A stretch of 64,000 nt of DNA from Paenarthrobacter sp. A20 (GTDB lineage Bacteria > Actinomycetota > Actinomycetes > Actinomycetales > Micrococcaceae). The position numbers were made by a program, and so were the translations under genes. The stretch covers positions 4,588,001-4,652,000 of the forward strand of contig NZ_JALJWH010000001.1 of the NCBI RefSeq assembly GCF_024168825.1, read 5' to 3'. Below are positions 1-64,000 of this stretch, one piece after another. Under the pieces are notes generated by a model that was not told the DNA's origin, did no database searches, and worked only from the letters and a program-made list of their open reading frames with translations. Numbering within the stretch: position 1 is the stretch's first letter; each line of letters starts with the position of its first letter.

Positions 1-1080
1 GCCATGCGCCGCAGGGACATCCTGCTCCACCACCCATACGACTCCTTCTCCACCTCCGTTCAGGCATTCCTGGAACAGGCGGCCGCGGATCCCAAGGTGC
101 AGGCCATCAAGCAGACCCTGTACCGGACCTCCGGCGACTCCCCCATCGTGGATGCCCTGATCGATGCCGCCGAGGCAGGCAAGCAGGTCCTGGCCCTTGT
201 GGAGATCAAGGCGCGCTTTGATGAGCAGGCCAACATTTCCTGGGCCCGCAAACTGGAACAGGCCGGCGTTCACGTGGTGTACGGCATCGTCGGCCTGAAG
301 ACCCACTGCAAGTTGTCACTGGTGGTCCGGCAGGAAGTGGACGGCCTGCGCCGCTACTGCCACATCGGCACCGGCAACTACCACCCGCGTACGGCCCGCT
401 ACTACGAAGACCTCGGCTTGCTGACGGCCAATGAGCAGGTGGGCGAGGACCTGTCCAAGCTGTTCAACCAGCTCTCCGGCTATGCGCCGAAGTCAACGTT
501 CAAGAGGCTGCTTGTAGCGCCCCGTTCCGTCCGTGCGGGTTTGGTGGACAGGATCGAAGCTGAGATCCGCAATGCACGCGCCGGCATCCCGGGCCTCGTG
601 CAGATCAAGGTCAACTCGATGGTGGACGAAGCCATCATCGACGCCCTCTACCGCGCTTCGCAGGCCGGTGTGAAGGTTGACGTCGTGGTGCGCGGCATCT
701 GCTCGCTGCGGCCGGGAGTCCCGGGACTCAGCGAGAACATCACCGTCCGCTCCATCCTCGGCCGCTTCCTGGAGCACTCACGTGTCTTTGCCTTTGGCAA
801 CGGCGGCGAGCCCGTGGTGTACATCGGTTCCGCCGACATGATGCACCGCAACCTGGACCGCCGCGTGGAAGCCCTGGTTCAGTTGGCCAGCAAGGAAGAC
901 ACCGCAACGGTCATGGACCTCATGCGCCGCTACGTCGATGACGGGACCGCCAGCTGGCACCTGAACGATCACGGACACTGGACCAGGCATCACCAGGACG
1001 AGGACGGCAAGCCGTTGCTGGACATGCAGTCCTGGCTCCTGGAGTCGCGTTCACGCCAGCGTGCATCGGCCCGGCGGTAG
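1..1080 (+). CDS. ppk: Polyphosphate kinase 1, C-terminal part (5' end outside the window)
   Basis: The open frame runs from the first base, so the start lies upstream; about 359 C-terminal residues are present of a protein usually near 700. PPK1 reversibly transfers the ATP gamma-phosphate to polyphosphate through a phosphohistidine. Both phospholipase-D-like catalytic halves are visible: [12 protein letters not shown], with the expected autophosphorylated histidine (about residue 101 of the fragment), then [17 protein letters not shown], and later [12 protein letters not shown] with a second conserved histidine followed by [17 protein letters not shown]. The next gene is a MutT1-like protein 9 bases downstream, the same pairing known from mycobacteria, so the two are probably co-transcribed. 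Identity is secure; only the N-terminus is missing. Confidence 0.95.
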
Positions 1081-1089
1081 AGGAAACAC

Positions 1090-2058
1090 TTGAACAGCGA
1101 TACACCCGTGGCGGATCAATCAGACCACCCCGGCGAGCCGGTGGCCGTGATCGCGGCCGGCGCCATTCCGTGGCGGATCAACAAGGGCACCCTTGAGGTC
1201 CTCCTCATCCACAGGCCCCGGTACGACGATTGGTCCTGGCCCAAAGGAAAGCTCGACGCCGGCGAAACAGTTCCGGAGTGCGCGGCCCGCGAAGTGTGGG
1301 AGGAGATCGGTCTCCAGGCCCCGTTGGGCATACCACTCCCGCCGATTCACTACCACGTTGCGGCCGGCCTGAAAGTGGTGCGGTACTGGGCTGTCAAGGT
1401 CAATGGCGCGCAGCTGAGGCCCGACGGCAAAGAAGTGGACAGCGTTATGTGGTGCAGCCCTGACCGGGCTGCCTCATTCCTGAGCAACCCGACGGATGTG
1501 GAGCCACTGGAATACCTGGAGAAAGCCCACGCCCGCGGCGAGCTGGACACATGGCCCCTGGTACTGATCCGCCATGCCAAAGCCAAGCCCCGGTCCTCCT
1601 GGACCAAGGCCGAGGGCGACCGCCCATTGGCAGCGACGGGCCAGCGTCAGGCAGTTGCCGTCCAGCGCCTTCTGGAGGTCTGGAAACCGCAACGCGTGGT
1701 GACAAGCCCGTGGACCCGCTGCGTAGCGACCATTGCCCCCTATGCCAAGGCCAGCGGTGCCAAGGTGAAACTGGTGGAGGCCCTCACGGAGCACCACCAC
1801 CAGCGCTCTCCCAAAAAGACTGCTGCAGCCGTTGAGGCCTTGTTCGACAAGCAGGTGCCCATCGCGGTCTGCACACATCGTCCGGCCCTACCCACTGCCT
1901 TGAAGCAGCTGGGCCAGCACATGTCGCAGGGCCTGAAGGCGCTCCTTCCTGCCTCAGACCCGTATCTGACGCCCGGCGAAGTGATTGTCTGCCAGGTTGT
2001 CCGGGGATCCGAGCGGAAGATCGTCTCCGTGGAACAGGTCAAGCCCTTCGACGACTAG
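1090..2058 (+). CDS. MutT1-like Nudix hydrolase fused to a histidine phosphatase domain
   Basis: A 322-residue two-domain protein. Residues about 18-140 form a Nudix domain with the box GKLDAGETVPECAAREVWEE (G53 to E72), which binds metal and cleaves nucleoside diphosphate derivatives. Residues about 155-310 form a histidine phosphatase domain starting with LVLIRHAKAK (R161, H162). Mycobacterial MutT1 has this architecture and sanitises 8-oxo-dGTP or hydrolyses diadenosine polyphosphates; the exact substrate here is inferred. The start is TTG at 1090, preceded by AGAGGAAA. It follows ppk by 9 bases, linking polyphosphate and nucleotide metabolism in one unit. Confidence 0.88.
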   Translation: MNSDTPVADQSDHPGEPVAVIAAGAIPWRINKGTLEVLLIHRPRYDDWSWPKGKLDAGETVPECAAREVWEEIGLQAPLGIPLPPIHYHVAAGLKVVRYWAVKVNGAQLRPDGKEVDSVMWCSPDRAASFLSNPTDVEPLEYLEKAHARGELDTWPLVLIRHAKAKPRSSWTKAEGDRPLAATGQRQAVAVQRLLEVWKPQRVVTSPWTRCVATIAPYAKASGAKVKLVEALTEHHHQRSPKKTAAAVEALFDKQVPIAVCTHRPALPTALKQLGQHMSQGLKALLPASDPYLTPGEVIVCQVVRGSERKIVSVEQVKPFDD

Positions 2059-2081
2059 TCGTTTTCGTGCGCCCCAGGTTT

Positions 2082-2143
2082 TTGTATCAAATGGTTGATA
2101 CAATGATCGCACTGTTCGATACAAAGAACTGTTCGATACAAAG
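2082..2143 (+). promoter_or_regulatory. Operator-like cluster before the membrane protein/GntR operon
   Basis: A perfect inverted repeat TTGTATCAA (2082-2090), four bases ATGG, TTGATACAA (2095-2103) is followed by two direct copies of CTGTTCGATACAAAGA (about 2110-2125 and 2128-2143). All sites share the word GATACAA. YtrA-subfamily GntR proteins commonly repress their own operon, and such a regulator is encoded second in the operon starting at 2161. TACAAT at 2099-2104 could be a -10 box inside the palindrome. The repeats are seen; that GntR binds them is inferred. Confidence 0.6.
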
Positions 2144-2160
2144 ACTTGGGGGTCTTCGAC

Positions 2161-3810
2161 GTGTTTTTAAGCCTGCCACCGATGTTCTTCCTTGGCCCGG
2201 TTGTGGGCGCCGTCATCGTGTATCTGTTCCTTCGGATGCAGGTGTGGTCCACGCCGGACTCCCAATCCGTTGCGTCACACGGGCTATGGGTGGGCATCAT
2301 TGGTTGGATGGCCAGCTCCTTGCAAGGGGCCATGAACACGGGGATCCTTCGCGTGAACCCCTCGGGGGCCAGCGCCCCAACAACTCCCGAGCAAATCTCC
2401 GGCGCACTCGCCTGGCCCATTCTCGCCTGTCTCGCCGTCCATGCCTTGGGGCAGCTGAGCTACCCCGCGCCGAAAGCGCCACGCAGGTACGCCGAACTGA
2501 CCGTCCGCAGGATCAGGGACTTCCTCCCCCGAAAACTTGCTTGGACGACCGCCGCCATTTTTGCATTCGCGGCCCTGGTCATTGCCTGGATCGCCACGCT
2601 CCCCGGCCACACCCCGGTGCTGCCTGCTCCACCGAGCCAGGCGACGCCAACCGACAACGGGTATATGGGACAAGGACAGGAAGGCCGGATACCCGGGTGG
2701 GAACTGGCCGCGTGGCTGGGCGGGGCGCTGCTGGTTCTCGCCGTCGGGACCCTCCTGGTGCTGGTGTTGATTGCCCGCCGCCGGCAGCTTGAAACACTCG
2801 ACGGCGACGATAACCGGACGCTCCGGGTGATAGCCACCAACCGTTTGCTCCGGACAGTCGCTACAATCTCGGCCGGCTTGGCGAGCATCGCCGGGAACTT
2901 CGCCGCGCAGCCCGCCCCTGGCGCCCTGTGGCAGTCGTCCTGGTTCAATTACGTCGGCATGGTCAACATGGCGGTACTGCTGCTCATGTGGTGGTGGCAG
3001 GTTCCCGAGCTGCCATCGCTGCTCAATTCGGTCAAGACCACCAGCACTGCCGCACTCCGCGCCGATCCACGAACCCATGGGGCCGCCCGGCTCAGCATTT
3101 CCGTTGGAGCGGCGCTGGGCGTACTGGGCGTTGTTGCGCTCATTGCCGGCTACGCGATAATCCTGGTGCCTGCCCGAACACCTGAGCCCTGGGCTTTTCC
3201 GTCGATGACCGGCGTGGTCGCCGTGATCCTCTTGGCAGCCATCGCCGCGGGCGATCTCATGATCGGCCGCAATTACGGTACAACCGATGCTCCCCTCCAA
3301 TGGCCGCGGCAGCCCGTCTCCAAGGGCTTGCTCTCTTTTGCCATAGGCAGCGCCCTGGTACTGGCCGTCGCGCTCGTTTTCGCAGTGGCCGGCGAGGTGC
3401 AGCCGTTCGGTCCCGGGACGTGGACGGCCGCGGTTCCCGTCTCCTTGGTGGTCGCGTTGGCCGGCACCGCAGCCGTCCTGACGGTGCGCCGGCGTCGAGG
3501 TATCCCGGAGACAGACGGCAACGCAGGACTGGACGCCGCCCTTCGCGCCATCAGCATGTACCGGATTGTCAGGACCCTGGCAGCGTATTGCCTGGGGCAG
3601 GCCGCCGCGCTGCTGATCAGCGCCGGCAACGCCTGGTACGGAATGTTCCCTCCCGCCGGAAGCCTTGATCCGATCGGCCCCAGCCCCCTCCCCGTGATCG
3701 GCATTGTCCTGGCAATCATCGCGGTCATCGTGGCCATCACACCTGTCCGCAGCCTGTTGCGCACCCTCCCCAGGGGGAACTCCACCAAGCAAGGGGAACC
3801 CGCACAATGA
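2161..3810 (+). CDS. Large multi-pass membrane protein of unknown function, co-encoded with a GntR regulator
   Basis: About 549 residues with roughly 13 hydrophobic segments spread from residue 5 to 540 and no recognisable soluble domain or ATPase motif. I chose GTG at 2161 because GGGGG (2148-2152) sits 8 bases upstream; an in-frame TTG at 2146 would add five residues. The stop overlaps the downstream GntR gene in ATGA, so the two are translationally coupled. YtrA-type regulators are typically paired with membrane transport components, often ABC exporters, but no ATP-binding subunit is present here, so a permease-like or stress-sensing role is only a guess. I do not recognise the family. Confidence 0.8.
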   Translation: MFLSLPPMFFLGPVVGAVIVYLFLRMQVWSTPDSQSVASHGLWVGIIGWMASSLQGAMNTGILRVNPSGASAPTTPEQISGALAWPILACLAVHALGQLSYPAPKAPRRYAELTVRRIRDFLPRKLAWTTAAIFAFAALVIAWIATLPGHTPVLPAPPSQATPTDNGYMGQGQEGRIPGWELAAWLGGALLVLAVGTLLVLVLIARRRQLETLDGDDNRTLRVIATNRLLRTVATISAGLASIAGNFAAQPAPGALWQSSWFNYVGMVNMAVLLLMWWWQVPELPSLLNSVKTTSTAALRADPRTHGAARLSISVGAALGVLGVVALIAGYAIILVPARTPEPWAFPSMTGVVAVILLAAIAAGDLMIGRNYGTTDAPLQWPRQPVSKGLLSFAIGSALVLAVALVFAVAGEVQPFGPGTWTAAVPVSLVVALAGTAAVLTVRRRRGIPETDGNAGLDAALRAISMYRIVRTLAAYCLGQAAALLISAGNAWYGMFPPAGSLDPIGPSPLPVIGIVLAIIAVIVAITPVRSLLRTLPRGNSTKQGEPAQ

Positions 3811-4199
3811 CCGCCGGGATCACAGTCGACCTGGCGGATCCCGTCCCGCCGTACGAGCAGATCCGCCGCCAGCTCAGTTCCCTGATTGCCGTCGGAGTGC
3901 TGGAGCCTGGAAGCCGCCTGCCCACGGTCCGCAGCCTGGCAGCGGACCTGGGCATTGCTGCAGGCACCGTGGCCCGTGCCTACAAGGAACTCGAGCAGTC
4001 CGGGCTGATTGAATCACGACGGCGGAACGGGACTGTCGTCGTCGGGCCACCCCACGCGCCGGACGGCGCTGTTCGCGCGGACGCGGCGGTGATCTCCGCC
4101 GTCGACGGTTTGATCCGGACGGCGCGGGCCGCGGGCATTGGTGACGACACTCTCATTGATCTTCTCCGAGGACGGCTGGCAAGTAAGCTTGAGGAGTGA
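3807..4199 (+). CDS. GntR-family regulator, YtrA subfamily
   Basis: 130 residues: an N-terminal winged helix-turn-helix (about residues 8-75, with [36 protein letters not shown] and [11 protein letters not shown]) followed by only about 50 residues, too short for a normal effector domain. That small size defines the YtrA subfamily. ATGA overlap with the membrane protein upstream and GTGA overlap with thyA downstream place it in the middle of a coupled operon. It probably represses the operon through the palindrome and repeats at 2082-2143. The effector is unknown. Confidence 0.88.
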
Positions 4200-4999
4200 G
4201 CATCCCCACCCCTTATGAAGACCTTCTGCGCGACGTCATGGCCAACGGCACGCACAAGTCGGACCGCACCGGAACCGGAACGCGCAGCGTTTTTGGCCGC
4301 CAATTGAGGTTCGACCTTGCCGAAAGCTTCCCGCTCATCACTACCAAGCGGGTCCACTTCAAGTCCGTGGCAGTAGAGCTCCTGTGGTTCCTGCGAGGCG
4401 ACTCGAACGTGAAGTGGATGCAGGACCAGGGCGTCTCCATCTGGGACGAATGGGCTGACGCAGATGGCGAACTCGGCCCCGTCTATGGGGTGCAGTGGCG
4501 CAGTTGGCCTACTCCCGACGGTGGCCACATCGACCAAATCTCCGAGCTCATGGCCAACCTGGCCGCCAACCCCGATTCACGTCGGCACATTGTCTCTGCC
4601 TGGAACGTTTCCGAGCTCAAAGACATGGCACTGCCACCTTGCCATGCCTTCTTCCAGTTCTATGTGGCCGACGGCAAGCTGTCCTGCCAGCTGTACCAGC
4701 GCTCCGCGGACACCTTCCTGGGCGTACCGTTCAACATTGCTTCCTACGCGCTGCTGACGCGCATGGTCGCGCAGCAGCTTGGCCTCGAGCCCGGTGAATT
4801 CGTCTGGACCGGCGGCGACGTGCACGTCTACGACAACCACGTGGACCAGGTTGCCCAGCAGCTCAGCCGTGAGCCCTACGAATACCCGCAGCTGAAGATC
4901 CTTCGAAAGCCCGACTCGATCTTCGACTACACGCTGGACGACTTCGAAGTTGTGGACTACCGCCACCACCCCACCATCAAGGCGCCGATCGCCGTATGA
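4196..4999 (+). CDS. thyA: Thymidylate synthase
   Basis: 267 residues, a normal bacterial ThyA length. Converts dUMP to dTMP using 5,10-methylene-tetrahydrofolate and releases dihydrofolate. The catalytic cysteine is C149 in [12 protein letters not shown]. Other family signatures are [12 protein letters not shown] near the start, the dUMP-binding RRHIVSAWN, and [19 protein letters not shown]. The start is GTG at 4196, overlapping the GntR stop codon. The next gene, folA, overlaps by ATGA and recycles the dihydrofolate product, so synthase and reductase are translationally coupled. Being downstream of a GntR gene is unusual and suggests shared transcription with the membrane protein. Confidence 0.97.
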
Positions 5000-5595
5000 G
5001 CACTCCTTCCTCCGGGACTCCTTCCCAGCTGCCCGCCGTCATCTTCACCCAGGAAACCGCTGGCCGCATGACGGGCATTGGGATGGTGTGGGCCCAGGCA
5101 AAGTCCGGCGTGATCGGCAAGGACGGCACCATGCCGTGGCACCTGCCCGAAGACCTGAAGCACTTCAGCCAGCTCACTACGGGTCACCCCGTCATCATGG
5201 GGCGCAAGACGTGGGAGTCCTTTCCCGAAAAGTACCGTCCGCTCCCGGGCCGTACCAATATCGTGGTGACGCGCAGCGCCGAGTGGGCGTCCACCCCCGA
5301 GGCGGAAGGCGCCGTCGTGGTTTCTTCGCTTGACGATGCGTTGCTGGAATCCCAATTTGCGCCCGGCGGCCAGAAGGTCTGGATCATCGGGGGCGGCGAG
5401 ATCTTTGAGCAGTCCATGGGCATCGCCAACCTTGCGGTCATCACCATCATTGATACCGATGTGGAGGGTGACACCTACGCGCCCCGGCTGGGTGATGATT
5501 GGACCTTTGACACCGTGGCGCCGCCCGAGGGGTGGCTCACCGCCAAGAACGGCACAAACTACCGGTTCACAACGTGGCGCCGGACCGAAAGCTAG
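4996..5595 (+). CDS. folA: Dihydrofolate reductase
   Basis: 199 residues. Reduces dihydrofolate to tetrahydrofolate with NADPH. The DHFR core begins near residue 27 ([17 protein letters not shown]) and contains the substrate-site stretch [12 protein letters not shown] with the acidic catalytic residue, the NADPH-binding [12 protein letters not shown], and [11 protein letters not shown]. The roughly 25-residue N-terminal extension ahead of the core is not typical of short bacterial DHFRs. The only clear in-frame start coupled to thyA is ATG at 4996 (ATGA overlap); a start at the internal methionine of MTGIGMVW would give a standard-length enzyme and cannot be excluded. Confidence 0.95.
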
Positions 5596-5605
5596 GAAAG
5601 TCCGC

Positions 5606-5827
5606 ATGCTGAAGAAACCTGAAACCCTGTTCGTGCTGGGCTATATGCTGCTGCCGCTCTTCGCCCTGATCTCCGCCATTGTGGGACTGACCATGATCCT
5701 GGGGGGCAACAAAATTGCCGGGATCATCGTGCTGGTCGTTCTCACGCAGGTGTTCACGTTTGGTGCCTTCTTCGCCTTGCGCAAGCGCAAGGCCCTTTTG
5801 CTGCAAGGGCACGACGCCGGCCACTAG
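5606..5827 (+). CDS. Small membrane protein, unknown function
   Basis: 73 residues with two hydrophobic helices (about 8-31 and 37-57) and a basic stretch RKRKA before a short polar tail. AGGAAAG at 5594-5600 gives a good ribosome site 5 bases before ATG 5606. It begins 10 bases after the folA stop, overlapping nothing, so it is probably the last gene of the thyA-folA unit. No enzymatic motif is visible and I do not assign a function. Its size, spacing and Shine-Dalgarno argue that it is a real gene. Confidence 0.75.
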   Translation: MLKKPETLFVLGYMLLPLFALISAIVGLTMILGGNKIAGIIVLVVLTQVFTFGAFFALRKRKALLLQGHDAGH

Positions 5828-5894
5828 GCATTGCGGGCGGCGAGCCAAGCCGCGTCGACGGGTGCCGGCGTCGTGCGTTGCCTGCGTGACGTAA

Positions 5895-5934
5895 CCAACA
5901 GCGGCAGTTTGCTCCGAAAGTTTAGACTTGGGGA
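5895..5934 (+). promoter_or_regulatory. Candidate leaderless promoter of asd
   Basis: TAGACT (5923-5928) resembles a -10 box and ends only 6 bases before the asd ATG at 5935, so transcription would begin at or next to the start codon. The only purine-rich stretch, GGGGA, lies 0-2 bases from the ATG, too close for a normal ribosome site. Leaderless mRNAs are common in actinobacteria. No clear -35 is seen. Confidence 0.4.
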
Positions 5935-7077
5935 ATGACTACAGCAGCTAATCCGTCCGTTGGACTGGTCGGTTGGCGTGGCATGGTCGGCTCCGTCCTG
6001 ATGCACCGCATGCAGGAAGAGAACGACTTCGCCAACATCAACCCGGTATTTTTCTCCACCTCGAACGCAGGAGGTGCCGCCCCTTCCTTCGCTGATGGGG
6101 CAGGCAAGCTCGAGGACGCGTTCGATATTGAGACCCTGGCCAAGCTGCCGATTATTGTCACCGCCCAGGGCGGCGACTACACCAAGCAGGTCCACGGCGA
6201 ACTGCGCAACCGTGGCTGGGACGGCCTCTGGATTGACGCCGCCTCCACCTTGCGCATGAATGACGACTCGATCATCGTGCTGGACCCCATCAACCGCGAC
6301 GTCATCGATGCCGGCCTCTCCGGCGGAGTGAAGGACTTCATCGGCGGAAACTGTACGGTCTCCTGCATGCTCATGGGCCTCGGTGGCCTGTTCAAGAACA
6401 ACCTCGTGGAGTGGGGCACCTCCATGACGTACCAGGCTGCCTCCGGTGGCGGCGCACGCCACATGCGCGAGCTCCTGAACCAGTTCGGCACCCTCAACAA
6501 CGAGGTCAGCAGCGAACTGGAGGATCCCGCGTCGGCGATCCTGGAAATCGACCACAAGGTCCTCGCTGCCCAGCGCAACGGTGTTGACGCCACACAGTTC
6601 GGCGTTCCGCTGGCCGGGTCCCTGATTCCGTGGATCGATGCCGACCTCGGCAACGGCCAGTCCAAGGAAGAGTGGAAAGCCGGCGTCGAAACCAACAAGA
6701 TCCTCGGCACCGGCAACGGCACTGCCGGCAAGGACCACATCGCCATGGACGGACTGTGTGTCCGCATTGGCGCCATGCGCTCCCACTCCCAGGCCCTCAC
6801 GCTCAAGCTGCGCGAAGACCTGTCCGTGACGGAGATCGAGAACCTCCTGGCCAAGGACAACGAGTGGGCCAAGGTTGTTCCCAACACCAAGGAAGCCTCC
6901 ATGGCCGACCTGACCCCCGTGGCTGCATCCGGCACGCTGGACATCCCCGTGGGACGTATCCGCAAGCTCGAAATGGGTCCGGAATACATCAGTGCCTTCA
7001 CTGTTGGCGACCAGCTTCTGTGGGGTGCCGCCGAGCCACTGCGCCGCATGCTCAACATTGTCACCGGCAAGCTCTAG
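5935..7077 (+). CDS. asd: Aspartate-semialdehyde dehydrogenase, E. coli type
   Basis: 380 residues; reduces aspartyl phosphate to aspartate semialdehyde with NADPH, the branch point to lysine/diaminopimelate, methionine and threonine. The N-terminal nucleotide site is [18 protein letters not shown], the catalytic cysteine C140 sits in [12 protein letters not shown], and [28 protein letters not shown] and [19 protein letters not shown] follow. Many of these stretches match the gammaproteobacterial enzyme closely, whereas the usual actinobacterial Asd is a shorter, different branch normally next to lysC. Here it stands alone, followed by a terminator. Function is secure; transfer is an inference. 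Confidence 0.96.
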
Positions 7078-7090
7078 CCATTCTTGTTCG

Positions 7091-7136
7091 AAAACCCGCT
7101 GCTCCGTTGCCGCCCAGCCACGGAGCGGCGGGTTTT
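7091..7136 (+). terminator. Rho-independent terminator after asd
   Basis: Stem AAAACCCGC (7091-7099) with CTCCGT (7102-7107) pairs with ACGGAG (7120-7125) and GCGGGTTTT (7128-7136), ending in a T run. It lies 14 bases past the asd stop. The A/T-flanked stem can also stop transcription arriving from the minus-strand gene ending at 7171. Confidence 0.85.
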
Positions 7137-7170
7137 CCTCGTTTTGGTGGGCATTTCAGCGGGCCGGTTT

Positions 7171-8304
7171 TCAGCTGTTCATGAACTTCACGTACGCCCT
7201 GCCCTGAGCTTGGAACGAACGCTCAGCTGCCGTGCCCAGCTGACCGGCGAACGGCTCCGGAACCACACTCACCGCTTTCCCCGTGACCGGCCTGGCCCAC
7301 GTTCCCACCACTTCACCCCCGGACACCATGATCCGTTTGAACACACCGTTCTTTCCCGGGACAACACGCTCCGCGAACTCAGGGGCCAGGACCAGGCTCC
7401 GGTCCTGGTAACCGAGCAGGAACTCGTCGAACCCGGGAAGTGCCAGCAACGAGCGTGAGCCGGGGACGCCGTCGTCGAGCATTGCTGCTGTCTCCGACGA
7501 CAACCAATAATTGGTTCCGCCGAGAGGCAACTCGACCAATTGGTCCTGCAGCGTCTTGAGGGCTGCGCGTGCCTCGATGAGCGGCACTTGGCTCCACCAC
7601 GAGAAATCCTTGATGGTCGCAGGACCGTGGCTCCGGAGGTAGCGGTACAGCAGCTCCGCAATGCCCTCCTCGCGCCCGAGGTCCCGCGACTCCGGAATCC
7701 AGTCCTCGAACGGCACGAACACTTGCTGTACGCCCGCTTTACCGTTTGACGCAGCCATAGGTCCCTGCACCAGCCACGCCCGCTGGCAAAGACTCCCGAG
7801 CAAGTGGATTCCCCGCTGCGCCTTGGTGATCTGGCCCGCGTCCTCGAACGCCTGGAAGAGTTGCTCCCGGGTTGCGCCGTGGGCGCCCCCGGCTGACGTG
7901 AGGACCTCCATGGTTTTGAAGGCAATGTCGCGGCAATGGCTGATGTCGTCCGGCGTGATCGCCAGTTCACGGTGGCGGCCAGCCACCATATTCATGAGGC
8001 GGTCGCTGGTGATGCCCAGGATCCAGCGGAGATCTTCCGGTGCGAGTAGGTGGAGCGTCCCGCGCATGGGCCACGAACGGACCACAGACCCGGCATCGAG
8101 GGCTGCCCTGACGTCCGAGGCGCGGCTGCCGGGCACACGCTGGCCGACCGCCCAGAGGGCCGAGCCCAGGTCCTGGGCCTGCATGGCCGTCATCCAACGG
8201 ACCGCGCCAGCAACGGTTGGAAAGCCGCCGCCCAACAGTCCTTGGCTGGCCAGGCGCAGTCGGCCCATAACTCGCGGAGTTGGATCGGTGTGGGCTGAAG
8301 GCAT
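7171..8304 (-). CDS. Winged-helix DNA-binding protein, AlkZ/YcaQ-like (HTH_42)
   Basis: 377 residues of the HTH_42 family, whose studied members are DNA glycosylases for interstrand crosslinks and bulky alkyl adducts (AlkZ) or crosslinks (E. coli YcaQ/AlkX). The family's catalytic motif near the N-terminus appears here as MQAQDLGSALWAVGQR, with Q42 and Q44 in the Q-x-Q arrangement of AlkZ-type enzymes rather than the Q-x-D of YcaQ. Further family features are VRSWPMRGTLHLLAPEDLRW and a C-terminal half with LLPGFDEFLLGY-like sequence (LALPGFDEFLLGYQDRS). It diverges from the membrane-protein gene at 8390. Glycosylase activity is an inference from the motif. Confidence 0.8.
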   Translation of the reverse strand: MPSAHTDPTPRVMGRLRLASQGLLGGGFPTVAGAVRWMTAMQAQDLGSALWAVGQRVPGSRASDVRAALDAGSVVRSWPMRGTLHLLAPEDLRWILGITSDRLMNMVAGRHRELAITPDDISHCRDIAFKTMEVLTSAGGAHGATREQLFQAFEDAGQITKAQRGIHLLGSLCQRAWLVQGPMAASNGKAGVQQVFVPFEDWIPESRDLGREEGIAELLYRYLRSHGPATIKDFSWWSQVPLIEARAALKTLQDQLVELPLGGTNYWLSSETAAMLDDGVPGSRSLLALPGFDEFLLGYQDRSLVLAPEFAERVVPGKNGVFKRIMVSGGEVVGTWARPVTGKAVSVVPEPFAGQLGTAAERSFQAQGRAYVKFMNS

Positions 8305-8389
8305 GCTTCATCCTAAAAGGGCCAACGTGCACAGGGAACATTGCCGCCTCTCCCAGCCCTCACCCAGCAGCGGATCCTACGATGAATCC

Positions 8390-8869
8390 ATGCTTTTTGG
8401 CGATCTTGCTCCGTTCGTGCGGCCGATGAGCCGGTGGTTGGCTACCGCCGGCTGGTTCTGCACGCTCGTCGGGCTTGGCGCCGGACTGATCGTGGCAGTG
8501 GGGACGGGCGTGAGCCTTTCCTCATCGATGCAAGCCATCCAGACCGTGAGTCTGGTGGCGACCGCCGCAGCAGCGCTCCTCATCGGTACGGCAGCAGCGA
8601 CCCAGCCAGTAGCAGACCGCGACGACGATGCCCCCGAGCCATGGTTCTACCCGACCGCCGCCGCGCAGGTCCGCAGCTTCCTGCTGGGAGCCCTCGTCAT
8701 GTTGCTGGGCTTGGTGGGGTTCGCAACTGCCGGGCTTTTCATGCCCAGCGGGCCATCGCCGCAGAGTATCGCCTTCAGCCAGATCTTCCTGTTGGGCTCG
8801 GTCAGCTGCGGGCTCACGTTCCTGCTGCTCAACAAGATCCTGCCGATCGCAGAACGTCGTACCCGCTAG
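8390..8869 (+). CDS. Four-helix membrane protein, unknown function
   Basis: 159 residues with four hydrophobic segments (about 14-38, 45-68, 93-117, 128-149) and short polar connections, one containing DRDDDAPEPWFYP. Start ATG 8390; a nearby out-of-frame ATG at 8382 is not used. No upstream ribosome site is obvious, so the transcript may be leaderless. The gene is divergent from the AlkZ-like gene and convergent with murB, so it is probably monocistronic. I do not recognise a family. Confidence 0.7.
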   Translation: MLFGDLAPFVRPMSRWLATAGWFCTLVGLGAGLIVAVGTGVSLSSSMQAIQTVSLVATAAAALLIGTAAATQPVADRDDDAPEPWFYPTAAAQVRSFLLGALVMLLGLVGFATAGLFMPSGPSPQSIAFSQIFLLGSVSCGLTFLLLNKILPIAERRTR

Positions 8870-8890
8870 GAGAGGTCCCGGGCGGACACG

Positions 8891-9961
8891 CTAGAGACTG
8901 ACACCGATCAATAACGGTTCCGGGTGCAACTCAATACCAAAACGTTCGACGACGCCGGCCTGCACCTCACGTGCGATGGCAACCATGTCCGCAGCCGACG
9001 CAGAACCCCGGTTGGTTATGGCCAGTGTGTGCTTGGTGGACAGGGAGGCCCTGCCACCCGAAACGCTGGACGTCTCGAGTCCGAAGCCCTTTCCGAATCC
9101 TGCCTGGTCGATCAGCCACGCAGCGGAGAGCTTCACCATTCCATCCGTTCCCGCGGGGAACTGTGGAGCGTTCTCCGGTAACTCCGCGGCATGCCCGGCG
9201 GCCACGATCGGGTTGGTGAAGAAGGAACCGGTCGAATAGGTGTCCCGATCCGCAGCGTCCAAGACCATGCCCTTGGATGCTCGAAGCCGCAGGACTTCCC
9301 TCCGGACATCGTTGGAGTAGGCGCGTTTTCCGGCCTCAACGCCCAGCACCCTGGCCAGTTCGGCGTAGCGGATGGGGGCGCTCATCCGTCCCAGCGGCAA
9401 CTGGAACTCGACCGTCAGCACCACATAGCGGGGCGAGCCCTCCACCGTGGTCTGCTTCAGGATCGAATCGCGGTACCCGAACGTGAGCTCGGAGTTGGTG
9501 AAGGTCTGCACCGCATTGCGTTCGCGGTCCCAGGTGCGCACAGCGGCAATGGTTTGTGAAACGTCCGCACCATAGGCGCCCACGTTCTGTACTGGAGTGG
9601 CTCCCGTGGCTCCCGGAATTCCGGATAATGCCTCCAACCCGGACCAAGCGTGCAGCACGGAGTGTTCCACCAGTGCATCCCAGTTGTGGCCCGCCTGCAC
9701 CACCACCGAAACGCCGCCGCAGCTGTCCTCCGAGTTCACGGTGAAGCCTTCTGACGCGATCTTCAGGACGGTGCCGGGGTAGCCTTCGTCGGAAATCAGG
9801 AGGTTGGAGCCGCCTCCGATGATCAGGAGTTTCTCGTCGGCAGCGTCGGCGGACCTGACGGCGTCGATAATTTCAGCCTCGGTGCGGGCCTCAACATAGT
9901 TCCCTGCGGGGCCGCCGACGGCGGCTGTGGTCAAGTCGGAAAGCAGTGTTTGGGTCACCAT
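8891..9961 (-). CDS. murB: UDP-N-acetylenolpyruvoylglucosamine reductase
   Basis: 356 residues; FAD- and NADPH-dependent reduction of the enolpyruvyl group to give UDP-N-acetylmuramate, a committed step of cytoplasmic peptidoglycan synthesis. FAD-binding landmarks are LLIIGGGSNLLISDEG, LEALSGIPGATGATPVQNVG and QNVGAYGADV. The active-site region YSTGSFFTNPIV contains the serine that acts as proton donor in MurB, and LIDQAGFGKGFG follows. The start lies 6 bases after the stop of the MFS gene, so murB is the last gene of a minus-strand operon that also carries two MaoC-fold dehydratases. The coupling of cell-wall and acyl-chain genes is conserved in some actinobacteria but its logic here is inferred. 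Confidence 0.95.
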   Translation of the reverse strand: MVTQTLLSDLTTAAVGGPAGNYVEARTEAEIIDAVRSADAADEKLLIIGGGSNLLISDEGYPGTVLKIASEGFTVNSEDSCGGVSVVVQAGHNWDALVEHSVLHAWSGLEALSGIPGATGATPVQNVGAYGADVSQTIAAVRTWDRERNAVQTFTNSELTFGYRDSILKQTTVEGSPRYVVLTVEFQLPLGRMSAPIRYAELARVLGVEAGKRAYSNDVRREVLRLRASKGMVLDAADRDTYSTGSFFTNPIVAAGHAAELPENAPQFPAGTDGMVKLSAAWLIDQAGFGKGFGLETSSVSGGRASLSTKHTLAITNRGSASAADMVAIAREVQAGVVERFGIELHPEPLLIGVSL

Positions 9962-9967
9962 TCAAGC

Positions 9968-11308
9968 CTAACGGGCTTCGTCCGGCTGGACGGACGTGGC
10001 CTTCTGCTGCCCGGACAGCGGAGCCAGGAAGAAACTGACCACCAGCAGCACCAACGGCGCCAGCAATGAATGCAGGATGCCGAAATGTTCGGCCAGCAGT
10101 CCCAGGAGTGGCGGACCGCAGAGGAAGGCTCCGTAGCCGATGGTGGAGACCACCGAAACCCGGGCAGCCGCGTGGACGGGGTCATCGGCAGCCGCGGACA
10201 TCCCCACCGGGAAACCCAGCGAGGCGCCAAGGCCCCAAATCGCCAAGGCAACAAACGCGAGCCACGGAACCGGTGAGAAGACAAAGAGGGCAAGACCCAC
10301 GACGGCGGTGGCCGAGCACCACCGCATCACCACCACGCGGCCAAAACGGTCCAGGATGGCGGTTCCGGCGAAGCGTCCGATGGTCATGAACGTGACGAAC
10401 AATCCGTAGCCAACAGCGCCGGCGGCATCGGACTGCCCATGACCGTCGGCCAGTGCCAAAGCCACCCAATCCCCCGCGGCCCCCTCAGCCAAAGCCAAAC
10501 CGAGGACCAGGACGCCGATCAGGAGGGTTCGGCGATCACGCCATGCAAGTGCCACCAGCCGTTTGCTGTCCAGCGGAGCGGCAGCCTTGCCTTGTTGGGG
10601 ACCCTGCTCGGGAGAGGCGGCATCGATGATCGGCAACGGACCGGTGGAGGGGTCCTGGAAAGTGTCCGTCTCATCCGGCCGGTACGTGTGCGTAGCTGCT
10701 GCTGTCCTTTCGGCGCGGAACCAGAATCCGGCGGTTACCACGGACGTGGTGACCACGACGCCCGAGATCAGGAAATGCCAGAACACCGGCATGTGCACGG
10801 CGGCGGCCCAGGCACCGAACCCGGCGGCGGCCACGGTACCAAGGCTGAACGCTCCATGGAGATGCGGCATGATGTGCCGGTCCATGGCGCGTTCCAGCGC
10901 GGCTCCCTCAACATTGGACGCGGTGTTCCAACTTGCCGTGCCGAGACCGAGCACCACCAGGCCTGCTGCCACCACCAGCGGACTCGCTACGATGGACGCG
11001 CCGAATCCCACAGTGACCAAGCCGGCGCCCACCATGCAACTGCCGATCCTTGTGGTGAGTTTCGGCCCCAGCCTGAGCACGATCAGCCCCGAGGCCGAGA
11101 TGGAGATGAAGGAGGCCACGGTCATGCACATCAGCAGAAGGCCAATGCCGCCCGGCGTGAGATTGAGTCCGTCGCGGATGGCCGGCAGGCGGGAGACCCA
11201 CGTTGCGAAAGCGATGCCGCTGGCCGCGTAGGAAGCAAGAACAGCGGCGCGCCACCGCGACATTTCAGTCGGTGTGGCGCGCCGTTGGAAGGTGTTCAGT
11301 TGGTTCAA
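9968..11308 (-). CDS. Major facilitator superfamily transporter (YbjJ-like)
   Basis: 446 residues with about 12 hydrophobic helices and a long central loop (about residues 205-250) rich in Pro/Asp. Early signatures FATWVSRLPAIRDGLNLTP and RLGPKLTTRIG resemble the YbjJ branch of MFS transporters, whose substrates are mostly unknown. The start is TTG at 11308, overlapping the HadB-like stop by four bases; AAGG lies just upstream. It sits between the dehydratase pair and murB in one operon. Because it separates lipid-type and peptidoglycan genes, an exporter role in envelope metabolism is possible but unsupported by sequence. Confidence 0.85.
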   Translation of the reverse strand: MNQLNTFQRRATPTEMSRWRAAVLASYAASGIAFATWVSRLPAIRDGLNLTPGGIGLLLMCMTVASFISISASGLIVLRLGPKLTTRIGSCMVGAGLVTVGFGASIVASPLVVAAGLVVLGLGTASWNTASNVEGAALERAMDRHIMPHLHGAFSLGTVAAAGFGAWAAAVHMPVFWHFLISGVVVTTSVVTAGFWFRAERTAAATHTYRPDETDTFQDPSTGPLPIIDAASPEQGPQQGKAAAPLDSKRLVALAWRDRRTLLIGVLVLGLALAEGAAGDWVALALADGHGQSDAAGAVGYGLFVTFMTIGRFAGTAILDRFGRVVVMRWCSATAVVGLALFVFSPVPWLAFVALAIWGLGASLGFPVGMSAAADDPVHAAARVSVVSTIGYGAFLCGPPLLGLLAEHFGILHSLLAPLVLLVVSFFLAPLSGQQKATSVQPDEAR

Positions 11309-11742
11309 GAGACCTTCACGACCGCCTGCGACTTCATGAGGACCTTCAGTCCAGCGGCCACTACGGTGAGGTCGATGCGCGCGGTGCGGGCATCGGCGTC
11401 GAGCGCTCCCACCACACCGGTGACGTCGATGACAGCGCCGGCCTCATCGGTTCCCGTGGTGTCGGTGACGAGGACGGGCTTGGTGAAACGGGTCTGGTAA
11501 TCGACGACGGCGGCCGGGTCGCCTGCCCAGTCGCTCACCAACTGCACTGCCGCACCCATGGTGAACATGCCGTGGGCGATGACGCCCGGCAGTTCCACGG
11601 AGGTGGCGAAGGCTTCATTCCAGTGGATCGGGTTGAAGTCACCGGAGGCTCCTGCGTACTTGACCAGGTCCTGGCGGGTGACGTCAATGCTGCGGGTGCC
11701 GATTTCCTGGCCGACAGTCAGTTCTTCGAATGTGGGGCTCAT
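11305..11742 (-). CDS. MaoC-fold dehydratase (HadB-like)
   Basis: 145 residues, a single hot-dog domain. The hydratase signature is ASGDFNPIHW, giving the catalytic Asp/His pair, followed by VIAHGMFTMGAAVQLV. MaoC/HadB proteins catalyse hydration or dehydration of (3R)-hydroxyacyl thioesters. It begins 2 bases after the HadA-like gene ends. In mycobacteria HadA (structural, substrate-binding) and HadB (catalytic) form a heterodimer in FAS-II; a similar complex is likely here, but mycolate synthesis is not expected in this organism, so the acyl substrate is unknown. Confidence 0.85.
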   Translation of the reverse strand: MSPTFEELTVGQEIGTRSIDVTRQDLVKYAGASGDFNPIHWNEAFATSVELPGVIAHGMFTMGAAVQLVSDWAGDPAAVVDYQTRFTKPVLVTDTTGTDEAGAVIDVTGVVGALDADARTARIDLTVVAAGLKVLMKSQAVVKVS

Positions 11743-11744
11743 GG

Positions 11745-12194
11745 TTACTGTCCCTCTCCGCGGACCAGGATGGATGAGGTGGTGGTGGCGACCTTTTCGC
11801 CGTCCACTGTGGAAATCTCGGAGCGGGTGGTGATCATGGCTCCCCCGCCCATGGCACGGACGCCGTCCACATGGAGTTCAGCTACGAGCTTGTCACCGGC
11901 GACGATGGCGCGGTGGTGCGTGAACCGCTGGTCAGCGTGGACTACGCGGGAAAAGTCGATCCCCGACTCCGGGTCCTCCACCAGCTGGGCATCAGCACGC
12001 TGGGCCACGATGATGGCGAACGTTGGCGGTGCGACGAGGTCGCTGTGGCCCAGGGCCTTGGCTGCCTCAACATCGAAATGTGCGGGGTTGTTGGCTTTCA
12101 CAGCCTTGGCAAACTCGCGGATCTTTTCGCGCCCGACGTCGTATACCTCTGCGGCAGGGTAGCTTCGGCCCTGCAGGTCCGGATTGATACTCAT
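11745..12194 (-). CDS. FAS1-like/MaoC N-terminal dehydratase (HadA-like)
   Basis: 149 residues of the MaoC-dehydratase N-terminal family: SYPAAEVYDVGREKIREFAK at the start, AHFDVEAAKALGHSDLVAPP, then VVHADQRFTHHRAIVAGDKL. Unlike its neighbour it lacks the DFNPIH catalytic motif, which fits the non-catalytic HadA role of holding the acyl chain. The start ATG 12194 and the 2-base gap to the HadB-like gene indicate co-translation. It is probably the cytosolic partner subunit of a heterodimeric hydroxyacyl dehydratase. Confidence 0.82.
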   Translation of the reverse strand: MSINPDLQGRSYPAAEVYDVGREKIREFAKAVKANNPAHFDVEAAKALGHSDLVAPPTFAIIVAQRADAQLVEDPESGIDFSRVVHADQRFTHHRAIVAGDKLVAELHVDGVRAMGGGAMITTRSEISTVDGEKVATTTSSILVRGEGQ

Positions 12195-12244
12195 GCTCCA
12201 ACCCTATCGGGCTGCGGGAAGGTGGCGGCGCTTTCGCTTGGGCG

Positions 12245-12469
12245 TTACTTCTTGTAGCTCTTGCGGATCTTCTGTCCGCGGATGACCAGCCCAGTGACAT
12301 GCAGCACCAGCCCGACGCCAATGACGGGAAGCGACGCCATGGCCAGCCCTTGGTTGCCGGAGGTGTTCCCCACGATGGACAGGATGAGCCCGACGGCGAT
12401 CAGCCCCATGGCACTGAAAACGAGCACTTTATAAGACGTAGAGGCCGTAGCCCAAAATTGTTCCAGCAC
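12245..12469 (-). CDS. Small two-helix membrane protein
   Basis: 74 residues with hydrophobic segments at about 15-35 and 43-63 and a strongly basic C-terminus (RGQKIRKSYKK). The size and pattern resemble the actinobacterial DUF3188 proteins, a tentative match by eye. It lies 50 bases upstream of the HadA-like gene on the same strand and may lead that operon. No function is assigned. Confidence 0.65.
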   Translation of the reverse strand: MLEQFWATASTSYKVLVFSAMGLIAVGLILSIVGNTSGNQGLAMASLPVIGVGLVLHVTGLVIRGQKIRKSYKK

Positions 12470-12581
12470 CGTCCAAGTCTACGGGGGCTCGATGGAAGGT
12501 GTTGCCGAGGGGTTGGATCTCAACTGAAACAGGGGCCCTTACTGCCGAGATGTCGCCCCTAGCCGCACAGCAAAAAGGGCG

Positions 12582-13502
12582 TTAGAAGAGGGAGTCCTGC
12601 AACGCCGGGATCTCCGTGGTGTGGGGGCCGAACTCGATCTTGCGGCCTTTCAGCGCGCCCAGGTCAGCCACGAAGCTGCCTTCCACTTCAATACCCGATG
12701 CGTCGGGAAGTCCGGCCAAGGCGATCGCCCCGGATAGCGAGCGGACCCGCAAACCGTGCCCGCCGGCGTCGAACGTTGCCGGGTATGGGTGGCGTCGGCC
12801 CGCTTCGCCACCAGCGACACAGAGAAGCTCAGACAAGTCCGGCCGGTCCCACTCGTCCTCCACCACGGAGTAGCCGGTCATTGCCAGGCCGCCCAGCAGC
12901 TCGCGCACCTGTGCGGCGTGCTGGCGCTTCAAGGCAGAAAGCTCGACGGCGGCACGCGGCTCTACCAGCCCCGCCACTTTGGAAGCGGAGCGGACTTGCT
13001 GGACGAGACCGAGTTCGCGGGTCACCAGATCCTCAAGCAATCGGACGATCCGACCGTCCTCGGCATGGGCCACGTACGAAGCATGTACGGCACCTTGCTC
13101 GGCAAGCCGGTTCCATTTGCGCTGCGCGGAGGCAGTGCCAATCTTCGTGGCACCGTTGGCGAAGGTAGCCACATAGAGCCAGTGCGGCTGCATCAGGTAA
13201 GCACGGAGTCCGGTGGGCACCGAACCGCCCCGGTGGAAATCGTGCATCAGCCGGGAGTCGTCGCGGGCAAAACATGTCCCACACTGTTTGCCCCGCTCGG
13301 CCATGGATCCGCTGCGGCACGGAACATGTGTGCGGTCTCCCGGCCCGTGGACCTTGGTATGACCAAGGCACCATAATCCGGGGATAACACGCAGGCCCAG
13401 GGCTGAGCCCTGGGCCAACGCAATATCAGTGAACTCCGCGTCCGGCGAGAACAACCTCAACGCCGGTGACGAAGAGTCCCAAACGACTCCGTGGACCAGC
13501 AT
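12582..13502 (-). CDS. DUF2797 family protein
   Basis: 306 residues. Matches the DUF2797 pattern: a cysteine pair in GKQCGTCFARDD preceded by CRSG, then the block QPHWLYVATFANGATKIGTA with the basic pair downstream (KWNRLAEQGA), reminiscent of GIY-YIG folds, and a C-terminal region EVEGSFVADLGALKGRKIEFG. Function is unknown; the Cys cluster suggests a zinc site. ATG 13502 lies 2 bases after the CitE-like stop, so the two genes are surely co-transcribed. Confidence 0.78.
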   Translation of the reverse strand: MLVHGVVWDSSSPALRLFSPDAEFTDIALAQGSALGLRVIPGLWCLGHTKVHGPGDRTHVPCRSGSMAERGKQCGTCFARDDSRLMHDFHRGGSVPTGLRAYLMQPHWLYVATFANGATKIGTASAQRKWNRLAEQGAVHASYVAHAEDGRIVRLLEDLVTRELGLVQQVRSASKVAGLVEPRAAVELSALKRQHAAQVRELLGGLAMTGYSVVEDEWDRPDLSELLCVAGGEAGRRHPYPATFDAGGHGLRVRSLSGAIALAGLPDASGIEVEGSFVADLGALKGRKIEFGPHTTEIPALQDSLF

Positions 13503-13504
13503 GC

Positions 13505-14368
13505 CTACAGTGAAGGCTGGACTCCGAAAGCGACTGCGAGCTTCATGATCTTCTCGGCGCGGCCCAAACGCGGGAGGTCGGAACCATCGCGGATCACGCG
13601 GCCGTTGGCCTCGAAGTCGTTCATGAAGTCGGTGGCCCAGGCAACGTCAGACGGCGTGGGGCTGATGACCTCGTTGATCACGGTGGTCTGGTCGATGGCC
13701 AGGCAGAGCTTGCCGGTCATGCCCATGGTCACCGTGATGCCGGTCTGCTCGCGCAGGATCGGGTGGTTGGTGCCGACGGTGGGTCCATCGATGGGGCCCG
13801 GCAGGTTGCCCACGCGGCTGGCGACAACCAGCTTGGCACGTGGGTAGGCCATGGCCTCCGGAGTGGCGGCCATTCCGGTATCGCGGCGGAAGTCGCCGGA
13901 GCCGAAGGCAAGGCGGAAAGCTCCCTGCGCACGGGCGATGTGGTTGGCTTCCTCGATGCCGAGGGCGGACTCAACCAGTGCAATCACGGGAGTCTTGCCG
14001 TCCATACGGTGGTAGGACTCGGTGACCTGGTCAGCGGATTCGGTCTTGGCGAGCATCACGCCGAGCAGGCCCGGGGTGCCACGCAGGCCTGCGAGGTCGT
14101 CGGCCCAGAACTTGCTGGTTGCGTCGTTGATACGTACCCAGGCCTGGCCACCGGCGGTCAGCCAGTTGACCACATTCTCGCGCGCTGCATCCTTCTGGGA
14201 AGGGTCCACGGCGTCTTCGATATCAAGGATGATGGCGTCTGCCCGTGAACCCGCGGATTCGTCAAAAAGCTCCGTTTTCATGGCATTCACAAGGAGCCAG
14301 GAACGGGCGATGTCGGCGGGAATGTTGCGGGTAGGCCGAATGGACTCGGCGGCGATGCTAGACGTCAT
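13505..14368 (-). CDS. HpcH/HpaI aldolase / citrate-lyase beta (CitE-like) family protein
   Basis: 287 residues from ATG 14368 (MTSSIAAESIRP); a longer frame to 14431 has no better start. TIM-barrel family of CoA-ester lyases and aldolases that cleave or form C-C bonds beside a carboxyl or thioester group using Mg2+. Visible landmarks are RADAIILDIEDAVDPSQK (metal-binding Asp/Glu), AWVRIND, LAKTESADQV, VIALVESALGIE and FGSGDFRRDTG. Stand-alone CitE-like proteins act on malyl-CoA, citramalyl-CoA or similar esters, and the substrate cannot be read from sequence. It is followed after 2 bases by DUF2797. Confidence 0.82.
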   Translation of the reverse strand: MTSSIAAESIRPTRNIPADIARSWLLVNAMKTELFDESAGSRADAIILDIEDAVDPSQKDAARENVVNWLTAGGQAWVRINDATSKFWADDLAGLRGTPGLLGVMLAKTESADQVTESYHRMDGKTPVIALVESALGIEEANHIARAQGAFRLAFGSGDFRRDTGMAATPEAMAYPRAKLVVASRVGNLPGPIDGPTVGTNHPILREQTGITVTMGMTGKLCLAIDQTTVINEVISPTPSDVAWATDFMNDFEANGRVIRDGSDLPRLGRAEKIMKLAVAFGVQPSL

Positions 14369-14473
14369 GTATCTACCGTATCCGTCCTGCGGGCCGCAAG
14401 GCGAAGAAATGCGCCCGGTTGTGAGGATCAATACGAACTAAACCCCATATGACTGTGGGGTCCAACAGTATGA

Positions 14474-14740
14474 ATGCCCGACGGCGGTACTCGCCAATCA
14501 CGGCGGGCCCACCAGTCGCTGTTGTTCACAAGGCTCAACGCGGCGACTTGTGTCCCCCGGTTGCCGGGAATTGCCCAGGATTTCCTCACGTGTCGGGCTG
14601 TTTCGCAGCGTTTCCAGGCGTTACCCCGGCGCTTCCCAGCCACCGCCGAAATGGGCTTTCATCGTTCCCAAGCCGTTGCGGAAGTCCCAAGCCCTTGCGT
14701 AGGCCGGCCCACCCAACACATCACCACTCATCGAAAGTAG
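14474..14740 (+). other. Candidate leader ORF before the sulfonate-type transport operon
   Basis: The 376 bases between the CitE-like start (14368) and the lipoprotein ATG (14746) contain no conventional gene. One in-frame open stretch, ATG 14474 to TAG 14738-14740, ends 5 bases before the lipoprotein start. Its early part reads SRRAHQSLLFTRLNAATC, which has R...C spacing like the short cysteine-ending leader peptides (H-x-D-L-x-R-x-x-x-x-x-C) found upstream of sulfur-uptake genes in actinobacteria. Unlike those it does not stop soon after the cysteine. The resemblance is partial; a non-coding leader is equally possible. Confidence 0.3.
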
Positions 14741-14745
14741 CTCCC

Positions 14746-15771
14746 ATGAAACTGCACCTGCCCCTGCTGAGCGTCGCGGCCGCCGTCGTACTAGCGCTGA
14801 CGGTGAGCGGCTGCGGCGGCGCTGCCGAAGCCGGACAAGCCAATCAGGCAGGCTCCGAAGTCACGGAACTCCGTTACCAGGGCTCGGCCAACAACGTGAC
14901 TTTCCCGGAACTGGCTGCGGACCTTGGATACCTGGGCGACCTGAAGCTGAACTGGGTTGGCAACACCACCAGCGGGCCCCAGGACATCCAGTCGGCGGCG
15001 ACCAACCAGACTGACTTCGGCGGCGCATTCTCCGGAGCGGTGGTCAAGCTCATTGAAGCCGGTGCACCCGTCAAGGCAGTGACCAACTACTACGGCTCGG
15101 ACGAAAAGACGTTCAGCGGGTACTACGTCAAGGCAGAGAGCACCATCAAGGAACCACGTGACCTGATCGGCAAGAAGATCGCCGTCAACACGCTGGGCGC
15201 CCACCATGAAGCTGTCATCAACACCTGGCTGACCAAGAACGGACTCAGCGAGGACGAGATCAAGCAGGTCCAACTGGTCCCGCTGGCACCGAACGACACC
15301 GAGGAAGCCATCCGCCGCGGACAGGTGGACGCCGGAACACTCGGCGGAGTGCTGCAGGACAGGGCCATCGAGGCCGGCGGACTGCGGTCGCTGTTCAGCG
15401 ATGTGGAGCTGTTCGGAACTTTCGCGGGCGGCCAGATCGTGCTCCGGAACGACTTCATCGAAAAGAACCCGAACACCACCCGCACGTTCACCACGGGCGT
15501 GGCCAAGGCGATCAAATGGGCCGCTGAGACCCCCCGCGATGAAGTGATTGCCCGCTTCACCAAGATCATCGAGAGCCGCGGCCGGAATGAGAGCACGGCC
15601 AACCTGAAGTTCTGGAAGAGCCCCGGGGTCCCGGACTCGGGCGTGATCAAGGACGAGGACTTCACCCGTTGGGCGGCCTGGCTCAGCTCAGCGGGCATCG
15701 TCAAGGACAAGCTCACGCCCTCCAAGTACTACACCAACGAGTTCAGCGAGCTCGCCACAGCGAAGGGATAG
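14746..15771 (+). CDS. ABC transporter substrate-binding lipoprotein (SsuA/TauA-like)
   Basis: 341 residues. Signal peptide with lipobox: hydrophobic LLSVAAAVVLALTVSGC, lipidated cysteine about residue 22. The body is an SBP_bac/NMT1-like fold: ELRYQGSANNVTFPELAAD, GNTTSGPQDIQSAATNQTDF, KTFSGYYVKAES, PRDLIGKKIAVNTLGAHHEA, all typical of sulfonate, taurine or nitrate binding proteins. It heads an operon with ATPase (3 bases on), permease and a TauD-type dioxygenase, so the ligand is most likely an organosulfonate or sulfate ester. It should be anchored on the outside of the cell membrane. Confidence 0.9.
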   Translation: MKLHLPLLSVAAAVVLALTVSGCGGAAEAGQANQAGSEVTELRYQGSANNVTFPELAADLGYLGDLKLNWVGNTTSGPQDIQSAATNQTDFGGAFSGAVVKLIEAGAPVKAVTNYYGSDEKTFSGYYVKAESTIKEPRDLIGKKIAVNTLGAHHEAVINTWLTKNGLSEDEIKQVQLVPLAPNDTEEAIRRGQVDAGTLGGVLQDRAIEAGGLRSLFSDVELFGTFAGGQIVLRNDFIEKNPNTTRTFTTGVAKAIKWAAETPRDEVIARFTKIIESRGRNESTANLKFWKSPGVPDSGVIKDEDFTRWAAWLSSAGIVKDKLTPSKYYTNEFSELATAKG

Positions 15772-15773
15772 CC

Positions 15774-16664
15774 ATGACAGCGAAAATCAGCCTCCGGAAC
15801 GTCACCAAGGAATTCACTGTCCGGGCCACCAAGACAACCAGCGCCACCCGGCTCACCGCCATCGATTCCCTCAGCCTGGACGTCCGTGACGGCGAATTCC
15901 TCACTTTGGTGGGTCCCAGCGGATCTGGCAAGACCACACTGCTGGACCTGCTGGCCGGACTATCCACGCCGACGTCCGGTGAGGTCCTGGTGGATGGCAA
16001 AGCCGTCACCGGTCCGGGCAAGGACCGCGCCGTGGTGTTCCAGCAGTACGCGTTGTTCCCGTGGCGGACTGCCTCGGCCAACGTCTCCATCGGACTCGAA
16101 GGCGTAGGCCCGGACGGCAAGAAGCTCAACCGGCGCGAACGGGCAGCCAAAGCCAGCGAATACCTGGCGTTGGTGGGGCTCGCGGGCTTCGAAGACCGCT
16201 ACCCGCACGAGCTGTCCGGCGGTATGAAGCAGCGCGTCGCCATCGCCCGGAGCTTGGCCTACGAGCCTGACGTACTGCTCATGGATGAACCATTCGCCGC
16301 CTTGGATGCCCAGACCCGCGAGCAGTTGCAGGATGAGCTCCTCCGGATCTGGAAGGCCACGGGCAAGACGATCGTCTTCATCACGCACGGCATTGACGAG
16401 GCCGTCTACCTCGGCGAGCGCGTCGCTGTGCTGAGCGCCCGCCCCGGCCGGCTCAAGGAAATCGTGGACATCACCATCCCGGACCGCGACGGCGACGAGG
16501 ACATCCGTTCCCATCCGGCCTTCGTGGAGCACCGCCATCAAGTCTGGACGCTCCTGCACGACGAAGTACGCCGCGCCCAGAACGCCGGCCACCGCAAGAT
16601 CCTCCCGGACGGAAGCGCCCCCGACGAGCCCGCCACCACCATCACTGAAAGGAGCGCGGCCTGA
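15774..16664 (+). CDS. ABC transporter ATP-binding protein (SsuB/TauB-like)
   Basis: 296 residues from ATG 15774. Walker A is GPSGSGKT, the Q-loop is VVFQQYALFPWRT, the ABC signature LSGGMKQRVAIARSLA, Walker B VLLMDEPFAALD, and the switch histidine is in FITHGIDEAVYL. The FPWRT variant after the Q-loop is typical of the sulfonate/nitrate/taurine subfamily. A C-terminal tail of about 40 residues follows the nucleotide-binding domain. It energises the permease encoded by the overlapping downstream gene. Confidence 0.93.
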   Translation: MTAKISLRNVTKEFTVRATKTTSATRLTAIDSLSLDVRDGEFLTLVGPSGSGKTTLLDLLAGLSTPTSGEVLVDGKAVTGPGKDRAVVFQQYALFPWRTASANVSIGLEGVGPDGKKLNRRERAAKASEYLALVGLAGFEDRYPHELSGGMKQRVAIARSLAYEPDVLLMDEPFAALDAQTREQLQDELLRIWKATGKTIVFITHGIDEAVYLGERVAVLSARPGRLKEIVDITIPDRDGDEDIRSHPAFVEHRHQVWTLLHDEVRRAQNAGHRKILPDGSAPDEPATTITERSAA

Positions 16665-17599
16665 TGACCACCACACTCACGCAAACTGAAGAGGCGCCCG
16701 CGGCGGGCAATACACCCGAAGCGAGTACCGCCGTCGAACCTTCCGCTGTAGGCCCTTCCGCGGCACGACAGGCAGTTGCAGAGACGACGACGGCGGCACC
16801 TGGCATAGTTCGACGCGTCGCCGGAGCCGTCGGGTCGGGTCTGTGGAAGTCCGCAGCGATCCTGGCGTTCCTCGCACTGTGGGAGCTTGGACCGACGTAC
16901 TTGGCCAGCCCGTCTACGCGGGTGTTCCTGCCGCCGCTTCACGAAGTGCTCCTCGCCTGGGGCAAGCTGTTCGAGGCTGGAACCATCCAGGGCCACATCG
17001 CGGCCAGCCTCACCCGATCCGTGGCAGGATTCGGCGCAGCGCTGGTGGCGGGTGTTTCACTTGGCTTGCTCATCGCTTGGTACGGACGGCTGAACTCGGT
17101 CCTGAACCCGCTGCTGGAGTTGTTCCGCAACACTGCTGCACTGGCCTTGCTGCCCGTGTTCACGTTGCTGCTGGGCATTGGCGAGGAGTCAAAGATCAGC
17201 ATTGTTGCCTACGCTGCGTTCTTCCCGGTCCTCCTGAACACCATTGCCGGCGTGAAGACCGTGGACCCGCTCCTGATCCGGGCTGCGCGCTCGCTGGGCC
17301 TCAACAGCTTCCGGCTCTTCCAGAAGGTCATCCTGCCCTCCGCCGTGCCCACCATTTTCACGGGTATCCGTATGGCCGGCACCGCGTCCATCCTGGTGCT
17401 GATCGCCGCCGAAATGGTGGGAGCCAAGGCCGGCCTGGGCTACCTGATCGTGAACGCGCAGAGCAGCTTCCTGATCCCGGACATGTACGCGGGCATCCTC
17501 ACGGTGTCCTTGCTGGGGCTCGGCGTGAACTTCCTCCTGGTAGCCCTTGAACGGCACTTCTCCCGCTGGCGCACTGCCGTTGGCGCCGCCGCTTCCTGA
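16664..17599 (+). CDS. ABC transporter permease (SsuC/TauC-like)
   Basis: 311 residues. A variable Ala/Thr-rich N-terminal tail (residues 1-55) precedes about six hydrophobic helices. The cytoplasmic EAA loop reads LIRAARSLGLNSFRLFQKVI, preceded by GVKTVDPLLI, the form used by SsuC/TauC permeases. ATG overlaps the ATPase stop (TGATG), so the two subunits are translationally coupled. It builds the membrane channel for the same organosulfur substrate as the lipoprotein. Confidence 0.92.
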   Translation: MTTTLTQTEEAPAAGNTPEASTAVEPSAVGPSAARQAVAETTTAAPGIVRRVAGAVGSGLWKSAAILAFLALWELGPTYLASPSTRVFLPPLHEVLLAWGKLFEAGTIQGHIAASLTRSVAGFGAALVAGVSLGLLIAWYGRLNSVLNPLLELFRNTAALALLPVFTLLLGIGEESKISIVAYAAFFPVLLNTIAGVKTVDPLLIRAARSLGLNSFRLFQKVILPSAVPTIFTGIRMAGTASILVLIAAEMVGAKAGLGYLIVNAQSSFLIPDMYAGILTVSLLGLGVNFLLVALERHFSRWRTAVGAAAS

Positions 17600-17655
17600 C
17601 CCACCCACGCGGCACCCGCCGCAATCACCATCACAACAAAGTAAGGAACAACGTC

Positions 17656-18588
17656 ATGACCGTCATTACCGAAACCAAACTCGAGTTCGCCAAACTAGGT
17701 TCCCGCATCGGCGCCGAAATCCGCGGACTGGACATCAGCGGCGACCTCAGCGAAGACACCGTGGCCCAGATCCGGGCAGCGCTCAACGAGCACAAGGCCC
17801 TGGTGTTCCGCGAGGCCAACATCCTCAGCGACGAAGCCCAGGTGAAGTTCGCTTCGCACTTTGGACCACTGACCAAGGCCCACCCAACCGTGGCCTCGGT
17901 GGAGGGCGAAGAGAACGTCCTGCCCGTGGACAGCGAAAACGGCTCGGCCAACAATTGGCACACGGACGTCACCTTCGTGGTCAACCCGCCGCAGGCATCC
18001 ACGCTGCGCAGTATCGATCTCCCGGCCTACGGCGGCGAGACCCTGATTGCGTCCTCGGCCGGTGCTTACCAGGACCTCCCGGAGGAACTGCGCAGCTTCG
18101 CGGACAACCTGTGGGCCATCCACACCAATGACTACGACTACTCCGTGCCGAAGAACCTTGAGCACCAGAACGCCGAGGAACGCCGCAAGGAGTTCACGCG
18201 CCTGAAGTTCGAGACCGCCCACCCGGTGGTGCGGGTCCACCCGTTGACCGGCGAGCGCGGATTGTTCATTGGGGGCTTCGCTCAGCGGCTCAGGATCGTG
18301 GGGCTGTCCAACACCGAATCCAAGGACATCATTCGCCTGCTGCAGGCCTACGTGACGCGTCCGGAGAACGTGGTCCGGGTGAACTGGGAGCCGAACCAGG
18401 TGGTCCTGTTCGACAACCGCATCACCCAGCACTACGCACCGGACAACTACGATGGCCAGCCGCGCAAACTCAACCGGGTGACCATTGCCGGCGACGTCCC
18501 GCTCAGCATCGACGGCAAGCCCAGCCAGGCAATCCAGGGCGATTCGAGCACGTACTCGGTGGTGGCCCCGATCAGCCACGCATCGTAG
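17656..18588 (+). CDS. TauD/TfdA-family Fe(II)/2-oxoglutarate dioxygenase, AtsK-like
   Basis: 310 residues. Iron ligands are the H102-x-D104 pair in NNWHTDVTF and H259 in DNRITQHYAPDNY; the 2-oxoglutarate-binding arginine lies in QPRKLNRVTIAG. The stretches TLRSIDLPAYGGETL and LWAIHTNDYDYS resemble alkylsulfatase AtsK more than classical taurine dioxygenase. The enzyme oxidises the carbon next to the sulfonate or sulfate group, releasing sulfite or sulfate plus an aldehyde. It sits 56 bases behind the permease, completing an uptake-and-desulfuration operon. Taurine versus alkyl sulfate cannot be decided from sequence. Confidence 0.88.
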   Translation: MTVITETKLEFAKLGSRIGAEIRGLDISGDLSEDTVAQIRAALNEHKALVFREANILSDEAQVKFASHFGPLTKAHPTVASVEGEENVLPVDSENGSANNWHTDVTFVVNPPQASTLRSIDLPAYGGETLIASSAGAYQDLPEELRSFADNLWAIHTNDYDYSVPKNLEHQNAEERRKEFTRLKFETAHPVVRVHPLTGERGLFIGGFAQRLRIVGLSNTESKDIIRLLQAYVTRPENVVRVNWEPNQVVLFDNRITQHYAPDNYDGQPRKLNRVTIAGDVPLSIDGKPSQAIQGDSSTYSVVAPISHAS

Positions 18589-18614
18589 GCGCACCTCATG
18601 TGTTGCTGTTGTCA

Positions 18615-18680
18615 CCCAACTGAGTCGCAGTTCAGGCCGTATGGAGACGTCTTAACGGCCTCAACTGCGACTCAGTTGGG
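18615..18680. repeat. Long imperfect palindrome in a convergent gap (likely bidirectional terminator)
   Basis: Outer arms CCCAACTGAGTCGCAGTT (18615-18632) and its exact complement (18663-18680) are 18 bp. A 2-base bubble follows, then inner arms GGCCGT (18635-18640) and ACGGCC (18655-18660) around a 14-base loop. It fills the gap between the converging dioxygenase and aldo/keto reductase genes. No strong T run follows, unlike the asd terminator. The ends CCCAAC/GTTGGG recur in the palindrome at 41172. Confidence 0.75.
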
Positions 18681-18692
18681 TTAAAACCAGTG

Positions 18693-19652
18693 TTAGGGAA
18701 TGTTGCTGCCCCGTGCTGCCACCCACAGTCCGTACCACTCGGCACGGGACATGGTGCCAGCCACGGATGCGGCATCAGCGCACGCCTGAATGCGTGCGGG
18801 GTTCGTGGTTCCCACGACGGGCGAAATCCGTGCAGGGTGCTTCATCAGCCAGCCAAGCAGGATCGCTTCAGGTGTGGTGTCCTTCTCCCCCGCCAGCTGT
18901 TCCAACAACGAAGCCGTTGCCGACTCGGCCGGTGACAGATCCCCGGACTTCGCACCCGTGTAGCGTCCCTGGGCCAAAGAACCGTAGGCCTGAAGTTCAA
19001 TCCCTTTGGCCATGCAATGTTCCAGCGTCCCCTGCGGGAAGCTGTATCCCAGCCCCTCCGCATGGTTGACCAACACTGTGCTCTCCAACCAGTCCCGGCG
19101 CAACAGGCTCATCTCCAACTGGTTCGCCACAACAGGCATCGCCAGCTCGTCCTGCAGGAACGCGATCTGCGTGCCGGACATGTTGGACACACCCAGCTGC
19201 CGCACTTTGCCTTCCGCCACCAATTGCCCGACGGCGTCCGCTACCTCGCGCGGGTCGATTAAGGGATCGGGACGGTGCAGGAGCAACAGGTCAACGTAGT
19301 CTGTTTGGAGCCTTTTCAGGCTCCCATTGACCCGTTCCAGGATGGCTTCCTTGCTGAGATCGTAGTGTGTGTCCAGCCCACGCTCCCCCAGCCTGATCCC
19401 GCATTTGGTTTGAAGCTGGATCTTTGCGCGCAAACCCTGCGAACGGGCGAGGACTTCACCGAAGACGGCCTCCGACTTTCCGCTGCGGTAGATATCCGCA
19501 TGGTCGAAGAGCTCAATGCCGATGCCCCGCGCGGCATCTATCACAGCAGCGGCTTGATCAATCTCGGCCGCACCGTACGACGAGCCGTCCCACGGGCCGC
19601 CGAGTCCCATGCAGCCATAAATGAGGCGTCCCCGCCCGTTCGCAATAGTCAT
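18693..19652 (-). CDS. Aldo/keto reductase (YdhF-like)
   Basis: 319 residues from ATG 19652, preceded by TAGGA at a suitable distance; a longer frame to 19691 would overlap the GH13 gene. TIM-barrel NAD(P)H oxidoreductase reducing aldehydes and ketones. Landmarks: LIYGCMGLGGPWDGSSYG, the catalytic-Asp/Tyr region FDHADIYRSGKSE, QTKCGIRLG (catalytic Lys), VDLLLLHRPDPL and GVSNMSGTQI. It follows the glucosidase by 22 bases on the same strand and may be the last gene of the glucoside operon, for example acting on a sugar product, but this is an inference. Confidence 0.88.
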   Translation of the reverse strand: MTIANGRGRLIYGCMGLGGPWDGSSYGAAEIDQAAAVIDAARGIGIELFDHADIYRSGKSEAVFGEVLARSQGLRAKIQLQTKCGIRLGERGLDTHYDLSKEAILERVNGSLKRLQTDYVDLLLLHRPDPLIDPREVADAVGQLVAEGKVRQLGVSNMSGTQIAFLQDELAMPVVANQLEMSLLRRDWLESTVLVNHAEGLGYSFPQGTLEHCMAKGIELQAYGSLAQGRYTGAKSGDLSPAESATASLLEQLAGEKDTTPEAILLGWLMKHPARISPVVGTTNPARIQACADAASVAGTMSRAEWYGLWVAARGSNIP

Positions 19653-19674
19653 CCTTACAGTCCTACCCGCCGCC

Positions 19675-21429
19675 TTAGGCGCTGCGGACAACCCACGCAG
19701 TGGTGTCGGAAGGCAGCTTGCCGCCTTCCAGCGGGCCGCTGGTCACCACGACGTCGCCCTCGGGAAGCCCAACAGGATCGCTCCCGAAGTTGGTCACTGT
19801 GTGCCAGCCGCCGGGGCGGCTGAAGTGCAGCACGTCCTGGTTGCCGGTTTCCACCCATTCGAGTTCCTCATCGGTCTGGAGTTCGCTGCGCAGGCCCAAG
19901 GCCTTACGGTAGAGCTCAAGTGTGGAACCCTCCACGCCGTCCTGCGTGGACACTGCGTAGTCCTTGAACCACCCCGGCTGCGGAAGGTGTGCTTCGCCCG
20001 CACCAAAGCCGAACGACGAGCCTTCCGCGGTCCATGGCAGCGGCACACGGCAACCATCACGGCCAATCTCCACACCCGGGTTGCGGAAGAAGGACGGATC
20101 CTGGCGTTCGGAGTCAGGAATTTCCGACACCTCACGCAAGCCAAGCTCCTCACCCTGGTAGAGATACGCCGAGCCGGGGAGCGCGAGCAGCAAGAGCGTC
20201 GCGGCGCGCGCACGACGCAAGCCAAGTTCGACGTCGAGCTCTTCAGCCGGACCGCCGGCCAGCAGCCAGCCCTTGCCGTCCTGGCCCTTGGGCTTGCCCC
20301 CGGTGACGTCCTGGGCCGCGTTGGTGCCCTGGGCTACCGAACCGCCCTTGGGCAGGCCGTAGCGGGTGGCGTGGCGGACGACGTCGTGGTTGGAGAAGAC
20401 CCAGGTGGAAGAAGCACCTGATTCCTTCGCCGCCACCAGGTTGTCTGTGATGATCTTCCGGAACGATGCAGCATCGAAATCGGACTGCAGGAGATCGAAG
20501 TTGAACGCCTGGCCCAGTCCTTCGGGGCTGGCATACCGGGCACGGCGGGACTCGTGGACCCAAGCCTCGGCAACAGCGGTGCGGGGCGGGTTGTACTCGT
20601 TGAAGAGCTTGCGCCACTCGGCGTAGACCTCGTGGACTTCGTCGCGATCCCAGAACGGGTGGGACCCATCAGTGAAGCCATCGGTACCGTGGGCCTTGGC
20701 CTCCAGGTCGGCCTTCATGGGCAGTGGCTCGGAAAGATCCTTGGCCATGCCGTGGGCGACGTCGATGCGGAAACCGTCCACGCCACGATCCGACCAGAAA
20801 CGGAGGGTCTTCAGGAAGTCCTCACGGATCTCCGGGTTCTCCCAGTTGAAGTCCGGCTGCTCCTTGGCGAAGATGTGCAGGTACCACTGGCCGGGCGTTC
20901 CGTCCGGTTCGGTGATGCGATCCCAGATGGGACCACCAAAAACCGAGTCCCAGTCGGACGGCGGCAATTCGCCGTTCTCGCCCTTCCCATCGCGGAAGAT
21001 GTAGCGCTCGCGGGCAGCAGAGCCCTTGGGTGAAGCCAAGGCTTCCTTGAACCACTCATGGCGGTCGGAGGAATGGTTGGGGACGATGTCCGCCACAATC
21101 TTGATCCCTGCCGCGTGCAGCGCTGCGGCCATCTCGTCGAAGTCCTCAAGCGTCCCCAGCTTCGGGTCCACGTTGCGGTAGTCATCCACGTCGTAGCCGC
21201 CGTCTGCGAGGGCCGAGGGGTAGAACGGGCTCAGCCATACGGCATCGATGCCCAGTTCCTTGAGGTAGGGAACCTTCGCGGTGATGCCCCTGATGTCTCC
21301 GAGTCCGTCGCCGTTCGCGTCGTGGAAGCTGCGGGGGTAGATCTGGTAGACAGCCGCTTGGCGCCACCAGTTGGGGTCGGCCATGCGGTCTGCGTCGGTA
21401 CGGTGGGCCTGAGCGGCGGAGGTGCTCAC
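19675..21429 (-). CDS. GH13 alpha-glucosidase (oligo-1,6-/alpha-glucosidase type)
   Basis: 584 residues, cytoplasmic (no signal peptide), consistent with cleaving imported alpha-glucosides. The (beta/alpha)8 barrel starts at WWRQAAVYQIYPRSF. Conserved region I is VADIVPNHSS, region II GFRIDVAHGMAK with the nucleophile Asp, region III TAVAEAWVHE with the acid/base Glu, and region IV FSNHDVVRH with the stabilising Asp. The start is GTG 21429 after AAAGGAG. It has its own promoter region carrying an operator-like site (21442-21459) in addition to lying downstream of the transporter genes. Specificity (maltose, sucrose, isomaltose, trehalulose) is not readable. Confidence 0.93.
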   Translation of the reverse strand: MSTSAAQAHRTDADRMADPNWWRQAAVYQIYPRSFHDANGDGLGDIRGITAKVPYLKELGIDAVWLSPFYPSALADGGYDVDDYRNVDPKLGTLEDFDEMAAALHAAGIKIVADIVPNHSSDRHEWFKEALASPKGSAARERYIFRDGKGENGELPPSDWDSVFGGPIWDRITEPDGTPGQWYLHIFAKEQPDFNWENPEIREDFLKTLRFWSDRGVDGFRIDVAHGMAKDLSEPLPMKADLEAKAHGTDGFTDGSHPFWDRDEVHEVYAEWRKLFNEYNPPRTAVAEAWVHESRRARYASPEGLGQAFNFDLLQSDFDAASFRKIITDNLVAAKESGASSTWVFSNHDVVRHATRYGLPKGGSVAQGTNAAQDVTGGKPKGQDGKGWLLAGGPAEELDVELGLRRARAATLLLLALPGSAYLYQGEELGLREVSEIPDSERQDPSFFRNPGVEIGRDGCRVPLPWTAEGSSFGFGAGEAHLPQPGWFKDYAVSTQDGVEGSTLELYRKALGLRSELQTDEELEWVETGNQDVLHFSRPGGWHTVTNFGSDPVGLPEGDVVVTSGPLEGGKLPSDTTAWVVRSA

Positions 21430-21441
21430 GAAACTCCTTTG

Positions 21442-21459
21442 ATTTAGAATCTAAATTTA
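21442..21459 (-). promoter_or_regulatory. ROK-type operator before the glucosidase gene
   Basis: ATTTAGA, one base, TCTAAAT (21442-21456) is a perfect inverted repeat and overlaps CTAAATTTA (21451-21459), the same word seen at 24709 and 24787. On the minus strand a -35-like TTGACC (21495-21500) and -10-like CATACT (21471-21476) spaced by 18 bases place the operator just after the transcription start, ahead of AAAGGAG. Binding by the ROK protein is inferred. Confidence 0.6.
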
Positions 21460-21505
21460 TATCCCGGACCAGTATGAAACGCCCGGGTGTCGAAGGTCAA
21501 CAAGG

Positions 21506-22366
21506 TCAGCCCTTGACGGCTCCCTGGGTCACGCCCGCCATGACCCACCGCTGCGTAAACAGGTAGGCAATGATCGCCGGCGCCATCGCCATCAGGTAGG
21601 ACGCGAAGGACACATGGTAGTTGTTACTGAACTGGGTCTGGAACAGGTTCTGCCGCACTGGCAGAGTCTGCAGCGCCGGGTCGGAAATGATCAGCGAGGG
21701 CATCATGAAGTCGTTCCATGCATAAAGGAACGCGAAGATTCCCACGGTCGCGCTCATGGGCGCCAGCAAGGGGAAGATCAGCTGCCAGAACGTCTGCCAG
21801 GTTGTAGCGCCGTCGATCCTGGCGCTTTCCTCCAGTTCCATGGGAATGGAGCGTAGGAAAGCCGTGAACAGGAGAACGCTGAAGCTCAGCTGGAACATGG
21901 TGGCCAGCAGGATGACGCCGAATGGGTTGTCGAGGCCAAGGCGGCCTGTGAGCTGGATCTGCGGCAGCGCTACTACCGGGAACGGAATGAACATTGCCCC
22001 CAGCAGATAGAAGAACGAGTAGCGGAACAGGCGGCGCTCCCAGTTGCGCACAATCGCGTACGAAGCGAAGGCCGCCAGGATGATCGTGGCAACCACGGTC
22101 CCCGCGGTCACCAGCAACGACATTGCTGCGCCCACAGGGAAGTTCGTCAGCGTCCAGGCCTGCACGAACCCGTCGAGGCTGAACGGGGCGGGGAAGGAGA
22201 AGGCATTGCCGTCCACTGCCTGCCCTTGGGTCTTGAACGCCATGGAAACCGTGACATACAGCGGTAGGAGCACGGTCACCGCGCACAGGACCAGGACGGT
22301 TGTCGCCGACCAGTTGACGCGCTCGACTTTGAAGCTGGATTTGTTGGTCATCGATCCGTTCGTCAT
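21506..22366 (-). CDS. Carbohydrate ABC transporter permease (MalG type)
   Basis: 286 residues with about six hydrophobic helices; the first follows a short basic N-terminus. The cytoplasmic EAA motif is ELEESARIDGATTWQTFWQL, and the C-terminus QRWVMAGVTQGAVKG is the standard ending of CUT1-family MalG-like permeases. ATG overlaps the stop of the MalF-like gene in TAATG. It pairs with that permease; no ATPase is encoded nearby, so a shared MsiK-type ATPase elsewhere in the genome is expected, as is usual for actinobacterial CUT1 importers. Confidence 0.92.
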   Translation of the reverse strand: MTNGSMTNKSSFKVERVNWSATTVLVLCAVTVLLPLYVTVSMAFKTQGQAVDGNAFSFPAPFSLDGFVQAWTLTNFPVGAAMSLLVTAGTVVATIILAAFASYAIVRNWERRLFRYSFFYLLGAMFIPFPVVALPQIQLTGRLGLDNPFGVILLATMFQLSFSVLLFTAFLRSIPMELEESARIDGATTWQTFWQLIFPLLAPMSATVGIFAFLYAWNDFMMPSLIISDPALQTLPVRQNLFQTQFSNNYHVSFASYLMAMAPAIIAYLFTQRWVMAGVTQGAVKG

Positions 22367-23325
22367 TACAGTGCATTCCGTCCGCGAGTCAGCGAGAGCT
22401 GTACGAGAGAGATAACGATGGCCACCACGAAGAAGATCGTCGCATTGGCCATCTGATAGGCGTAGTCGCCGCCGTTGAAGCCCGAGATGACAGTCATCGC
22501 GATGCTACGGGTTGAGGTTCCCGGACCACCGTTGGTCAGGCCAACGATGATGTCGTACGCATTAAGGAAACCCTTGAAACCGAGAATGATGTTGATGACC
22601 ACATAGCCCGACACCAGGGGAAGAGTAATCTTCAGCAGTTGCTGGAATTTGCTGGCGCCGTCGATTTCCGCTGCCTCATAGACATCCCCGGGCACTGCCA
22701 CCAGGCCGGCGATGTAGATGAGCAGGGCGCCAGGTACAGCCTGCCAGGCCGTCACCAGCACAATGGCTACCCACGCGAAGTCGGGGTTCGCCAGCAGGCT
22801 GCTCTCCAACCAAGGAATACCGGCCGCAGCACCGAGCGACGGCAGCGAGTTCGAGAACAGGAAATTGAAGACGTAGGCGATGATGATTCCGGAAACCACC
22901 ATTGGAATCACGAAGATGGTCCTCAATGCCGACTTCATCCGGATGCGCGACGTCAGGCCGACGGCGAGGAGGAAGGCGACTACGTTGACCGCGATCACCG
23001 TGACGATGGAAAACCCGAAGGTAAACAGATAGCTCTGCAGGATGGCGGGGTCGCTGAAGATCGCGATGTAGTTGGTCAGGCCGACGAACTCCCAGTCACC
23101 GATTCCGATGGAATCCGTGAAGCTGAAGAAGATGCCGACGATGCCGGGAATGGTGATCGCCAACGTGAACAGGACAAGGCTCGGCACAAGGAAGAGATAG
23201 AAGATCGGTTCGACCCGACGCCTGCTGCCCCGCCCTTGGGGACGCTGTTTCTGGGTTGCTTGCTTTGGGTCGCCGTGCTTTGGGCCGCCCTGCCCGGACG
23301 TGGTGGATGTGGTGATGATGGACAT
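22366..23325 (-). CDS. Carbohydrate ABC transporter permease (MalF type)
   Basis: 319 residues from ATG 23325, chosen because GGGAG lies 8 bases upstream; the frame is open further but would overlap the binding-protein gene. A basic, Gln/Gly-rich N-terminal tail (about 45 residues) precedes six hydrophobic helices. The EAA loop is DVYEAAEIDGASKFQQLL, and GLTNGGPGTSTRSIAM matches the conserved periplasmic/cytoplasmic block of MalF-like proteins. Forms the heterodimeric channel with the next gene. Confidence 0.92.
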   Translation of the reverse strand: MSIITTSTTSGQGGPKHGDPKQATQKQRPQGRGSRRRVEPIFYLFLVPSLVLFTLAITIPGIVGIFFSFTDSIGIGDWEFVGLTNYIAIFSDPAILQSYLFTFGFSIVTVIAVNVVAFLLAVGLTSRIRMKSALRTIFVIPMVVSGIIIAYVFNFLFSNSLPSLGAAAGIPWLESSLLANPDFAWVAIVLVTAWQAVPGALLIYIAGLVAVPGDVYEAAEIDGASKFQQLLKITLPLVSGYVVINIILGFKGFLNAYDIIVGLTNGGPGTSTRSIAMTVISGFNGGDYAYQMANATIFFVVAIVISLVQLSLTRGRNAL

Positions 23326-23348
23326 GATGTTGACTCCCTGGTTCGGCG

Positions 23349-24620
23349 CTACTGGCGGAACGCCAGGCGCGCCCAATCTGCGTCGAGCGTGCTGAGGGTG
23401 GATGCCGGGTTTGCGCCGAACACGAGCGCTTGGGTGTAGTTCATGATCGGAATGGTGCGCGGCACCAGCACCGACGGGCCCTGGTAGACCTGGGATTTGT
23501 CGTAGTACTGCACCATCCCTTCAATCCGGGGATCAGCAACAACGGCCGAATCCTTGGTGGGCGTGAAACCCAACTGCGATTTGTTGTAGGCCTCAATTAC
23601 TTCCGGCTTGTAGAGGTGCTCGAGGAAATCACGGGCAGCCTCCTTGTGCTTGGACGCCTCCGGTATCCACGCCGCGAGGTCAACGTTGACGCGGACCCGC
23701 AAGTCCTGGGGATCCTCGGTCATGGGCAGCGGAAAGGTGCCCAGCTTGAGGTCAGGGGCGGTCTTGGCAATTTCGCTGAAGGCCCACGGGCCCTGCAAGT
23801 ACATCGCAGCCTTGCCCTGTGAGAATGCCAGGTTGCCGTCACCGTACGCCCGGCTGGCAGCATCCTTGTTCACATAGTTGGTGGCGAGCTTCAGCATCTT
23901 GGCTACGGGCTGTTCGAAGTCCTTCTGGAACGAAACCGAGGACCCCGGCCCCACTTCCGTGCCTTCCACAGCCAGCTTGTCGAAGAAGTCGAGGGTGTCC
24001 ACCTGGCCGCCTACCGAGTAGTCGAACCACCCTTGGGCGATGGTCCAGTCGTCCTTCCACGTGGCGTAGAAGGGCGTCACTCCCGCAGCCTTCAACTTCT
24101 CACACGCTGTGATCAGCTCGCTCCAGGTGGTGGGCACCTTAATGTTGTTGGCAGCGAAGATCTCCTTGTTGTAGATCACCGATGACGCCATGACCGAATA
24201 CGGAAGGGCGCTGGTCCGGTCCTGGTACGAGCCGTACTGGTCCATCAACGGCTGCAGATCCTCACGGATCCGGGATGCAGCGTCCGTGCCGGACAAGTCG
24301 CTCAACACCCCACGCTGAACGAAGCGCGAGGTCTCCATGTTGTAGTTTGCCAGCGCGATGTCCGGCGGATTACCGCGAACGAAACTCGCGGACACCACAT
24401 CCACACCCGAAGTGTCCAGCACAACCTCGGTGTCGTTCTGCGAAGCGTTGTACTCGGCAACGAGCTTGGTCATGAAGCCAATGGCTTCACGCTTGCTGAA
24501 CGTAAACCGGATGGTCTCCTTGTCCGGCTCCCCGGTGCAGCCTGAGAGAAGCCCCGCCAACAAAGCCAGGCCCAACCCCATTGCTGCGAAGCGTTTCCTG
24601 CGTGTCAGTTTTACGGACAC
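23349..24620 (-). CDS. Sugar ABC transporter substrate-binding lipoprotein
   Basis: 423 residues. The signal peptide has basic LTRRKR, a hydrophobic core and lipobox LLSGC (lipidated Cys about residue 28). The body is a family 1 solute-binding protein: AEYNASQNDTEVVLD, PPDIALANYN, MASSVIYNKEIFAANNIKVP, TWSELITACEKLKAAG and GKAAMYLQGPWAF. The start is GTG 24620 with AAAGG upstream. It leads the transporter-glucosidase operon; with a GH13 alpha-glucosidase downstream the ligand is probably an alpha-glucoside. Confidence 0.92.
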   Translation of the reverse strand: MSVKLTRRKRFAAMGLGLALLAGLLSGCTGEPDKETIRFTFSKREAIGFMTKLVAEYNASQNDTEVVLDTSGVDVVSASFVRGNPPDIALANYNMETSRFVQRGVLSDLSGTDAASRIREDLQPLMDQYGSYQDRTSALPYSVMASSVIYNKEIFAANNIKVPTTWSELITACEKLKAAGVTPFYATWKDDWTIAQGWFDYSVGGQVDTLDFFDKLAVEGTEVGPGSSVSFQKDFEQPVAKMLKLATNYVNKDAASRAYGDGNLAFSQGKAAMYLQGPWAFSEIAKTAPDLKLGTFPLPMTEDPQDLRVRVNVDLAAWIPEASKHKEAARDFLEHLYKPEVIEAYNKSQLGFTPTKDSAVVADPRIEGMVQYYDKSQVYQGPSVLVPRTIPIMNYTQALVFGANPASTLSTLDADWARLAFRQ

Positions 24621-24696
24621 CGTAGACCTTTCGTCTTGCGGACCTCAGTGGCCGCATTCCCATCGCGCGGCGGGTCCTGCTCATCGCCACCCGAAC

Positions 24697-24717
24697 TTTA
24701 GATAGGAGCTAAATTTA
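24697..24717 (-). promoter_or_regulatory. ROK-type operator before the sugar-binding protein gene
   Basis: TTTAG (24697-24701), seven bases, then CTAAATTTA (24709-24717). The right half is identical to the arms of the site at 24787 and to part of that at 21451. It lies about 80-100 bases upstream of the GTG start at 24620, in the 241-base divergent region shared with the ROK gene, which holds nothing else recognisable. Confidence 0.55.
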
Positions 24718-24786
24718 CGACCTATCGCTAACCATGGTGAGTGATGCGCGCCACAGCGTCAAGCTTTGGGTGAAATGCGTCGTCAT

Positions 24787-24809
24787 CTAAATTTATGTAC
24801 TAAATTTAG
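24787..24809 (+). promoter_or_regulatory. Operator before the ROK regulator gene
   Basis: CTAAATTTA (24787-24795), five bases TGTAC, TAAATTTAG (24801-24809) is a perfect 9-bp inverted repeat about 55 bases upstream of the proposed TTG start. It is the strongest copy of the word found before the glucosidase and binding-protein genes, which suggests autoregulation. Its presence argues against the longer reading frame that would place it inside the coding region. Confidence 0.65.
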
Positions 24810-24861
24810 AGAGATCGTTCTATCATTCCCGCCGAGCGGCCTGAAGAGTTTGGAGTACCCA

Positions 24862-26082
24862 TTGCAGACCGGTACTGCGCCGTCAACACAGCTGGTCCGC
24901 CGCGTCAACGCCAGCGCAATGCTCAAGGCAATGCGCGGCGCCGGCGTCCTCACTGGTACGGAGCTGATGGATTCCACCGGACTCTCGCGTGCCACCGTCA
25001 TCTCAATCTGCGATGAACTCGTCCGGCTCGGTTGGCTCCAGGAATTGGAAAACCAGCGGGGCACCGGAGACTACGTCAAGGGACGGCCGGCACGCCGCTT
25101 TGTTTTCGACGACGGCGCGGCCAGTGTGCTCGGAATAGACATCGGCGCCACCAAGATCACGGCGATCGTGGCCAACATGGCAGGAACGTCACTGTCCAAG
25201 GTCACCATGCCGTTCCGTACCTACAATGTCCCGGCCGACGAGCGTGCCGACGTTCTGGACCGCATCGCGGCTGACGCCTTGAAAAAGGCCGGCGTTTCCG
25301 CAGATTCCGTTCTGGCCGTGTCCGTGGGTGTGGCCGCTCCTGTCAGCCGTGACGGCGAAGTCCTCACTGCCCAGGAGTTCTGGAAATCCTTCGACGTCCG
25401 CCGGATTGTGTCCGAACGGCACGGCTGGCACGTCCTCCTGGAAAACGATGCCAACCTCGCAGCCCTCGCAGAACGCTGGCAGGGCACTGCACAGGGAGTC
25501 GACAACCTTGTGGTTATGCTGGCCGGCGACCGGTTGGGTTCGGGCATCCTCGAATCGGGGCGGCTGCTCCACGGGCAGCTTGGTGGCTTTGGGGAATTGG
25601 GGTACCTCGAGAACGTGGACGGTGTGGGTGACACCTACGGCATCGCCCATTATGCAGTCCTGTGGGGACGTGAAGCCCTTGACGCCAGCGCGACGACGAC
25701 GCTGCATGAACTCTGTGGCGGCGACCCGGCAGCCCTGACGTCGGAGATGGTTTTCAACGCCGCGGCTGATGGCGACCGCGCGGCTATCAAGGCCATTGAT
25801 CGGTTGGCCCACCGCATGGCCCGGGCCATCGGTTCGATCAGTACGCTGGTCAACCCTGAACTGGTGGTTATTGCCGGCGCCGTGGCAGCATCAGCACACG
25901 CCCTGATACCCGGAATGGAAAAGCAGATGCCCGAGTTCACCTTTACTCCCCCGCGGCTGGCGACCTCCACGCTGGGCGACGGCATCGTCTCGCTGGGCGC
26001 GGTCCGGCACGCACTGGACTATGTCGAAGACCATGCGCTGGACCTCTACCCCGCATCAGTGCCGAAGCCAGTGTCGACCTAG
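24862..26082 (+). CDS. ROK-family transcriptional regulator
   Basis: 406 residues from TTG 24862, chosen because GGAG (24852-24855) precedes it by 6 bases; the frame is open back to 24766 but that would translate through the operator. Winged helix at residues 10-70 (LTGTELMDSTGLSRATVISI), then a ROK domain with SVLGIDIGATKITAIVA, LENDANLAALAERW and LGGFGELGYLENVDG. The usual ROK zinc motif with clustered cysteines is not evident: only the isolated ELCGG cysteine is seen in that area. It is divergent from the alpha-glucoside locus and very likely its repressor. Confidence 0.88.
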   Translation: MQTGTAPSTQLVRRVNASAMLKAMRGAGVLTGTELMDSTGLSRATVISICDELVRLGWLQELENQRGTGDYVKGRPARRFVFDDGAASVLGIDIGATKITAIVANMAGTSLSKVTMPFRTYNVPADERADVLDRIAADALKKAGVSADSVLAVSVGVAAPVSRDGEVLTAQEFWKSFDVRRIVSERHGWHVLLENDANLAALAERWQGTAQGVDNLVVMLAGDRLGSGILESGRLLHGQLGGFGELGYLENVDGVGDTYGIAHYAVLWGREALDASATTTLHELCGGDPAALTSEMVFNAAADGDRAAIKAIDRLAHRMARAIGSISTLVNPELVVIAGAVAASAHALIPGMEKQMPEFTFTPPRLATSTLGDGIVSLGAVRHALDYVEDHALDLYPASVPKPVST

Positions 26083-27650
26083 TCCGGCATCGACATCGTG
26101 CGCAGGTCCAACTGCCTCAGGACGCGATCGGCCACTTCCGGGTCCGTTCCGAGCTCGTTACGGGCAGCCACCACTTCCTGGCGCGCGGCGTCGAGGGCGA
26201 TGGTCTGTACGGCGATGGACAGCTCCCGTCCGCGCTTCCGTTTTTCGGCAACGGACTCGTTCTGCAGGGTGCCATCCAGCAACTCCGCGTGAAGCCGGCG
26301 CATCTTTTCCTTGACCAGCGCCACTTTCTCTGCCGGAAGTTCCTTCATCAGGTCGTGGTCCTTCAATGCCGCAACTGCAGCAGACTGGGCGCGCTTGGCC
26401 AGGACTTTGGCGGCATCCTGTTCGTGCGAACCGTCCTCCGTTGCATTCAGTACGCGCATGAGCCAGGGCAAGGTGAGGCCGGGGAGCACCAACGTTGCCA
26501 GGAGGACAGCGCAGGCAATCACCAGGATCTCGTGCCGGGCAGGGAAATCGCTGCCATCAGGCAAGGTCAGCGGAAGTGCCAACGCCAGCGCCAAGGTTGC
26601 AAGGCCACGCATGCCGCACCACGTAAGGATCAGCACTTCCTTGGGCGAGGTGGGCTGCAGCAGGTTCCTGCGCTTCCGGGCTGTCAAGGCAAGCAGGCCA
26701 AGCCACAGGAACCGGACAACGAAGACCAGGATGCAGATGACCACGGCCATGCCAATCATCCCGAAAATCGCCGTCCCCTCATCCCGGATGACGTGGCGGA
26801 TCTCCAGCCCTACCAGGCCGAACGCCAAGCCGGTCGCCAGTAGCTCCACCACATCCCAGAACGCGGTCCTGGTGACGCGTTCGGCGGCGTCCTGCGGCCG
26901 AGCATGGCGCTGCAATTCCAAGGCAGTCACGACGACGGCCACCACACCTGAGGCATGCAGCTCTTCGGCGAGGATGTAGGCCGCGAACGGTACCACCAGC
27001 GTGACAGCACTCCGGGCCACCATTGAGGTGACGAGCTTGGTGATGGCCTTGGTCAGCCAACCCATCGCGATGCCGATCACCACGGCCAAGCCGGCGCCAA
27101 TAATGAACTGCGGGATGACTTCCGGTCCCACTTCGCTGCCCGAGACCGTGGCAGCAACGGCGGCCTGGAAGATCACGATGGCCGCCGCATCGTTGAAAAG
27201 TCCTTCGCTCTGAAGGACCGTAATGAGCCTGCGTGGCATGTGGACACGTCCCGCCACTGACTCAACGGCAACAGGGTCCGGCGGCGCAACCATGGCTCCC
27301 AAGGCAATGGCTGCCGGGATTCCGATACCCGGGATCATGAGCCACGCAGCACCGGCCACCACGGCGGTGGACACCACCACCAACGCCACCGCCAACAGGA
27401 GGAGCGTCCGCCATCGCACTCTGAAGACCGCCCAGGAGCTCTTCTGCGCCGTGGCGAACAGCAGTGGTGGAAGGAAGATCGGCAGGATCAGTTCAGGCGA
27501 GATCTCAAACTCGGGGAAACCAGGAATGAAGGTGAGTGCAACGGCCAGGAGCAACATCAGGACCGGATACGGCAGCCGGAGCCGGTCTCCCAAACCCACG
27601 GCCACTACCGTCGCAAGCAGCAACCCGATGATGAGCGCCAACTGATCCAT
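26079..27650 (-). CDS. CPA1-family Na+/H+ antiporter
   Basis: 523 residues with about 12 hydrophobic helices in the first 400 and a soluble, charged C-terminal tail (about 410-523). Transport-core motifs are MVAPPDPVAVESV, SEGLFNDAAAIVIF (the Asp of the ND motif carries the ion) and VLILTWCGMRGLATLALALA. Exchanges cytoplasmic Na+ or K+ for protons across the membrane. Its stop codon overlaps that of the converging ROK gene by four bases (shared CTAG), so no terminator hairpin can lie between them. Confidence 0.92.
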   Translation of the reverse strand: MDQLALIIGLLLATVVAVGLGDRLRLPYPVLMLLLAVALTFIPGFPEFEISPELILPIFLPPLLFATAQKSSWAVFRVRWRTLLLLAVALVVVSTAVVAGAAWLMIPGIGIPAAIALGAMVAPPDPVAVESVAGRVHMPRRLITVLQSEGLFNDAAAIVIFQAAVAATVSGSEVGPEVIPQFIIGAGLAVVIGIAMGWLTKAITKLVTSMVARSAVTLVVPFAAYILAEELHASGVVAVVVTALELQRHARPQDAAERVTRTAFWDVVELLATGLAFGLVGLEIRHVIRDEGTAIFGMIGMAVVICILVFVVRFLWLGLLALTARKRRNLLQPTSPKEVLILTWCGMRGLATLALALALPLTLPDGSDFPARHEILVIACAVLLATLVLPGLTLPWLMRVLNATEDGSHEQDAAKVLAKRAQSAAVAALKDHDLMKELPAEKVALVKEKMRRLHAELLDGTLQNESVAEKRKRGRELSIAVQTIALDAARQEVVAARNELGTDPEVADRVLRQLDLRTMSMPD

Positions 27651-27742
27651 TTTCCTGCTTCCCCAGATGTTGTACGGCTCTTCCCCCGCCGAAGCCGAAA
27701 AAGTTCCCTACCAACATATCCCGGGCTGAAGTCAGTCCCTGG

Positions 27743-28399
27743 TCAGTCTTGCGTGAGGGCGTCCACGACGTCCTCTGCTCCATCCTTGAACGTGATGGTC
27801 CGGCGGATGGTGCCCGGCAGTTCCAGGACTGCCGCGGTGACCAGGGCAACGTTGGCCCGCGAGGTCTGCGTGCCGTCGCCGGGGTTTTCCGGGTCCGTCT
27901 GGATCAATCCCGTGGCCGGCTCATCCGTCAGGGTTCCCGGACCCAGGACGGTCCAGTCAAGGCCGGTGCTGCGCAAGTAATCGTCGGCGGCCGCCTTAGC
28001 CTCCGCATAGGCGAAGAACGGGTGGTCCGACGGGACGCCGTGGTCTTTGGCGGCGCCGATGTAGGACACCATCACATACCGCCGCACTCCGGCCTGGGCT
28101 GCGGCATCCATGGAGCGGATGGCGGCATCCCGATCCACCGCATAGGTCCTGTCCGGATTGCCACCGCCGGCCCCTGCAGACCAGACCACGGCGTTGTGTC
28201 CGTTGAGCGCCTGGGCGAGTTCCGCCGTCGTCGAGTTTTCGACATCCAGCACCTCGGCTGTGGCGCCGGTGTCCGTGACATCTGCCACATGATCGGGATT
28301 CCGGATGAAGGACGTGACATCGTGACCTTCGCCACTGAGGATGCGGGACAGATGCAGGGCCACTTTCCCGTGGCCGCCAATGATTGCGATTCGACTCAT
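27743..28399 (-). CDS. NAD(P)-binding atypical SDR (YhfK/NmrA-like)
   Basis: 218 residues from ATG 28399, giving MSRIAIIGGHGKVALHL; a GTG 18 bases earlier is possible. Rossmann motif GGHGKVA, followed by SFIRNPDH, VVWSAGAGGGNPDRTYAVD, RRYVMVSYIGA and AKAAADDYLRSTGLDWTVLG, the pattern of atypical short-chain dehydrogenases related to B. subtilis YhfK, some of which sense or use NADP. The catalytic Tyr-x-x-x-Lys appears only as YAEAK, so enzyme activity is plausible but unproven. Confidence 0.82.
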   Translation of the reverse strand: MSRIAIIGGHGKVALHLSRILSGEGHDVTSFIRNPDHVADVTDTGATAEVLDVENSTTAELAQALNGHNAVVWSAGAGGGNPDRTYAVDRDAAIRSMDAAAQAGVRRYVMVSYIGAAKDHGVPSDHPFFAYAEAKAAADDYLRSTGLDWTVLGPGTLTDEPATGLIQTDPENPGDGTQTSRANVALVTAAVLELPGTIRRTITFKDGAEDVVDALTQD

Positions 28400-28427
28400 G
28401 AACCCATTCTGTCCCACGGAATGAAAA

Positions 28428-28458
28428 AAGACCCCGCAGGCGAAAGCTGCGGGGTCTT
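28428..28458 (-). terminator. Terminator of the tRNA-Thr/tRNA-Met transcript
   Basis: On the minus strand a 12-bp perfect stem, AAGACCCCGCAG (complement of 28447-28458) pairing with the complement of 28428-28439, loop of 7, followed by a run of T (AAAAAA at 24-29 bases on the plus strand near 28424-28429). It begins 7 bases after the 3' end of tRNA-Met. A textbook intrinsic terminator. Confidence 0.92.
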
Positions 28459-28464
28459 GCTCTG

Positions 28465-28538
28465 TAGCGGTGGGGAGGCTCGATCTCCCGACCTCACGAT
28501 TATGAGTCGTGCGCTCTAACCAACTGAGCTACACCGCC
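28465..28538 (-). tRNA. tRNA-Met (CAU), elongator type
   Basis: 74-nt cloverleaf on the minus strand: acceptor GGCGGTG pairs with CACCGCT (G1-U72 wobble), D-arm GCTC/GAGC, anticodon stem CACGA/TCGTG with loop CTCATAA (anticodon CAT), T-arm GGGAG/CTCCC. No encoded CCA. The acceptor pairing and lack of the three G-C anticodon pairs separate it from initiator tRNA. A lysidine-modified tRNA-Ile with CAU is the only alternative. Confidence 0.9.
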
Positions 28539-28599
28539 ACGAATGAGAAAAACCTGTGCCAAGCCGGTCAAAACCGCCTTGACACAGGCCCTCATTCAG

Positions 28600-28671
28600 A
28601 GCCCCCCACCGGAATCGATCCGGTGACCTCGTTCTTACCAAGAACGCGCTCTACCACTGAGCTAGGGGGGC
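28600..28671 (-). tRNA. tRNA-Thr (GGU)
   Basis: 72-nt cloverleaf: acceptor GCCCCCC/GGGGGGC, D-arm GCTC/GAGC, anticodon stem GTTCT/AGAAC with loop TGGTA region giving anticodon GGT, T-arm ACCGG/CCGGT around ATCGATT. No encoded CCA. Transcribed first, 61 bases ahead of tRNA-Met, on one short transcript ended at 28428. Confidence 0.92.
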
Positions 28672-28682
28672 AACGAGTAAAT

Positions 28683-28711
28683 ACTCTACCGGACGTTTTC
28701 AGAAGCTACAA
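28683..28711 (-). promoter_or_regulatory. Candidate promoter of the tRNA-Thr/tRNA-Met unit
   Basis: Minus strand TTGTAG (complement of 28706-28711), 17 bases, TAGAGT (complement of 28683-28688), ending 11 bases before the mature tRNA-Thr 5' end. Spacing is ideal; the hexamers match the consensus 3/6 and 4/6, so support is moderate. Confidence 0.45.
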
Positions 28712-28801
28712 ATCGGCGAAAGACCGCGGAAAAACAGCGCCGACACAATTTGCGAAGACGCTGTTCTGCTGATCTATTTCCTGCTGTTTCGGCACCTGAT
28801 T

Positions 28802-29302
28802 TCAGGGCAGCCGGAGCACCTGTCCAGGGTAGATCCGGTCCGGGTTGGGAACGGTATCTGCGTTGGTTGCGATCAGCGCGCCGAGGTCCACCCCGAACTG
28901 GGCAGCGATGCCACCCATGGTGTCGCCTTGTTCCACAACTACCTCGGTGACCCGCGGGGCCACAGGTCCTGGCTGGCCGGACCCTGCTGCGGCCTCAGAG
29001 GCCGCCTCCTGCGCCTGCGGCCGGACTTCCGGGGGCCCGGGTTCCAGGCCCTCCTGTTCGGCCTCCTGCGCCGCTGCGGCGTCAGCGGCCGCCTGTTGCT
29101 GGGCGGCCTGCGCTGCTGCAGCCTCGGCTGCCGTCTTATCCTCAGCTGAAACCTCGACGGCGGCCGCATCCTCCGCTGCCTGGCTTACCGCCGTTTGGTC
29201 GTCCGGGGCCGCTTCCGGAGCGGCATGGTCCCTGTGATCCTTTTCACCATGGTCTTTGTTGCCGAAGCCCAGGTTCTTCCTCACGTTGTCCAGCAATTCC
29301 AT
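28802..29302 (-). CDS. LysM-domain protein without signal peptide
   Basis: 166 residues from ATG 29302 (MELLDNVRKNLGFG) with GGAGG just upstream. An acidic/His-rich start is followed by an Ala/Gln-rich low-complexity stretch (about residues 45-85), a Pro/Glu linker, and one C-terminal LysM domain (about 117-165: VVEQGDTMGGIAAQFGVD through RIYPGQVLRLP). LysM binds peptidoglycan-like glycans, but no signal peptide or membrane helix is visible, so it may stay cytoplasmic. Some cytoplasmic bacterial LysM proteins of BON/LysM type are known; this one lacks a BON domain. Confidence 0.82.
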   Translation of the reverse strand: MELLDNVRKNLGFGNKDHGEKDHRDHAAPEAAPDDQTAVSQAAEDAAAVEVSAEDKTAAEAAAAQAAQQQAAADAAAAQEAEQEGLEPGPPEVRPQAQEAASEAAAGSGQPGPVAPRVTEVVVEQGDTMGGIAAQFGVDLGALIATNADTVPNPDRIYPGQVLRLP

Positions 29303-29388
29303 GGAGCACCCTCCTGTTTCCTGCGGCCAGTCAGCCAGCCCCTTGATGGTACGGCGGGGCACGGGCGCATGTAACCCCGTTAAACACA

Positions 29389-29420
29389 TCAGGGGGCCGG
29401 CTCGAAAGCCGACCCCCTGA
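29389..29420 (-). terminator. Terminator after the DEAD-box helicase gene
   Basis: 14-bp stem: TCAGGGGGCCGGCT (29389-29402), loop CGAA, AGCCGACCCCCTGA (29407-29420), one G-T mismatch-type position. On the minus strand it lies 35 bases beyond the helicase stop and is followed by TGTGTTTAA. No intervening gene. Confidence 0.8.
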
Positions 29421-29454
29421 CGGGAACTACTTGGTGTTTACCACCAGGAAGTGT

Positions 29455-31623
29455 TTACCACTTGCCCTTGCGGTTGAAATCGCGGTGTCCGCCTTCGCCG
29501 CCACTGCGGGGCTTGCGGGCGCCGTCACCGTGACCGCCGAAGCGGGACCCGCTGGCCTGGCCGCGGTCGCGGTCGCCGAAGCTGCCTGCGGTGCGCTCGG
29601 AGCGGTCGCTGTAGGAGCGGCCACCACGGTCAGCGGAGGTACGCTCGCCACCTTCGGACTTACGGAAGTCCTTCTTGAAGCCACCGTTGCCCTTGAAGTT
29701 GCCGCCACCACGGTTCTCGCGGTCGCCATAGCCACCACGTCCACCGGCGCCACCACCGGAGTAACCGCCACGGTCGCCGCTGGGCTTGCGGCCGTTGTCC
29801 AGTTCGAGGTGGATCAGCTCGCCACCGATGCGGGTGCGGGACAGTGCACGCAGCTGCTCGGGGCTCAGGTCTGCCGGGAGCTCCACCAAGGAGTGGTCCG
29901 AGCGGATGTCGATGCCGCCGATCTGTGCCGAGGAGATGCCACCTTCGTTGGCAATGGCGCCAACAATGGAACCCGGCATGACGCGCTGACGGCGTCCGAC
30001 GGCGATCCGGTAAGTAGCGTTGCCCTCGGTGAGAGCACGGGTCGGGCCGCGGGAACCGAAGCCGTCCTTGGAGCGCTCACGCTTCTGGTACTCAGGAGCT
30101 GCGGGCAGTTCCTTGACCAGCAGGGGCTGTCCACCCTGGGCCATGACGGCCAGGGCTGCAGCGATCTCGGAAGCCGGAACGTTGTGCTCTTCCTCGTAGG
30201 AGGAGATCAGGTCGCGGAATGCTGCCACGTCTTCGGACGCGAGGGTCTCGGTGATGCGCTCGGCGAACTTGCCCAGGCGCAGCGTGTTCACGGTCTCAGC
30301 GGTGGGCAGGTGCATCTGCTCCACCGGCTGGCGGGTTGCCTTTTCGATGGAACGCAGCAGGTACTTCTCCCGCGGCGTCATGAACAGGATCGCGTCGCCG
30401 CTGCGGCCTGCACGGCCCGTACGGCCGATGCGGTGCACGTAGGACTCGGTGTCATGCGGGATGTCGTAGTTGATGACGTGGCTGATGCGCTCCACGTCAA
30501 GGCCACGGGCCGCGACGTCGGTGGCCACGAGGATGTCGATGCGGCCTTCCTTCAGCGCGTCAACAGTGCGCTCGCGCTGCTGCTGCGGGATGTCGCCGTT
30601 GATGGCGGCAGCCTGGAAGCCGCGGGACTTCAGCTTGTCGGCGAGGTCCTCGGTAGCCATCTTGGTGCGCACGAAGGCGATAACGCCGTCGAACTCTTCA
30701 ACCTCAAGGATGCGGGTCAGGGCGTCCAGCTTGTGCGGGCCCATGACCTGGAGGTAACGCTGCTTGGTGTTGGCACCGGTGGTGGTCTTGGACTTCACCG
30801 AGATTTCAGCAGGGTTGTTCAGGTACTGCTTGGACATGCGGCGGATCTGGCCCGGCATGGTGGCAGAGAACAACGCAACCTGGCGGGTCTCGGGAGTCTG
30901 CTGGAAGATCTGCTCAACGTCATCGGCAAAGCCCATGCGCAGCATCTCGTCAGCTTCGTCCAGAACCAGGTACTGGAGCTCGGAAAGGTCCAGCGAACCC
31001 TTGGCGATGTGGTCGATCACACGGCCGGGGGTACCGACAACAACCTGTGCACCGCGGCGCAGGCCAGCCAGCTGCGGGCCGTAGGCCGAGCCACCGTAAA
31101 CCGGGAGGACGGTGAAGTCGTCAATGTGCTTGGCGTAGGAGGTGAACGCCTCGGCAACCTGGAGGGCAAGTTCGCGCGTCGGGGCCAGGACCAAAGCCTG
31201 GGTCTTGCGGGACGGGCCATTGAGGTCGTGGAGCTCAGCCAGGCGGGACAGGGCCGGAACAGCGAATGCTGCGGTCTTGCCGGTACCGGTCTGGGCCAGG
31301 CCAACGACGTCGCGGCCTTCAAGCAGCAGCGGGATGGTGGCGGCCTGGATGGGAGACGGCTTTTCGTAGCCGACGTCCTGCAGGGCGGCCAGAACGCGAC
31401 CGTCGATGCCAAGATCGACGAAGCGGACGCCTTCTTCTTCCTCTTCTTCTGCCTTGGGGGCAGGAGCTTCGGTGAAGGCGGGAGCTGCAGACTCGGCTGC
31501 AGCATTCTCGACGGGGGCAGCGGCAGCAGCCGGTGCTTCAACTTCGGCGGGCGCGGTGGTCTCCACTGCATCAGCGGACTCTACGGTCTGGGCGTCGAAG
31601 TTTTCGTTGAGATTTTCGGTCAT
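29455..31623 (-). CDS. deaD: DEAD-box RNA helicase (DeaD/CsdA type)
   Basis: 722 residues from ATG 31623, preceded by GAGGAA; an in-frame ATG at 31644 is the alternative. An acidic Ala/Glu-rich N-terminus (1-80) leads to a full helicase core: Q-motif with SPIQAATIP, AQTGTGKT, PTRELALQV, TPGRV, DEAD, SATMP, ARGLDVERISHV and YVHRIGRTGRAGRSG. A DbpA-like RNA-binding domain follows (YRIAVGRRQRVMPGSIVGAI through SLVELPADLS). The last ~110 residues are rich in Gly, Arg and Asp (RGG-like), giving non-specific RNA affinity. Such proteins unwind RNA in cold adaptation, ribosome assembly and mRNA decay. Confidence 0.93.
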   Translation of the reverse strand: MTENLNENFDAQTVESADAVETTAPAEVEAPAAAAAPVENAAAESAAPAFTEAPAPKAEEEEEEGVRFVDLGIDGRVLAALQDVGYEKPSPIQAATIPLLLEGRDVVGLAQTGTGKTAAFAVPALSRLAELHDLNGPSRKTQALVLAPTRELALQVAEAFTSYAKHIDDFTVLPVYGGSAYGPQLAGLRRGAQVVVGTPGRVIDHIAKGSLDLSELQYLVLDEADEMLRMGFADDVEQIFQQTPETRQVALFSATMPGQIRRMSKQYLNNPAEISVKSKTTTGANTKQRYLQVMGPHKLDALTRILEVEEFDGVIAFVRTKMATEDLADKLKSRGFQAAAINGDIPQQQRERTVDALKEGRIDILVATDVAARGLDVERISHVINYDIPHDTESYVHRIGRTGRAGRSGDAILFMTPREKYLLRSIEKATRQPVEQMHLPTAETVNTLRLGKFAERITETLASEDVAAFRDLISSYEEEHNVPASEIAAALAVMAQGGQPLLVKELPAAPEYQKRERSKDGFGSRGPTRALTEGNATYRIAVGRRQRVMPGSIVGAIANEGGISSAQIGGIDIRSDHSLVELPADLSPEQLRALSRTRIGGELIHLELDNGRKPSGDRGGYSGGGAGGRGGYGDRENRGGGNFKGNGGFKKDFRKSEGGERTSADRGGRSYSDRSERTAGSFGDRDRGQASGSRFGGHGDGARKPRSGGEGGHRDFNRKGKW

Positions 31624-31830
31624 AGGGGGAAATTCCTCATCCATAGGGCAGTCGGCGCGGCCCGGTTGGGCTTGGCCGCAGTACTCGTCGCGAAGGCAGG
31701 CAAAGTGCCCTGCTCCCGCAAGAAGTCCGGCGCTATCGCAATCCCATGGCAGGACTTCCCGCTGCATCTCTTGGCTGCTATCCCAGCAGTCTGTACAGCG
31801 TTTTCTTTAGCCGGCTCTCCCTATGAAAAT

Positions 31831-31888
31831 GCCCGCACACAATTGCGGGCCCCAACACTTACCAGTCCTGCCTCAAGAATTGGGCAGG
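31831..31888 (-). promoter_or_regulatory. Two hairpins in the helicase leader / MOSC downstream region
   Basis: The 401 bases between the helicase start (31623) and the MOSC stop (32025) hold no gene I can support. Two short inverted repeats are present: CCTGCC (31867-31872)/GGCAGG (31883-31888) and GCCCGCA (31831-31837)/TGCGGGC (31844-31850). On the minus strand the second is followed by ATTTTC and could be a weak terminator for the MOSC gene or an attenuator about 200 bases upstream of the helicase start. Confidence 0.4.
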
Positions 31889-32024
31889 ATAAAGGGATTT
31901 CCGGAGTGGGGGATATTTCAAGTGTAGGGCAAGGTGCGGCGTCACCGCGACTTAAGGCCCCCTGATGGCCGGTGAGCTTGTTCACACTCGGCTTCCACAC
32001 CCGCCCCGAGGCCATGAAAAGGCC

Positions 32025-32678
32025 CTAGAGGCCGTGGCGGCGAAGGACCTTCTCGAACTTTGAGTGGTACTCGTCCTGGAGCCGGATTTCGCCGTCGGCT
32101 TCCGCGTCGAGCAGGACCTGGACGATGTCCGGCGTGGGCTCGTTGAACCACTGGCCCACCGTAATGCCGTGCTTGGGGACGAACGTGCGGTGAATGTGGT
32201 CTCCCGCCGAAATGGTCCCTGTCCTGATCACCCTCAGGTACGTCCCCACCCGGCCTTCCTGCGTGAAGCGCTTCACCCACTGCGGCTCCCCCAACGCCCT
32301 TTGGAACGTGGCGCACGGAACACGGGGAGACGTGACCTCCACTTCCACGTCCAGGCCAATCTTCCATCGTTCGCCGATCACTGCACCCGTGGTCTCGATT
32401 CCTGCAACGCGCAGGTTCTCGCCGAAAAGGCCAGCCGTTACCTCGCGCAGCAGCTCACCTGACCAGAAGTCCGCGTCCGCCTGCGAGTAGGCGTACAACG
32501 CTTGGTCTTCCCCGCCGTGATCGAGCCGGCTTGCCTGCACATCCCCGTGAAGTCCCAGTTTGTGGACCTTGACGGGACCTTCTACGGGGCGCTTGTCAAT
32601 GGCCGTGACTCCCACGCTGCCGGTATCGGGCAGCAACTGGTGGACACGGCAGACGGCAACGAGGGAAGCGGTGTTCAT
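32025..32678 (-). CDS. MOSC domain protein (YiiM-like)
   Basis: 217 residues. MOSC domains carry out sulfur or molybdenum-cofactor chemistry; the YiiM branch detoxifies N-hydroxylated compounds. Family landmarks are AIDKRPVEGPVKVHKLGLHGD, SRLDHGGEDQALYAYSQAD, GLFGENLRV and the conserved cysteine in SPRVPCATFQ, followed by a C-terminal three-helix region (ITVGQWFNEPTPDIVQVLLD). ATG 32678 is 31 bases downstream of the kdpE-like stop but that gene is on the same strand, so read-through is possible. Confidence 0.87.
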   Translation of the reverse strand: MNTASLVAVCRVHQLLPDTGSVGVTAIDKRPVEGPVKVHKLGLHGDVQASRLDHGGEDQALYAYSQADADFWSGELLREVTAGLFGENLRVAGIETTGAVIGERWKIGLDVEVEVTSPRVPCATFQRALGEPQWVKRFTQEGRVGTYLRVIRTGTISAGDHIHRTFVPKHGITVGQWFNEPTPDIVQVLLDAEADGEIRLQDEYHSKFEKVLRRHGL

Positions 32679-32709
32679 GGGACCAGTCTACGGACGGCCC
32701 CAGGAAGGT

Positions 32710-33384
32710 TTAAGGATCAAAACGGTAGCCCATGCCTGCTTCCGTGTGCAGATGGCGCGGCTCCGCCGGATCCCGCTCCAGCTTCCGCCGCAGCTGGGCA
32801 ATGTACACGCGAAGGTACTGGGTTTCCTTGGCATAGGCCTGTCCCCAGACCTGGGTGAGAATCTGCTGCTGGCTCACCAGTTTCCCCTTGTTCCGGACCA
32901 ACAGTTCCAGGATGTTCCATTCCGTGGGCGTCAACCTGACTTCCGAGCCATCCTTGACAATCCTCTTGCCGGCCAGGTCCACCATGAAGTCGGCAGTGGC
33001 CAGGGTTGGTTCCTCATGTTCGGTGACGACACGGCGGGAGGCGACCCGAAGCCGGGCAAGCAGCTCATCCAAACCGAAAGGCTTGGTCACATAGTCGTCC
33101 GCACCGGCGTCGAGCGCTTCCACTTTGTCTTCCGACGCGTGCCGGGCGGACAGCACGATGATGGGCATGCTGCTCCAGCCACGGATGCGGCGGATGATCT
33201 CCACGCCGTCCATGTCCGGCAGCCCAAGGTCCAGGACCACGATCTCCACCGGCTGCTTGGCAGCGGCCTGGAGGGCCTCGGCCCCCGTGCCCACCGACAG
33301 CGCCTGGTAGCCGTGCGCCTGAAGGGTGATCTGCATGGCGCGGGCAATCCGGGCCTCGTCCTCGACGATCAGAACCAGCGTCAT
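32710..33384 (-). CDS. kdpE: OmpR-family response regulator (KdpE-like)
   Basis: 224 residues. Receiver domain with acidic pocket VEDE and phosphoacceptor D52 in VVLDLGLPDMDG, signalling Ser/Thr region IIVLSARHASEDK and invariant Lys in DYVTKPFG. A winged-helix OmpR/PhoB domain follows (RLTPTEWNILELLVRNKGKL, YLRVYIAQLRRKLE, TEAGMGYRF). Closest by eye to KdpE. It overlaps the kinase stop by four bases, so kinase and regulator are translationally coupled. The kdpFABC potassium pump operon it would normally control is not in the window. Confidence 0.87.
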   Translation of the reverse strand: MTLVLIVEDEARIARAMQITLQAHGYQALSVGTGAEALQAAAKQPVEIVVLDLGLPDMDGVEIIRRIRGWSSMPIIVLSARHASEDKVEALDAGADDYVTKPFGLDELLARLRVASRRVVTEHEEPTLATADFMVDLAGKRIVKDGSEVRLTPTEWNILELLVRNKGKLVSQQQILTQVWGQAYAKETQYLRVYIAQLRRKLERDPAEPRHLHTEAGMGYRFDP

Positions 33385-34907
33385 TGCGCGTCACCTGTCC
33401 ACAGCGGCAGGGTGACCACCATGGTCAGGCCACCACCCGGCGTCGGCTCGGCGGCGAGCCTGCCGCCCATGGCCTCGCTGAACCCTTTAGCCACTGCCAG
33501 TCCAAGGCCGATGCCACCGCCGGAGCCGATTCCGCCCGCCGCGGTCTGTGACGGCGAATCACCAAAGCGTTGGAAAGGCTGGAACATGGTGAGGACTTCA
33601 TCGTGGCCCATCCCCCTGCCGTGATCCACGATCCTCAATTCACTGGCGGGCCGGTCGCCCAACGTGATGCCGGCCCCGGCCCGGGCAGTCAGGACCACAT
33701 CAGAGTCAGGCGCGTACTTCACGGCGTTCTCAACGATGTTGGCCACCACGCGCTCCAGCATGCCGGCATCAGCCTGCACCGGAGGCAGGTTGGCCGGAAG
33801 TTCATTGCGGAGGTGCTCCGGTGGAACACCCCGCAACGCTTGGGGCAGCACCTCGGCCCACACGATGCCGGTCAGCAACGGGTTGACCGCATCGGCCGTA
33901 ATCCTGGACATGTCCAGAAGATTGTCCACCAAGTGATCCAGGCGGTCTGCGTACTCCTCAATGGTTTCCAGCAGTTCCCGCTCGACCTCCGGCGGAAAGC
34001 TCACGTCCTCCTGGCGCAGGCTGCTCACCGCGAGCTTGATGCCCGCCAACGGGGTCCGCAGGTCATGCGACACAGCGCGCAGGATGGACGTCCGCATTTT
34101 GTTGCCCTCCGACAGCCGCAGGTTGTCCCGGCGGCTCTTGACCAACTGCTGGCGTTCCCGCACGGCCACGACGAAGGCCCCGAAGGCAGCCAGCAGACGC
34201 TGGCGTTGAGGCGATAACGGACCGCCGCGCAGCAGCAGCGTGTAATGCGGATCGACGACGGCGGCGTGGTCGGCGGCGGCATGGGTCACCGGCGGATTGT
34301 GGCCGGCGCTCGCCAGCACCTGCCACGAGGGAGCCGCACCTGGCATTGCCGGCCCACCCGGTCCCGCGGAGCCCAGCAACGTCACCGCTTCCATGCCCAG
34401 ATTGCTGCGGACCTTCTCAAGGAACGTTTCCAGGCTGCCGTCCGAACTCAGGATTCTCAGGGCCAACTCGCTTAAGGCCGTGGCCTCGGCTCCGGAGCGA
34501 GCTGCCTCCTGGGCGCGCCGGCTGGCCAGGCCGACTGCCAGTGCCACGCCGCAGGCCACAGCAAGGAAGACCACAAGTGTGAACAACGTGGTGGGGTCGG
34601 CGATGGAGAGCGAGCCGACAGGATCTGCCGAGAAATAGTTAAGGAGGAAGCTTCCCAGCACGGCGGCCACCACCGCCGGCCACAAACCACCGATCGCGGC
34701 GACGGCAACCGCCACCGCCAGTTGCAGCAGCATGGTGATCGCGAAGTTACGGAAATCGAGGACCGTCACCAGAAGTTCGACGGCGGGCGGCAGCAAAAGC
34801 GCCAGGACCAAACCGGTGACCACCCGGCCTTGGCCGATGCCGCGAACCGGCGGCAGCCGCAGCAGCACGCCGTCGTCGCCGTTGCCATGTGCCTCTGGTG
34901 CCGCCAT
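33381..34907 (-). CDS. kdpD: KdpD-like sensor histidine kinase lacking the N-terminal KdpD domain
   Basis: 508 residues from ATG 34907 with AAGGA upstream. Four membrane helices (about 20-125) form a DUF4118-like module, then a linker/GAF-like region, HisKA with phospho-His in LRAVSHDLRTPLAGIK, and HATPase with VANIVENAVKYA, IVDHGRGMG, FQRFGDS and GGGIGLGLAVAKG. Standard KdpD is about 850-900 residues because of an N-terminal KdpD/USP region with an ATP-binding site; that region is absent, so the sensing mode must differ. Partner of the overlapping kdpE-like gene. Confidence 0.85.
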   Translation of the reverse strand: MAAPEAHGNGDDGVLLRLPPVRGIGQGRVVTGLVLALLLPPAVELLVTVLDFRNFAITMLLQLAVAVAVAAIGGLWPAVVAAVLGSFLLNYFSADPVGSLSIADPTTLFTLVVFLAVACGVALAVGLASRRAQEAARSGAEATALSELALRILSSDGSLETFLEKVRSNLGMEAVTLLGSAGPGGPAMPGAAPSWQVLASAGHNPPVTHAAADHAAVVDPHYTLLLRGGPLSPQRQRLLAAFGAFVVAVRERQQLVKSRRDNLRLSEGNKMRTSILRAVSHDLRTPLAGIKLAVSSLRQEDVSFPPEVERELLETIEEYADRLDHLVDNLLDMSRITADAVNPLLTGIVWAEVLPQALRGVPPEHLRNELPANLPPVQADAGMLERVVANIVENAVKYAPDSDVVLTARAGAGITLGDRPASELRIVDHGRGMGHDEVLTMFQPFQRFGDSPSQTAAGGIGSGGGIGLGLAVAKGFSEAMGGRLAAEPTPGGGLTMVVTLPLWTGDAQ

Positions 34908-35059
34908 GGCTACATCCTTACATGGTTGGCCCGCTGGGTAGTTCTCCCCATTTACGCCCGTCACCGGTGCCGACGCCGCCTGCAAGGACTAGGCTTGCTC
35001 TGAGCATTCTGGTCCGGCGTGGCGCCGGACACTTCAACGGTCTATCCAGGGGGATACAC

Positions 35060-35767
35060 ATGGGCCCGAAAGACAGCCCTGACGCAGCCGGCAACGACGG
35101 CGGCAGCAGGGACAACAACGCCGACTTCGGAGCGGGCAACAATCCGCCCAAGCCCCCACCTTGGCAGGTGCCAAAGCCCGAACTCCACCCCGAGCTGTTC
35201 ACGCCTGTCGAGGGCGGCCAGGAGCCGGCGAAAAGTACAGGCAAGGGCAAGAAGCGTCCGGTGCCTGCCGGTGCACCCCAGGCCGGGAACGGCGCGCCGC
35301 AGCCCGGCCAACCCCTCCCCGTCGTGGACCCGTTCGCCAAGGAACGCGAGCGAGGAGCAGCTGAGGCAGCGAAAAAGAAGAAGCGTTCCCAGCGCCGCAC
35401 CGTCGTCGTGGGCTTGGGCGTGACTGCCCTGCTGGCTGGAACCATTACCGCGATCGTTGCCAGCAATGAGCAGGAAGCGGACTACGCGCAGGTCTGTTTC
35501 AACGAGGAAACCGGCGAACGCGTTGACGACAACGAGTGCAACAACAGCAGTTCGGCCGGCCGCAGCTCCGCGGTCTATGCCTGGTACTTCTACTCCCGGG
35601 GAGCCAGTGTGCCCGCGGTGGGGCAAAACCGCAGCTCCTACCCGAGCTACACCAAGAACGTGCCTACGGGAGCAAAATCCTCTACCGGCTACAGCACCAA
35701 GGGCGGCACTGTCAGCCGCGGCGGCTTCGGCAGCAGCTCCAAAAGCGGCGGAAGCTCGGGAGGCTAG
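35060..35767 (+). CDS. YgiB-like (DUF1190-related) membrane-anchored protein
   Basis: 235 residues from ATG 35060 with AGGGGG 7 bases upstream. A Pro/Gly-rich N-terminal tail and basic KKKKRSQRR lead to one membrane helix (about 113-134, VVVGLGVTALLAGTITAIVA). Outside lie two cysteines in YAQVCFNEETGERVDDNEC and a Ser/Gly/Tyr-rich tail containing GGTVSRGGFGSS. E. coli YgiB ends with a nearly identical VTRGGFG block and has an oxidised-Cys N-part, and its gene is also followed by ygiC. The gene pair here is therefore a divergent YgiB-YgiC. The match rests on that motif and on context; function is unknown. Confidence 0.75.
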   Translation: MGPKDSPDAAGNDGGSRDNNADFGAGNNPPKPPPWQVPKPELHPELFTPVEGGQEPAKSTGKGKKRPVPAGAPQAGNGAPQPGQPLPVVDPFAKERERGAAEAAKKKKRSQRRTVVVGLGVTALLAGTITAIVASNEQEADYAQVCFNEETGERVDDNECNNSSSAGRSSAVYAWYFYSRGASVPAVGQNRSSYPSYTKNVPTGAKSSTGYSTKGGTVSRGGFGSSSKSGGSSGG

Positions 35768-35769
35768 GC

Positions 35770-36975
35770 GTGCGTCGACTCTCCTCCGTGCCCAGGCCGG
35801 ACTGGAAGCAAAAGATCGAAGAACAGGGCCTGGTATTTTCCACCACCACCATGCCCAATGGCCGCAAAATCGAATACTGGAACGAATCGGCCTATTACGA
35901 ATTCACCATGGACGAGGTGGAAACCCTCGAGAAGACCGCCGAGGACATGCACATCATGTGCCTGGAGGCCGCGAAGTACCTGGCCACCGGAGCCATGGGC
36001 GATATCGGCATCGGGCAGCAGGCCCTTGAACTCGCTGGCGAGTCGCTGCTGGCTGCCGACATGGATATCTACGGCCGCTTCGATTTCATCTATGACGGCA
36101 AGGGCGGTCCGGCCAAGATGCTGGAGTACAACGCCGACACTCCCACCGGGCTCATCGAAGCCTCCGTTGCCCAGTGGTTCTGGCTCCAGGACGTTTTTCC
36201 GGACAAGGACCAGTGGAACGGGATCCATGAGGCCCTGATCCGGCAATGGAAGAAGCTGCAGTTCCGTACCGGCATGAGCACCCTGCACGTGGCCCACTCC
36301 GAAGCAGAGGAATCCGGCGAGGACTGGATGACAGCGGCCTACATGCGGGATGTCGCGAGCCAGGGTGGCTGGACCACCATCGGCATCAACATGTCCGACA
36401 TCGGCTGGGACCCCAACCTGAACCGGTTCGTGGACCTGGACAACTTCATGATCAGCACCATGTTCAAGCTGTACCCGTGGGAACTGATGATGAAGGAGCC
36501 CTTCGGGCACCGCCTCCTGCAGCGCGCCTACAACCCGCGCTGGGTTGAACCGGCGTGGAAGATGCTCCTGTCCAACAAGGCACTGCTGGCCGCGCTGTGG
36601 CATCTCTACCCGGACCACCCGAACCTGTTGCCTGCATATCTTGGCGACCCGGGACCCCTGAAGGAATGGGTGGCCAAGCCGCTGCATGGGCGCGAAGGCG
36701 ACAACATCCGCATCCACGCCCCCGGCATCGAGATCCAGCAACCCGGCGGCTACGGCCGTGAAGGCTGGTGCTTCCAGCAGTACCACTCCCTCCCGGACTT
36801 CGACGGCAATCATCCCGTCCTGGGTCTGTGGGTGGTGGATGGCGAATCCGTCGGCTGTGGAATCCGCGAATCCGATGGCCCCATCACGGACTACTTCTGC
36901 CGCTTTGTACCCAACACCATTGACTCCCCCGCGCCTGTCGCGCCCACTGCTACTTCCTACGGAGCCGCACTATGA
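35770..36975 (+). CDS. Glutathionylspermidine synthase-like ATP-grasp protein (YgiC/YjfC family)
   Basis: 401 residues from GTG 35770, preceded by GGGAGG overlapping the upstream stop, 2 bases after the YgiB-like stop. Landmarks: YEFTMDEVETLEKTAEDMH, MGDIGIGQQALELAG, DFIYDGKGGPAKMLEYNADT, PTGLIEASVAQWFWLQD, and DGNHPVLGLWVVDGESVGCG near the C-terminus. The family joins a carboxylate to an amine using ATP; E. coli GspS makes glutathionylspermidine, while YgiC and YjfC lack the amidase half and have unknown substrates. Actinobacteria make no glutathione, so a different peptide or amino acid acceptor is likely. Confidence 0.85.
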   Translation: MRRLSSVPRPDWKQKIEEQGLVFSTTTMPNGRKIEYWNESAYYEFTMDEVETLEKTAEDMHIMCLEAAKYLATGAMGDIGIGQQALELAGESLLAADMDIYGRFDFIYDGKGGPAKMLEYNADTPTGLIEASVAQWFWLQDVFPDKDQWNGIHEALIRQWKKLQFRTGMSTLHVAHSEAEESGEDWMTAAYMRDVASQGGWTTIGINMSDIGWDPNLNRFVDLDNFMISTMFKLYPWELMMKEPFGHRLLQRAYNPRWVEPAWKMLLSNKALLAALWHLYPDHPNLLPAYLGDPGPLKEWVAKPLHGREGDNIRIHAPGIEIQQPGGYGREGWCFQQYHSLPDFDGNHPVLGLWVVDGESVGCGIRESDGPITDYFCRFVPNTIDSPAPVAPTATSYGAAL

Positions 36976-38498
36976 GCACTGAAACCTCGACGCCGGGTGG
37001 CGGCCAAGCGGGCGGCGACCGTACCGCCGTCGTACCTCCCAAAGGCCTCCACGCCGGGATCCTGGACCTTGGCGACTCCGTCATGTTGGGCCTGGCATCC
37101 ACCGCACCCGTCTATTCGTTGGCCGCGACCCTGGGGCTCATTGTTGCCGTCAACGGCAACTACACGCCGCTGATCCTGATCCTTGGCTTCATCCCGGTCC
37201 TGTTCATCGCCTACGCCTTCCGTGAACTCAACAGCGCAATGCCGGACTGCGGCACCACGTTCTTCTGGGCCCGCAAGGCCTTCGGCCCCTGGGCCGGCTG
37301 GCTGGGCGGCTGGGGTGTGGCATTGGCTGGCATCGTGGTCCTGGCCAACCTGGCGCAAATTGCGGGCAAGTACCTTTGGCTGCTGATCGGCGATGGTTCC
37401 CTGGCTGAGAACACATGGCTGGTGACGGCAACCGGCGTGCTGTTCATCGTGTTCATGACGTACGTGAACCACCGTGGCATCCGGCTGGGTGAGCACGTCC
37501 AGCGCACGCTGACATACATCCAGTACATTTCGCTGGGCATCTTTGCTGTGGCCATCATCGTCCGGATCGCCGGCGGAGCACCCGAAGGCCAGGCCTTCGA
37601 CTTCGAATGGTTCAACCCTGCCGGCGCGTTTGCCGATCCCGGTGCTGTGGTCCACGGTGTCTTGCTGGCGCTGTTCATTTACTGGGGCTGGGACACGTGC
37701 CTGGCGCTCAACGAGGAAACAGAGAACCCGGCCAAGACTCCCGGTCGCGGCGCGGTCATCTCAGCCTCCGTCCTGGTGGCGATCTACGTTTCCGTTGCCC
37801 TGCTGGTGATGATGTACGCCACGATTGGTACCGACGGCATCGGCCTGGGCAACGAAGCCAACCAGGACGACGTCTTCCTGGCCATGAAGGACGTAGTGCT
37901 GGGCCCATGGGGCTGGCTGATCATTGTGGCTGTGCTGGCATCGGTCCTGTCATCGACGCAAACCACCATTCTTCCCACGGCACGCGGGACATTGTCCATG
38001 GGCGTGCACGGTGCGCTTCCGGCGCGGTTCGGTAAGGTCCACGAACGGTTCATGACCCCGGGCTTCTCCACGCAGGTCATGGGTGCGGTGGCCGTTGTGT
38101 ACTACGTGGCCATGAGCTTCCTCAGCGAAAACCTGCTGTCCGACTCCATCAGCGCCATCAGCTTGTTCATTGCGTTCTACTACGCCCTGACCGGGTTCTC
38201 CTGCGTGTGGTTCTTCCGCTCCACGCTCCGGGACTCCGCCCGGAACCTGTGGTTCCGTGGCATCCTGCCGTTCCTGGGTGCGCTGTCCCTGACGGCTGCG
38301 TTCTTCATCTCGGCCGTCCAAATGTGGGACCCGGCCTACGGGGACACCCGGATCTTCGGCATCGGCGGGGCTTTTGTCAGTGGCGTGCTGCTGTTGGCCC
38401 TGGGCGTTGTGCTGGCTGTGGTGTGCCGCTTCGCGCCGTCAACCCGTGGCTACTTCACAGGTGAGCGTGCCCAGGTTGGCGTAGTAAGCGGCGAGTAG
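36972..38498 (+). CDS. APC-superfamily amino acid/polyamine permease
   Basis: 508 residues with about 12 hydrophobic helices. The first helix region GILDLGDSVMLGLASTAPVYS and later GTTFFWARKAFGPWAGWLGGW, WDTCLALNEETENPAKTPGRG are characteristic of APC transporters. ATGA overlap with the YgiC-like gene makes co-translation near certain. The partnership suggests it supplies, or removes, the amine or amino acid that the ATP-grasp enzyme uses. Substrate specificity cannot be read from sequence. Confidence 0.92.
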   Translation: MSTETSTPGGGQAGGDRTAVVPPKGLHAGILDLGDSVMLGLASTAPVYSLAATLGLIVAVNGNYTPLILILGFIPVLFIAYAFRELNSAMPDCGTTFFWARKAFGPWAGWLGGWGVALAGIVVLANLAQIAGKYLWLLIGDGSLAENTWLVTATGVLFIVFMTYVNHRGIRLGEHVQRTLTYIQYISLGIFAVAIIVRIAGGAPEGQAFDFEWFNPAGAFADPGAVVHGVLLALFIYWGWDTCLALNEETENPAKTPGRGAVISASVLVAIYVSVALLVMMYATIGTDGIGLGNEANQDDVFLAMKDVVLGPWGWLIIVAVLASVLSSTQTTILPTARGTLSMGVHGALPARFGKVHERFMTPGFSTQVMGAVAVVYYVAMSFLSENLLSDSISAISLFIAFYYALTGFSCVWFFRSTLRDSARNLWFRGILPFLGALSLTAAFFISAVQMWDPAYGDTRIFGIGGAFVSGVLLLALGVVLAVVCRFAPSTRGYFTGERAQVGVVSGE

Positions 38499-38514
38499 GC
38501 TGCGGTCCGCGGGC

Positions 38515-39861
38515 TTAGCGCTGCCTCAGGGCCCATCGATGGAGGCGGGCAGGCACGTCCACGTCCCGGATGGAATTACGCCTGAAGGCGGCGAACCAGC
38601 AAACCAGGATTGCCACAGCGCAGAACACACCCGCGCTGGACGCCATGATCCAAAGCCCGGGTGTCTGGACGTTGAGGTCAGCGGACCCCAGCGCCAGGCC
38701 GATGGTCTTGGGCGAAGAGAAGAACACCAGCGTCGATACCGCGAGAACTGCGCCCATCACCATCCGCTGGGTCCTGTAACGGGCAGGCGTTTCCTTGATG
38801 GTCCATGCGAATGCCGGCAGGACCACGGCCATCCAGACCCAGTGGTGGGACCATGAGACCGGGCTGATGAGCAACATGGCAAGTGCCGTCGTCGAAATTG
38901 CCGTCACGCGTGCGCCTTGGACGCTGGCGGCCCTGATAAGCAACGCAGCCAGGACAATGGTGGCAAGGCTCAAAGCGAGCCAAGGCACGGTCACAGCATC
39001 GTGTGGAACACCGAAGTGCAAGAGGGCACCCTTGATGGAGAGGTTGTCGACGTACCCCGCGCCGCCAATACGTGATGTGTCGGGGAGGATTTCCAGCCAG
39101 AACTGCAGGGATTCTGCGGGTCGCAACAGCCAGCCGAGCAGCACCGTGCCAGCGAAACCGATGGACATGTTCACCAGTCCACGCCAGTCCTTGCGCATCA
39201 GGAAGTACAAGCCAAAGACCAGCGGCGTCAGTTTGATGCCGGCGGCGACACCCACCAGGAAGCCGCTGCTCCGGAAGCCGCGGCGTTTGGAGAAACCGCC
39301 CAGCAGGTCGATGACCATCAGGCCCATGAGCAGGATGTTGATCTGCCCGAACGCCAGGGTTTCGCGCCACGGCCCCAGGAGCAGGACCGCCAGGAACAAG
39401 CCAGCTGCTACCCAGCAGCTCTTGGTGGAGGCGAGCGCGCTGCGCAGGTCAGGCTTGGACGACCAGTACCTGACGATCGTGACAGCTACCCACGCAGCCA
39501 GGGCCACACCGGCAATGTTGAACAGCATGAGCGCGGCAGTTTGTGGCAATCGCGCCAGCAACCCGAAGACAAGGGCTGCGAAGGGCGGGTAGGTAAACGG
39601 GAGGTGCGGCCCGCCGGCAGAAGCGACGCTGGGACCGTAGAGGTCCGAAGGCGAACCGCCTGCCTGGTTCAGGATGCTCCCGCCGAACCAGTAGACGCTG
39701 AAGTCCAGGCCCTGCTTGGCCCAGTCCGCGAGCATCATCCAGACGGGAACCACTACCACGGCCAGTGGCAACAAACGCAGCAATACCGAGGATCGTGGTT
39801 CATCTTTGCGCGGCGTTGCGGCATCCGCCGTGGTCCGTAAATCGACGTCAGGCAGTGCCAT
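38515..39861 (-). CDS. GT87-family membrane glycosyltransferase (DUF2029)
   Basis: 448 residues from ATG 39861, preceded by GGGGGA at 6 bases. About 10 hydrophobic helices. A first extracytoplasmic loop holds the acidic FSVYWFGG, followed by HLPFTYPPFAAL and later FGQINILLMGL, GIKLTPLVFGLYFLMRKD, YVDNLSIKGALLHFG and LMLLISPVSWSHHWVW. GT87 enzymes such as mycobacterial PimE use polyprenyl-phosphate mannose to add alpha-1,2-mannose outside the membrane. A paralogue with the same motif order lies at 53563. The acceptor here (lipomannan-like glycan or other) is unknown. Confidence 0.87.
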   Translation of the reverse strand: MALPDVDLRTTADAATPRKDEPRSSVLLRLLPLAVVVVPVWMMLADWAKQGLDFSVYWFGGSILNQAGGSPSDLYGPSVASAGGPHLPFTYPPFAALVFGLLARLPQTAALMLFNIAGVALAAWVAVTIVRYWSSKPDLRSALASTKSCWVAAGLFLAVLLLGPWRETLAFGQINILLMGLMVIDLLGGFSKRRGFRSSGFLVGVAAGIKLTPLVFGLYFLMRKDWRGLVNMSIGFAGTVLLGWLLRPAESLQFWLEILPDTSRIGGAGYVDNLSIKGALLHFGVPHDAVTVPWLALSLATIVLAALLIRAASVQGARVTAISTTALAMLLISPVSWSHHWVWMAVVLPAFAWTIKETPARYRTQRMVMGAVLAVSTLVFFSSPKTIGLALGSADLNVQTPGLWIMASSAGVFCAVAILVCWFAAFRRNSIRDVDVPARLHRWALRQR

Positions 39862-39992
39862 GCAAATTCCCCCAAGATAACCGAACAGCAACGGGGGAAG
39901 TGTGCGACCCCCGCACCCATACTACTGAGGCACTCCCCCGGTCTGCCTGCCATGTGCGACAGCACACATGCCGGCGGCCGTAGGATGCTGGC

Positions 39993-41168
39993 ATGAGCGA
40001 TTCAACGACGAACACCTCCGACGTCCTGGCCCTCGACTCACTGCTGACCGCGGACGAGCTTGAACTCCGCGAAAAGGTCCGCGACTTCACTGCCCACCGC
40101 ATCCGGCCAAACATCGCCCGCTGGTACGAGGACGCAGTTTTCCCGCGTGATATCGCTCCCGAGTTGGGCGAGCTCGGCGTCCTGGGTATGCACTTGGAGG
40201 GTTATGGCTGTCCCGGCCGGACCGCCGTCGAATATGGTGTGGCAGCGATGGAACTGGAGGCCGGCGACTCCGGGATCCGCACCTTCGTTTCCGTGCAGGG
40301 CTCACTCGCCATGACAGCTATCCATAAGTGGGGCTCGGAGGCGCAGAAGCGGCAGTGGCTTCCACGCATGGCGGCCGGCGAGCTGATTGGATGCTTTGCC
40401 CTGACGGAACCGACAGCGGGTTCGGATCCTTCGTCCATGACGACCTTTGCCCGCGAAACGTCCGACGGTTGGGTCCTGGACGGTGCCAAGCGGTGGATCG
40501 GGCTCGCGTCGATTGCTGACGTCATGGTGGTGTGGGCCAACACTGAGGACGGTATCCGCGGCTTCCTGGTTGCCGCTGGAACCCCCGGGGTAGCGGCAAC
40601 ACCGATCGAGCCAAAGCTATCCATGCGCGCCTCCGTTCAGTGCGATGTGACGTTCGACGACGTGCGGCTGGGTCCAGATGCCATCCTCCCGGGTGCCATG
40701 GGACTTCGGGGACCATTCTCCTGCCTGAACGAGGCGCGCTACGGAATCGCGTGGGGTGCCATGGGAGCCGCACGCGACTCCTACGAAGCTGCGTTGGACT
40801 ACGCAGGCAACCGGCTCCAGTTCGGACGCCCGTTGGCGGGCTACCAACTGACGCAGGAGAAACTGGTGAACATGCTGGTGGAAATCCAGAAGGGCACCAT
40901 GCTGGCCCTGCACCTGGGCCGCCTGAAGGATGCCGGACACCTTCAGCCACAGCAGATTTCCCTGGGCAAGCTGAACAACGTCCGCGAGGCCATCAAGATC
41001 GCCCGCGAAGCGCGGACCATCCTCGGCGGGAACGGCGTCACCCTCGACTACTCACCCCTGCGGCATGCCAGCAACCTGGAATCCGTGCGGACCTATGAAG
41101 GCACGGACGAGGTCCACACCCTGATCCTGGGCCAACACATCACAGGCATGGGGGCTTTTCGCGGCTAA
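39993..41168 (+). CDS. Acyl-CoA dehydrogenase, glutaryl-CoA dehydrogenase type
   Basis: 391 residues. FAD-dependent enzyme of the ACAD family; the glutaryl-CoA branch oxidises and decarboxylates glutaryl-CoA to crotonyl-CoA in lysine/tryptophan breakdown. Supporting residues: R96 in GIRTFVSVQGSL, which aligns with the substrate-carboxylate-binding arginine of human GCDH (R-x-x-x-SVQ spacing), and the catalytic Glu at about 369 in TYEGTDEVHTLILGQ. FAD/substrate blocks CFALTEPTAGSDPSSM and LNEARYGIAWGAMGAA are intact. It starts a monocistronic plus-strand unit converging on a TetR gene. Confidence 0.85.
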   Translation: MSDSTTNTSDVLALDSLLTADELELREKVRDFTAHRIRPNIARWYEDAVFPRDIAPELGELGVLGMHLEGYGCPGRTAVEYGVAAMELEAGDSGIRTFVSVQGSLAMTAIHKWGSEAQKRQWLPRMAAGELIGCFALTEPTAGSDPSSMTTFARETSDGWVLDGAKRWIGLASIADVMVVWANTEDGIRGFLVAAGTPGVAATPIEPKLSMRASVQCDVTFDDVRLGPDAILPGAMGLRGPFSCLNEARYGIAWGAMGAARDSYEAALDYAGNRLQFGRPLAGYQLTQEKLVNMLVEIQKGTMLALHLGRLKDAGHLQPQQISLGKLNNVREAIKIAREARTILGGNGVTLDYSPLRHASNLESVRTYEGTDEVHTLILGQHITGMGAFRG

Positions 41169-41171
41169 CGC

Positions 41172-41239
41172 ACCCAACCAGGTAGCAGCACATGTCGGTT
41201 TGGGCCCCCAACGGGACATGTGCTGTCACCTGGTTGGGT
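41172..41239. repeat. Long imperfect palindrome in a convergent gap
   Basis: Arms of 25 bases (41172-41196 and 41215-41239) with two mismatches, starting ACCCAACCAGG and ending CCTGGTTGGGT, around an 18-base loop. It fills the whole gap between the acyl-CoA dehydrogenase stop (41168) and the TetR stop (41239). The outer arm resembles that of the 18615 palindrome (CCCAAC..RGT.GCAG). Bidirectional terminator or dispersed element. Confidence 0.75.
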
Positions 41240-41850
41240 CAGGCCTCGGGGAGGACCAGGAGCTTGAAATAGCCGCGCAGGCCCTTGACCACATCCACGT
41301 CGTCGGGAGCCAGCAACCACTGGGTCTGGAGCCCGTCCCACAAGGCAACCAACGACATGGAAGCTTCATCAGGATCAACTCCGGGGCGGAGCCTGCCCTC
41401 GGCCGCCAGTTCAGCGAAGCGGCGGCCGTAGCTCCTCCGCAAGCGTTGGTAGCGCTCCGTGAAGTACTCCCGACCCGGGTGGCCATCAGTGACGGACTCG
41501 GCGCAGAGCACCGTGTACAGCTCGATGACGCCCGGAATGTCCTCGTTGAAGAGCGCTGTCCGGATCACGGAGTCCACCAGGCCTTCCTCCATGTCATCGG
41601 GGAATGAGCCGCCGGTGATTTCATCGCGGCGCTTCAGGACTGCCATGAGGAGGTCGCTCTTGGACGGGAAGTAGTGCAGCAGGCTTGTCTGGCTCAGGCC
41701 TACGCGATCGGCAACATCCTGCAGGGATCCCCCGCGGTAACCACGGGCAGCGAACACCGCATGGGCAGCGTCGAGGATGGTCCGACGCCGTTCCTCGGAT
41801 TTCGCGTACGGGCCCCGCCTCGCTGCGCGGCCCACGTCCTTTGTGGTCAT
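41239..41850 (-). CDS. TetR-family repressor of the beta-galactoside locus
   Basis: 203 residues from ATG 41850, with the standard TetR N-terminus (RRRTILDAAHAVFAARGYRG, SLQDVADRVGLSQTSLLHYF, PSKSDLLMAVLKR). The C-terminal two thirds are the ligand/dimer domain. It is divergent from the ABC transporter-lacZ operon and flanked by a TTCGAG/CTCGAA operator cluster (41880-41910), which supports a repressor role induced by a galactoside. The longer frame to 42024 lacks a plausible start. Confidence 0.88.
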   Translation of the reverse strand: MTTKDVGRAARRGPYAKSEERRRTILDAAHAVFAARGYRGGSLQDVADRVGLSQTSLLHYFPSKSDLLMAVLKRRDEITGGSFPDDMEEGLVDSVIRTALFNEDIPGVIELYTVLCAESVTDGHPGREYFTERYQRLRRSYGRRFAELAAEGRLRPGVDPDEASMSLVALWDGLQTQWLLAPDDVDVVKGLRGYFKLLVLPEA

Positions 41851-41879
41851 GGCTAGACAGTGTACATGCGTGTTACATC

Positions 41880-41910
41880 CTCGAATATGAAATTCGAGTA
41901 AGTACTCGAA
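41880..41910. promoter_or_regulatory. TetR operator in the beta-galactoside promoter region
   Basis: TTCGAGTA (41893-41900), AG, TACTCGAA (41903-41910) is a perfect inverted repeat; a further CTCGAA half-site (41880-41885) lies ahead. The three half-sites are spaced by about 12 bases. They sit in the 150-base divergent region between the TetR gene (start 41850) and the binding-protein gene (start 42001). Confidence 0.7.
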
Positions 41911-42000
41911 TTTTCTGTTACCGTGGTCACACTTGCCGCTGCCGGGACCCACGAATCCGCGCGCCGGCATAGTCAACCTGACACGAAGAGGTGAAGGCTC

Positions 42001-43335
42001 ATGACCCGTTTCACGCGAAGACAACTCCTGGGCGCAGGCCTGGGTACAGCAGCCATGGGCCTGCTGGCCGGGTGCGCTACTCCAGGAACCCAGTCCGTCA
42101 ACGCTGCCCCAACCATCCCCGCTGCCGGCGGGCCTGTGCGGCTCACCTACTGGGCTTGGCTCAAGGATTTCCAGAACGTTGCCGACATCTGGAATGCCGC
42201 CAACCCGAACATCCAGGTGGACGTGGTGTGGATTCCAGGCGGCAATGCCGGCGGATACCAGAAGCTCTACTCGGCCCTCGCTGCAGGCGGCGGACCGGAC
42301 CTCGCCCAGGTTGAACTACGCTCCATTCCCGAGTTCATGCTGGTCAACGGGCTGGTGGATCTCTCCCGCTACGGTGCCGACCAGCACGCGCACCTTTACG
42401 ACCCCACGCTGTGGAAGCAAGTCAGCTACACGGGCGGAATCTACGGCATCCCCCAGGACTCCGGGCCAATGGGCATGTTCTACCAGCCCGCCATCATGGA
42501 CAAAGTGGGCGCAAGCACCCCGGAAACCTGGGATGAATGGGCCAGCGTTGCCACGGAGCTAAGGGCGGTTGACACCTATCTGGACTGCTTCCCCATCAGC
42601 GATGCCTCGCCGTTCGCTTCGTTTGCCGCACAGGCCGGGGCCGCCTGGTTCCGTCCCGAAGAGGACGGCTGGGTCATCAACATGACCGACGACGCCACGC
42701 TGAACACCGCGCGTTTCTTCGACAAAGCGATCGACGACGACCTCGTCACCACCGCGTATGGCGCCTTTTCGCCGGGCTGGTTCGCTGCGGCAGGCAAGGG
42801 CGGCATTGCCTCGACCATTACCGGAAGCTGGGGCGATGCCCTGGTTCAGGGCGTCAGCGGCTCCGAGGGAAAATGGCGGGTTGCGCCCATGCCCACGTGG
42901 GGCGGTACCGGGTTCGGTTCCACCTACCTTGGCGGTTCCACGGCTGCTGTCCTCGCCAACAGCAAGCACCCCAAGGAAGCCCTCGAGTTTGCCGTGTGGC
43001 TGACCACATCCAAGGAGGGAATCGACGCCGAGATCAAGAACAGCGGCATCGGCTGGTCCCCCAATCCCGACTTCATCGGATCGGACCGCCAACAACCGTC
43101 GGCGTTCTTCGGCGCTCAGCGCTACAACGAGGAAGTCTTCGTCCCTGCCACTCAGCAGCAGAACCCTGACTGGTCCTGGTGGCCGGTGACGCAGCAGTCC
43201 TTCAACATCCTCAGCGACGGTTTCCGCAAGAAGGCGTTTGGGACCTCGTTGGTGGATTCCATAGCCGCCTCGGAACAGCAGATCATCACCGTTTTCAAGA
43301 ACAAGGGCCTCACCATCCGGAAGGAAACGGCATGA
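42001..43335 (+). CDS. Sugar ABC transporter substrate-binding lipoprotein (Tat-type signal)
   Basis: 444 residues. The N-terminus RRQLLGAGLGTAAMGLLAGC combines a twin-arginine pattern with a lipobox (LLAGC), so export by Tat followed by lipidation is possible. Family 1 solute-binding fold: LTYWAWLKDFQNVADIWNAA, GGPDLAQVELRSIPEF, GIYGIPQDSGPMGMFYQPAI and GKGGIASTITGSWGD. GAAGAGG-like purines (AGAGGTG) lie upstream of the ATG. It leads an operon ending in a GH2 beta-galactosidase, so the ligand is probably a beta-galactoside oligosaccharide. Confidence 0.92.
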   Translation: MTRFTRRQLLGAGLGTAAMGLLAGCATPGTQSVNAAPTIPAAGGPVRLTYWAWLKDFQNVADIWNAANPNIQVDVVWIPGGNAGGYQKLYSALAAGGGPDLAQVELRSIPEFMLVNGLVDLSRYGADQHAHLYDPTLWKQVSYTGGIYGIPQDSGPMGMFYQPAIMDKVGASTPETWDEWASVATELRAVDTYLDCFPISDASPFASFAAQAGAAWFRPEEDGWVINMTDDATLNTARFFDKAIDDDLVTTAYGAFSPGWFAAAGKGGIASTITGSWGDALVQGVSGSEGKWRVAPMPTWGGTGFGSTYLGGSTAAVLANSKHPKEALEFAVWLTTSKEGIDAEIKNSGIGWSPNPDFIGSDRQQPSAFFGAQRYNEEVFVPATQQQNPDWSWWPVTQQSFNILSDGFRKKAFGTSLVDSIAASEQQIITVFKNKGLTIRKETA

Positions 43336-44279
43336 CGACTACCCGCACTGCACCCACTGTGCAGCGTCCCGCTACAGCGGCCCGGAGTGGCAAACGTACG
43401 GGTGCTGCCGGACGCGCACCCTGGCTCCTGCTGGCACCGTTCCTGGGGCTCTTCATCCTCACGTTCCTGCTCCCAATTGTTGTGGCCATCATGTCCAGCT
43501 TCACCAAGGTGACGCGCAGCGGCCTGTTCGGCGAAGCCGGCGTGACCAGTGAGTTCGCCGGTTTCAGCAACTACGCCCAAGCATTGGCAGACGGCAGCTT
43601 CGTCGCCTCGATTGGCCGCATGCTGCTGTTCGGCATCGTCCAGGTGCCCGTCATGATTGTCCTATGCACCGCGTTGGCACTCATGCTGGAATCGGCCTCG
43701 GCAAAGTGGCCGGGTTTCTTCCGCGCCGCCTATTTCCTCCCGTACGGTGTGCCCGGCGTCATCGCCACCATCCTGTGGTCCTTCTTGTACGTGCCCGGAC
43801 TCAGCCCACTGTTCGACGCAGCCAAGATCGTAGGCCTGACGCCCGATTTCCTGGGTGCCAACAGCGTGCTGTGGTCAATCGCCAACATCGTCACGTGGAG
43901 CTACACGGGCTACAACATGCTGATCATCGTGGCGCAGCTCAAAGCCATCCCGGTGGAACTCTACGAGGCCGCCAAGGTGGACGGGGCCTCCACGTGGCGC
44001 GTGGCCCGCAGCATCCAGCTCCCCCTGATCCGCCCGGCCCTCATGCTCACTACTGTCTTCTCCATCATTGGAACCCTCCAGCTCTTCGCCGAGGCCCAGG
44101 TCCTCAAGACTGTAGCCCCTGCCATCGACAGCCAATACACGCCGAACCTCAGCGCCTACACCACGGCCTTCGCCTATAACGACTACAACGTCGCAGCAGC
44201 CCAGTCGGTCATCATCGCCGTGGCCGCGTTCGCCCTGTCCTTCGCCTTCCTCGCACTGACGAACAGGAAGTCATCATGA
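43332..44279 (+). CDS. Sugar ABC transporter permease (MalF/LacF type)
   Basis: 315 residues from ATG 43332, overlapping the binding-protein stop (ATGA). Six hydrophobic helices follow a basic N-terminus (QRPATAARSGKRTGAAGR). EAA loop ELYEAAKVDGASTWRVARSI, preceded by NMLIIVAQLKAIPV. Forms a heterodimer with the next permease. As in the glucoside locus, no ATPase gene is present, implying a shared MsiK-like ATPase. Confidence 0.92.
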   Translation: MTTTRTAPTVQRPATAARSGKRTGAAGRAPWLLLAPFLGLFILTFLLPIVVAIMSSFTKVTRSGLFGEAGVTSEFAGFSNYAQALADGSFVASIGRMLLFGIVQVPVMIVLCTALALMLESASAKWPGFFRAAYFLPYGVPGVIATILWSFLYVPGLSPLFDAAKIVGLTPDFLGANSVLWSIANIVTWSYTGYNMLIIVAQLKAIPVELYEAAKVDGASTWRVARSIQLPLIRPALMLTTVFSIIGTLQLFAEAQVLKTVAPAIDSQYTPNLSAYTTAFAYNDYNVAAAQSVIIAVAAFALSFAFLALTNRKSS

Positions 44280-45190
44280 CCGTCACAGCCACGAAACCAA
44301 CCACCGCACCGGTACGCAGCAAGCCTTCTTCCGGTCCGGACCGCTCAGCCGGACGACGACGGTCATCCACCATCATCGTCACCGCACTTTTGGTGGTGGT
44401 GGCCCTGTACTTCCTGATTCCCGTGTACTGGGTCTTCGTTGCCTCCACCAAGTCCACGGCGGATCTCTTCTCCACCAACGGCTTTTGGTTCGCGCCAACG
44501 TTCTCCTTGTGGGAAAACATCGGCCGGGTAGTCAGTTACGACAACGGCATCTTCGGCCGCTGGTTCCTGAACTCCGCGATCTATGCCGGCGTTGGTGCGC
44601 TCCTGGCCACGTATTTCGCTGCCGCTGGAGGCTACGCACTGGCCAAGTACGAATTCCGTGGCCGGAATCTGGTCTTCGGCACCATCCTGGGTGGCGTGCT
44701 GGTTCCCGGCACGGCCACGGCGTTGCCCCTCTTCCTGCTGTTCAGCCAGATGGGCCTGGCCAACACATACTGGAGCGTCCTGTTGCCATCGCTGGTCTCG
44801 CCGTTCGGCCTGTTCCTGTGCAGGATCTACGCGCAGGCCACCGTGGACACCTCGCTGATCGAGGCCGCCAGGATCGACGGCGCCGGCGAACTCCGTATCT
44901 TCCACACCATCGGGCTCAAAGTACTGACCCCGGCACTGGTGACCGTTTTCCTGTTCCAGCTGGTGGGTATTTGGAACAACTACTTCCTGCCGCTGGTCAT
45001 GCTCTCCGACTCAGAGCTCTACCCCATCACCCTGGGGCTGAATAACTGGCTGAGCCAGGTTGACCGCTTGCCCGAATTCTATGAACTGACCACCGGTGGA
45101 GTGTTGCTCTCCATCATTCCGCTCAGCATCGCCATGGTTGTCCTGCAGCGCTTCTGGCGCGGCGGACTGACAGAAGGAGCCGTTAAATAA
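44276..45190 (+). CDS. Sugar ABC transporter permease (MalG/LacG type)
   Basis: 304 residues from ATG 44276, overlapping the previous stop by four bases. Six hydrophobic helices; EAA loop SLIEAARIDGAGELRIFHTI, and the C-terminus QRFWRGGLTEGAVK is the MalG-type ending. Its stop overlaps the beta-galactosidase start (TAATG), so the transporter and enzyme are translationally coupled. Confidence 0.92.
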   Translation: MTVTATKPTTAPVRSKPSSGPDRSAGRRRSSTIIVTALLVVVALYFLIPVYWVFVASTKSTADLFSTNGFWFAPTFSLWENIGRVVSYDNGIFGRWFLNSAIYAGVGALLATYFAAAGGYALAKYEFRGRNLVFGTILGGVLVPGTATALPLFLLFSQMGLANTYWSVLLPSLVSPFGLFLCRIYAQATVDTSLIEAARIDGAGELRIFHTIGLKVLTPALVTVFLFQLVGIWNNYFLPLVMLSDSELYPITLGLNNWLSQVDRLPEFYELTTGGVLLSIIPLSIAMVVLQRFWRGGLTEGAVK

Positions 45191-48100
45191 TGTCCGACGC
45201 CAGCTACATCACAGACACCGGACCGGGATCCGGGAACCGCCTCCCGGCCCGCTCCTGGCTGCACACAGATGCTCCGACCCTCTCCCTGAATGGACAGTGG
45301 CGTTTCCGGCTCCTCCCGGGCGCACCGGGAACCCCGGGCGGCCGCGGTGTCCTCCCTGCGGGCGAGGCAATCGAAGGCATCGCTGAGGAGACCCTGGACG
45401 ATTCCGCGTGGGACCGGATTCCCGTTCCGGCGCACTGGGTCCTGGAGGGCGACGGTAACTACGGACGGCCCATCTACACCAACGTCCAATTCCCGTTCCC
45501 CACTGATGCTCCCCACGTCCCGGACGATAACCCCACAGGCGACTACCGCCGGAGCTTTGAGGTACCGGAACACTGGAGCGCCGCCGGGAAGACAATCCTG
45601 CGTTTTGACGGCGTCGAATCCCGGTACAAAGTGTGGGTCAACGGCCTTGAGATCGGCGTTGGCACGGGCAGCCGGCTGGCACAGGAATTTGATGTCACCG
45701 AAGCAATCCGTCCAGGACACAATGTGCTCGCGGTCCGCGTTCACCAGTGGTCAGCCTCCAGCTACGTCGAGGACCAGGACCAGTGGTGGATGCCGGGCAT
45801 CTTTCGGGACGTCACGCTCCAAGCACGTCCGGAAAAGGGCATCGACGACGTCTGGCTGAGGACATCCTTCGCCAATGGCGCGGGCACCATCGACCCCGAA
45901 ATCACGGCCGATGCAGCCGCCTACCCCATCCGGTTGTCCGTCCCCGAGCTGGACGTCGACGTCGTATGGTCCTCCCCTGCCGACGTCGCCCCGGTGGCGA
46001 TCACCGCCGTCGAACCCTGGTCCGCGGAGGTTCCGCGTCTGTACAACGCGACGGTGGCAAGCGAAGGCGAGACCATCTCCCTGCGCCTGGGATTCCGCAC
46101 GGTGGAGATCAAGGGCGACCAGTTCCTGGTGAACGGCCGGCGCGTGGTGTTCCACGGCGTGAACCGCCATGAAACGCATCCGGACCGCGGCAGGGTCTTC
46201 GATGAGGACTTCGCCCGGGCCGACCTTGCCCTGATGAAGCAGTTCAACGTCAACGCCATCCGCACCAGCCACTACCCGCCGCACCCCCGTTTGCTGGACA
46301 TCGCCGACGAGATGGGCTTCTGGGTGATCCTGGAATGCGACTTGGAAACGCATGGCTTCGAACGGCATGGCTGGGTGGGCAATCCCAGCGACGACCCCGC
46401 CTGGCGCGAAGCATATGTGGACCGGATGGAGCGCACGATGGAACGGGACAAGAACCACCCGTCCATCGTCATGTGGTCCCTCGGAAACGAGTCCGGCACA
46501 GGTTCCAACCTGGCTGCCATGTCCGCATGGGCCCACGCCCGTGACACCGGCCGGCCCGTCCATTACGAAGGCGATTACACCGGCGCTTACACGGATGTCT
46601 ACTCGCGCATGTACTCCTCCGTTCCTGAGACTGAGGCGATTGGCCGCGACGATTCCGGCTCGCTTTTGCTGGGCTGCTCCGCGGCAGAGTCCGCACGGCA
46701 GCGCACCAAACCGTTCATCCTGTGCGAATACGTTCATGCCATGGGCAACGGTCCGGGCGCGATCGACCAATACGAGGACCTGGTGGACCGCTTCCCGCGG
46801 CTGCACGGCGGGTTTGTCTGGGAGTGGCGGGACCACGGTATCCGCACCACCACCGCCGATGGCACGGAGTTCTACGCCTACGGCGGCGACTTCGGCGAGG
46901 TTGTCCACGACGGCAACTTCGTGATGGACGGCATGGTCCTGTCGGACTCCACGCCGAGCCCGGGGCTCTTTGAGTACAAGCAGATCGTCGCTCCCCTGCG
47001 CCTGAATTTCAGTGCGGAGACGCACGACGGCGGCACTCGCCGCTTCGTCTCCGTCGCCAACCTGCGGCACACGGCCGATGCGTCCGACGTCGTGCTGCGC
47101 TGGCGCACCGAGGTGGACGGCCTTGTGCAGGTCGCCGGAGAGCTCGACGTCGTCACGTCAGCGGGCACGCCCCTGGCCGCCGGCGATACGACCCTGATCG
47201 AACTGCCGGAGTTCGCGGGCGCGGCATCCGGTGAGTACTGGCTCACGGTTGAGGCCGCCCTGGGTAAGGACACTGCGTGGGCCGAGGCCGGGCATGTGAT
47301 CTCCGCGGCGCAGCTGGATCTGACCGAAACCCGTCCCCTGAGGGGACCCCGTCCCCTGGCATCATCCGAACGTAAAGCCGACATTGCGGAAGGCACCGTC
47401 TCGCTGGGCCCCGCCGTCTTCGAGGACGGCCGGTTGGCCTCCCTTGCCGGGCTTTCGGTATCCGGACCGCGGCTGGAGTTGTGGCGGGCACCCACGGATA
47501 ACGACGCCGGGGCTGGCCGCGGCAGCTACGACCTCGCCGATCCATGGCTCAACAACGGCAACGGAACGCCTGCCCCGTCCATGGAATCAGTGTGGCGTGC
47601 TGCTGGCCTGGACCGGATCACCGCCCGGGTTGAGAAGGTTTCCGCCGACGAAACCGGCGTGGTGGTCCACACCCGCTACGCCGCCGCCGACGCCGCCCGT
47701 TGGGTCTCTGTGGAGGAGAACTGGCAACTGTCCGGCGGCGAATTGTGGCTTCGTGTGGAGATTGTTCCCAGCACCGGCTGGGACATGATCTGGCCACGCA
47801 TCGGCGTCCGATTCGATCTGCCGGGCTCCGTGGACGGAGCTTCATGGTTCGGCGCCGGGCCCCGTGAATCGTACCCGGACAGCATGCACGCGACGCTGGT
47901 GGGCAGGTATTCGGCAGGCATTGACGAGCTCACGGTGCCCTACGCCAAGCCACAGGAATCGGGTCACCGGAGTGCTGTGCGGTCGCTTGACCTGCAGCAG
48001 GCAGGTACTCCTTGGCTGAAACTCGACGCCGCCCCTGACTCCGGTGGCCGCCTGCCGGGCTTCACTCTCGCCCGGCACACGGCACAGGAAATCTCAGCAG

Positions 48101-48264
48101 CCGGCCACCCGCATGAGTTGGCGGCGAGCCAAGGTAGTTACCTGTACCTCGACGCCGCCCAGCACGGCCTCGGATCCAGGGCTTGCGGACCGGACGTGTG
48201 GCCGGACCATGCACTGCGCCCTGAGGCCCGTACCCTGACGTTCCGGATCACCGAAGCGGGCTAG
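45190..48264 (+). CDS. lacZ: GH2 beta-galactosidase (LacZ type)
   Basis: 1024 residues, the length of E. coli LacZ. Cytoplasmic hydrolysis of beta-galactosides. The N-terminal sugar-binding domain (LSLNGQWRFRL, PTGDYRRSFEVPEHW) is followed by the beta-sandwich, the TIM barrel with acid/base E434 in SLGNESGTGSN and nucleophile E513 in CEYVHAMGNGPGAI, and a C-terminal LacZ-type small-chain domain (YPDSMHATLVGRYSAGI). HPDRGRVFDEDF and the NRHE-type NRHETHP sequence are LacZ hallmarks. It is the last gene of the TetR-regulated operon, overlapping the permease stop. Confidence 0.94.
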   Translation: MSDASYITDTGPGSGNRLPARSWLHTDAPTLSLNGQWRFRLLPGAPGTPGGRGVLPAGEAIEGIAEETLDDSAWDRIPVPAHWVLEGDGNYGRPIYTNVQFPFPTDAPHVPDDNPTGDYRRSFEVPEHWSAAGKTILRFDGVESRYKVWVNGLEIGVGTGSRLAQEFDVTEAIRPGHNVLAVRVHQWSASSYVEDQDQWWMPGIFRDVTLQARPEKGIDDVWLRTSFANGAGTIDPEITADAAAYPIRLSVPELDVDVVWSSPADVAPVAITAVEPWSAEVPRLYNATVASEGETISLRLGFRTVEIKGDQFLVNGRRVVFHGVNRHETHPDRGRVFDEDFARADLALMKQFNVNAIRTSHYPPHPRLLDIADEMGFWVILECDLETHGFERHGWVGNPSDDPAWREAYVDRMERTMERDKNHPSIVMWSLGNESGTGSNLAAMSAWAHARDTGRPVHYEGDYTGAYTDVYSRMYSSVPETEAIGRDDSGSLLLGCSAAESARQRTKPFILCEYVHAMGNGPGAIDQYEDLVDRFPRLHGGFVWEWRDHGIRTTTADGTEFYAYGGDFGEVVHDGNFVMDGMVLSDSTPSPGLFEYKQIVAPLRLNFSAETHDGGTRRFVSVANLRHTADASDVVLRWRTEVDGLVQVAGELDVVTSAGTPLAAGDTTLIELPEFAGAASGEYWLTVEAALGKDTAWAEAGHVISAAQLDLTETRPLRGPRPLASSERKADIAEGTVSLGPAVFEDGRLASLAGLSVSGPRLELWRAPTDNDAGAGRGSYDLADPWLNNGNGTPAPSMESVWRAAGLDRITARVEKVSADETGVVVHTRYAAADAARWVSVEENWQLSGGELWLRVEIVPSTGWDMIWPRIGVRFDLPGSVDGASWFGAGPRESYPDSMHATLVGRYSAGIDELTVPYAKPQESGHRSAVRSLDLQQAGTPWLKLDAAPDSGGRLPGFTLARHTAQEISAAGHPHELAASQGSYLYLDAAQHGLGSRACGPDVWPDHALRPEARTLTFRITEAG

Positions 48265-48271
48265 GACTCCC

Positions 48272-48332
48272 GTTGTCGGGCCCGCTATGCGCGCTTTCAG
48301 GCACAAATAGCGCGCAGAGTGGGCCCCGCAAC
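48272..48332. repeat. Long imperfect palindrome in a convergent gap
   Basis: Arms of 24 bases (48272-48295, 48309-48332) with four mismatches: GTTG..GGGCCC.CT.TGCGCGCT and its complement, loop of 13 bases. It starts 8 bases after the lacZ stop and occupies the gap before the converging MFS gene (stop 48353). Probable bidirectional terminator; no T run. Confidence 0.65.
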
Positions 48333-48352
48333 CGGCCTCAGGCAACGTCTCA

Positions 48353-49735
48353 TCAGGCGACCGCGACCGGTTCCTTCTTCGCTGCGTCCTTACGAATGGT
48401 GGCGCTGATGACTGCGGCCACTGTGCACATGGCTGCGGCTCCGAGCCAGGCGTAGTTGTAGTGCCCGGTGGCGTCGCGAATGAAGCCGGCGGCGAGTGCG
48501 GCTGCCGCGGCGCCGAGTTGGTGGGCAGCGAACACCCAGCCGAACACCACGGAACCGTCAGCGCCGAACACTGAGCGGCAGATCGCCGCAGTCGGAGGCA
48601 CGGTGGCAACCCAGTCGAGCCCGTACACCACTACGAAGATGATCATGCTCGGCTCTACGGATGAGCCCAGCAGCAACGGCAGGACCAGCAGCCCGATCCC
48701 ACGGAACTGGTAGTACACGGCCAACAGGATCTTGGGGTTGAAGCGGTCGGTCAGCCAACCGGATGCGATGGTCCCCACGATGTCGAAGATTCCGACGACG
48801 GCCAACAAGCCTGCCGCCGTGGTTTCGGGCATTCCGTGATCGTGGGCGGAAGGTATGAAGTGTGTCCCGATAAGCCCGTTGGTGGTGGCTCCACAAATGG
48901 CGAAGCCTGCGGCCAATGCCCAGAACGTCCGGACCTTGGCCGCCCGCTTGAGGACCTGCATGGCACGGATCGCGGCATTGGCGGAGTCCTTCGGAGCAGA
49001 CGACGCAACCGCAGCGTCAGGCTTGCCTGCCGACGTCGCGGGTGATCCGGCGTCGGCGGCCTTCACCTCAGGTGCCTCGGCGCCGTACGGCAAGACCCCG
49101 ACGTCGGCCGGTGAGTTCCGCAGCCAGCGCAGCACCAGCGGGACAACCGCGAGCGCACCCGCGGCGATAAGCAAGGAGGCGCCCCGCCAGCCCGGGTTCT
49201 GGGCCAGGGCGGCAATGAAGGGAAGGAACACCAGCTGCCCGGCGGCACTGCCGGCAGTCAGGATCCCGATCACCAGCCCACGGCTCTTGGCGAACCAGGT
49301 GTTGGCGATGGTGGCCGCGAAGACCAGGGCCATGGAGCCCGTACCGAGTCCGATCAGGAGCCCCCAGGTCAGCAGGATCTGCCAGGACTGGTTCACGAAG
49401 ACAGTGAGGGCCGAGCCCAGGCCGATGAGGCACAACGCGAGCGAGGTGACCTTGCGGATGCCGAAGCGCTCCATGAGGGCCGCCGCGAAGGGTGCGGTCA
49501 AGCCGAAGAGGACCAGGTTGATACTGACGGCAAGCGACAACACCGTGGTGGACCAGCCGAATTCCTGCTGCAGCGGGACCATGAGCACGCCGGGCGCTGC
49601 ACGGAAACCGGCTGCTCCCACGAGGGCAAGGAACGCCACCGCGGCGACAATCCAGGCCGGATGCAGTCGCCGTCGTTTGCCGGTGGGAGCGCCGGTTGTT
49701 CCGGGCGGTGTCCCTGTGACGTCGGGAGCGGTCAT
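48353..49735 (-). CDS. MFS transporter (monocarboxylate/OFA-like)
   Basis: 460 residues with about 12 helices, a long central loop rich in Ala/Asp/Glu (about residues 225-255), and the MFS-type GFGWVFAAHQLGAA region near helix 11. ATG overlaps the stop of the HxlR regulator by four bases, so it is encoded with its own probable regulator. The pattern RAAPGVLMVPLQQEFGWS near helix 1 resembles the oxalate/formate-antiporter-like branch (which often ends helix 1 with 'FGWS'). The substrate is unknown. Confidence 0.87.
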   Translation of the reverse strand: MTAPDVTGTPPGTTGAPTGKRRRLHPAWIVAAVAFLALVGAAGFRAAPGVLMVPLQQEFGWSTTVLSLAVSINLVLFGLTAPFAAALMERFGIRKVTSLALCLIGLGSALTVFVNQSWQILLTWGLLIGLGTGSMALVFAATIANTWFAKSRGLVIGILTAGSAAGQLVFLPFIAALAQNPGWRGASLLIAAGALAVVPLVLRWLRNSPADVGVLPYGAEAPEVKAADAGSPATSAGKPDAAVASSAPKDSANAAIRAMQVLKRAAKVRTFWALAAGFAICGATTNGLIGTHFIPSAHDHGMPETTAAGLLAVVGIFDIVGTIASGWLTDRFNPKILLAVYYQFRGIGLLVLPLLLGSSVEPSMIIFVVVYGLDWVATVPPTAAICRSVFGADGSVVFGWVFAAHQLGAAAAALAAGFIRDATGHYNYAWLGAAAMCTVAAVISATIRKDAAKKEPVAVA

Positions 49736-50256
49736 GCGGAGATCTCCGTTTCAATGGTGCGTGTGTTCTGTGGCGCGATGGCCAACGGCAGTGGATGGTC
49801 GCTGCGTTTGAAGCTGTGCCAACTGGTGTTGGCGGCCGTCAGCCGCGTCCCGCAATGGGTGCAGGTGTCTGCCGAGGACGTGGCCTGCCCGCAGTCCGTG
49901 TGGATGACCCTCATGTGGGACACCTCGTTGGGTGCATCCAAGTGCTTTTCGGCCCAGATAATGATGGCGTTGAGGACAGGCAACGCGTCCTCGCCTTTGG
50001 GCGTGAGGATGTACTCCTGCCGTACGCGGCTGCCGTCCTGGTAGGGGCGCTGGGCCAGGAGGCCGGACTCGAGCAACCATCCCAGCCGCTTGCTGAGGAC
50101 GTTGTCCGCAACCTCGAGGCGCTTTTTGATCGCATCGTATCGGCCGTTGCCGAAGAAGATTTCCCGCAGGACCAGGCTCCCCCAGGGATCGCCAAGGACG
50201 TCGAGGCCGCGGGCAAGGCTGCACGTACGGGCGGACCAGTCGGAACGAAGAGGCAT
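49732..50256 (-). CDS. HxlR-family transcriptional regulator with C-terminal Cys motif
   Basis: 174 residues from ATG 50256 (MPLRSDWSARTCSLARGL). HxlR winged helix: LDVLGDPWGSLVLREIFFGN, RYDAIKKRLEVADNVLSKRL and LESGLLAQRPYQDGSRVRQEY with a late ALPVLNAIIIWAEKH. The C-terminus carries CGQATSSADTCTHCGT, three cysteines spaced like a rudimentary zinc-binding site, as in some HxlR proteins. It overlaps the MFS gene by four bases and has an inverted repeat upstream (50263-50295). No ribosome site precedes the ATG, so the transcript may be leaderless. Confidence 0.85.
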   Translation of the reverse strand: MPLRSDWSARTCSLARGLDVLGDPWGSLVLREIFFGNGRYDAIKKRLEVADNVLSKRLGWLLESGLLAQRPYQDGSRVRQEYILTPKGEDALPVLNAIIIWAEKHLDAPNEVSHMRVIHTDCGQATSSADTCTHCGTRLTAANTSWHSFKRSDHPLPLAIAPQNTRTIETEISA

Positions 50257-50262
50257 GCGGTC

Positions 50263-50295
50263 AACGTAGATGACTTTTCTAAAGAAAGCTACGTT
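50263..50295 (-). promoter_or_regulatory. Inverted repeat before the HxlR gene
   Basis: AACGTAG (50263-50269) and CTACGTT (50289-50295), an exact 7-bp inverted repeat separated by 19 bases, with CTTTTCT/AGAAAG between the arms giving a near palindrome. It overlaps the region from 7 to 39 bases upstream of the HxlR ATG. Plausible autoregulatory operator. Confidence 0.45.
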
Positions 50296-50475
50296 GTTTC
50301 TGCTTCCCGGCCTTGTTTGACGCCGGCGGGACGCTACATCCAAGTAGCGCCCCGGAAAAGACGAGTATCCCCACGGGCTTCCCAACAGCCAAGGTGTTCC
50401 TACAATCGAAGTGTCTGGGGATTCTGAATATCCGTTCCGGCTTTCCTAGCGGATCCACTCCCGCTTGGAGTTCCC

Positions 50476-51201
50476 ATGGCTCTGCAGGGCGATCCACAAT
50501 TGCACATTCCCCCAGCGTCGGAATCACCCTCCCGCTTCAGGTGGGCAGTGCCGGGCGTCACCCTCAAGGCCCTTGTGGTGGCTGGAACCATGGTTGCGGC
50601 CATCGCCATGACCCCGCAGCTCCCGGGCATCGATTTGCCGCAACCTGCCGATCCGTCCGCTGCCAGCGACTCCATGCCCTTCGCGCGCCAGGCTTCACCC
50701 GCCGTCGTCAGCCCAACCGTGGAATCGGCCGCACCGGCCCCGCCGCCTCCAGCCGGGCCACCCGCCGAAGCACCTGAACCGCCACCGGCCGCACCGGCCC
50801 CACCCGCCGTCGTGGTTCCCCCCGCAGAGGCGGCCCCGCAACCCCCGGTCAACGAGCCCCAGCCAGGGCAGCCCGGATGGACCATCCATGTAGCCGGTGC
50901 CGGAGGACAGGACCTGGTGGATGCCTGCATCGGCCCGGTCCACTTCACGCCCACCGACGCCTACTCGCTTTTCATCACTGAGCACGACTACTGCGGCGGG
51001 TGGGCACGGTTCTCGGGCATCACCGTGGGCCAAACAGTCACCCTGGCCGGCTACGGAACGTACACCGTGGACGCGCTTGGGCAGGTCCCGTTGGGCGGCA
51101 CCACAGATCACGTCTCGGCAGTTTTCGGCGGCTTTCCCAAAGCAGTGCTGCAGACCTGCATCCCTGGCACCAGCCGGATGCTGGTCATCGCGCTGAACTA
51201 G
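50476..51201 (+). CDS. Secreted/anchored protein with a sortase-like domain
   Basis: 241 residues, ATG 50476 with GGAG at 5 bases. One membrane helix (about 27-45), a Pro/Ala-rich linker (about 80-134), then a C-terminal domain from about 135. This domain carries the sortase-type order of residues: H170 in FITEHDYCGGWARF, the sequence VGQTVTLAGYGTYTVDA, C228 in AVLQTCIPGTSR with the T-C pattern, and R234 six residues on. Two extra cysteines (C151, C173) could form a disulfide. Not an obvious member of any named sortase class; anchoring and catalysis are inferred. No LPXTG-type substrate is encoded next to it. Confidence 0.7.
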   Translation: MALQGDPQLHIPPASESPSRFRWAVPGVTLKALVVAGTMVAAIAMTPQLPGIDLPQPADPSAASDSMPFARQASPAVVSPTVESAAPAPPPPAGPPAEAPEPPPAAPAPPAVVVPPAEAAPQPPVNEPQPGQPGWTIHVAGAGGQDLVDACIGPVHFTPTDAYSLFITEHDYCGGWARFSGITVGQTVTLAGYGTYTVDALGQVPLGGTTDHVSAVFGGFPKAVLQTCIPGTSRMLVIALN

Positions 51202-51244
51202 CAACGACAAACGAAAAGTGTGATCTACGCGACACACCCCACCG

Positions 51245-51277
51245 GTTTGCCCTGGTTTCATCGGAGGTTAACTCGGG
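51245..51277 (+). promoter_or_regulatory. Candidate PHO box upstream of the phospholipase C gene
   Basis: Three contiguous 11-mers, GTTTGCCCTGG, TTTCATCGGAG, GTTAACTCGGG (51245-51277), each begin with a 7-base word matching GTTCACC at 5 of 7 positions. Eleven-base direct repeats are how actinobacterial PhoP/RegX3 operators are arranged. They lie 48 bases before the ATG, where a -35 box would be replaced by activator binding. The pattern is suggestive, not diagnostic. Confidence 0.4.
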
Positions 51278-51324
51278 GTGCCTAAGCTTGCCCGGTCTAC
51301 TCTGACCACGAAAGGCTCCCTTGA

Positions 51325-53463
51325 ATGTCCTCGAATACTCCTGAAATGGTTAATCGTTCAACCGAATCGACCGGACTCTCGCGCCGCGGTTTCCTCGGCA
51401 CCGCCGCTGCAGCGACGGCGCTTGCAGCCACCGGGTCACTGCTCCCACCCTCCGTGCAGGCCGCGATGGCCAAGCCGGTGCCGCCGGGAAGCCTGAAGTC
51501 CATCAAGCACGTGATCATCCTGATGCAGGAAAACCGCTCGTTCGATCACTACTTCGGATCGCTGCGTGGCGTCCGGGGATACGGCGACAAGGCCGTCACC
51601 CGTTTGCCCAACGGCAAGTCCATGTTCGAGCAGCCCCGGGCCACCGGCGAGACCGTCCTGCCATTCTCGCTCCGCAAGGCCGCGGAACTTGCCGGCAGGC
51701 CCGGTTCCGATATCCAGTACCTCGGCGATTTGGACCACTCCTTCAACGGAACCACCACGGCCTGGAACAACGGCTGGTGCGACAAGTGGATTCCTGCCAA
51801 GAGCGCATCCACCATGACGTTCTACGAGCGCCAGGACATCCCGCTGCAGTACGAACTCGCGGACACCTTCACCATCTGCGATGCCTACCACTGCTCCGTC
51901 AACGGGTCCACGAACCCCAACCGCAACTACCTCTGGAGCGGAACCACGGGCACTGAGCCAGCCAGCACCAAGCGTGCCGTCACGAACGCCGCCTACGGCT
52001 ACGACCACGGAGGCTACAACTGGACCACTTACCCTGAGCGCCTGGAACAGTCGGGGGTCTCGTGGAAGATCTACCAGGACTGGGACAACTTCACGGACAA
52101 CGCCGTGGAGTACTTCCAGACCTTCAAGGCAATCGGCCGCAAGATGCTCGCATCGGTGGAGGGAAACCTGCGCACCACCGAGGAGTTTTACGACTCGATC
52201 AAGGGCAAGGCGCCCGCTGAGCAGGACCGCCTTCTTGCCCAATTGGAGCAGGGTCGCGCCGCCCTCACAGACGCGGAAAGGTCCCTGTTCGATAAAGCCA
52301 TGTGGCGTGGCCGTCCCGAGACCCTCCTGCAACGCCTCAGCGCAGATATCAAGGATGGCACCTTGCCGCAGGTCAGCTGGCTGGTGCCGTCCGCAGCCGA
52401 TTCCGAACACCCCGGCGCTTCCACACCAGTGGGCAGCGCGAACTTCGTCTACCGCCTGCTGGACACCGTCGCGAGCAACCCGGACACATGGGACAGCACC
52501 GCGATCTTCCTGAACTTCGACGAGAACGACGGCTACTTCGACCACGTCCCGCCGCCTGTCCAGCCGCGTCCGGCATCAGGCGAGTCCACTGACTGGACCA
52601 CATCCCGGCCCATCGGCCTTGGCCCCCGCGTGCCCATGACGGTGGTCTCGCCCTGGACAGTGGGCGGCTACGTCAGTTCGGAAGTCTTCGACCACACATC
52701 CGTGCTTCGCTTCCTGGAGCGCTGGACCGGCGTTGAGGAACCGAATATTTCTCCATGGCGCCGGGAAGTCTGCGGCGACCTGACCGGTGTGTTCAACTTC
52801 GCCTCCCCCGGCACGCCACCGGTTCTCGACCACCCCGCCGCGGTACCCGCCAAAATCAGCCGCTGGCGCCCGAACCCTCCGGCGGTCCAGGTGGCCCCGA
52901 TCCAGGAAACCGGCAGCCGCCCGGCCCGGCCTCTCCCCTACCGTCCACAAGTCTCGGCTGCAGTAAAACCGGGCAGGATTGCCCTGGCGCTGACCAACAA
53001 AGGAACCAGTTCCACCCACTTCACCGTGTACGGCTACGCGGGCGAGGTCACCGAACCCAGGCACGCGGACGTCCTCGGCAGCCAGGAGATGGAACTTCCG
53101 CTGGCCTCCGGCGCCTTCGACGTCGTCGTCACCGGCCCCAACCGGTACCACTACGAACTGAAGGGCACGACGGCGGGCGCTGCGTCCGGCGTCGACGTCA
53201 CCGTTACTGGACGCCGCGGCAAGAAGGCCGTGGAACTGGAGTTGAGCAACAACGGCGCTGCAACGGTCAACGTAAAGCTGGAGTCACTGCAGTACGCGGT
53301 CACCAACCAAACCGTGAAGCTCAAGGCGGGCCACACCAGGAAGATCGGCTGGGACACCGTGGAGGGTTGGTACGACCTTCAGCTCACCTCGGCCGATGAC
53401 GCGTCGTTCAGGCGGCGTCTGACCGGGCGTGAGGAAGACGGCCGGGAGGGCATCTCAGGCTAG
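51325..53463 (+). CDS. Phosphocholine-type phospholipase C (Tat-exported)
   Basis: 712 residues. Tat signal LSRRGFLGTAAAATALA (R24-R25 by position in the frame) and AQA-type cleavage region near PSVQA. The catalytic domain of the phosphoesterase (alkaline-phosphatase-like) family begins HVIILMQENRSFDHYFG, with LDHSFNGTTTAW, HCSVNGSTNPNRNYLWSG, FLNFDENDGYFDHVPPP and the loop LVPSAADSEHPGAS. Two C-terminal beta domains follow (about 540-712). It cleaves phosphatidylcholine or sphingomyelin outside the cell, releasing phosphocholine, and is often phosphate-starvation induced. The PHO-like repeats upstream fit that. Confidence 0.92.
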   Translation: MSSNTPEMVNRSTESTGLSRRGFLGTAAAATALAATGSLLPPSVQAAMAKPVPPGSLKSIKHVIILMQENRSFDHYFGSLRGVRGYGDKAVTRLPNGKSMFEQPRATGETVLPFSLRKAAELAGRPGSDIQYLGDLDHSFNGTTTAWNNGWCDKWIPAKSASTMTFYERQDIPLQYELADTFTICDAYHCSVNGSTNPNRNYLWSGTTGTEPASTKRAVTNAAYGYDHGGYNWTTYPERLEQSGVSWKIYQDWDNFTDNAVEYFQTFKAIGRKMLASVEGNLRTTEEFYDSIKGKAPAEQDRLLAQLEQGRAALTDAERSLFDKAMWRGRPETLLQRLSADIKDGTLPQVSWLVPSAADSEHPGASTPVGSANFVYRLLDTVASNPDTWDSTAIFLNFDENDGYFDHVPPPVQPRPASGESTDWTTSRPIGLGPRVPMTVVSPWTVGGYVSSEVFDHTSVLRFLERWTGVEEPNISPWRREVCGDLTGVFNFASPGTPPVLDHPAAVPAKISRWRPNPPAVQVAPIQETGSRPARPLPYRPQVSAAVKPGRIALALTNKGTSSTHFTVYGYAGEVTEPRHADVLGSQEMELPLASGAFDVVVTGPNRYHYELKGTTAGAASGVDVTVTGRRGKKAVELELSNNGAATVNVKLESLQYAVTNQTVKLKAGHTRKIGWDTVEGWYDLQLTSADDASFRRRLTGREEDGREGISG

Positions 53464-53475
53464 GCGCCGTAACGG

Positions 53476-53536
53476 ATCCGGCCCTTGTCCGCACCATGCA
53501 CCGTATAGCGGTTAGGTGGGCGGACAAGGGCCGGAT
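53476..53536. repeat. Long palindrome in a convergent gap
   Basis: Perfect 17-bp arms ATCCGGCCCTTGTCCGC (53476-53492) and its complement (53520-53536) around a 27-base loop that contains a minor ACCG/CGGT inner pairing. Located between the phospholipase C stop (53463) and the GT87 stop (53563). Confidence 0.75.
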
Positions 53537-53562
53537 TGGTTGGCATGATTCGATGCGTGGGC

Positions 53563-54816
53563 TTATTTCCTGGTTCGTGAAGGATGATATGCCAGGGCCC
53601 AATAGACCAGCATGGCGATCCCGCACACCACGCCCAGGCTGGAAATCATGAGCTGCCACTGGGTCTGCGGATCCTTGCCCCACTCGGCAGCACCGGCCCA
53701 CACGGCCAGGTTCTTGGGGGTCATGAAGAACGCGACGGTGGAGCACGCCACAATGGCCCAGCCGGCGGTGCGCATCCGACCGGAACGCGAAGGGACCCGA
53801 TGCATGGCGAACGCCATGCTGGGCAGGGCAACAGCAACCCACACCCAGTGATGGGACCACGAGACAGGGCTGATCAGGAGCATCAGGATGGCGGTGGCTG
53901 ATACTGCGATGAAGTTCTCGTCAGCGTCCACGGCCCACTTGATGATGAGCCCCGCAAGGATCACCAGCCCCAGGGACAGGACCATCCAGACAACGTTGGT
54001 GAGGGAGGAGTCAGGCATGCCAAAGTGCAGCAGCAGCCCCTTGACCGAGAGGTTGTCCACGTACGCGGGTCCACCGATGCGGCCGGTGTCGGGCAGTATC
54101 TTGGTCCAGAAATCCACGGAAGCCTGCGGCAGCACAGCCCAAGCCAAGGCAATGGAGCCAAAGAAGCCCACGGCCATCCAGCCCAAGGCCTTGAAGTCGC
54201 GGCGAACCAGGAAATACAGCCCAAAGGCCAGCGGAGTGAGTTTCACCCCGGCAGCCAAACCAATCAGGAGGCCTGCGGGCCACCGGATAGCACCTGCCCG
54301 AGCCTTACCGTACAGGGCGAAATCCGCCAGGATCACGCCCATCAGGATGATGTTGATCTGCCCAAAGACGAATGTGTCCCGCCAGGGCCCCAGGAGCAAA
54401 ATCGCCCCGGTTCCCACCAAAGCCGTTGTCCGGAAGCGGTAGTCGGCAAACGCCTCCCGCCAGGTCTTCACACCGAAATAGTGCCTTGCCAGCCACGCGG
54501 CCACCACAGCGGCACCCACCAAGGCAACGACGATGAACACGAGGCTGCTGGCAAAGAAGCCCATGGCCGCAAGACCGGTAAAAAGCAGCGCAGCAAAGGG
54601 CGGGTAGGTGAACGGCAGGCCCTCCCGCACCGCGTAGAGATCCCCACCTTCCAGGACCTTGCCGCCGCCGTAGAAGTAGACCTCGAAGTCGTTCAAGGCC
54701 GGCTGGTAGTCGGTGTAGAGGAACCACACGGCCACAGCGAGGGTCAGTGCACCGGCGATCGTGAGGATCCAGCCCCGCTGCCTGGTGGGGGCCACGGTCT
54801 GTGAAGGAGAAGCCAC
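53563..54816 (-). CDS. GT87-family membrane glycosyltransferase (paralogue of 38515)
   Basis: 417 residues from GTG 54816, just past the metB stop (54821-54823); a TTG 48 bases earlier would overlap metB. About 10 hydrophobic helices. It shares with the 38515 protein, in the same order, LPFTYPPFAALLF, GPWRDTFVFGQINIILMGV, AGVKLTPLAFGLYFLVRRD, YVDNLSVKGLLLHFGMP and LMLLISPVSWSHHWVW. Probable polyprenyl-phosphate-sugar-dependent glycosyltransferase acting outside the membrane. Its placement behind metB looks accidental for function but favours co-transcription. Confidence 0.85.
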   Translation of the reverse strand: MASPSQTVAPTRQRGWILTIAGALTLAVAVWFLYTDYQPALNDFEVYFYGGGKVLEGGDLYAVREGLPFTYPPFAALLFTGLAAMGFFASSLVFIVVALVGAAVVAAWLARHYFGVKTWREAFADYRFRTTALVGTGAILLLGPWRDTFVFGQINIILMGVILADFALYGKARAGAIRWPAGLLIGLAAGVKLTPLAFGLYFLVRRDFKALGWMAVGFFGSIALAWAVLPQASVDFWTKILPDTGRIGGPAYVDNLSVKGLLLHFGMPDSSLTNVVWMVLSLGLVILAGLIIKWAVDADENFIAVSATAILMLLISPVSWSHHWVWVAVALPSMAFAMHRVPSRSGRMRTAGWAIVACSTVAFFMTPKNLAVWAGAAEWGKDPQTQWQLMISSLGVVCGIAMLVYWALAYHPSRTRK

Positions 54817-54820
54817 AGTG

Positions 54821-55990
54821 TCAGCCGTTGCTGATCTTCGCGAAGGCCTGCTCAAGGTCGGCAATCAGGTCCTCGGCTTCCTCGATGCCGCAGGAGAGGC
54901 GCAGGAGGTTGACCGGGACGGCAAGCTCGGTGCCTTTGACAGAGGCGTGGGTCATTTCCGACGGGTAGTTCATGAGGGATTCAATGCCGCCCAGGGATTC
55001 CGCCAGGGTGAAGACCGAGGTGGACTCTGCAACCGTGCGCGCGGCTGCCTCGCCGCCCTTGAACTGAACGGACACCATCCCGCCGAACTTCTTCATTTGC
55101 TTGGCAGCGAGCTCGTGGCCCGGGTGGTCAGGGAGGCCCGGGTACAGCACTGCTTCCACCTCGGGACGCTGCAGCAGCCATTCAGCAACGGCCTGGCCGT
55201 TCTCGCTATGGCGATCCATGCGGACGCCCAGGGTCTTGAGCCCGCGGGTGGTGAGGAACGCATCCATGGGACCGGAGACCGCACCCACGGCGAACTGGAT
55301 GAAGCCGATCTTCTCCGCGAGCTCAGCGTCCTTCACCACAATGGCGCCACCCACAACGTCGGAGTGTCCGCCGATGTACTTGGTGGTGGAGTGGACCACC
55401 ACGTCCGCGCCCAAAGCGAGCGGAGTCTGCAAGTAGGGCGAAGCGAAGGTGTTGTCGACCACCAGGAGGGCACCGGCGTCGTGCGCTACGGCGGCGAGTG
55501 CCTCGATGTCGGTGATCTTCATCATCGGGTTGGATGGCGTCTCCACCCAGACGATGCGGGTGTTGTTCGCAGCGACTGCGGCAGCCACGGCGTCCAGGTC
55601 CGACATGTCCACGGGGGTGTTGCCGATGCCCCAGTCTCCCAGGACACGGTTGATGAGGCGGTAGGTTCCGCCATAGGCGTCGTTGCCCAGGACAATGTGG
55701 TCCCCGGGGCGGGCGATTGCGCGGATGAGCGAGTCTTCGGCAGCGAGGCCTGAGCCGAAGGAGAACGCTGCCGTGCCACCCTCAAGGGCGGCAAGTTGCT
55801 CCTGGAGGGCGTCGCGCGTCGGGTTGCCGCCACGTCCGTACTCGTAACCGGAACGCAGGTTGCCGATGCCGTCCTGGGCGTACGTGGAGCTGAAGTGCAG
55901 CGGCGGCACCACAGCGCCGGTCCGCGGTTCGAAGGCCTGTCCGGCGTGGACGGCACGTGTGTTGAACCCGGCGTTGTGGGTGGCAGACAT
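54821..55990 (-). CDS. metB: Cystathionine gamma-synthase
   Basis: 389 residues from ATG 55990 (MSATHNAGFNTRAVHAGQ) with GAGGAG upstream. PLP-dependent enzyme condensing activated homoserine with cysteine to cystathionine. PLP-binding landmarks: FSFGSGLAAEDSLIRAI, WVETPSNPMMKITDI and the lysine in HSTTKYIGGHSDVVGG. LLRLSCGIEEAEDLIADLEQA closes the protein. The gene is 95 bases downstream of cbs on the same strand, so forward and reverse transsulfuration enzymes are paired, as in other actinobacteria. Cystathionine gamma-lyase cannot be excluded from sequence alone. Confidence 0.9.
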   Translation of the reverse strand: MSATHNAGFNTRAVHAGQAFEPRTGAVVPPLHFSSTYAQDGIGNLRSGYEYGRGGNPTRDALQEQLAALEGGTAAFSFGSGLAAEDSLIRAIARPGDHIVLGNDAYGGTYRLINRVLGDWGIGNTPVDMSDLDAVAAAVAANNTRIVWVETPSNPMMKITDIEALAAVAHDAGALLVVDNTFASPYLQTPLALGADVVVHSTTKYIGGHSDVVGGAIVVKDAELAEKIGFIQFAVGAVSGPMDAFLTTRGLKTLGVRMDRHSENGQAVAEWLLQRPEVEAVLYPGLPDHPGHELAAKQMKKFGGMVSVQFKGGEAAARTVAESTSVFTLAESLGGIESLMNYPSEMTHASVKGTELAVPVNLLRLSCGIEEAEDLIADLEQAFAKISNG

Positions 55991-56034
55991 GGATGCTCCT
56001 CTTGGTTCATTCAAAGTGGGATCGGTCAACGGTT

Positions 56035-56066
56035 GGATCGGGCGCCGGCTGGATCGGGCGCCGGCT
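56035..56066. repeat. 16-bp tandem duplication between cbs and metB
   Basis: GGATCGGGCGCCGGCT occurs twice in direct tandem (56035-56050, 56051-56066) inside the 95-base cbs-metB gap, followed by a partly similar GGGGCGCAGGGCGCC. The palindromic core GGCGCC appears three times. Probably slippage; may form structure in the cbs-metB mRNA. Confidence 0.7.
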
Positions 56067-56085
56067 TGAATGGGGCGCAGGGCGC

Positions 56086-57471
56086 CTAGTTGCTCAGGTA
56101 TGCCAGAAGGTCGTGGCGCGTCAGGATGCCCACGGGGGCGCCGGCGAAGGTCACCATGACGGTATCGACGTCGGACAGCAGCTCGCGCGCGGCGGAAATG
56201 GTTTCCAGTGAGCCGATCACGGGCAGGCGCTCACCCATGTGTTCGGAGATTTTGTCCATCAGCTTCGCTTCGCCGCGGAACAGCTTACTGGTGAGGCTAC
56301 GCTCGTCCACGGCACCCACGACCTCGCCCATCACGACCGGCGGCTCCTGGGAGAGCACCGGGATGTGGGAGACGCCGAATTCGTTCATGATGTTGATGAC
56401 GTCACGGACAGACTCGTTCGGGTGGATGTGGACCAGGTCCGGCATCTCCCCCGTCTTGGACTTGAGGACCTCGCCCACCGAAGACTCTTCGCCGCCGGAG
56501 AGGAAGCCGTAGGAGCGCATCCACTGGTCATTGAAGATCTTGGCCAGGTAGCCGCGACCGGAATCCGGGAGGATCACCACCATCACAGCGGACTCGTCCA
56601 AGTCCTTGGCAGCCTGCAGGGCCGCAACAACAGCCATGCCGGACGAGCCGCCCACCAGGAGGCCTTCCTCGCGGGCAAGCCGGCGCGTCATGGAGAAGGA
56701 GTCGGCATCGGACACGGCGATAACGTCGTCAGGCACGGAAGGATCGTAGTTGTCGGGCCACATGTCCTCACCCACGCCCTCAACGAAGTAGGGCCGGCCG
56801 CTTCCGCCTGAGTAGACCGAACCTTCCGGGTCCGCACCGATGATCTTGACCCGGCCGCCGTCGGACTCTGCACGGTCAGCTGAGACCTGCTTGAGGTAGC
56901 GGCCTGTGCCGGTAATCGTGCCGCCGGTTCCGGCGCCGATGACCACGTGCGTGACCTTGCCGTCGGTGTCCTGCCAGATTTCAGGGCCAGTGGACTCGAA
57001 GTGGCTGCCGGGGGCGGCGGGGTTTGAGAATTGGTCCGGCTTGAAGGCGCCCGGGATCTCGCTGACCAGGCGATCGGAAACGCCGTAGTAGCTTTGCGGG
57101 CTGTCCGGAGCCACGGACGTGGGTGTGACCACTACCTCGGCACCGTACGCCTGCAGGACGGCGCGCTTGTCCTCTCCCACTTTGTCCGGCACTACGAAAA
57201 TGCACTTGTAGCCCTTTTGCTGGGCCACCAGCGCCAATCCCACTCCGGTGTTGCCCGACGTCGGCTCAACGATGGTTCCGCCCGGCTTGAGCCGACCGTC
57301 CTTTTCCGCATCCTCGATCATCTTCACGGCGATCCTGTCCTTGATGGATCCGCCGGGATTGACGTATTCGAGCTTGACCAGGACGGTGGCTTTGATCCCG
57401 TCCGTTACGTGGTTGAGCTTGATGAGCGGCGTATTGCCGATGAGGTCCAACACGGACTGGGCGTACTTCAT
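56086..57471 (-). CDS. cbs: Cystathionine beta-synthase
   Basis: 461 residues from ATG 57471 (MKYAQSVLDLIGNTP). PLP enzyme joining serine and homocysteine to cystathionine. The PLP-binding lysine is in NPGGSIKDRIAVK, the substrate-carboxylate loop is PTSGNTGVGLALV, the phosphate-binding glycines VIGAGTGGTITGT, and VGGSSGMAVVAAL follows. A C-terminal pair of CBS domains (about 335-461: HPNESVRDVINIMNEFGVSH and LTRHDLLAYLSN) fits the AdoMet-regulated architecture, although bacterial forms may not respond. A weak purine-rich site precedes the ATG. Confidence 0.93.
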   Translation of the reverse strand: MKYAQSVLDLIGNTPLIKLNHVTDGIKATVLVKLEYVNPGGSIKDRIAVKMIEDAEKDGRLKPGGTIVEPTSGNTGVGLALVAQQKGYKCIFVVPDKVGEDKRAVLQAYGAEVVVTPTSVAPDSPQSYYGVSDRLVSEIPGAFKPDQFSNPAAPGSHFESTGPEIWQDTDGKVTHVVIGAGTGGTITGTGRYLKQVSADRAESDGGRVKIIGADPEGSVYSGGSGRPYFVEGVGEDMWPDNYDPSVPDDVIAVSDADSFSMTRRLAREEGLLVGGSSGMAVVAALQAAKDLDESAVMVVILPDSGRGYLAKIFNDQWMRSYGFLSGGEESSVGEVLKSKTGEMPDLVHIHPNESVRDVINIMNEFGVSHIPVLSQEPPVVMGEVVGAVDERSLTSKLFRGEAKLMDKISEHMGERLPVIGSLETISAARELLSDVDTVMVTFAGAPVGILTRHDLLAYLSN

Positions 57472-57562
57472 AGGTACAAAGTTACCGCCTGCCCGCAGTG
57501 GGGCTTGCTTCTGTCCCCTACCAGGCGGGCCGGGTCCGGGTGCCCGCAGGGCCGGGCGCGGA

Positions 57563-57955
57563 CTAGGTTCCAGCGGAGGTGTCGGTCTGCCACACCCCCA
57601 GGACGTTGCCCTCAGTGTCCTTGAAATAGGCATACCAGCCCATGGTGGGGACGGCGTCCTTGGCCTGGACAACGCTGCCGCCGGCGGACTCCACCTGCTC
57701 AAGGGCTGCGTCGATGTCCTCCACGTCGATGGTCAGGATGGGGGTCTTCAGGGCGTCCGTCCGTGGGAACAGGGCGCCGTTGATGGCTCCTGGTTCCTTG
57801 GGCGTCCCGGTTTGTTCGTCCGAGGGTGCGGTCAGGGCGATGGTGTAGTCCATCCCCTGCATGGGGCTCAGGTTCCAGCCGAACGTGCTCGCATAGAATG
57901 CGTTGGCCCTGTCCTTGTCGTCCGTCGGAATCTCGAAATGCACTATTGCGGCCAC
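57563..57955 (-). CDS. VOC-family (glyoxalase-like) protein
   Basis: 130 residues from GTG 57955, with AAGGAG 8 bases upstream. A bleomycin-resistance/glyoxalase fold: ATIVHFEIPTDDKDRANAFY-like start (AAIVHFEIPTDDKDRANAFY), FGWNLSPM, GALFPRTD, VEDIDAALEQVESAGGSVV, YFKDTEGNVLGVWQTD. The metal-ligand positions of glyoxalase I are only partly recognisable, so activity is unassigned. Stands alone, 91 bases upstream of cbs on the same strand. Confidence 0.85.
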   Translation of the reverse strand: MAAIVHFEIPTDDKDRANAFYASTFGWNLSPMQGMDYTIALTAPSDEQTGTPKEPGAINGALFPRTDALKTPILTIDVEDIDAALEQVESAGGSVVQAKDAVPTMGWYAYFKDTEGNVLGVWQTDTSAGT

Positions 57956-58085
57956 GATTCGCGCTCCTTGTACCTGGGATATGGCGCGGCCCACCCACGC
58001 CACATCAGGGAGTCTAGCCCTGGCCGGCTGCTGCCGTAAGGGGTTGATTGAGCTCATTGTCAGCCGGGCGTGGGACCATGAAAAC

Positions 58086-59057
58086 ATGACCATCGCAGAC
58101 GCCCCGCCCGTTGTTGCGGCCGCGGCAGATGCAGCCGTCAGGTGGCATCCGGGCGGTTCCTTCCGTTTGGACCAGACCATGTTTCCGCTGATGCGCGGCA
58201 ACGCGGATCCTTCCTTCGCGGCACACCACAATGGCTTCTGGATGGCGTTCACTACTCCCTCGGGCCCCGTGACTCTCCGCCTCTCGGCAGGCGGTTTGGG
58301 CGCCGATTCCTTCGTGGACGCACAAGCCTGGGGACCCGGAGCAGCGGATGCCATTGCCGGAGTGCCGAGGCTCCTGGGCGCCGATGACGATTGGTCCGCG
58401 TTCGACGAGCCCACGTTCCATGCCACCCTCCCGCGCCGTGTCACTGAAGCACGACGCCGGAACCTCGCTCTGCGGCTGCCCTCCACCGGGCGGGTGGTTG
58501 ATTCACTGGTGCCCACCATTTTGGAGCAAAAGGTCACCACTTTGGAGGCACGTCGGGGCTATCGGTACCTGATGTACCGCTATGGAACGCCAGGGCCGGG
58601 CAGGGCTCCTGCTGGACTCCTCGTTCCTCCCACCGCCAGGCAGTGGCTGGCCATTCCGTCCTGGGAATGGCACAAGGCCGGGGTTGGACCACAGCGTTCG
58701 GCCACGGTGATGCGGGCGCTGCAGTCCGCCGTCGCTCTTGAACGGCTGGCCGGGGTGGACTCAGCCCAGGCCGGTGCGAAGCTGCAGACTATTCCTGGAA
58801 TCGGCATCTGGACAGCTGCCGAAGTTGTCCAGCGGACTCATGGCTGCCCGGATTCAATCTCCGTGGGCGACTACCACCTGGCCTCGTACGTGGGCTATGC
58901 CTTGACCGGTCAAAAGACCGACGACGCCGGCATGCTCCAACTCCTGGAGCCGTGGCGCGGGCAGAGGCAGCGGCTGGTCAGGATGCTGTATCTGAGCGGC
59001 TTCCGGAAACCCACGTTCGGCCCACGAATGACCGTTCAGGATCACCGCGGCCACTGA
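58086..59057 (+). CDS. AlkA-like DNA-3-methyladenine glycosylase (HhH-GPD family)
   Basis: 323 residues from ATG 58086. HhH-GPD features: LQTIPGIGIWTAAEVVQR (helix-hairpin-helix) and the conserved Asp in ISVGDYHLASYVGYAL, preceded by VDSLVPTILEQKVTTLEA. The family removes alkylated bases from DNA. The first 130 residues are weakly conserved and vary among actinobacterial members. It converges on the DUF559 gene, with a long palindrome (59065-59133) between them. AlkA-type specificity is likely but not certain. Confidence 0.85.
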   Translation: MTIADAPPVVAAAADAAVRWHPGGSFRLDQTMFPLMRGNADPSFAAHHNGFWMAFTTPSGPVTLRLSAGGLGADSFVDAQAWGPGAADAIAGVPRLLGADDDWSAFDEPTFHATLPRRVTEARRRNLALRLPSTGRVVDSLVPTILEQKVTTLEARRGYRYLMYRYGTPGPGRAPAGLLVPPTARQWLAIPSWEWHKAGVGPQRSATVMRALQSAVALERLAGVDSAQAGAKLQTIPGIGIWTAAEVVQRTHGCPDSISVGDYHLASYVGYALTGQKTDDAGMLQLLEPWRGQRQRLVRMLYLSGFRKPTFGPRMTVQDHRGH

Positions 59058-59064
59058 CCTTTTA

Positions 59065-59133
59065 AAGCAACGCGGGGTCAGATACGGCCCATCCTGGCTC
59101 CATCTTTGGGCCGTAAGTGACCCCGGGTTGCTT
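59065..59133. repeat. Long imperfect palindrome A flanking the DUF559 gene
   Basis: Arms of 27 bases (59065-59091, 59107-59133), 24 of 27 paired: AAGCAAC.CGGGGTCA..TACGGCCCA and its complement, loop of 15. It begins 7 bases after the glycosylase stop and covers the DUF559 stop codon (59132-59134). Reverse-complementing the palindrome at 60121 reproduces its stem almost exactly; only the loops differ. Possible bidirectional terminator or boundary element. Confidence 0.75.
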
Positions 59134-60052
59134 AGGGCGCACGCAGCTTCGCTTTCTTGATTCTCCCGATCGCTCCAGCAAAGCCATCGGCCAGATCGTC
59201 GGCATTGAGCTTGAAGTAGCTCCACCCCGCGCTTAGAAATGCCTCATCCCGCCGATTATCGCGCGATTGTTGCTGCCTCGTCAGGTGGTGCGCTCCGTCG
59301 TACTGGACCGCAATCCGGAAACGTCGGTATCCAAGATCGGCCGCAGGTGACATGGGGTCCGTCGGGTTAAGCCGCAATTGCAGTTCCGGTTCGGGCAGTC
59401 CGGCGTCCCTCATGGCCAGTCTCAAGAATGTCTCGGGATACGAATCGGCACCCACCTGCATTTCTTCGAGTGCGAGCCTTGCCTTCTCCACCCCCTGAAG
59501 ATTGGGGTGTTGTCGTATCAGCAGGTGCAGTCCGGAGAGGTGGGCGTAGGGCTCCGTACGAAACTCCAACGACGGGCGTGGCCGCCTGATCAACTGGTCC
59601 CCCATGGCAATCACATAATTGAGGGGAAGAACGCGGGCCAGGTCCAGCCACGTCCGGGGACGCACCGATACTGGAATTCCGTCCAAGTCCATAACTTCCC
59701 CGGGATGAACACGGACGCGGTGCCCGGTTACTCCGGAACGGCGGACCCTTGGAAGGGTGTGCGGTTTGCTGAGGTGAATGGACTTTCCGCCATCCATCCA
59801 CGGAGGGAGCCCCAAACCCGTAAGGATTGCCGCAGTTTCGTGGGAAATCCATGCTCCCGGTGTTGCCTCCGTAAGCACCCGGGCGCGTTCAACCAAGTCG
59901 AGGGGTCTCCCCTTTGGCACGTGAATCAACCGGCCGCCGTCGGAGAGGTCCTTCGCCCTCAGCCTCTTGGCCGGGATGCCAAGCTCGCGTGATTCGTAGG
60001 TGGTGAACGCCCGGTACCGGAGTCCCTCGGGCAGCGGGTTGATACGGACCAT
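59132..60052 (-). CDS. AbiEi-like/DUF559 nuclease-like protein
   Basis: 306 residues. The C-terminal 120 residues match DUF559, a Vsr/PD-(D/E)XK-like endonuclease fold: E207 in YPETFLRLAM, D239 in AADLGYRRFRIAV, Q250-x-D252 in AVQYDGAHH, the R-D rich helix RDNRRDEAFL and K281 in WSYFKLN. The N-terminal part (LGIPAKRLRAKDLSDGG, THETAA-like SHETAAILTGLGLP) resembles the AbiEi-type antitoxin/regulatory proteins to which this nuclease domain is often fused in actinobacteria. The role is unknown, probably defence or mobile-element related. It sits between two related palindromes. Confidence 0.75.
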   Translation of the reverse strand: MVRINPLPEGLRYRAFTTYESRELGIPAKRLRAKDLSDGGRLIHVPKGRPLDLVERARVLTEATPGAWISHETAAILTGLGLPPWMDGGKSIHLSKPHTLPRVRRSGVTGHRVRVHPGEVMDLDGIPVSVRPRTWLDLARVLPLNYVIAMGDQLIRRPRPSLEFRTEPYAHLSGLHLLIRQHPNLQGVEKARLALEEMQVGADSYPETFLRLAMRDAGLPEPELQLRLNPTDPMSPAADLGYRRFRIAVQYDGAHHLTRQQQSRDNRRDEAFLSAGWSYFKLNADDLADGFAGAIGRIKKAKLRAP

Positions 60053-60120
60053 GCCTTCAAGTCTGTCGGCGCAGCGCGGCCCTCAAGGCGTTATCCACAG
60101 GTTGAGTTCCCAAAGATGCG

Positions 60121-60179
60121 ACGCGGGGTCACTTACGGCCCATCACCGGCCCCAACATGGGCCGTATGTGACCCCGCGT
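60121..60179. repeat. Long palindrome B flanking the DUF559 gene
   Basis: Arms of 23 bases (60121-60143, 60157-60179) with one mismatch: ACGCGGGGTCAC.TACGGCCCAT and its complement, loop of 13. It is 69 bases upstream of the DUF559 start and 5 bases past the acyl-CoA synthetase stop, so it is also positioned as that gene's terminator. Its stem, in opposite orientation, nearly equals that of palindrome A. Confidence 0.75.
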
Positions 60180-60184
60180 TGGAG

Positions 60185-61861
60185 TTATAGGTGCAGGCGG
60201 GACACCGCTTCCTGCCTCATGTCCACCTTCCGAACCTTGCCCGAGACCGTCATGGGGAAGCTCTCGCGGACGTCCACATAGCGGGGAATCTTGTAGTGGG
60301 CCAGCTTCCCGCGGCAGTATTCGGCCACGTCCACGGCGGTCAGCGGCTCTGCACCTGGTTTGAGGATGATGCACGCCATCAGTTCCTCACCGTATTTTTC
60401 GTCCGGAACGCCAATCACCTGGACATCCCGGATGGACGGGTGCAGATACAGGAACTCCTCGATCTCCCGGGGGTAGACGTTCTCCCCACCCCGGATCACC
60501 ATGTCCTTGATCCGGCCCTCGATCACCAAGTAGCCGTCCTGGTCCATGCGGGCCAGGTCACCGGTGTGCATCCAACCCTCAGCGTCGATCGATTCTGCCG
60601 TCTTGTCCGGCTGGCCCCAATAGCCTTGCATCACCGCGTAACCGCGCGTGCAGAGTTCACCGATCACGCCACGCTCCACCACCTCGCCCGAGCCCGGGTC
60701 CACGATCCTGCTCTCCAAATGCGGCATGGTCCGGCCCACCGTGGTGGTGCGCTGCTCCAGGGTATCCCCCGCCCGGTTCATGGTGGATACAGGCGAGGTT
60801 TCGGTCATGCCATAACAGATGGCCACATCCACCATGTGCATCTCGTCGATGACCCGGCGCATCACTTCGATGGGACACAATGACCCTGCCATGACGCCGG
60901 TCCGCAGGGTCGAGAGGTCGTAGGATGCGAATTCCTCCAGCGCCAACTCCGCAATGAACATGGTGGGGACGCCGTAGAGCGAGGTTCCGCCGAAGTCCTG
61001 CACCGCCTCCAACGCGGCCGACGGGTTGAAGCCGCGGCCGGGAATGATGGTTGCCGCTCCGAAGCTCAACGCGTTCAGATTGCCGATCACCATGCCGAAG
61101 CAGTGATAGAACGGCACCGGAATCACCACACGGTCGTGCTCGGTGTACCGCAGGAGACGCCCGATTGAGTTCCCGTTGTTCAGGATGTTGTGGTGGGTCA
61201 GGGTGGCACCCTTCGGGAAGCCTGTGGTTCCAGAGGTGTACTGCAAGTTGATGGGATCGTACGGGTCCAGTTCGGCCATGCGGTCCGCCACTGCTGAAGG
61301 CCCGACGCCGTCAGCCCGGGTCAGGAGCTCGGCATAGGTGAGTTCGTGGTTGGCTTCCGGTTCGCCCACGGTCAGCCCGAGGGCAGGGTCTCCCGGGAGG
61401 AAGACGATTTCCCGGAGTTCGGGACAGTTGGCGGCCGCGTTTCTGGCCATGCCCACATAGTCGCTGTTTTTGTCCGACGGAGCGGCAACCAGCATCCGCA
61501 TGCCGTTCTGATTCACCACGAACTCCAGCTCATGGCTCCTATATGCGGGGTTCACATTGACCAGCACCGCGCCGATCTTTGCGGTGGCGTACTGGAGGAT
61601 GGTCCATTCGGCGCAGTTGGGACTCCAGATGCCGATCCGCTCGCCCTTGGCCACCCCGATGGCGAGCAAGGCCCGGGCGAGGCGATTCACGTCGTCGTTC
61701 AGCTTTTGGTAGCTCCAGCGGCGGGCGTCACCGCCAGGCGTCGCGGCCGCTTCAAGCAGGGCGTCCCGCAAAGGGAACTTGGCGGCGATGCGCTCAAAAT
61801 TGGCGCCGATGGTCTCTTCGAGCAGCGGGACGTCAGTGTCTCCGGCAGTGTAGGACAACAT
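60185..61861 (-). CDS. Acyl-CoA synthetase (AMP-binding, FadD-like)
   Basis: 558 residues. ATP-dependent activation of a fatty or short/medium acyl acid to its CoA ester. P-loop/AMP motif LQYTSGTTGFPKGATLTH, then FYHCFGMVIGNL, YGMTETSPVS (A5-type motif), MHTGDLARMDQDGYLVIEGR and the C-terminal lysine region VSGKVRKVDMRQE. AIYRSHELEFV-type N-terminal NPAYRSHELEFVVNQ is common in medium-chain FadD-like enzymes. Start ATG 61861. No thioesterase or lipase gene is next to it; chain length is unknown. Confidence 0.9.
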   Translation of the reverse strand: MLSYTAGDTDVPLLEETIGANFERIAAKFPLRDALLEAAATPGGDARRWSYQKLNDDVNRLARALLAIGVAKGERIGIWSPNCAEWTILQYATAKIGAVLVNVNPAYRSHELEFVVNQNGMRMLVAAPSDKNSDYVGMARNAAANCPELREIVFLPGDPALGLTVGEPEANHELTYAELLTRADGVGPSAVADRMAELDPYDPINLQYTSGTTGFPKGATLTHHNILNNGNSIGRLLRYTEHDRVVIPVPFYHCFGMVIGNLNALSFGAATIIPGRGFNPSAALEAVQDFGGTSLYGVPTMFIAELALEEFASYDLSTLRTGVMAGSLCPIEVMRRVIDEMHMVDVAICYGMTETSPVSTMNRAGDTLEQRTTTVGRTMPHLESRIVDPGSGEVVERGVIGELCTRGYAVMQGYWGQPDKTAESIDAEGWMHTGDLARMDQDGYLVIEGRIKDMVIRGGENVYPREIEEFLYLHPSIRDVQVIGVPDEKYGEELMACIILKPGAEPLTAVDVAEYCRGKLAHYKIPRYVDVRESFPMTVSGKVRKVDMRQEAVSRLHL

Positions 61862-61944
61862 GACGGAACGCTACCAAGGGACTGGGCGCAACAGAACCGT
61901 AACCACCTCCAGTGGGGCCGTGTCCTGCCGGTAGGGTTGGATCC

Positions 61945-62223
61945 ATGAGTGCACCCATTGACCTGCAGGCCACGTTCATCCCCAACGAAGGCGAGTTCTT
62001 CCGTGTGAAGCTCGCTTTGGAAATCGCCATCGACGAGGTCGTGAACGAGCCCGGCTGCATCCGGTACGAGCTGACCGAGGCCACCGAAGAGAAGCTGGTC
62101 CTGACCGAGCGTTGGGAATCAGAGGAACTCCTCGAGAAGCACTCCAAGGGTATTGCCGTCCAGGACCTGAACGAGTCCCTCAGCGCGCTTCTTGCCGAGC
62201 CCGTCACGCTCGAACGGCTCTAG
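61945..62223 (+). CDS. ABM-domain monooxygenase (quinol monooxygenase-like)
   Basis: 92 residues from ATG 61945 with GTAGGG upstream. A single antibiotic-biosynthesis-monooxygenase domain: IPNEGEFFRVKLALEIAIDE, PGCIRYELTEATEE, LTERWESEELLEKHSKG. Such proteins are cofactor-free oxygenases acting on quinols or anthrones, or are simply small dimeric metabolite-binding proteins. Divergent from the acyl-CoA synthetase and followed by a clear terminator at 62282. Confidence 0.85.
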   Translation: MSAPIDLQATFIPNEGEFFRVKLALEIAIDEVVNEPGCIRYELTEATEEKLVLTERWESEELLEKHSKGIAVQDLNESLSALLAEPVTLERL

Positions 62224-62281
62224 CCTCTTCCCGCTTCAGCCCGGCGACATCGCCGGAAAGCTGCGATGACGCTCTTAACGC

Positions 62282-62315
62282 AACGAGGTCGCCGGAATTC
62301 TCCGGCGACCTCGTT
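62282..62315. terminator. Bidirectional terminator between the ABM and thioredoxin genes
   Basis: Perfect 15-bp stem AACGAGGTCGCCGGA (62282-62296), loop ATTC, and its complement (62301-62315), followed by TTTG on the plus strand. It serves both converging genes. Shorter and more classical than the long gap palindromes. Confidence 0.85.
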
Positions 62316-62357
62316 TGCTTCCAGCGGCTTCGGTGTTTCAAGCAGCCGGGCTGGTCT

Positions 62358-62735
62358 TTAGTTTTCCTGGGCCTCGGCGCGCGCCTTGGCAACGTGGGCG
62401 TGGACTTCTTCCATGTCCAGTCCCTTCACGGCCTCGATGACCTGCTCAAGCTGCGGGCCGTTGAGGGCGCCCGGCTGCGAGAAGACCAGGACCTTTTCAC
62501 GGAAAGCCATCAGCGTGGGGATGGAGGTAATCCCGGCCTCGGCAGCGAGCTGCTGCTCGGCCTCGGTGTCCACCTTCGCGAACACGACGTCAGTGTGCTT
62601 CTCCGATGCAGCCCCGTACGTGGGGGCAAACTGGCGGCAGGGGCTGCACCAGGCAGCCCAAAAATCCACCAGGACAATGTCGTTGTCCTCGATAGTCGAT
62701 GCGAACTGTTCTCCAGTGATGTCAACTGTAGCCAT
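62358..62735 (-). CDS. Thioredoxin-family protein
   Basis: 125 residues from ATG 62735 (MATVDITGEQF). Active site FWAAWCSPCRQFAP: WCSPC instead of the common WCGPC, a substitution seen in some thioredoxins that shifts redox potential. The cis-proline is in SIPTLMAFRE, and the buried Asp of VLVDFWAAW is present. The C-terminal part (GALNGPQLEQVIEAVK, EVHAHVAKARAEA) is slightly longer than E. coli TrxA. Cytoplasmic disulfide reductase; no thioredoxin reductase gene is in the window. Confidence 0.88.
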   Translation of the reverse strand: MATVDITGEQFASTIEDNDIVLVDFWAAWCSPCRQFAPTYGAASEKHTDVVFAKVDTEAEQQLAAEAGITSIPTLMAFREKVLVFSQPGALNGPQLEQVIEAVKGLDMEEVHAHVAKARAEAQEN

Positions 62736-62816
62736 GGTTCCACGGTACGCGACCATGCCTGCTAAGTCCCGTGGAGGCGTGGCCTGTTCGCTTCACGCGT
62801 TACCGGGAATAAACAG

Positions 62817-64000
62817 CTACTTGCCCAGGACGTACTTAATCGCGGATGCGTAGAGCGGCGCCACCTTGTTGTGGCCCGTCTGGTTCATATGGGCGCCATC
62901 GAGGTAGTCGCCGGCTGCCCCGGCAATGGTTGCGGTGCCGGACATCGAGATGCGCGGCCAACCACGGAGGGCCGCTTCGCGGGTCACGAGCCCGTCCACC
63001 CAACGGCGTTGGGCGTGGCTGGCATCGTAGCGGGAAAGGACGCCGTTGATCAGGATGGTGCTGCGGGGATACTTGCGGCGCAGCTCGTCCCAGAGCCGGT
63101 TCGCCTGCGAGAGGATGGCCGCGTCCGTCGCGCCGATCCTGGCATCGTTGCCGCCCAGGGTCACCACCACCAGGCCCGGATTTCCCTGCGGCAGGAGGAT
63201 ACGGTCCTGCGCCAGCGCATCAGTCGCGGAGCCACCACCGACGGCGGGACTTCCGGAAACATAGCCGATCCCGCCGATGCTGCGAACTACTTGGCGCGGG
63301 TAGCCGGCCGCCCGGGCGCCTTGCTCGCCCCACGAGTCCATGTCCAGCTGTGAGTCGCCAAGGAAAACCGCTGTGGATGCGTCAACGGCCTCGGCCGAGT
63401 AGAGCTCCCCGGTGGCATCGCTCCAGATGGTTTCCAACTTCTGGAAGGCCACGTGGGCGCCCCTGCCATCCGTCCAGGTGTCTTTTACCGGCCAACCGAA
63501 TTCACCCGGGGTGATGGACCAGACTTTGTAGGTGGGGTGGCCAACAATCCGTGCGCCCGTGGCCGGGCCCCACACCAGCCAGCCGTTGGCGAACTGCTGA
63601 ACGAGTCCACCGGCCCGCGGAAGCTTGTCAGTGAGGGGAAGACCCAACTGACCGGCCGCTCCGCCCAGCGAGTTGTAGCGGTTATGAACATCCCCATGGG
63701 TGGTGGAGTGCGCACCCGTTGCCGCCGACCAGTAGACCGTACCGCCTTGGAAGAGCTGGTAGACGAAGTTGTTTTGCCTGACTTCCTCTCCCACTGGATA
63801 CCCGAGGGCACCGTTTTGGCCTCCCGTGGATGACCAGTAGCTTCGGATGGCCCCGGTCAGGGCCTTGGCGCCAGTGGCCGGTGACCAGATGATGGTTCCG
63901 CGCTGGTATTCCTGGGACGAGCCTCCGCTCTTCAGGCCCAAAGCTTCGTCTGTGGCCGGGTATCCCAGCTCGCCTTCCTCCATTCCGGCCCGCCGCCAGC
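62817..64000 (-). CDS. LGFP-repeat/SGNH hydrolase, N-terminus beyond the window
   Basis: The frame runs off the right edge, so the N-terminus (including any signal peptide) is missing; about 395 C-terminal residues are present. LGFP repeats (LGYPATDEALGLKSGG, LGYPVGEEVRQNN, LGLPLTDKLPRAGG, with WSPATGA-type linkers) bind cell-wall glycans or related partners. The SGNH hydrolase follows: block I VFLGDSQLDMDSW, GGND in TLGGNDARIG, and the catalytic D-x-x-H in DGAHMNQTGH. Such fusions are secreted acyl- or carbohydrate-esterases of the actinobacterial envelope. Confidence 0.88.
   Translation of the reverse strand, partial: WRRAGMEEGELGYPATDEALGLKSGGSSQEYQRGTIIWSPATGAKALTGAIRSYWSSTGGQNGALGYPVGEEVRQNNFVYQLFQGGTVYWSAATGAHSTTHGDVHNRYNSLGGAAGQLGLPLTDKLPRAGGLVQQFANGWLVWGPATGARIVGHPTYKVWSITPGEFGWPVKDTWTDGRGAHVAFQKLETIWSDATGELYSAEAVDASTAVFLGDSQLDMDSWGEQGARAAGYPRQVVRSIGGIGYVSGSPAVGGGSATDALAQDRILLPQGNPGLVVVTLGGNDARIGATDAAILSQANRLWDELRRKYPRSTILINGVLSRYDASHAQRRWVDGLVTREAALRGWPRISMSGTATIAGAAGDYLDGAHMNQTGHNKVAPLYASAIKYVLGK

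What the first reader, a model, noticed from the sequence alone, without database searches (positions are those of the whole stretch)
35060..38498. A divergent YgiB-YgiC pair translationally coupled to an APC permease
The small anchored protein carries two cysteines outside the membrane and the C-terminal GGTVSRGGFG block that marks E. coli YgiB (DUF1190), and the next gene, 2 bases away, encodes a YgiC-type glutathionylspermidine-synthase-like ATP-grasp protein, exactly the E. coli gene order. In this actinobacterium the third gene is an amino acid/polyamine permease overlapping by ATGA. Family knowledge: the YgiC/YjfC group makes amide bonds with unknown substrates, and this lineage lacks glutathione. 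Inference: an uptake-ligation-envelope system using a non-glutathione peptide or amine.
Basis: partly seen in the sequence, partly recalled or inferred. Interest (0 to 1): 0.72.

Follow-up and report, generated by a model that had tools for sequence, protein, structure and literature searches.

The report
Actinobacterial peptide-amine ligase operon with permease
A soil actinobacterium carries a version of the E. coli ygiB-ygiC gene pair, an enzyme thought to join amines to peptide ends next to a small membrane-anchored protein whose tail usually ends in two glycines, here tied to a transporter, and the pattern suggests that the small protein's tail is what the enzyme modifies.

Summary
YgiC (35770-36975) is a GSP_synth-family enzyme (E = 1e-144), closest to E. 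coli YgiC/YjfC, which RefSeq names peptide--spermidine ligases; it keeps the ATP/Mg residues of GspS but not its glutathione-pocket residues. The small protein matches DUF1190 only below cut-off; profile alignment covers 17 columns around TVSRGGFG, so DUF1190 membership is not met. It belongs to a coherent actinobacterial family: anchor, two invariant cysteines, RGGFG, Gly/Ser tail. Of 297 genomes of the order, 33 have YgiC and 31 the partner, all within the 33. Of 61 genus genomes, 43 have YgiC, and exactly those have the adjacent APC permease.

New observation: partners end in Gly-Gly in 74 of 78 proteobacterial and 61 of 75 actinobacterial cases (the rest GS or SS), against 1 of 458 and 4 of 284 background ORFs; Shine-Dalgarno overlap does not explain this. 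Best reading, inferred: YgiC joins an amine to the partner's C-terminal carboxylate. No spermidine synthase was found in the 61 genus genomes, so the amine is open. Known kind of module; new variant.

The parts
35060..35767 (+). ygiB-like gene: 235-aa membrane-anchored partner protein (N-terminal Pro/Lys-rich part, one hydrophobic segment, C-terminal part inferred to be outside)
   Evidence: family alignment A3
35402..35467 (+). hydrophobic anchor segment, residues 115-136 (many other actinobacterial members have a lipobox-like cysteine here instead)
   Evidence: sequence read; comparison
35495..35539 (+). two-cysteine core from C146 to C160; both cysteines invariant in the 35 aligned members
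35717..35731 (+). RGGFG motif, shared with E. coli YgiB (YjfM has RGGYG)
35759..35764 (+). C-terminal Gly-Gly codons (GGA GGC), proposed acceptor carboxylate; here they also form a Shine-Dalgarno-like GGAGG for ygiC
35770..36975 (+). ygiC: GspS-type ATP-grasp ligase, 401 aa, GTG start; R103, D105, E119, N121, K270, K303 and acidic E184/D185 present
36972..38498 (+). APC-family permease, 508 aa, ATGA overlap with ygiC; lies where DUF350 lies in many other actinobacterial loci

Best explanation
The locus is an actinobacterial version of the E. coli ygiB-ygiC module. YgiC (cytoplasmic) uses ATP to phosphorylate a C-terminal carboxylate and joins it to an amine by an amide bond (chemistry carried over from E. 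coli YgiC/YjfC and GspS). The most likely peptide is the flexible tail of its own partner, the small anchored protein, whose last residues are usually Gly-Gly, modified before the tail is exported, so that the envelope side displays an amine-capped (polyamine-like) tail. The APC permease most likely imports the amine, or the amino acid it comes from. Shown here: the operon, its conservation, the strict pairing, the catalytic residues, the conserved Gly-Gly end. Inferred: acceptor identity, amine identity, timing before export, permease substrate and direction, biological purpose.
For: YgiC is 39% identical to E. coli YgiC. GspS ATP/Mg residues R316, D318, E330, N332, K498 are kept in all 97 actinobacterial rows of the alignment (about 17 rows repeat others) and K533 in 96 plus one gap; E391 is kept in 97 and E392 is D or E in 97; S335, C338, T441, T446, D610 differ in the window protein, as in YgiC/YjfC (residue roles recalled). 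RefSeq names both E. coli enzymes peptide--spermidine ligase. Pairing: partner profile hits in 31 of 297 order genomes, all within the 33 with YgiC. C-terminal Gly-Gly: 74 of 78 proteobacterial; 30 of 30 genus and 31 of 45 other actinobacterial, the other 14 GS or SS (rule blind to the last six residues). Background ORFs: 1 of 458 proteobacterial and 4 of 284 actinobacterial. In the proteobacterial set GG occurs in at most 6% at each of the 11 neighbouring offsets. Not simply a Shine-Dalgarno by-product: 13 of 74 proteobacterial and 5 of 31 non-genus actinobacterial GG ends use GGA GGN, and GG persists in 9 cases whose stop lies more than 22 nt before ygiC. GspS acts on the Gly carboxylate of glutathione (established knowledge); PMC10979984 states that GspS and glutathione synthetase condense amines at a peptide C-terminus (passages). 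Permease in 43 of 43 YgiC genomes and 0 of 18 others in the genus and beside three plasmid copies. No spermidine synthase match in 61 genus genomes; no AdoMet decarboxylase or nspC match in the own genome.
Against: No direct evidence that YgiC touches its partner. 14 of 45 non-genus actinobacterial partners end GS or SS, and the actinobacterial tails are G/S-rich (GG at other offsets up to 36% there and 57% in the genus), so the end is less striking than in Proteobacteria. 16 of 30 genus GG ends coincide with a Shine-Dalgarno-like GGAGG; five of the nine far-apart cases come from one genus (g95). The C-terminus is inferred to be outside, so modification would have to precede export. The permease is not generally needed: of 16 YgiC-bearing order genomes outside the genus with no spermidine synthase match, two have an APC-like gene beside ygiC, and one of these (L169) has no Pfam match at E 0.001. 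The permease is 22% identical to PuuP and has no meaningful match to PotE. G198 (L158) has YgiC without a recognised partner.
Confidence: 0.45

Rival explanations
1. YgiC makes a free small peptide-polyamine conjugate; the anchored partner senses, binds or delivers it at the membrane, and the permease moves the amine or the product.
For: GspS and trypanothione synthetase make free conjugates (established knowledge). The cited 2023 title for E. coli YgiC/YjfC says peptide-spermidine ligase. PMC11237479 calls DUF1190 a metal-chelating lipoprotein (section 19 read).
Against: Does not explain why the partner's last two residues are kept while the tail before them varies, nor the strict pairing.
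Confidence: 0.3
2. An envelope-stress or ion-homeostasis module in which the Gly-rich partner is structural, Gly-Gly is a docking or stability signal, and the ligase acts on other proteins.
For: In many non-enteric proteobacterial loci the pair sits with PspA, K+ channel, DUF2491 and DUF350 genes; in Actinobacteria DUF350 or K+ channel genes lie beside several copies.
Against: No DUF350 beside the pair in 30 of 30 genus loci and no PspA or DUF2491 hit in the fetched genus loci; kdpDE lies beside the operon only in 6 of 27 genus loci (L061-L065, L067).
Confidence: 0.15
3. The C-terminal Gly-Gly is a by-product of the Shine-Dalgarno of ygiC overlapping the last codons of the partner gene.
For: In the window GGA GGC spells GGAGG shortly before GTG; 16 of 30 genus GG ends use GGA GGN.
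Against: 61 of 74 proteobacterial and 26 of 31 non-genus actinobacterial GG ends use other codons, and GG persists where the genes are more than 22 nt apart (5 actinobacterial cases of one genus, 4 proteobacterial).
Confidence: 0.05

Closest known systems
Escherichia coli YgiB-YgiC (downstream of tolC)
   Same: Gene order and spacing of a few bases, 39% identity of YgiC, same catalytic residues, anchored partner with TVxRGGFG and C-terminal Gly-Gly.
   Different: The window's partner does not pass any DUF1190 threshold tested; it has a TM-like anchor with a long N-terminal part; an APC permease follows.
Escherichia coli YjfL-YjfM-YjfC (DUF350-DUF1190-ligase)
   Same: Ligase of the same branch (219 bits); partner directly upstream, with RGGYG and a Gly-Gly end.
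   Different: No DUF350 beside the pair in the genus; the permease lies in the slot that DUF350 has in many other actinobacterial loci.
PspA/CesT operons with a GspS-like ATP-grasp ligase, Ravi et al. 2024 (PMC11237479)
   Same: ATP-grasp ligase with a small lipoprotein, DUF350 and K+ channel (section 19 read); some actinobacterial copies also carry DUF350 or a K+ channel.
   Different: No PspA or DUF2491 hit in the fetched genus loci. Section 19 and the passages, all that I saw, do not mention the actinobacterial partner family or the permease.
Glutathionylspermidine synthetase/amidase (GspSA)
   Same: Same ATP-grasp family and ATP/Mg residues.
   Different: No amidase domain found; glutathione-pocket positions differ. 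PMC12506659 (passage) states that E. coli YgiC lacks the GspS activity.

Membership tests
GSP_synth (Pfam PF03738), YgiC/YjfC branch | Full-length profile match above the curated cut-off | tested here: met
   482.9 bits against cut-off 29.3, profile 1-371 of 371
GSP_synth (Pfam PF03738), YgiC/YjfC branch | Closer to YgiC/YjfC than to GspS or trypanothione synthetase | tested here: met
   phmmer 273 and 219 bits to YgiC and YjfC, 104 bits to trypanothione synthetase, 63 bits to GspSA
GSP_synth (Pfam PF03738), YgiC/YjfC branch | ATP/Mg catalytic residues retained | tested here: met
   R103, D105, E119, N121, K270, K303; residue roles recalled from the GspSA literature
GSP_synth (Pfam PF03738), YgiC/YjfC branch | Peptide-spermidine ligase activity | not testable with these tools
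   reported for the E. coli enzymes only; primary paper not held
DUF1190 (Pfam PF06693; NCBIfam PRK11653) | Profile match above the curated cut-off | tested here: not met
   12.3 bits against 22; 7 of 35 family members match at E up to 1, best 0.018; PRK11653 in 3 of 35, best E 0.044
DUF1190 (Pfam PF06693; NCBIfam PRK11653) | Alignable along the domain | tested here: not met
   hhalign of 76 actinobacterial rows against 80 proteobacterial rows: 17 columns around TVSRGGFG, probability 92.6%, E 4.5e-7 for this single comparison
DUF1190 (Pfam PF06693; NCBIfam PRK11653) | Anchored protein directly upstream of a YgiC-type ligase, with RGGFG and Gly-Gly end (context, not a formal definition) | tested here: met
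Glutathionylspermidine synthetase | Glutathione-pocket residues and amidase domain | tested here: not met
   T, G, L, L, R at positions 335, 338, 441, 446, 610; 401 aa with no amidase family in the Pfam scan
APC amino acid/polyamine permease superfamily | AA_permease_2 profile match | tested here: met
   107.8 bits against 27
Polyamine-specific APC transporters (PuuP, PotE) | Closer to known polyamine carriers than to other APC proteins | tested here: not met
   22% to PuuP, no meaningful match to PotE, 38-42% to seven genus paralogues (an eighth row was a wrong-frame ORF; PlaP fetched but not compared)

The most novel reading that the evidence does not exclude
YgiC-type ligases across Proteobacteria and Actinobacteria are dedicated protein C-terminus amine ligases: each caps the Gly-Gly tail of its own genetically linked anchored partner with a polyamine or other amine before export, giving envelope proteins an amide-linked cationic end, a bacterial protein-tail modification comparable in logic to Gly-Gly conjugation but with a small amine as the second partner.
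Probability: 0.4. Interest if true: 0.8.

Novelty: new variant of a known kind. Interest (0 to 1): 0.55.

Why it matters
As far as I could find, the role of ygiB-ygiC and yjfM-yjfC is not settled even in E. coli, although the enzymes were reported to ligate peptides to spermidine. Partner proteins of two phyla that align nowhere else keep RGGFG and, mostly, a Gly-Gly C-terminus beside the same enzyme, which names a concrete candidate substrate and makes the question testable in laboratory E. coli. The actinobacterial operon adds a permease that is kept, carried on plasmids and lost together with the ligase, in a genus with no detected spermidine synthase, which is a handle on the amine.

Tried and rejected
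DUF1190 as a true family match for the small protein: rejected by thresholds and by the 17-column limit. kdpDE as part of the system: rejected, since it lies beside the operon in only 6 of 27 genus loci with YgiC (L061-L065, L067). The permease as a general replacement for spermidine synthesis: weakened. Of 27 YgiC-bearing order genomes outside the genus, one search gives a strong spermidine synthase match in one (G109), weak matches (E 1e-6 to 1e-8) in ten, and none in 16; all matches including the weak ones are above Pfam's cut-off, and that the weak ones are other methyltransferases is my reading. Only two of the 27 (G245/L149 and G224/L169, both without a match) have an APC-like gene beside ygiC, and some of these loci end soon after the pair. 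A permease tree placed window and plasmid copies near each other with only one well-supported branch, left L149 and L169 unresolved, and contained one wrong-frame outlier (par7, L298). The Shine-Dalgarno explanation of Gly-Gly was tested and largely rejected.

Faulty steps replaced: and so in the actinobacterial part, the choice of partner ORFs required a GG, GS or SS ending, which is circular; one search repeats it with the last six residues hidden (75 of 80 loci kept; L158, L159, L163, L168, L179 gave no ORF by that rule; L159 and L163 are cut by contig ends; L168 and L179 had GG-ending ORFs under the old rule). The 45 non-genus loci include the plasmid copy L193 of a genus genome. The proteobacterial set kept 78 of 80 loci (L260 and L263 gave none), is the best 80 of at least 591 matches by similarity to E. 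coli YgiC, and is mostly Enterobacterales. The iterated DUF350 profile drifted onto other frames and was discarded; one search replaces it. The partner profile was built in large part from the genomes it then found, so only the absence of partner-only genomes is informative, and at most 14 first-look candidates were scored per genome.

Not run: structure prediction and fold search, because the machine was busy at each of nine attempts. The primary paper on YgiC/YjfC (Biochemistry 2023, 62:899), the 2012 comparison paper and the 2009 amidoligase survey are not held; whether they already propose the partner tail as substrate is unknown. Paper searches; the listings of 36 and 76 were capped at 20 and 15 rows.
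Full report
What is there. The window holds a tight three-gene operon: a 235-residue anchored protein (35060-35767), two bases, a 401-residue GspS-type ATP-grasp enzyme starting with GTG (35770-36975), and a 508-residue APC permease whose ATG overlaps the enzyme's stop (36972-38498). Upstream and divergent lie a KdpD-like kinase and a KdpE-like regulator; downstream a GT87 gene on the other strand. Next to these I read MOSC, DEAD-box and acyl-CoA dehydrogenase genes from the sequence; these labels were not scanned.

The enzyme. It matches Pfam GSP_synth over its full length (482.9 bits). In the PDB it is nearest to E. coli YgiC (7uk8, 273 bits) and YjfC (7uk6, 219 bits), then trypanothione synthetase (104 bits) and GspSA (63 bits). 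Identity to E. coli YgiC is 39%. Mapped on GspSA, R316, D318, E330, N332 and K498 are present in all 97 actinobacterial rows, K533 in 96 with one gap; E391 is invariant and E392 is D or E; positions 335, 338, 441, 446 and 610 differ in the window protein, as in YgiC and YjfC (about 17 rows are repeats; residue roles are recalled). So it should activate a carboxylate and use an amine, but not glutathione. RefSeq K-12 names YgiC and YjfC peptide--spermidine ligase. The 2023 paper behind this is known to me only as a cited title and through the words 'peptidylpolyamine synthetases' in PMC12568646 (passages).

The small protein. DUF1190 scores 12.3 bits against a cut-off of 22. Of 35 family members 7 match DUF1190 weakly, best E 0.018. 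Profile-profile comparison of 76 actinobacterial with 80 proteobacterial rows aligns 17 columns around TVSRGGFG (probability 92.6%, single-comparison E 4.5e-7): the shared word is not noise, but nothing else aligns. The actinobacterial proteins form one family: an anchor (a lipobox-like cysteine in many, a TM-like segment in this genus), two cysteines invariant in 35 of 35, a WYY-type aromatic stretch in most, RGGFG, and a short Gly/Ser tail. The plasmid homologues I translated are labelled 'tRNA-dihydrouridine synthase' in the record, which their sequence does not support.

Pairing. YgiC-type enzymes occur in 33 of 297 sampled genomes of the order and 25 of 396 of the phylum. A profile of the partner family hits 31 of the 297, all within the 33. 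The two without are G091, whose contig ends at the gene, and G198. In G260 the hit lies on another contig than ygiC, whose own contig ends just upstream of it. No sampled genome has the partner without the enzyme; the profile was built largely from the positive genomes, so that absence is the informative part, with at most 14 candidates scored per genome. Of 80 fetched actinobacterial loci with YgiC, 75 gave a partner ORF ending within 460 nt of the ygiC start by a rule that ignores the last six residues.

Permease. Of 61 genus genomes 43 have YgiC. In 42 of these an orthologous permease (79% identity or more; in G070 split over two contigs) lies next to it, and in G030 it is present in frameshifted pieces. 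None of the other 18 has it; they show only paralogues near 40% or, in G003 and G009, remnants. In those two, deletions with different breakpoints join the first part of the partner gene to the last part of the permease gene, with YgiC gone. Further copies lie on plasmids of Pseudarthrobacter sp. BIM B-2242, Arthrobacter sp. zg-Y1110 and A. caoxuetaonis, each with ygiC followed by an APC permease. In other actinobacteria DUF350 lies beside the pair in 20 of 49 non-genus loci, in 18 of these directly downstream of ygiC, against 0 of 30 genus loci. An APC gene stands beside ygiC in two other families: L149 (Pfam-supported) and L169 (29% identity to the window permease but no Pfam match at E 0.001). 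The permease is not close to PuuP or PotE, so its substrate is open.

The C-terminus. E. coli YgiB ends SMGG and YjfM ends HWGG. Of 78 proteobacterial partners 74 end GG, 3 GS, 1 SS. Of 30 genus partners all end GG; of 45 other actinobacterial partners 31 end GG, 11 GS, 3 SS. Stop-to-stop ORFs of at least 200 residues from the same loci, partners left out, end GG in 4 of 284 (actinobacterial) and 1 of 458 (proteobacterial). In Proteobacteria the neighbouring offsets carry GG in at most 6%; in the Gly-rich actinobacterial tails they carry it in up to 36%, and in the genus up to 57%, so the proteobacterial signal is the stronger one. The sequences are related and unevenly sampled, so the counts are not independent. 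Overlap with the ribosome-binding site of ygiC could produce GG; 16 of 30 genus cases are spelled GGA GGN, but only 5 of 31 other actinobacterial and 13 of 74 proteobacterial ones are, and GG is kept in nine cases whose stop is more than 22 nt from ygiC, five of them from one genus. Protein-level constraint is therefore likely.

Mechanism. GspS-type enzymes phosphorylate a C-terminal (Gly) carboxylate and attach an amine; PMC10979984 (passages) states this for GspS and glutathione synthetase. The partner offers a flexible tail with a mostly fixed Gly-Gly end and is encoded with the enzyme in a strict pair. I therefore think it most likely that YgiC caps this tail with an amine before export. 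Which amine is unknown. The genus shows no spermidine synthase (0 of 61 at E 1e-5, control positive in 10 of 14), and the own genome shows no AdoMet decarboxylase or nspC, so spermidine, if used, would have to be imported or made by a route not tested, or another amine is used. The permease would fit an importer, but most other YgiC genomes of the order without a spermidine synthase match have no APC gene beside ygiC.

Known and new. The proteobacterial module (ligase, DUF1190, DUF350, K+ channel, DUF2491, PspA) is described in PMC11237479 (passages and section 19). In the search listings I saw no description of the actinobacterial partner family, the permease operon or the Gly-Gly end, but the key papers are not held and some listings were capped, so this is no claim of priority. 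I rate it a new variant of a known kind.

Noticed in passing
L080:7231-7950 and L081:7716-8123 (genus genomes G003, G009): Two natural deletions with different breakpoints have each left the start of the partner gene joined in frame to the end of the permease gene, with YgiC gone.
   Followed up: partly
L278:5501-5998, L279:5368-5874 (same label at L281:5376-5879, not translated): Plasmid YgiB-like proteins are annotated as tRNA-dihydrouridine synthase, apparently a wrong name.
   Followed up: partly
L079 (G050): 7069-9892, minus strand: Actinobacterial gene order K+ channel, DUF350, partner lipoprotein, YgiC, resembling the proteobacterial yjf-type module.
   Followed up: partly
L173, L188, L191: A spermidine-synthase-like gene lies within about 6.6 kb of the ygiC start in three non-genus actinobacterial loci.
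   Followed up: no
L158 (G198): A YgiC-type gene (39% identity to the window protein) without a recognised partner upstream.
   Followed up: no
window 32710-34985: A KdpE-like regulator and a kinase with DUF4118, HisKA and HATPase_c domains, divergent from the operon; the Pfam scan lists no KdpD N-terminal domain for the kinase. Beside the operon in 6 of 27 genus loci.
   Followed up: partly
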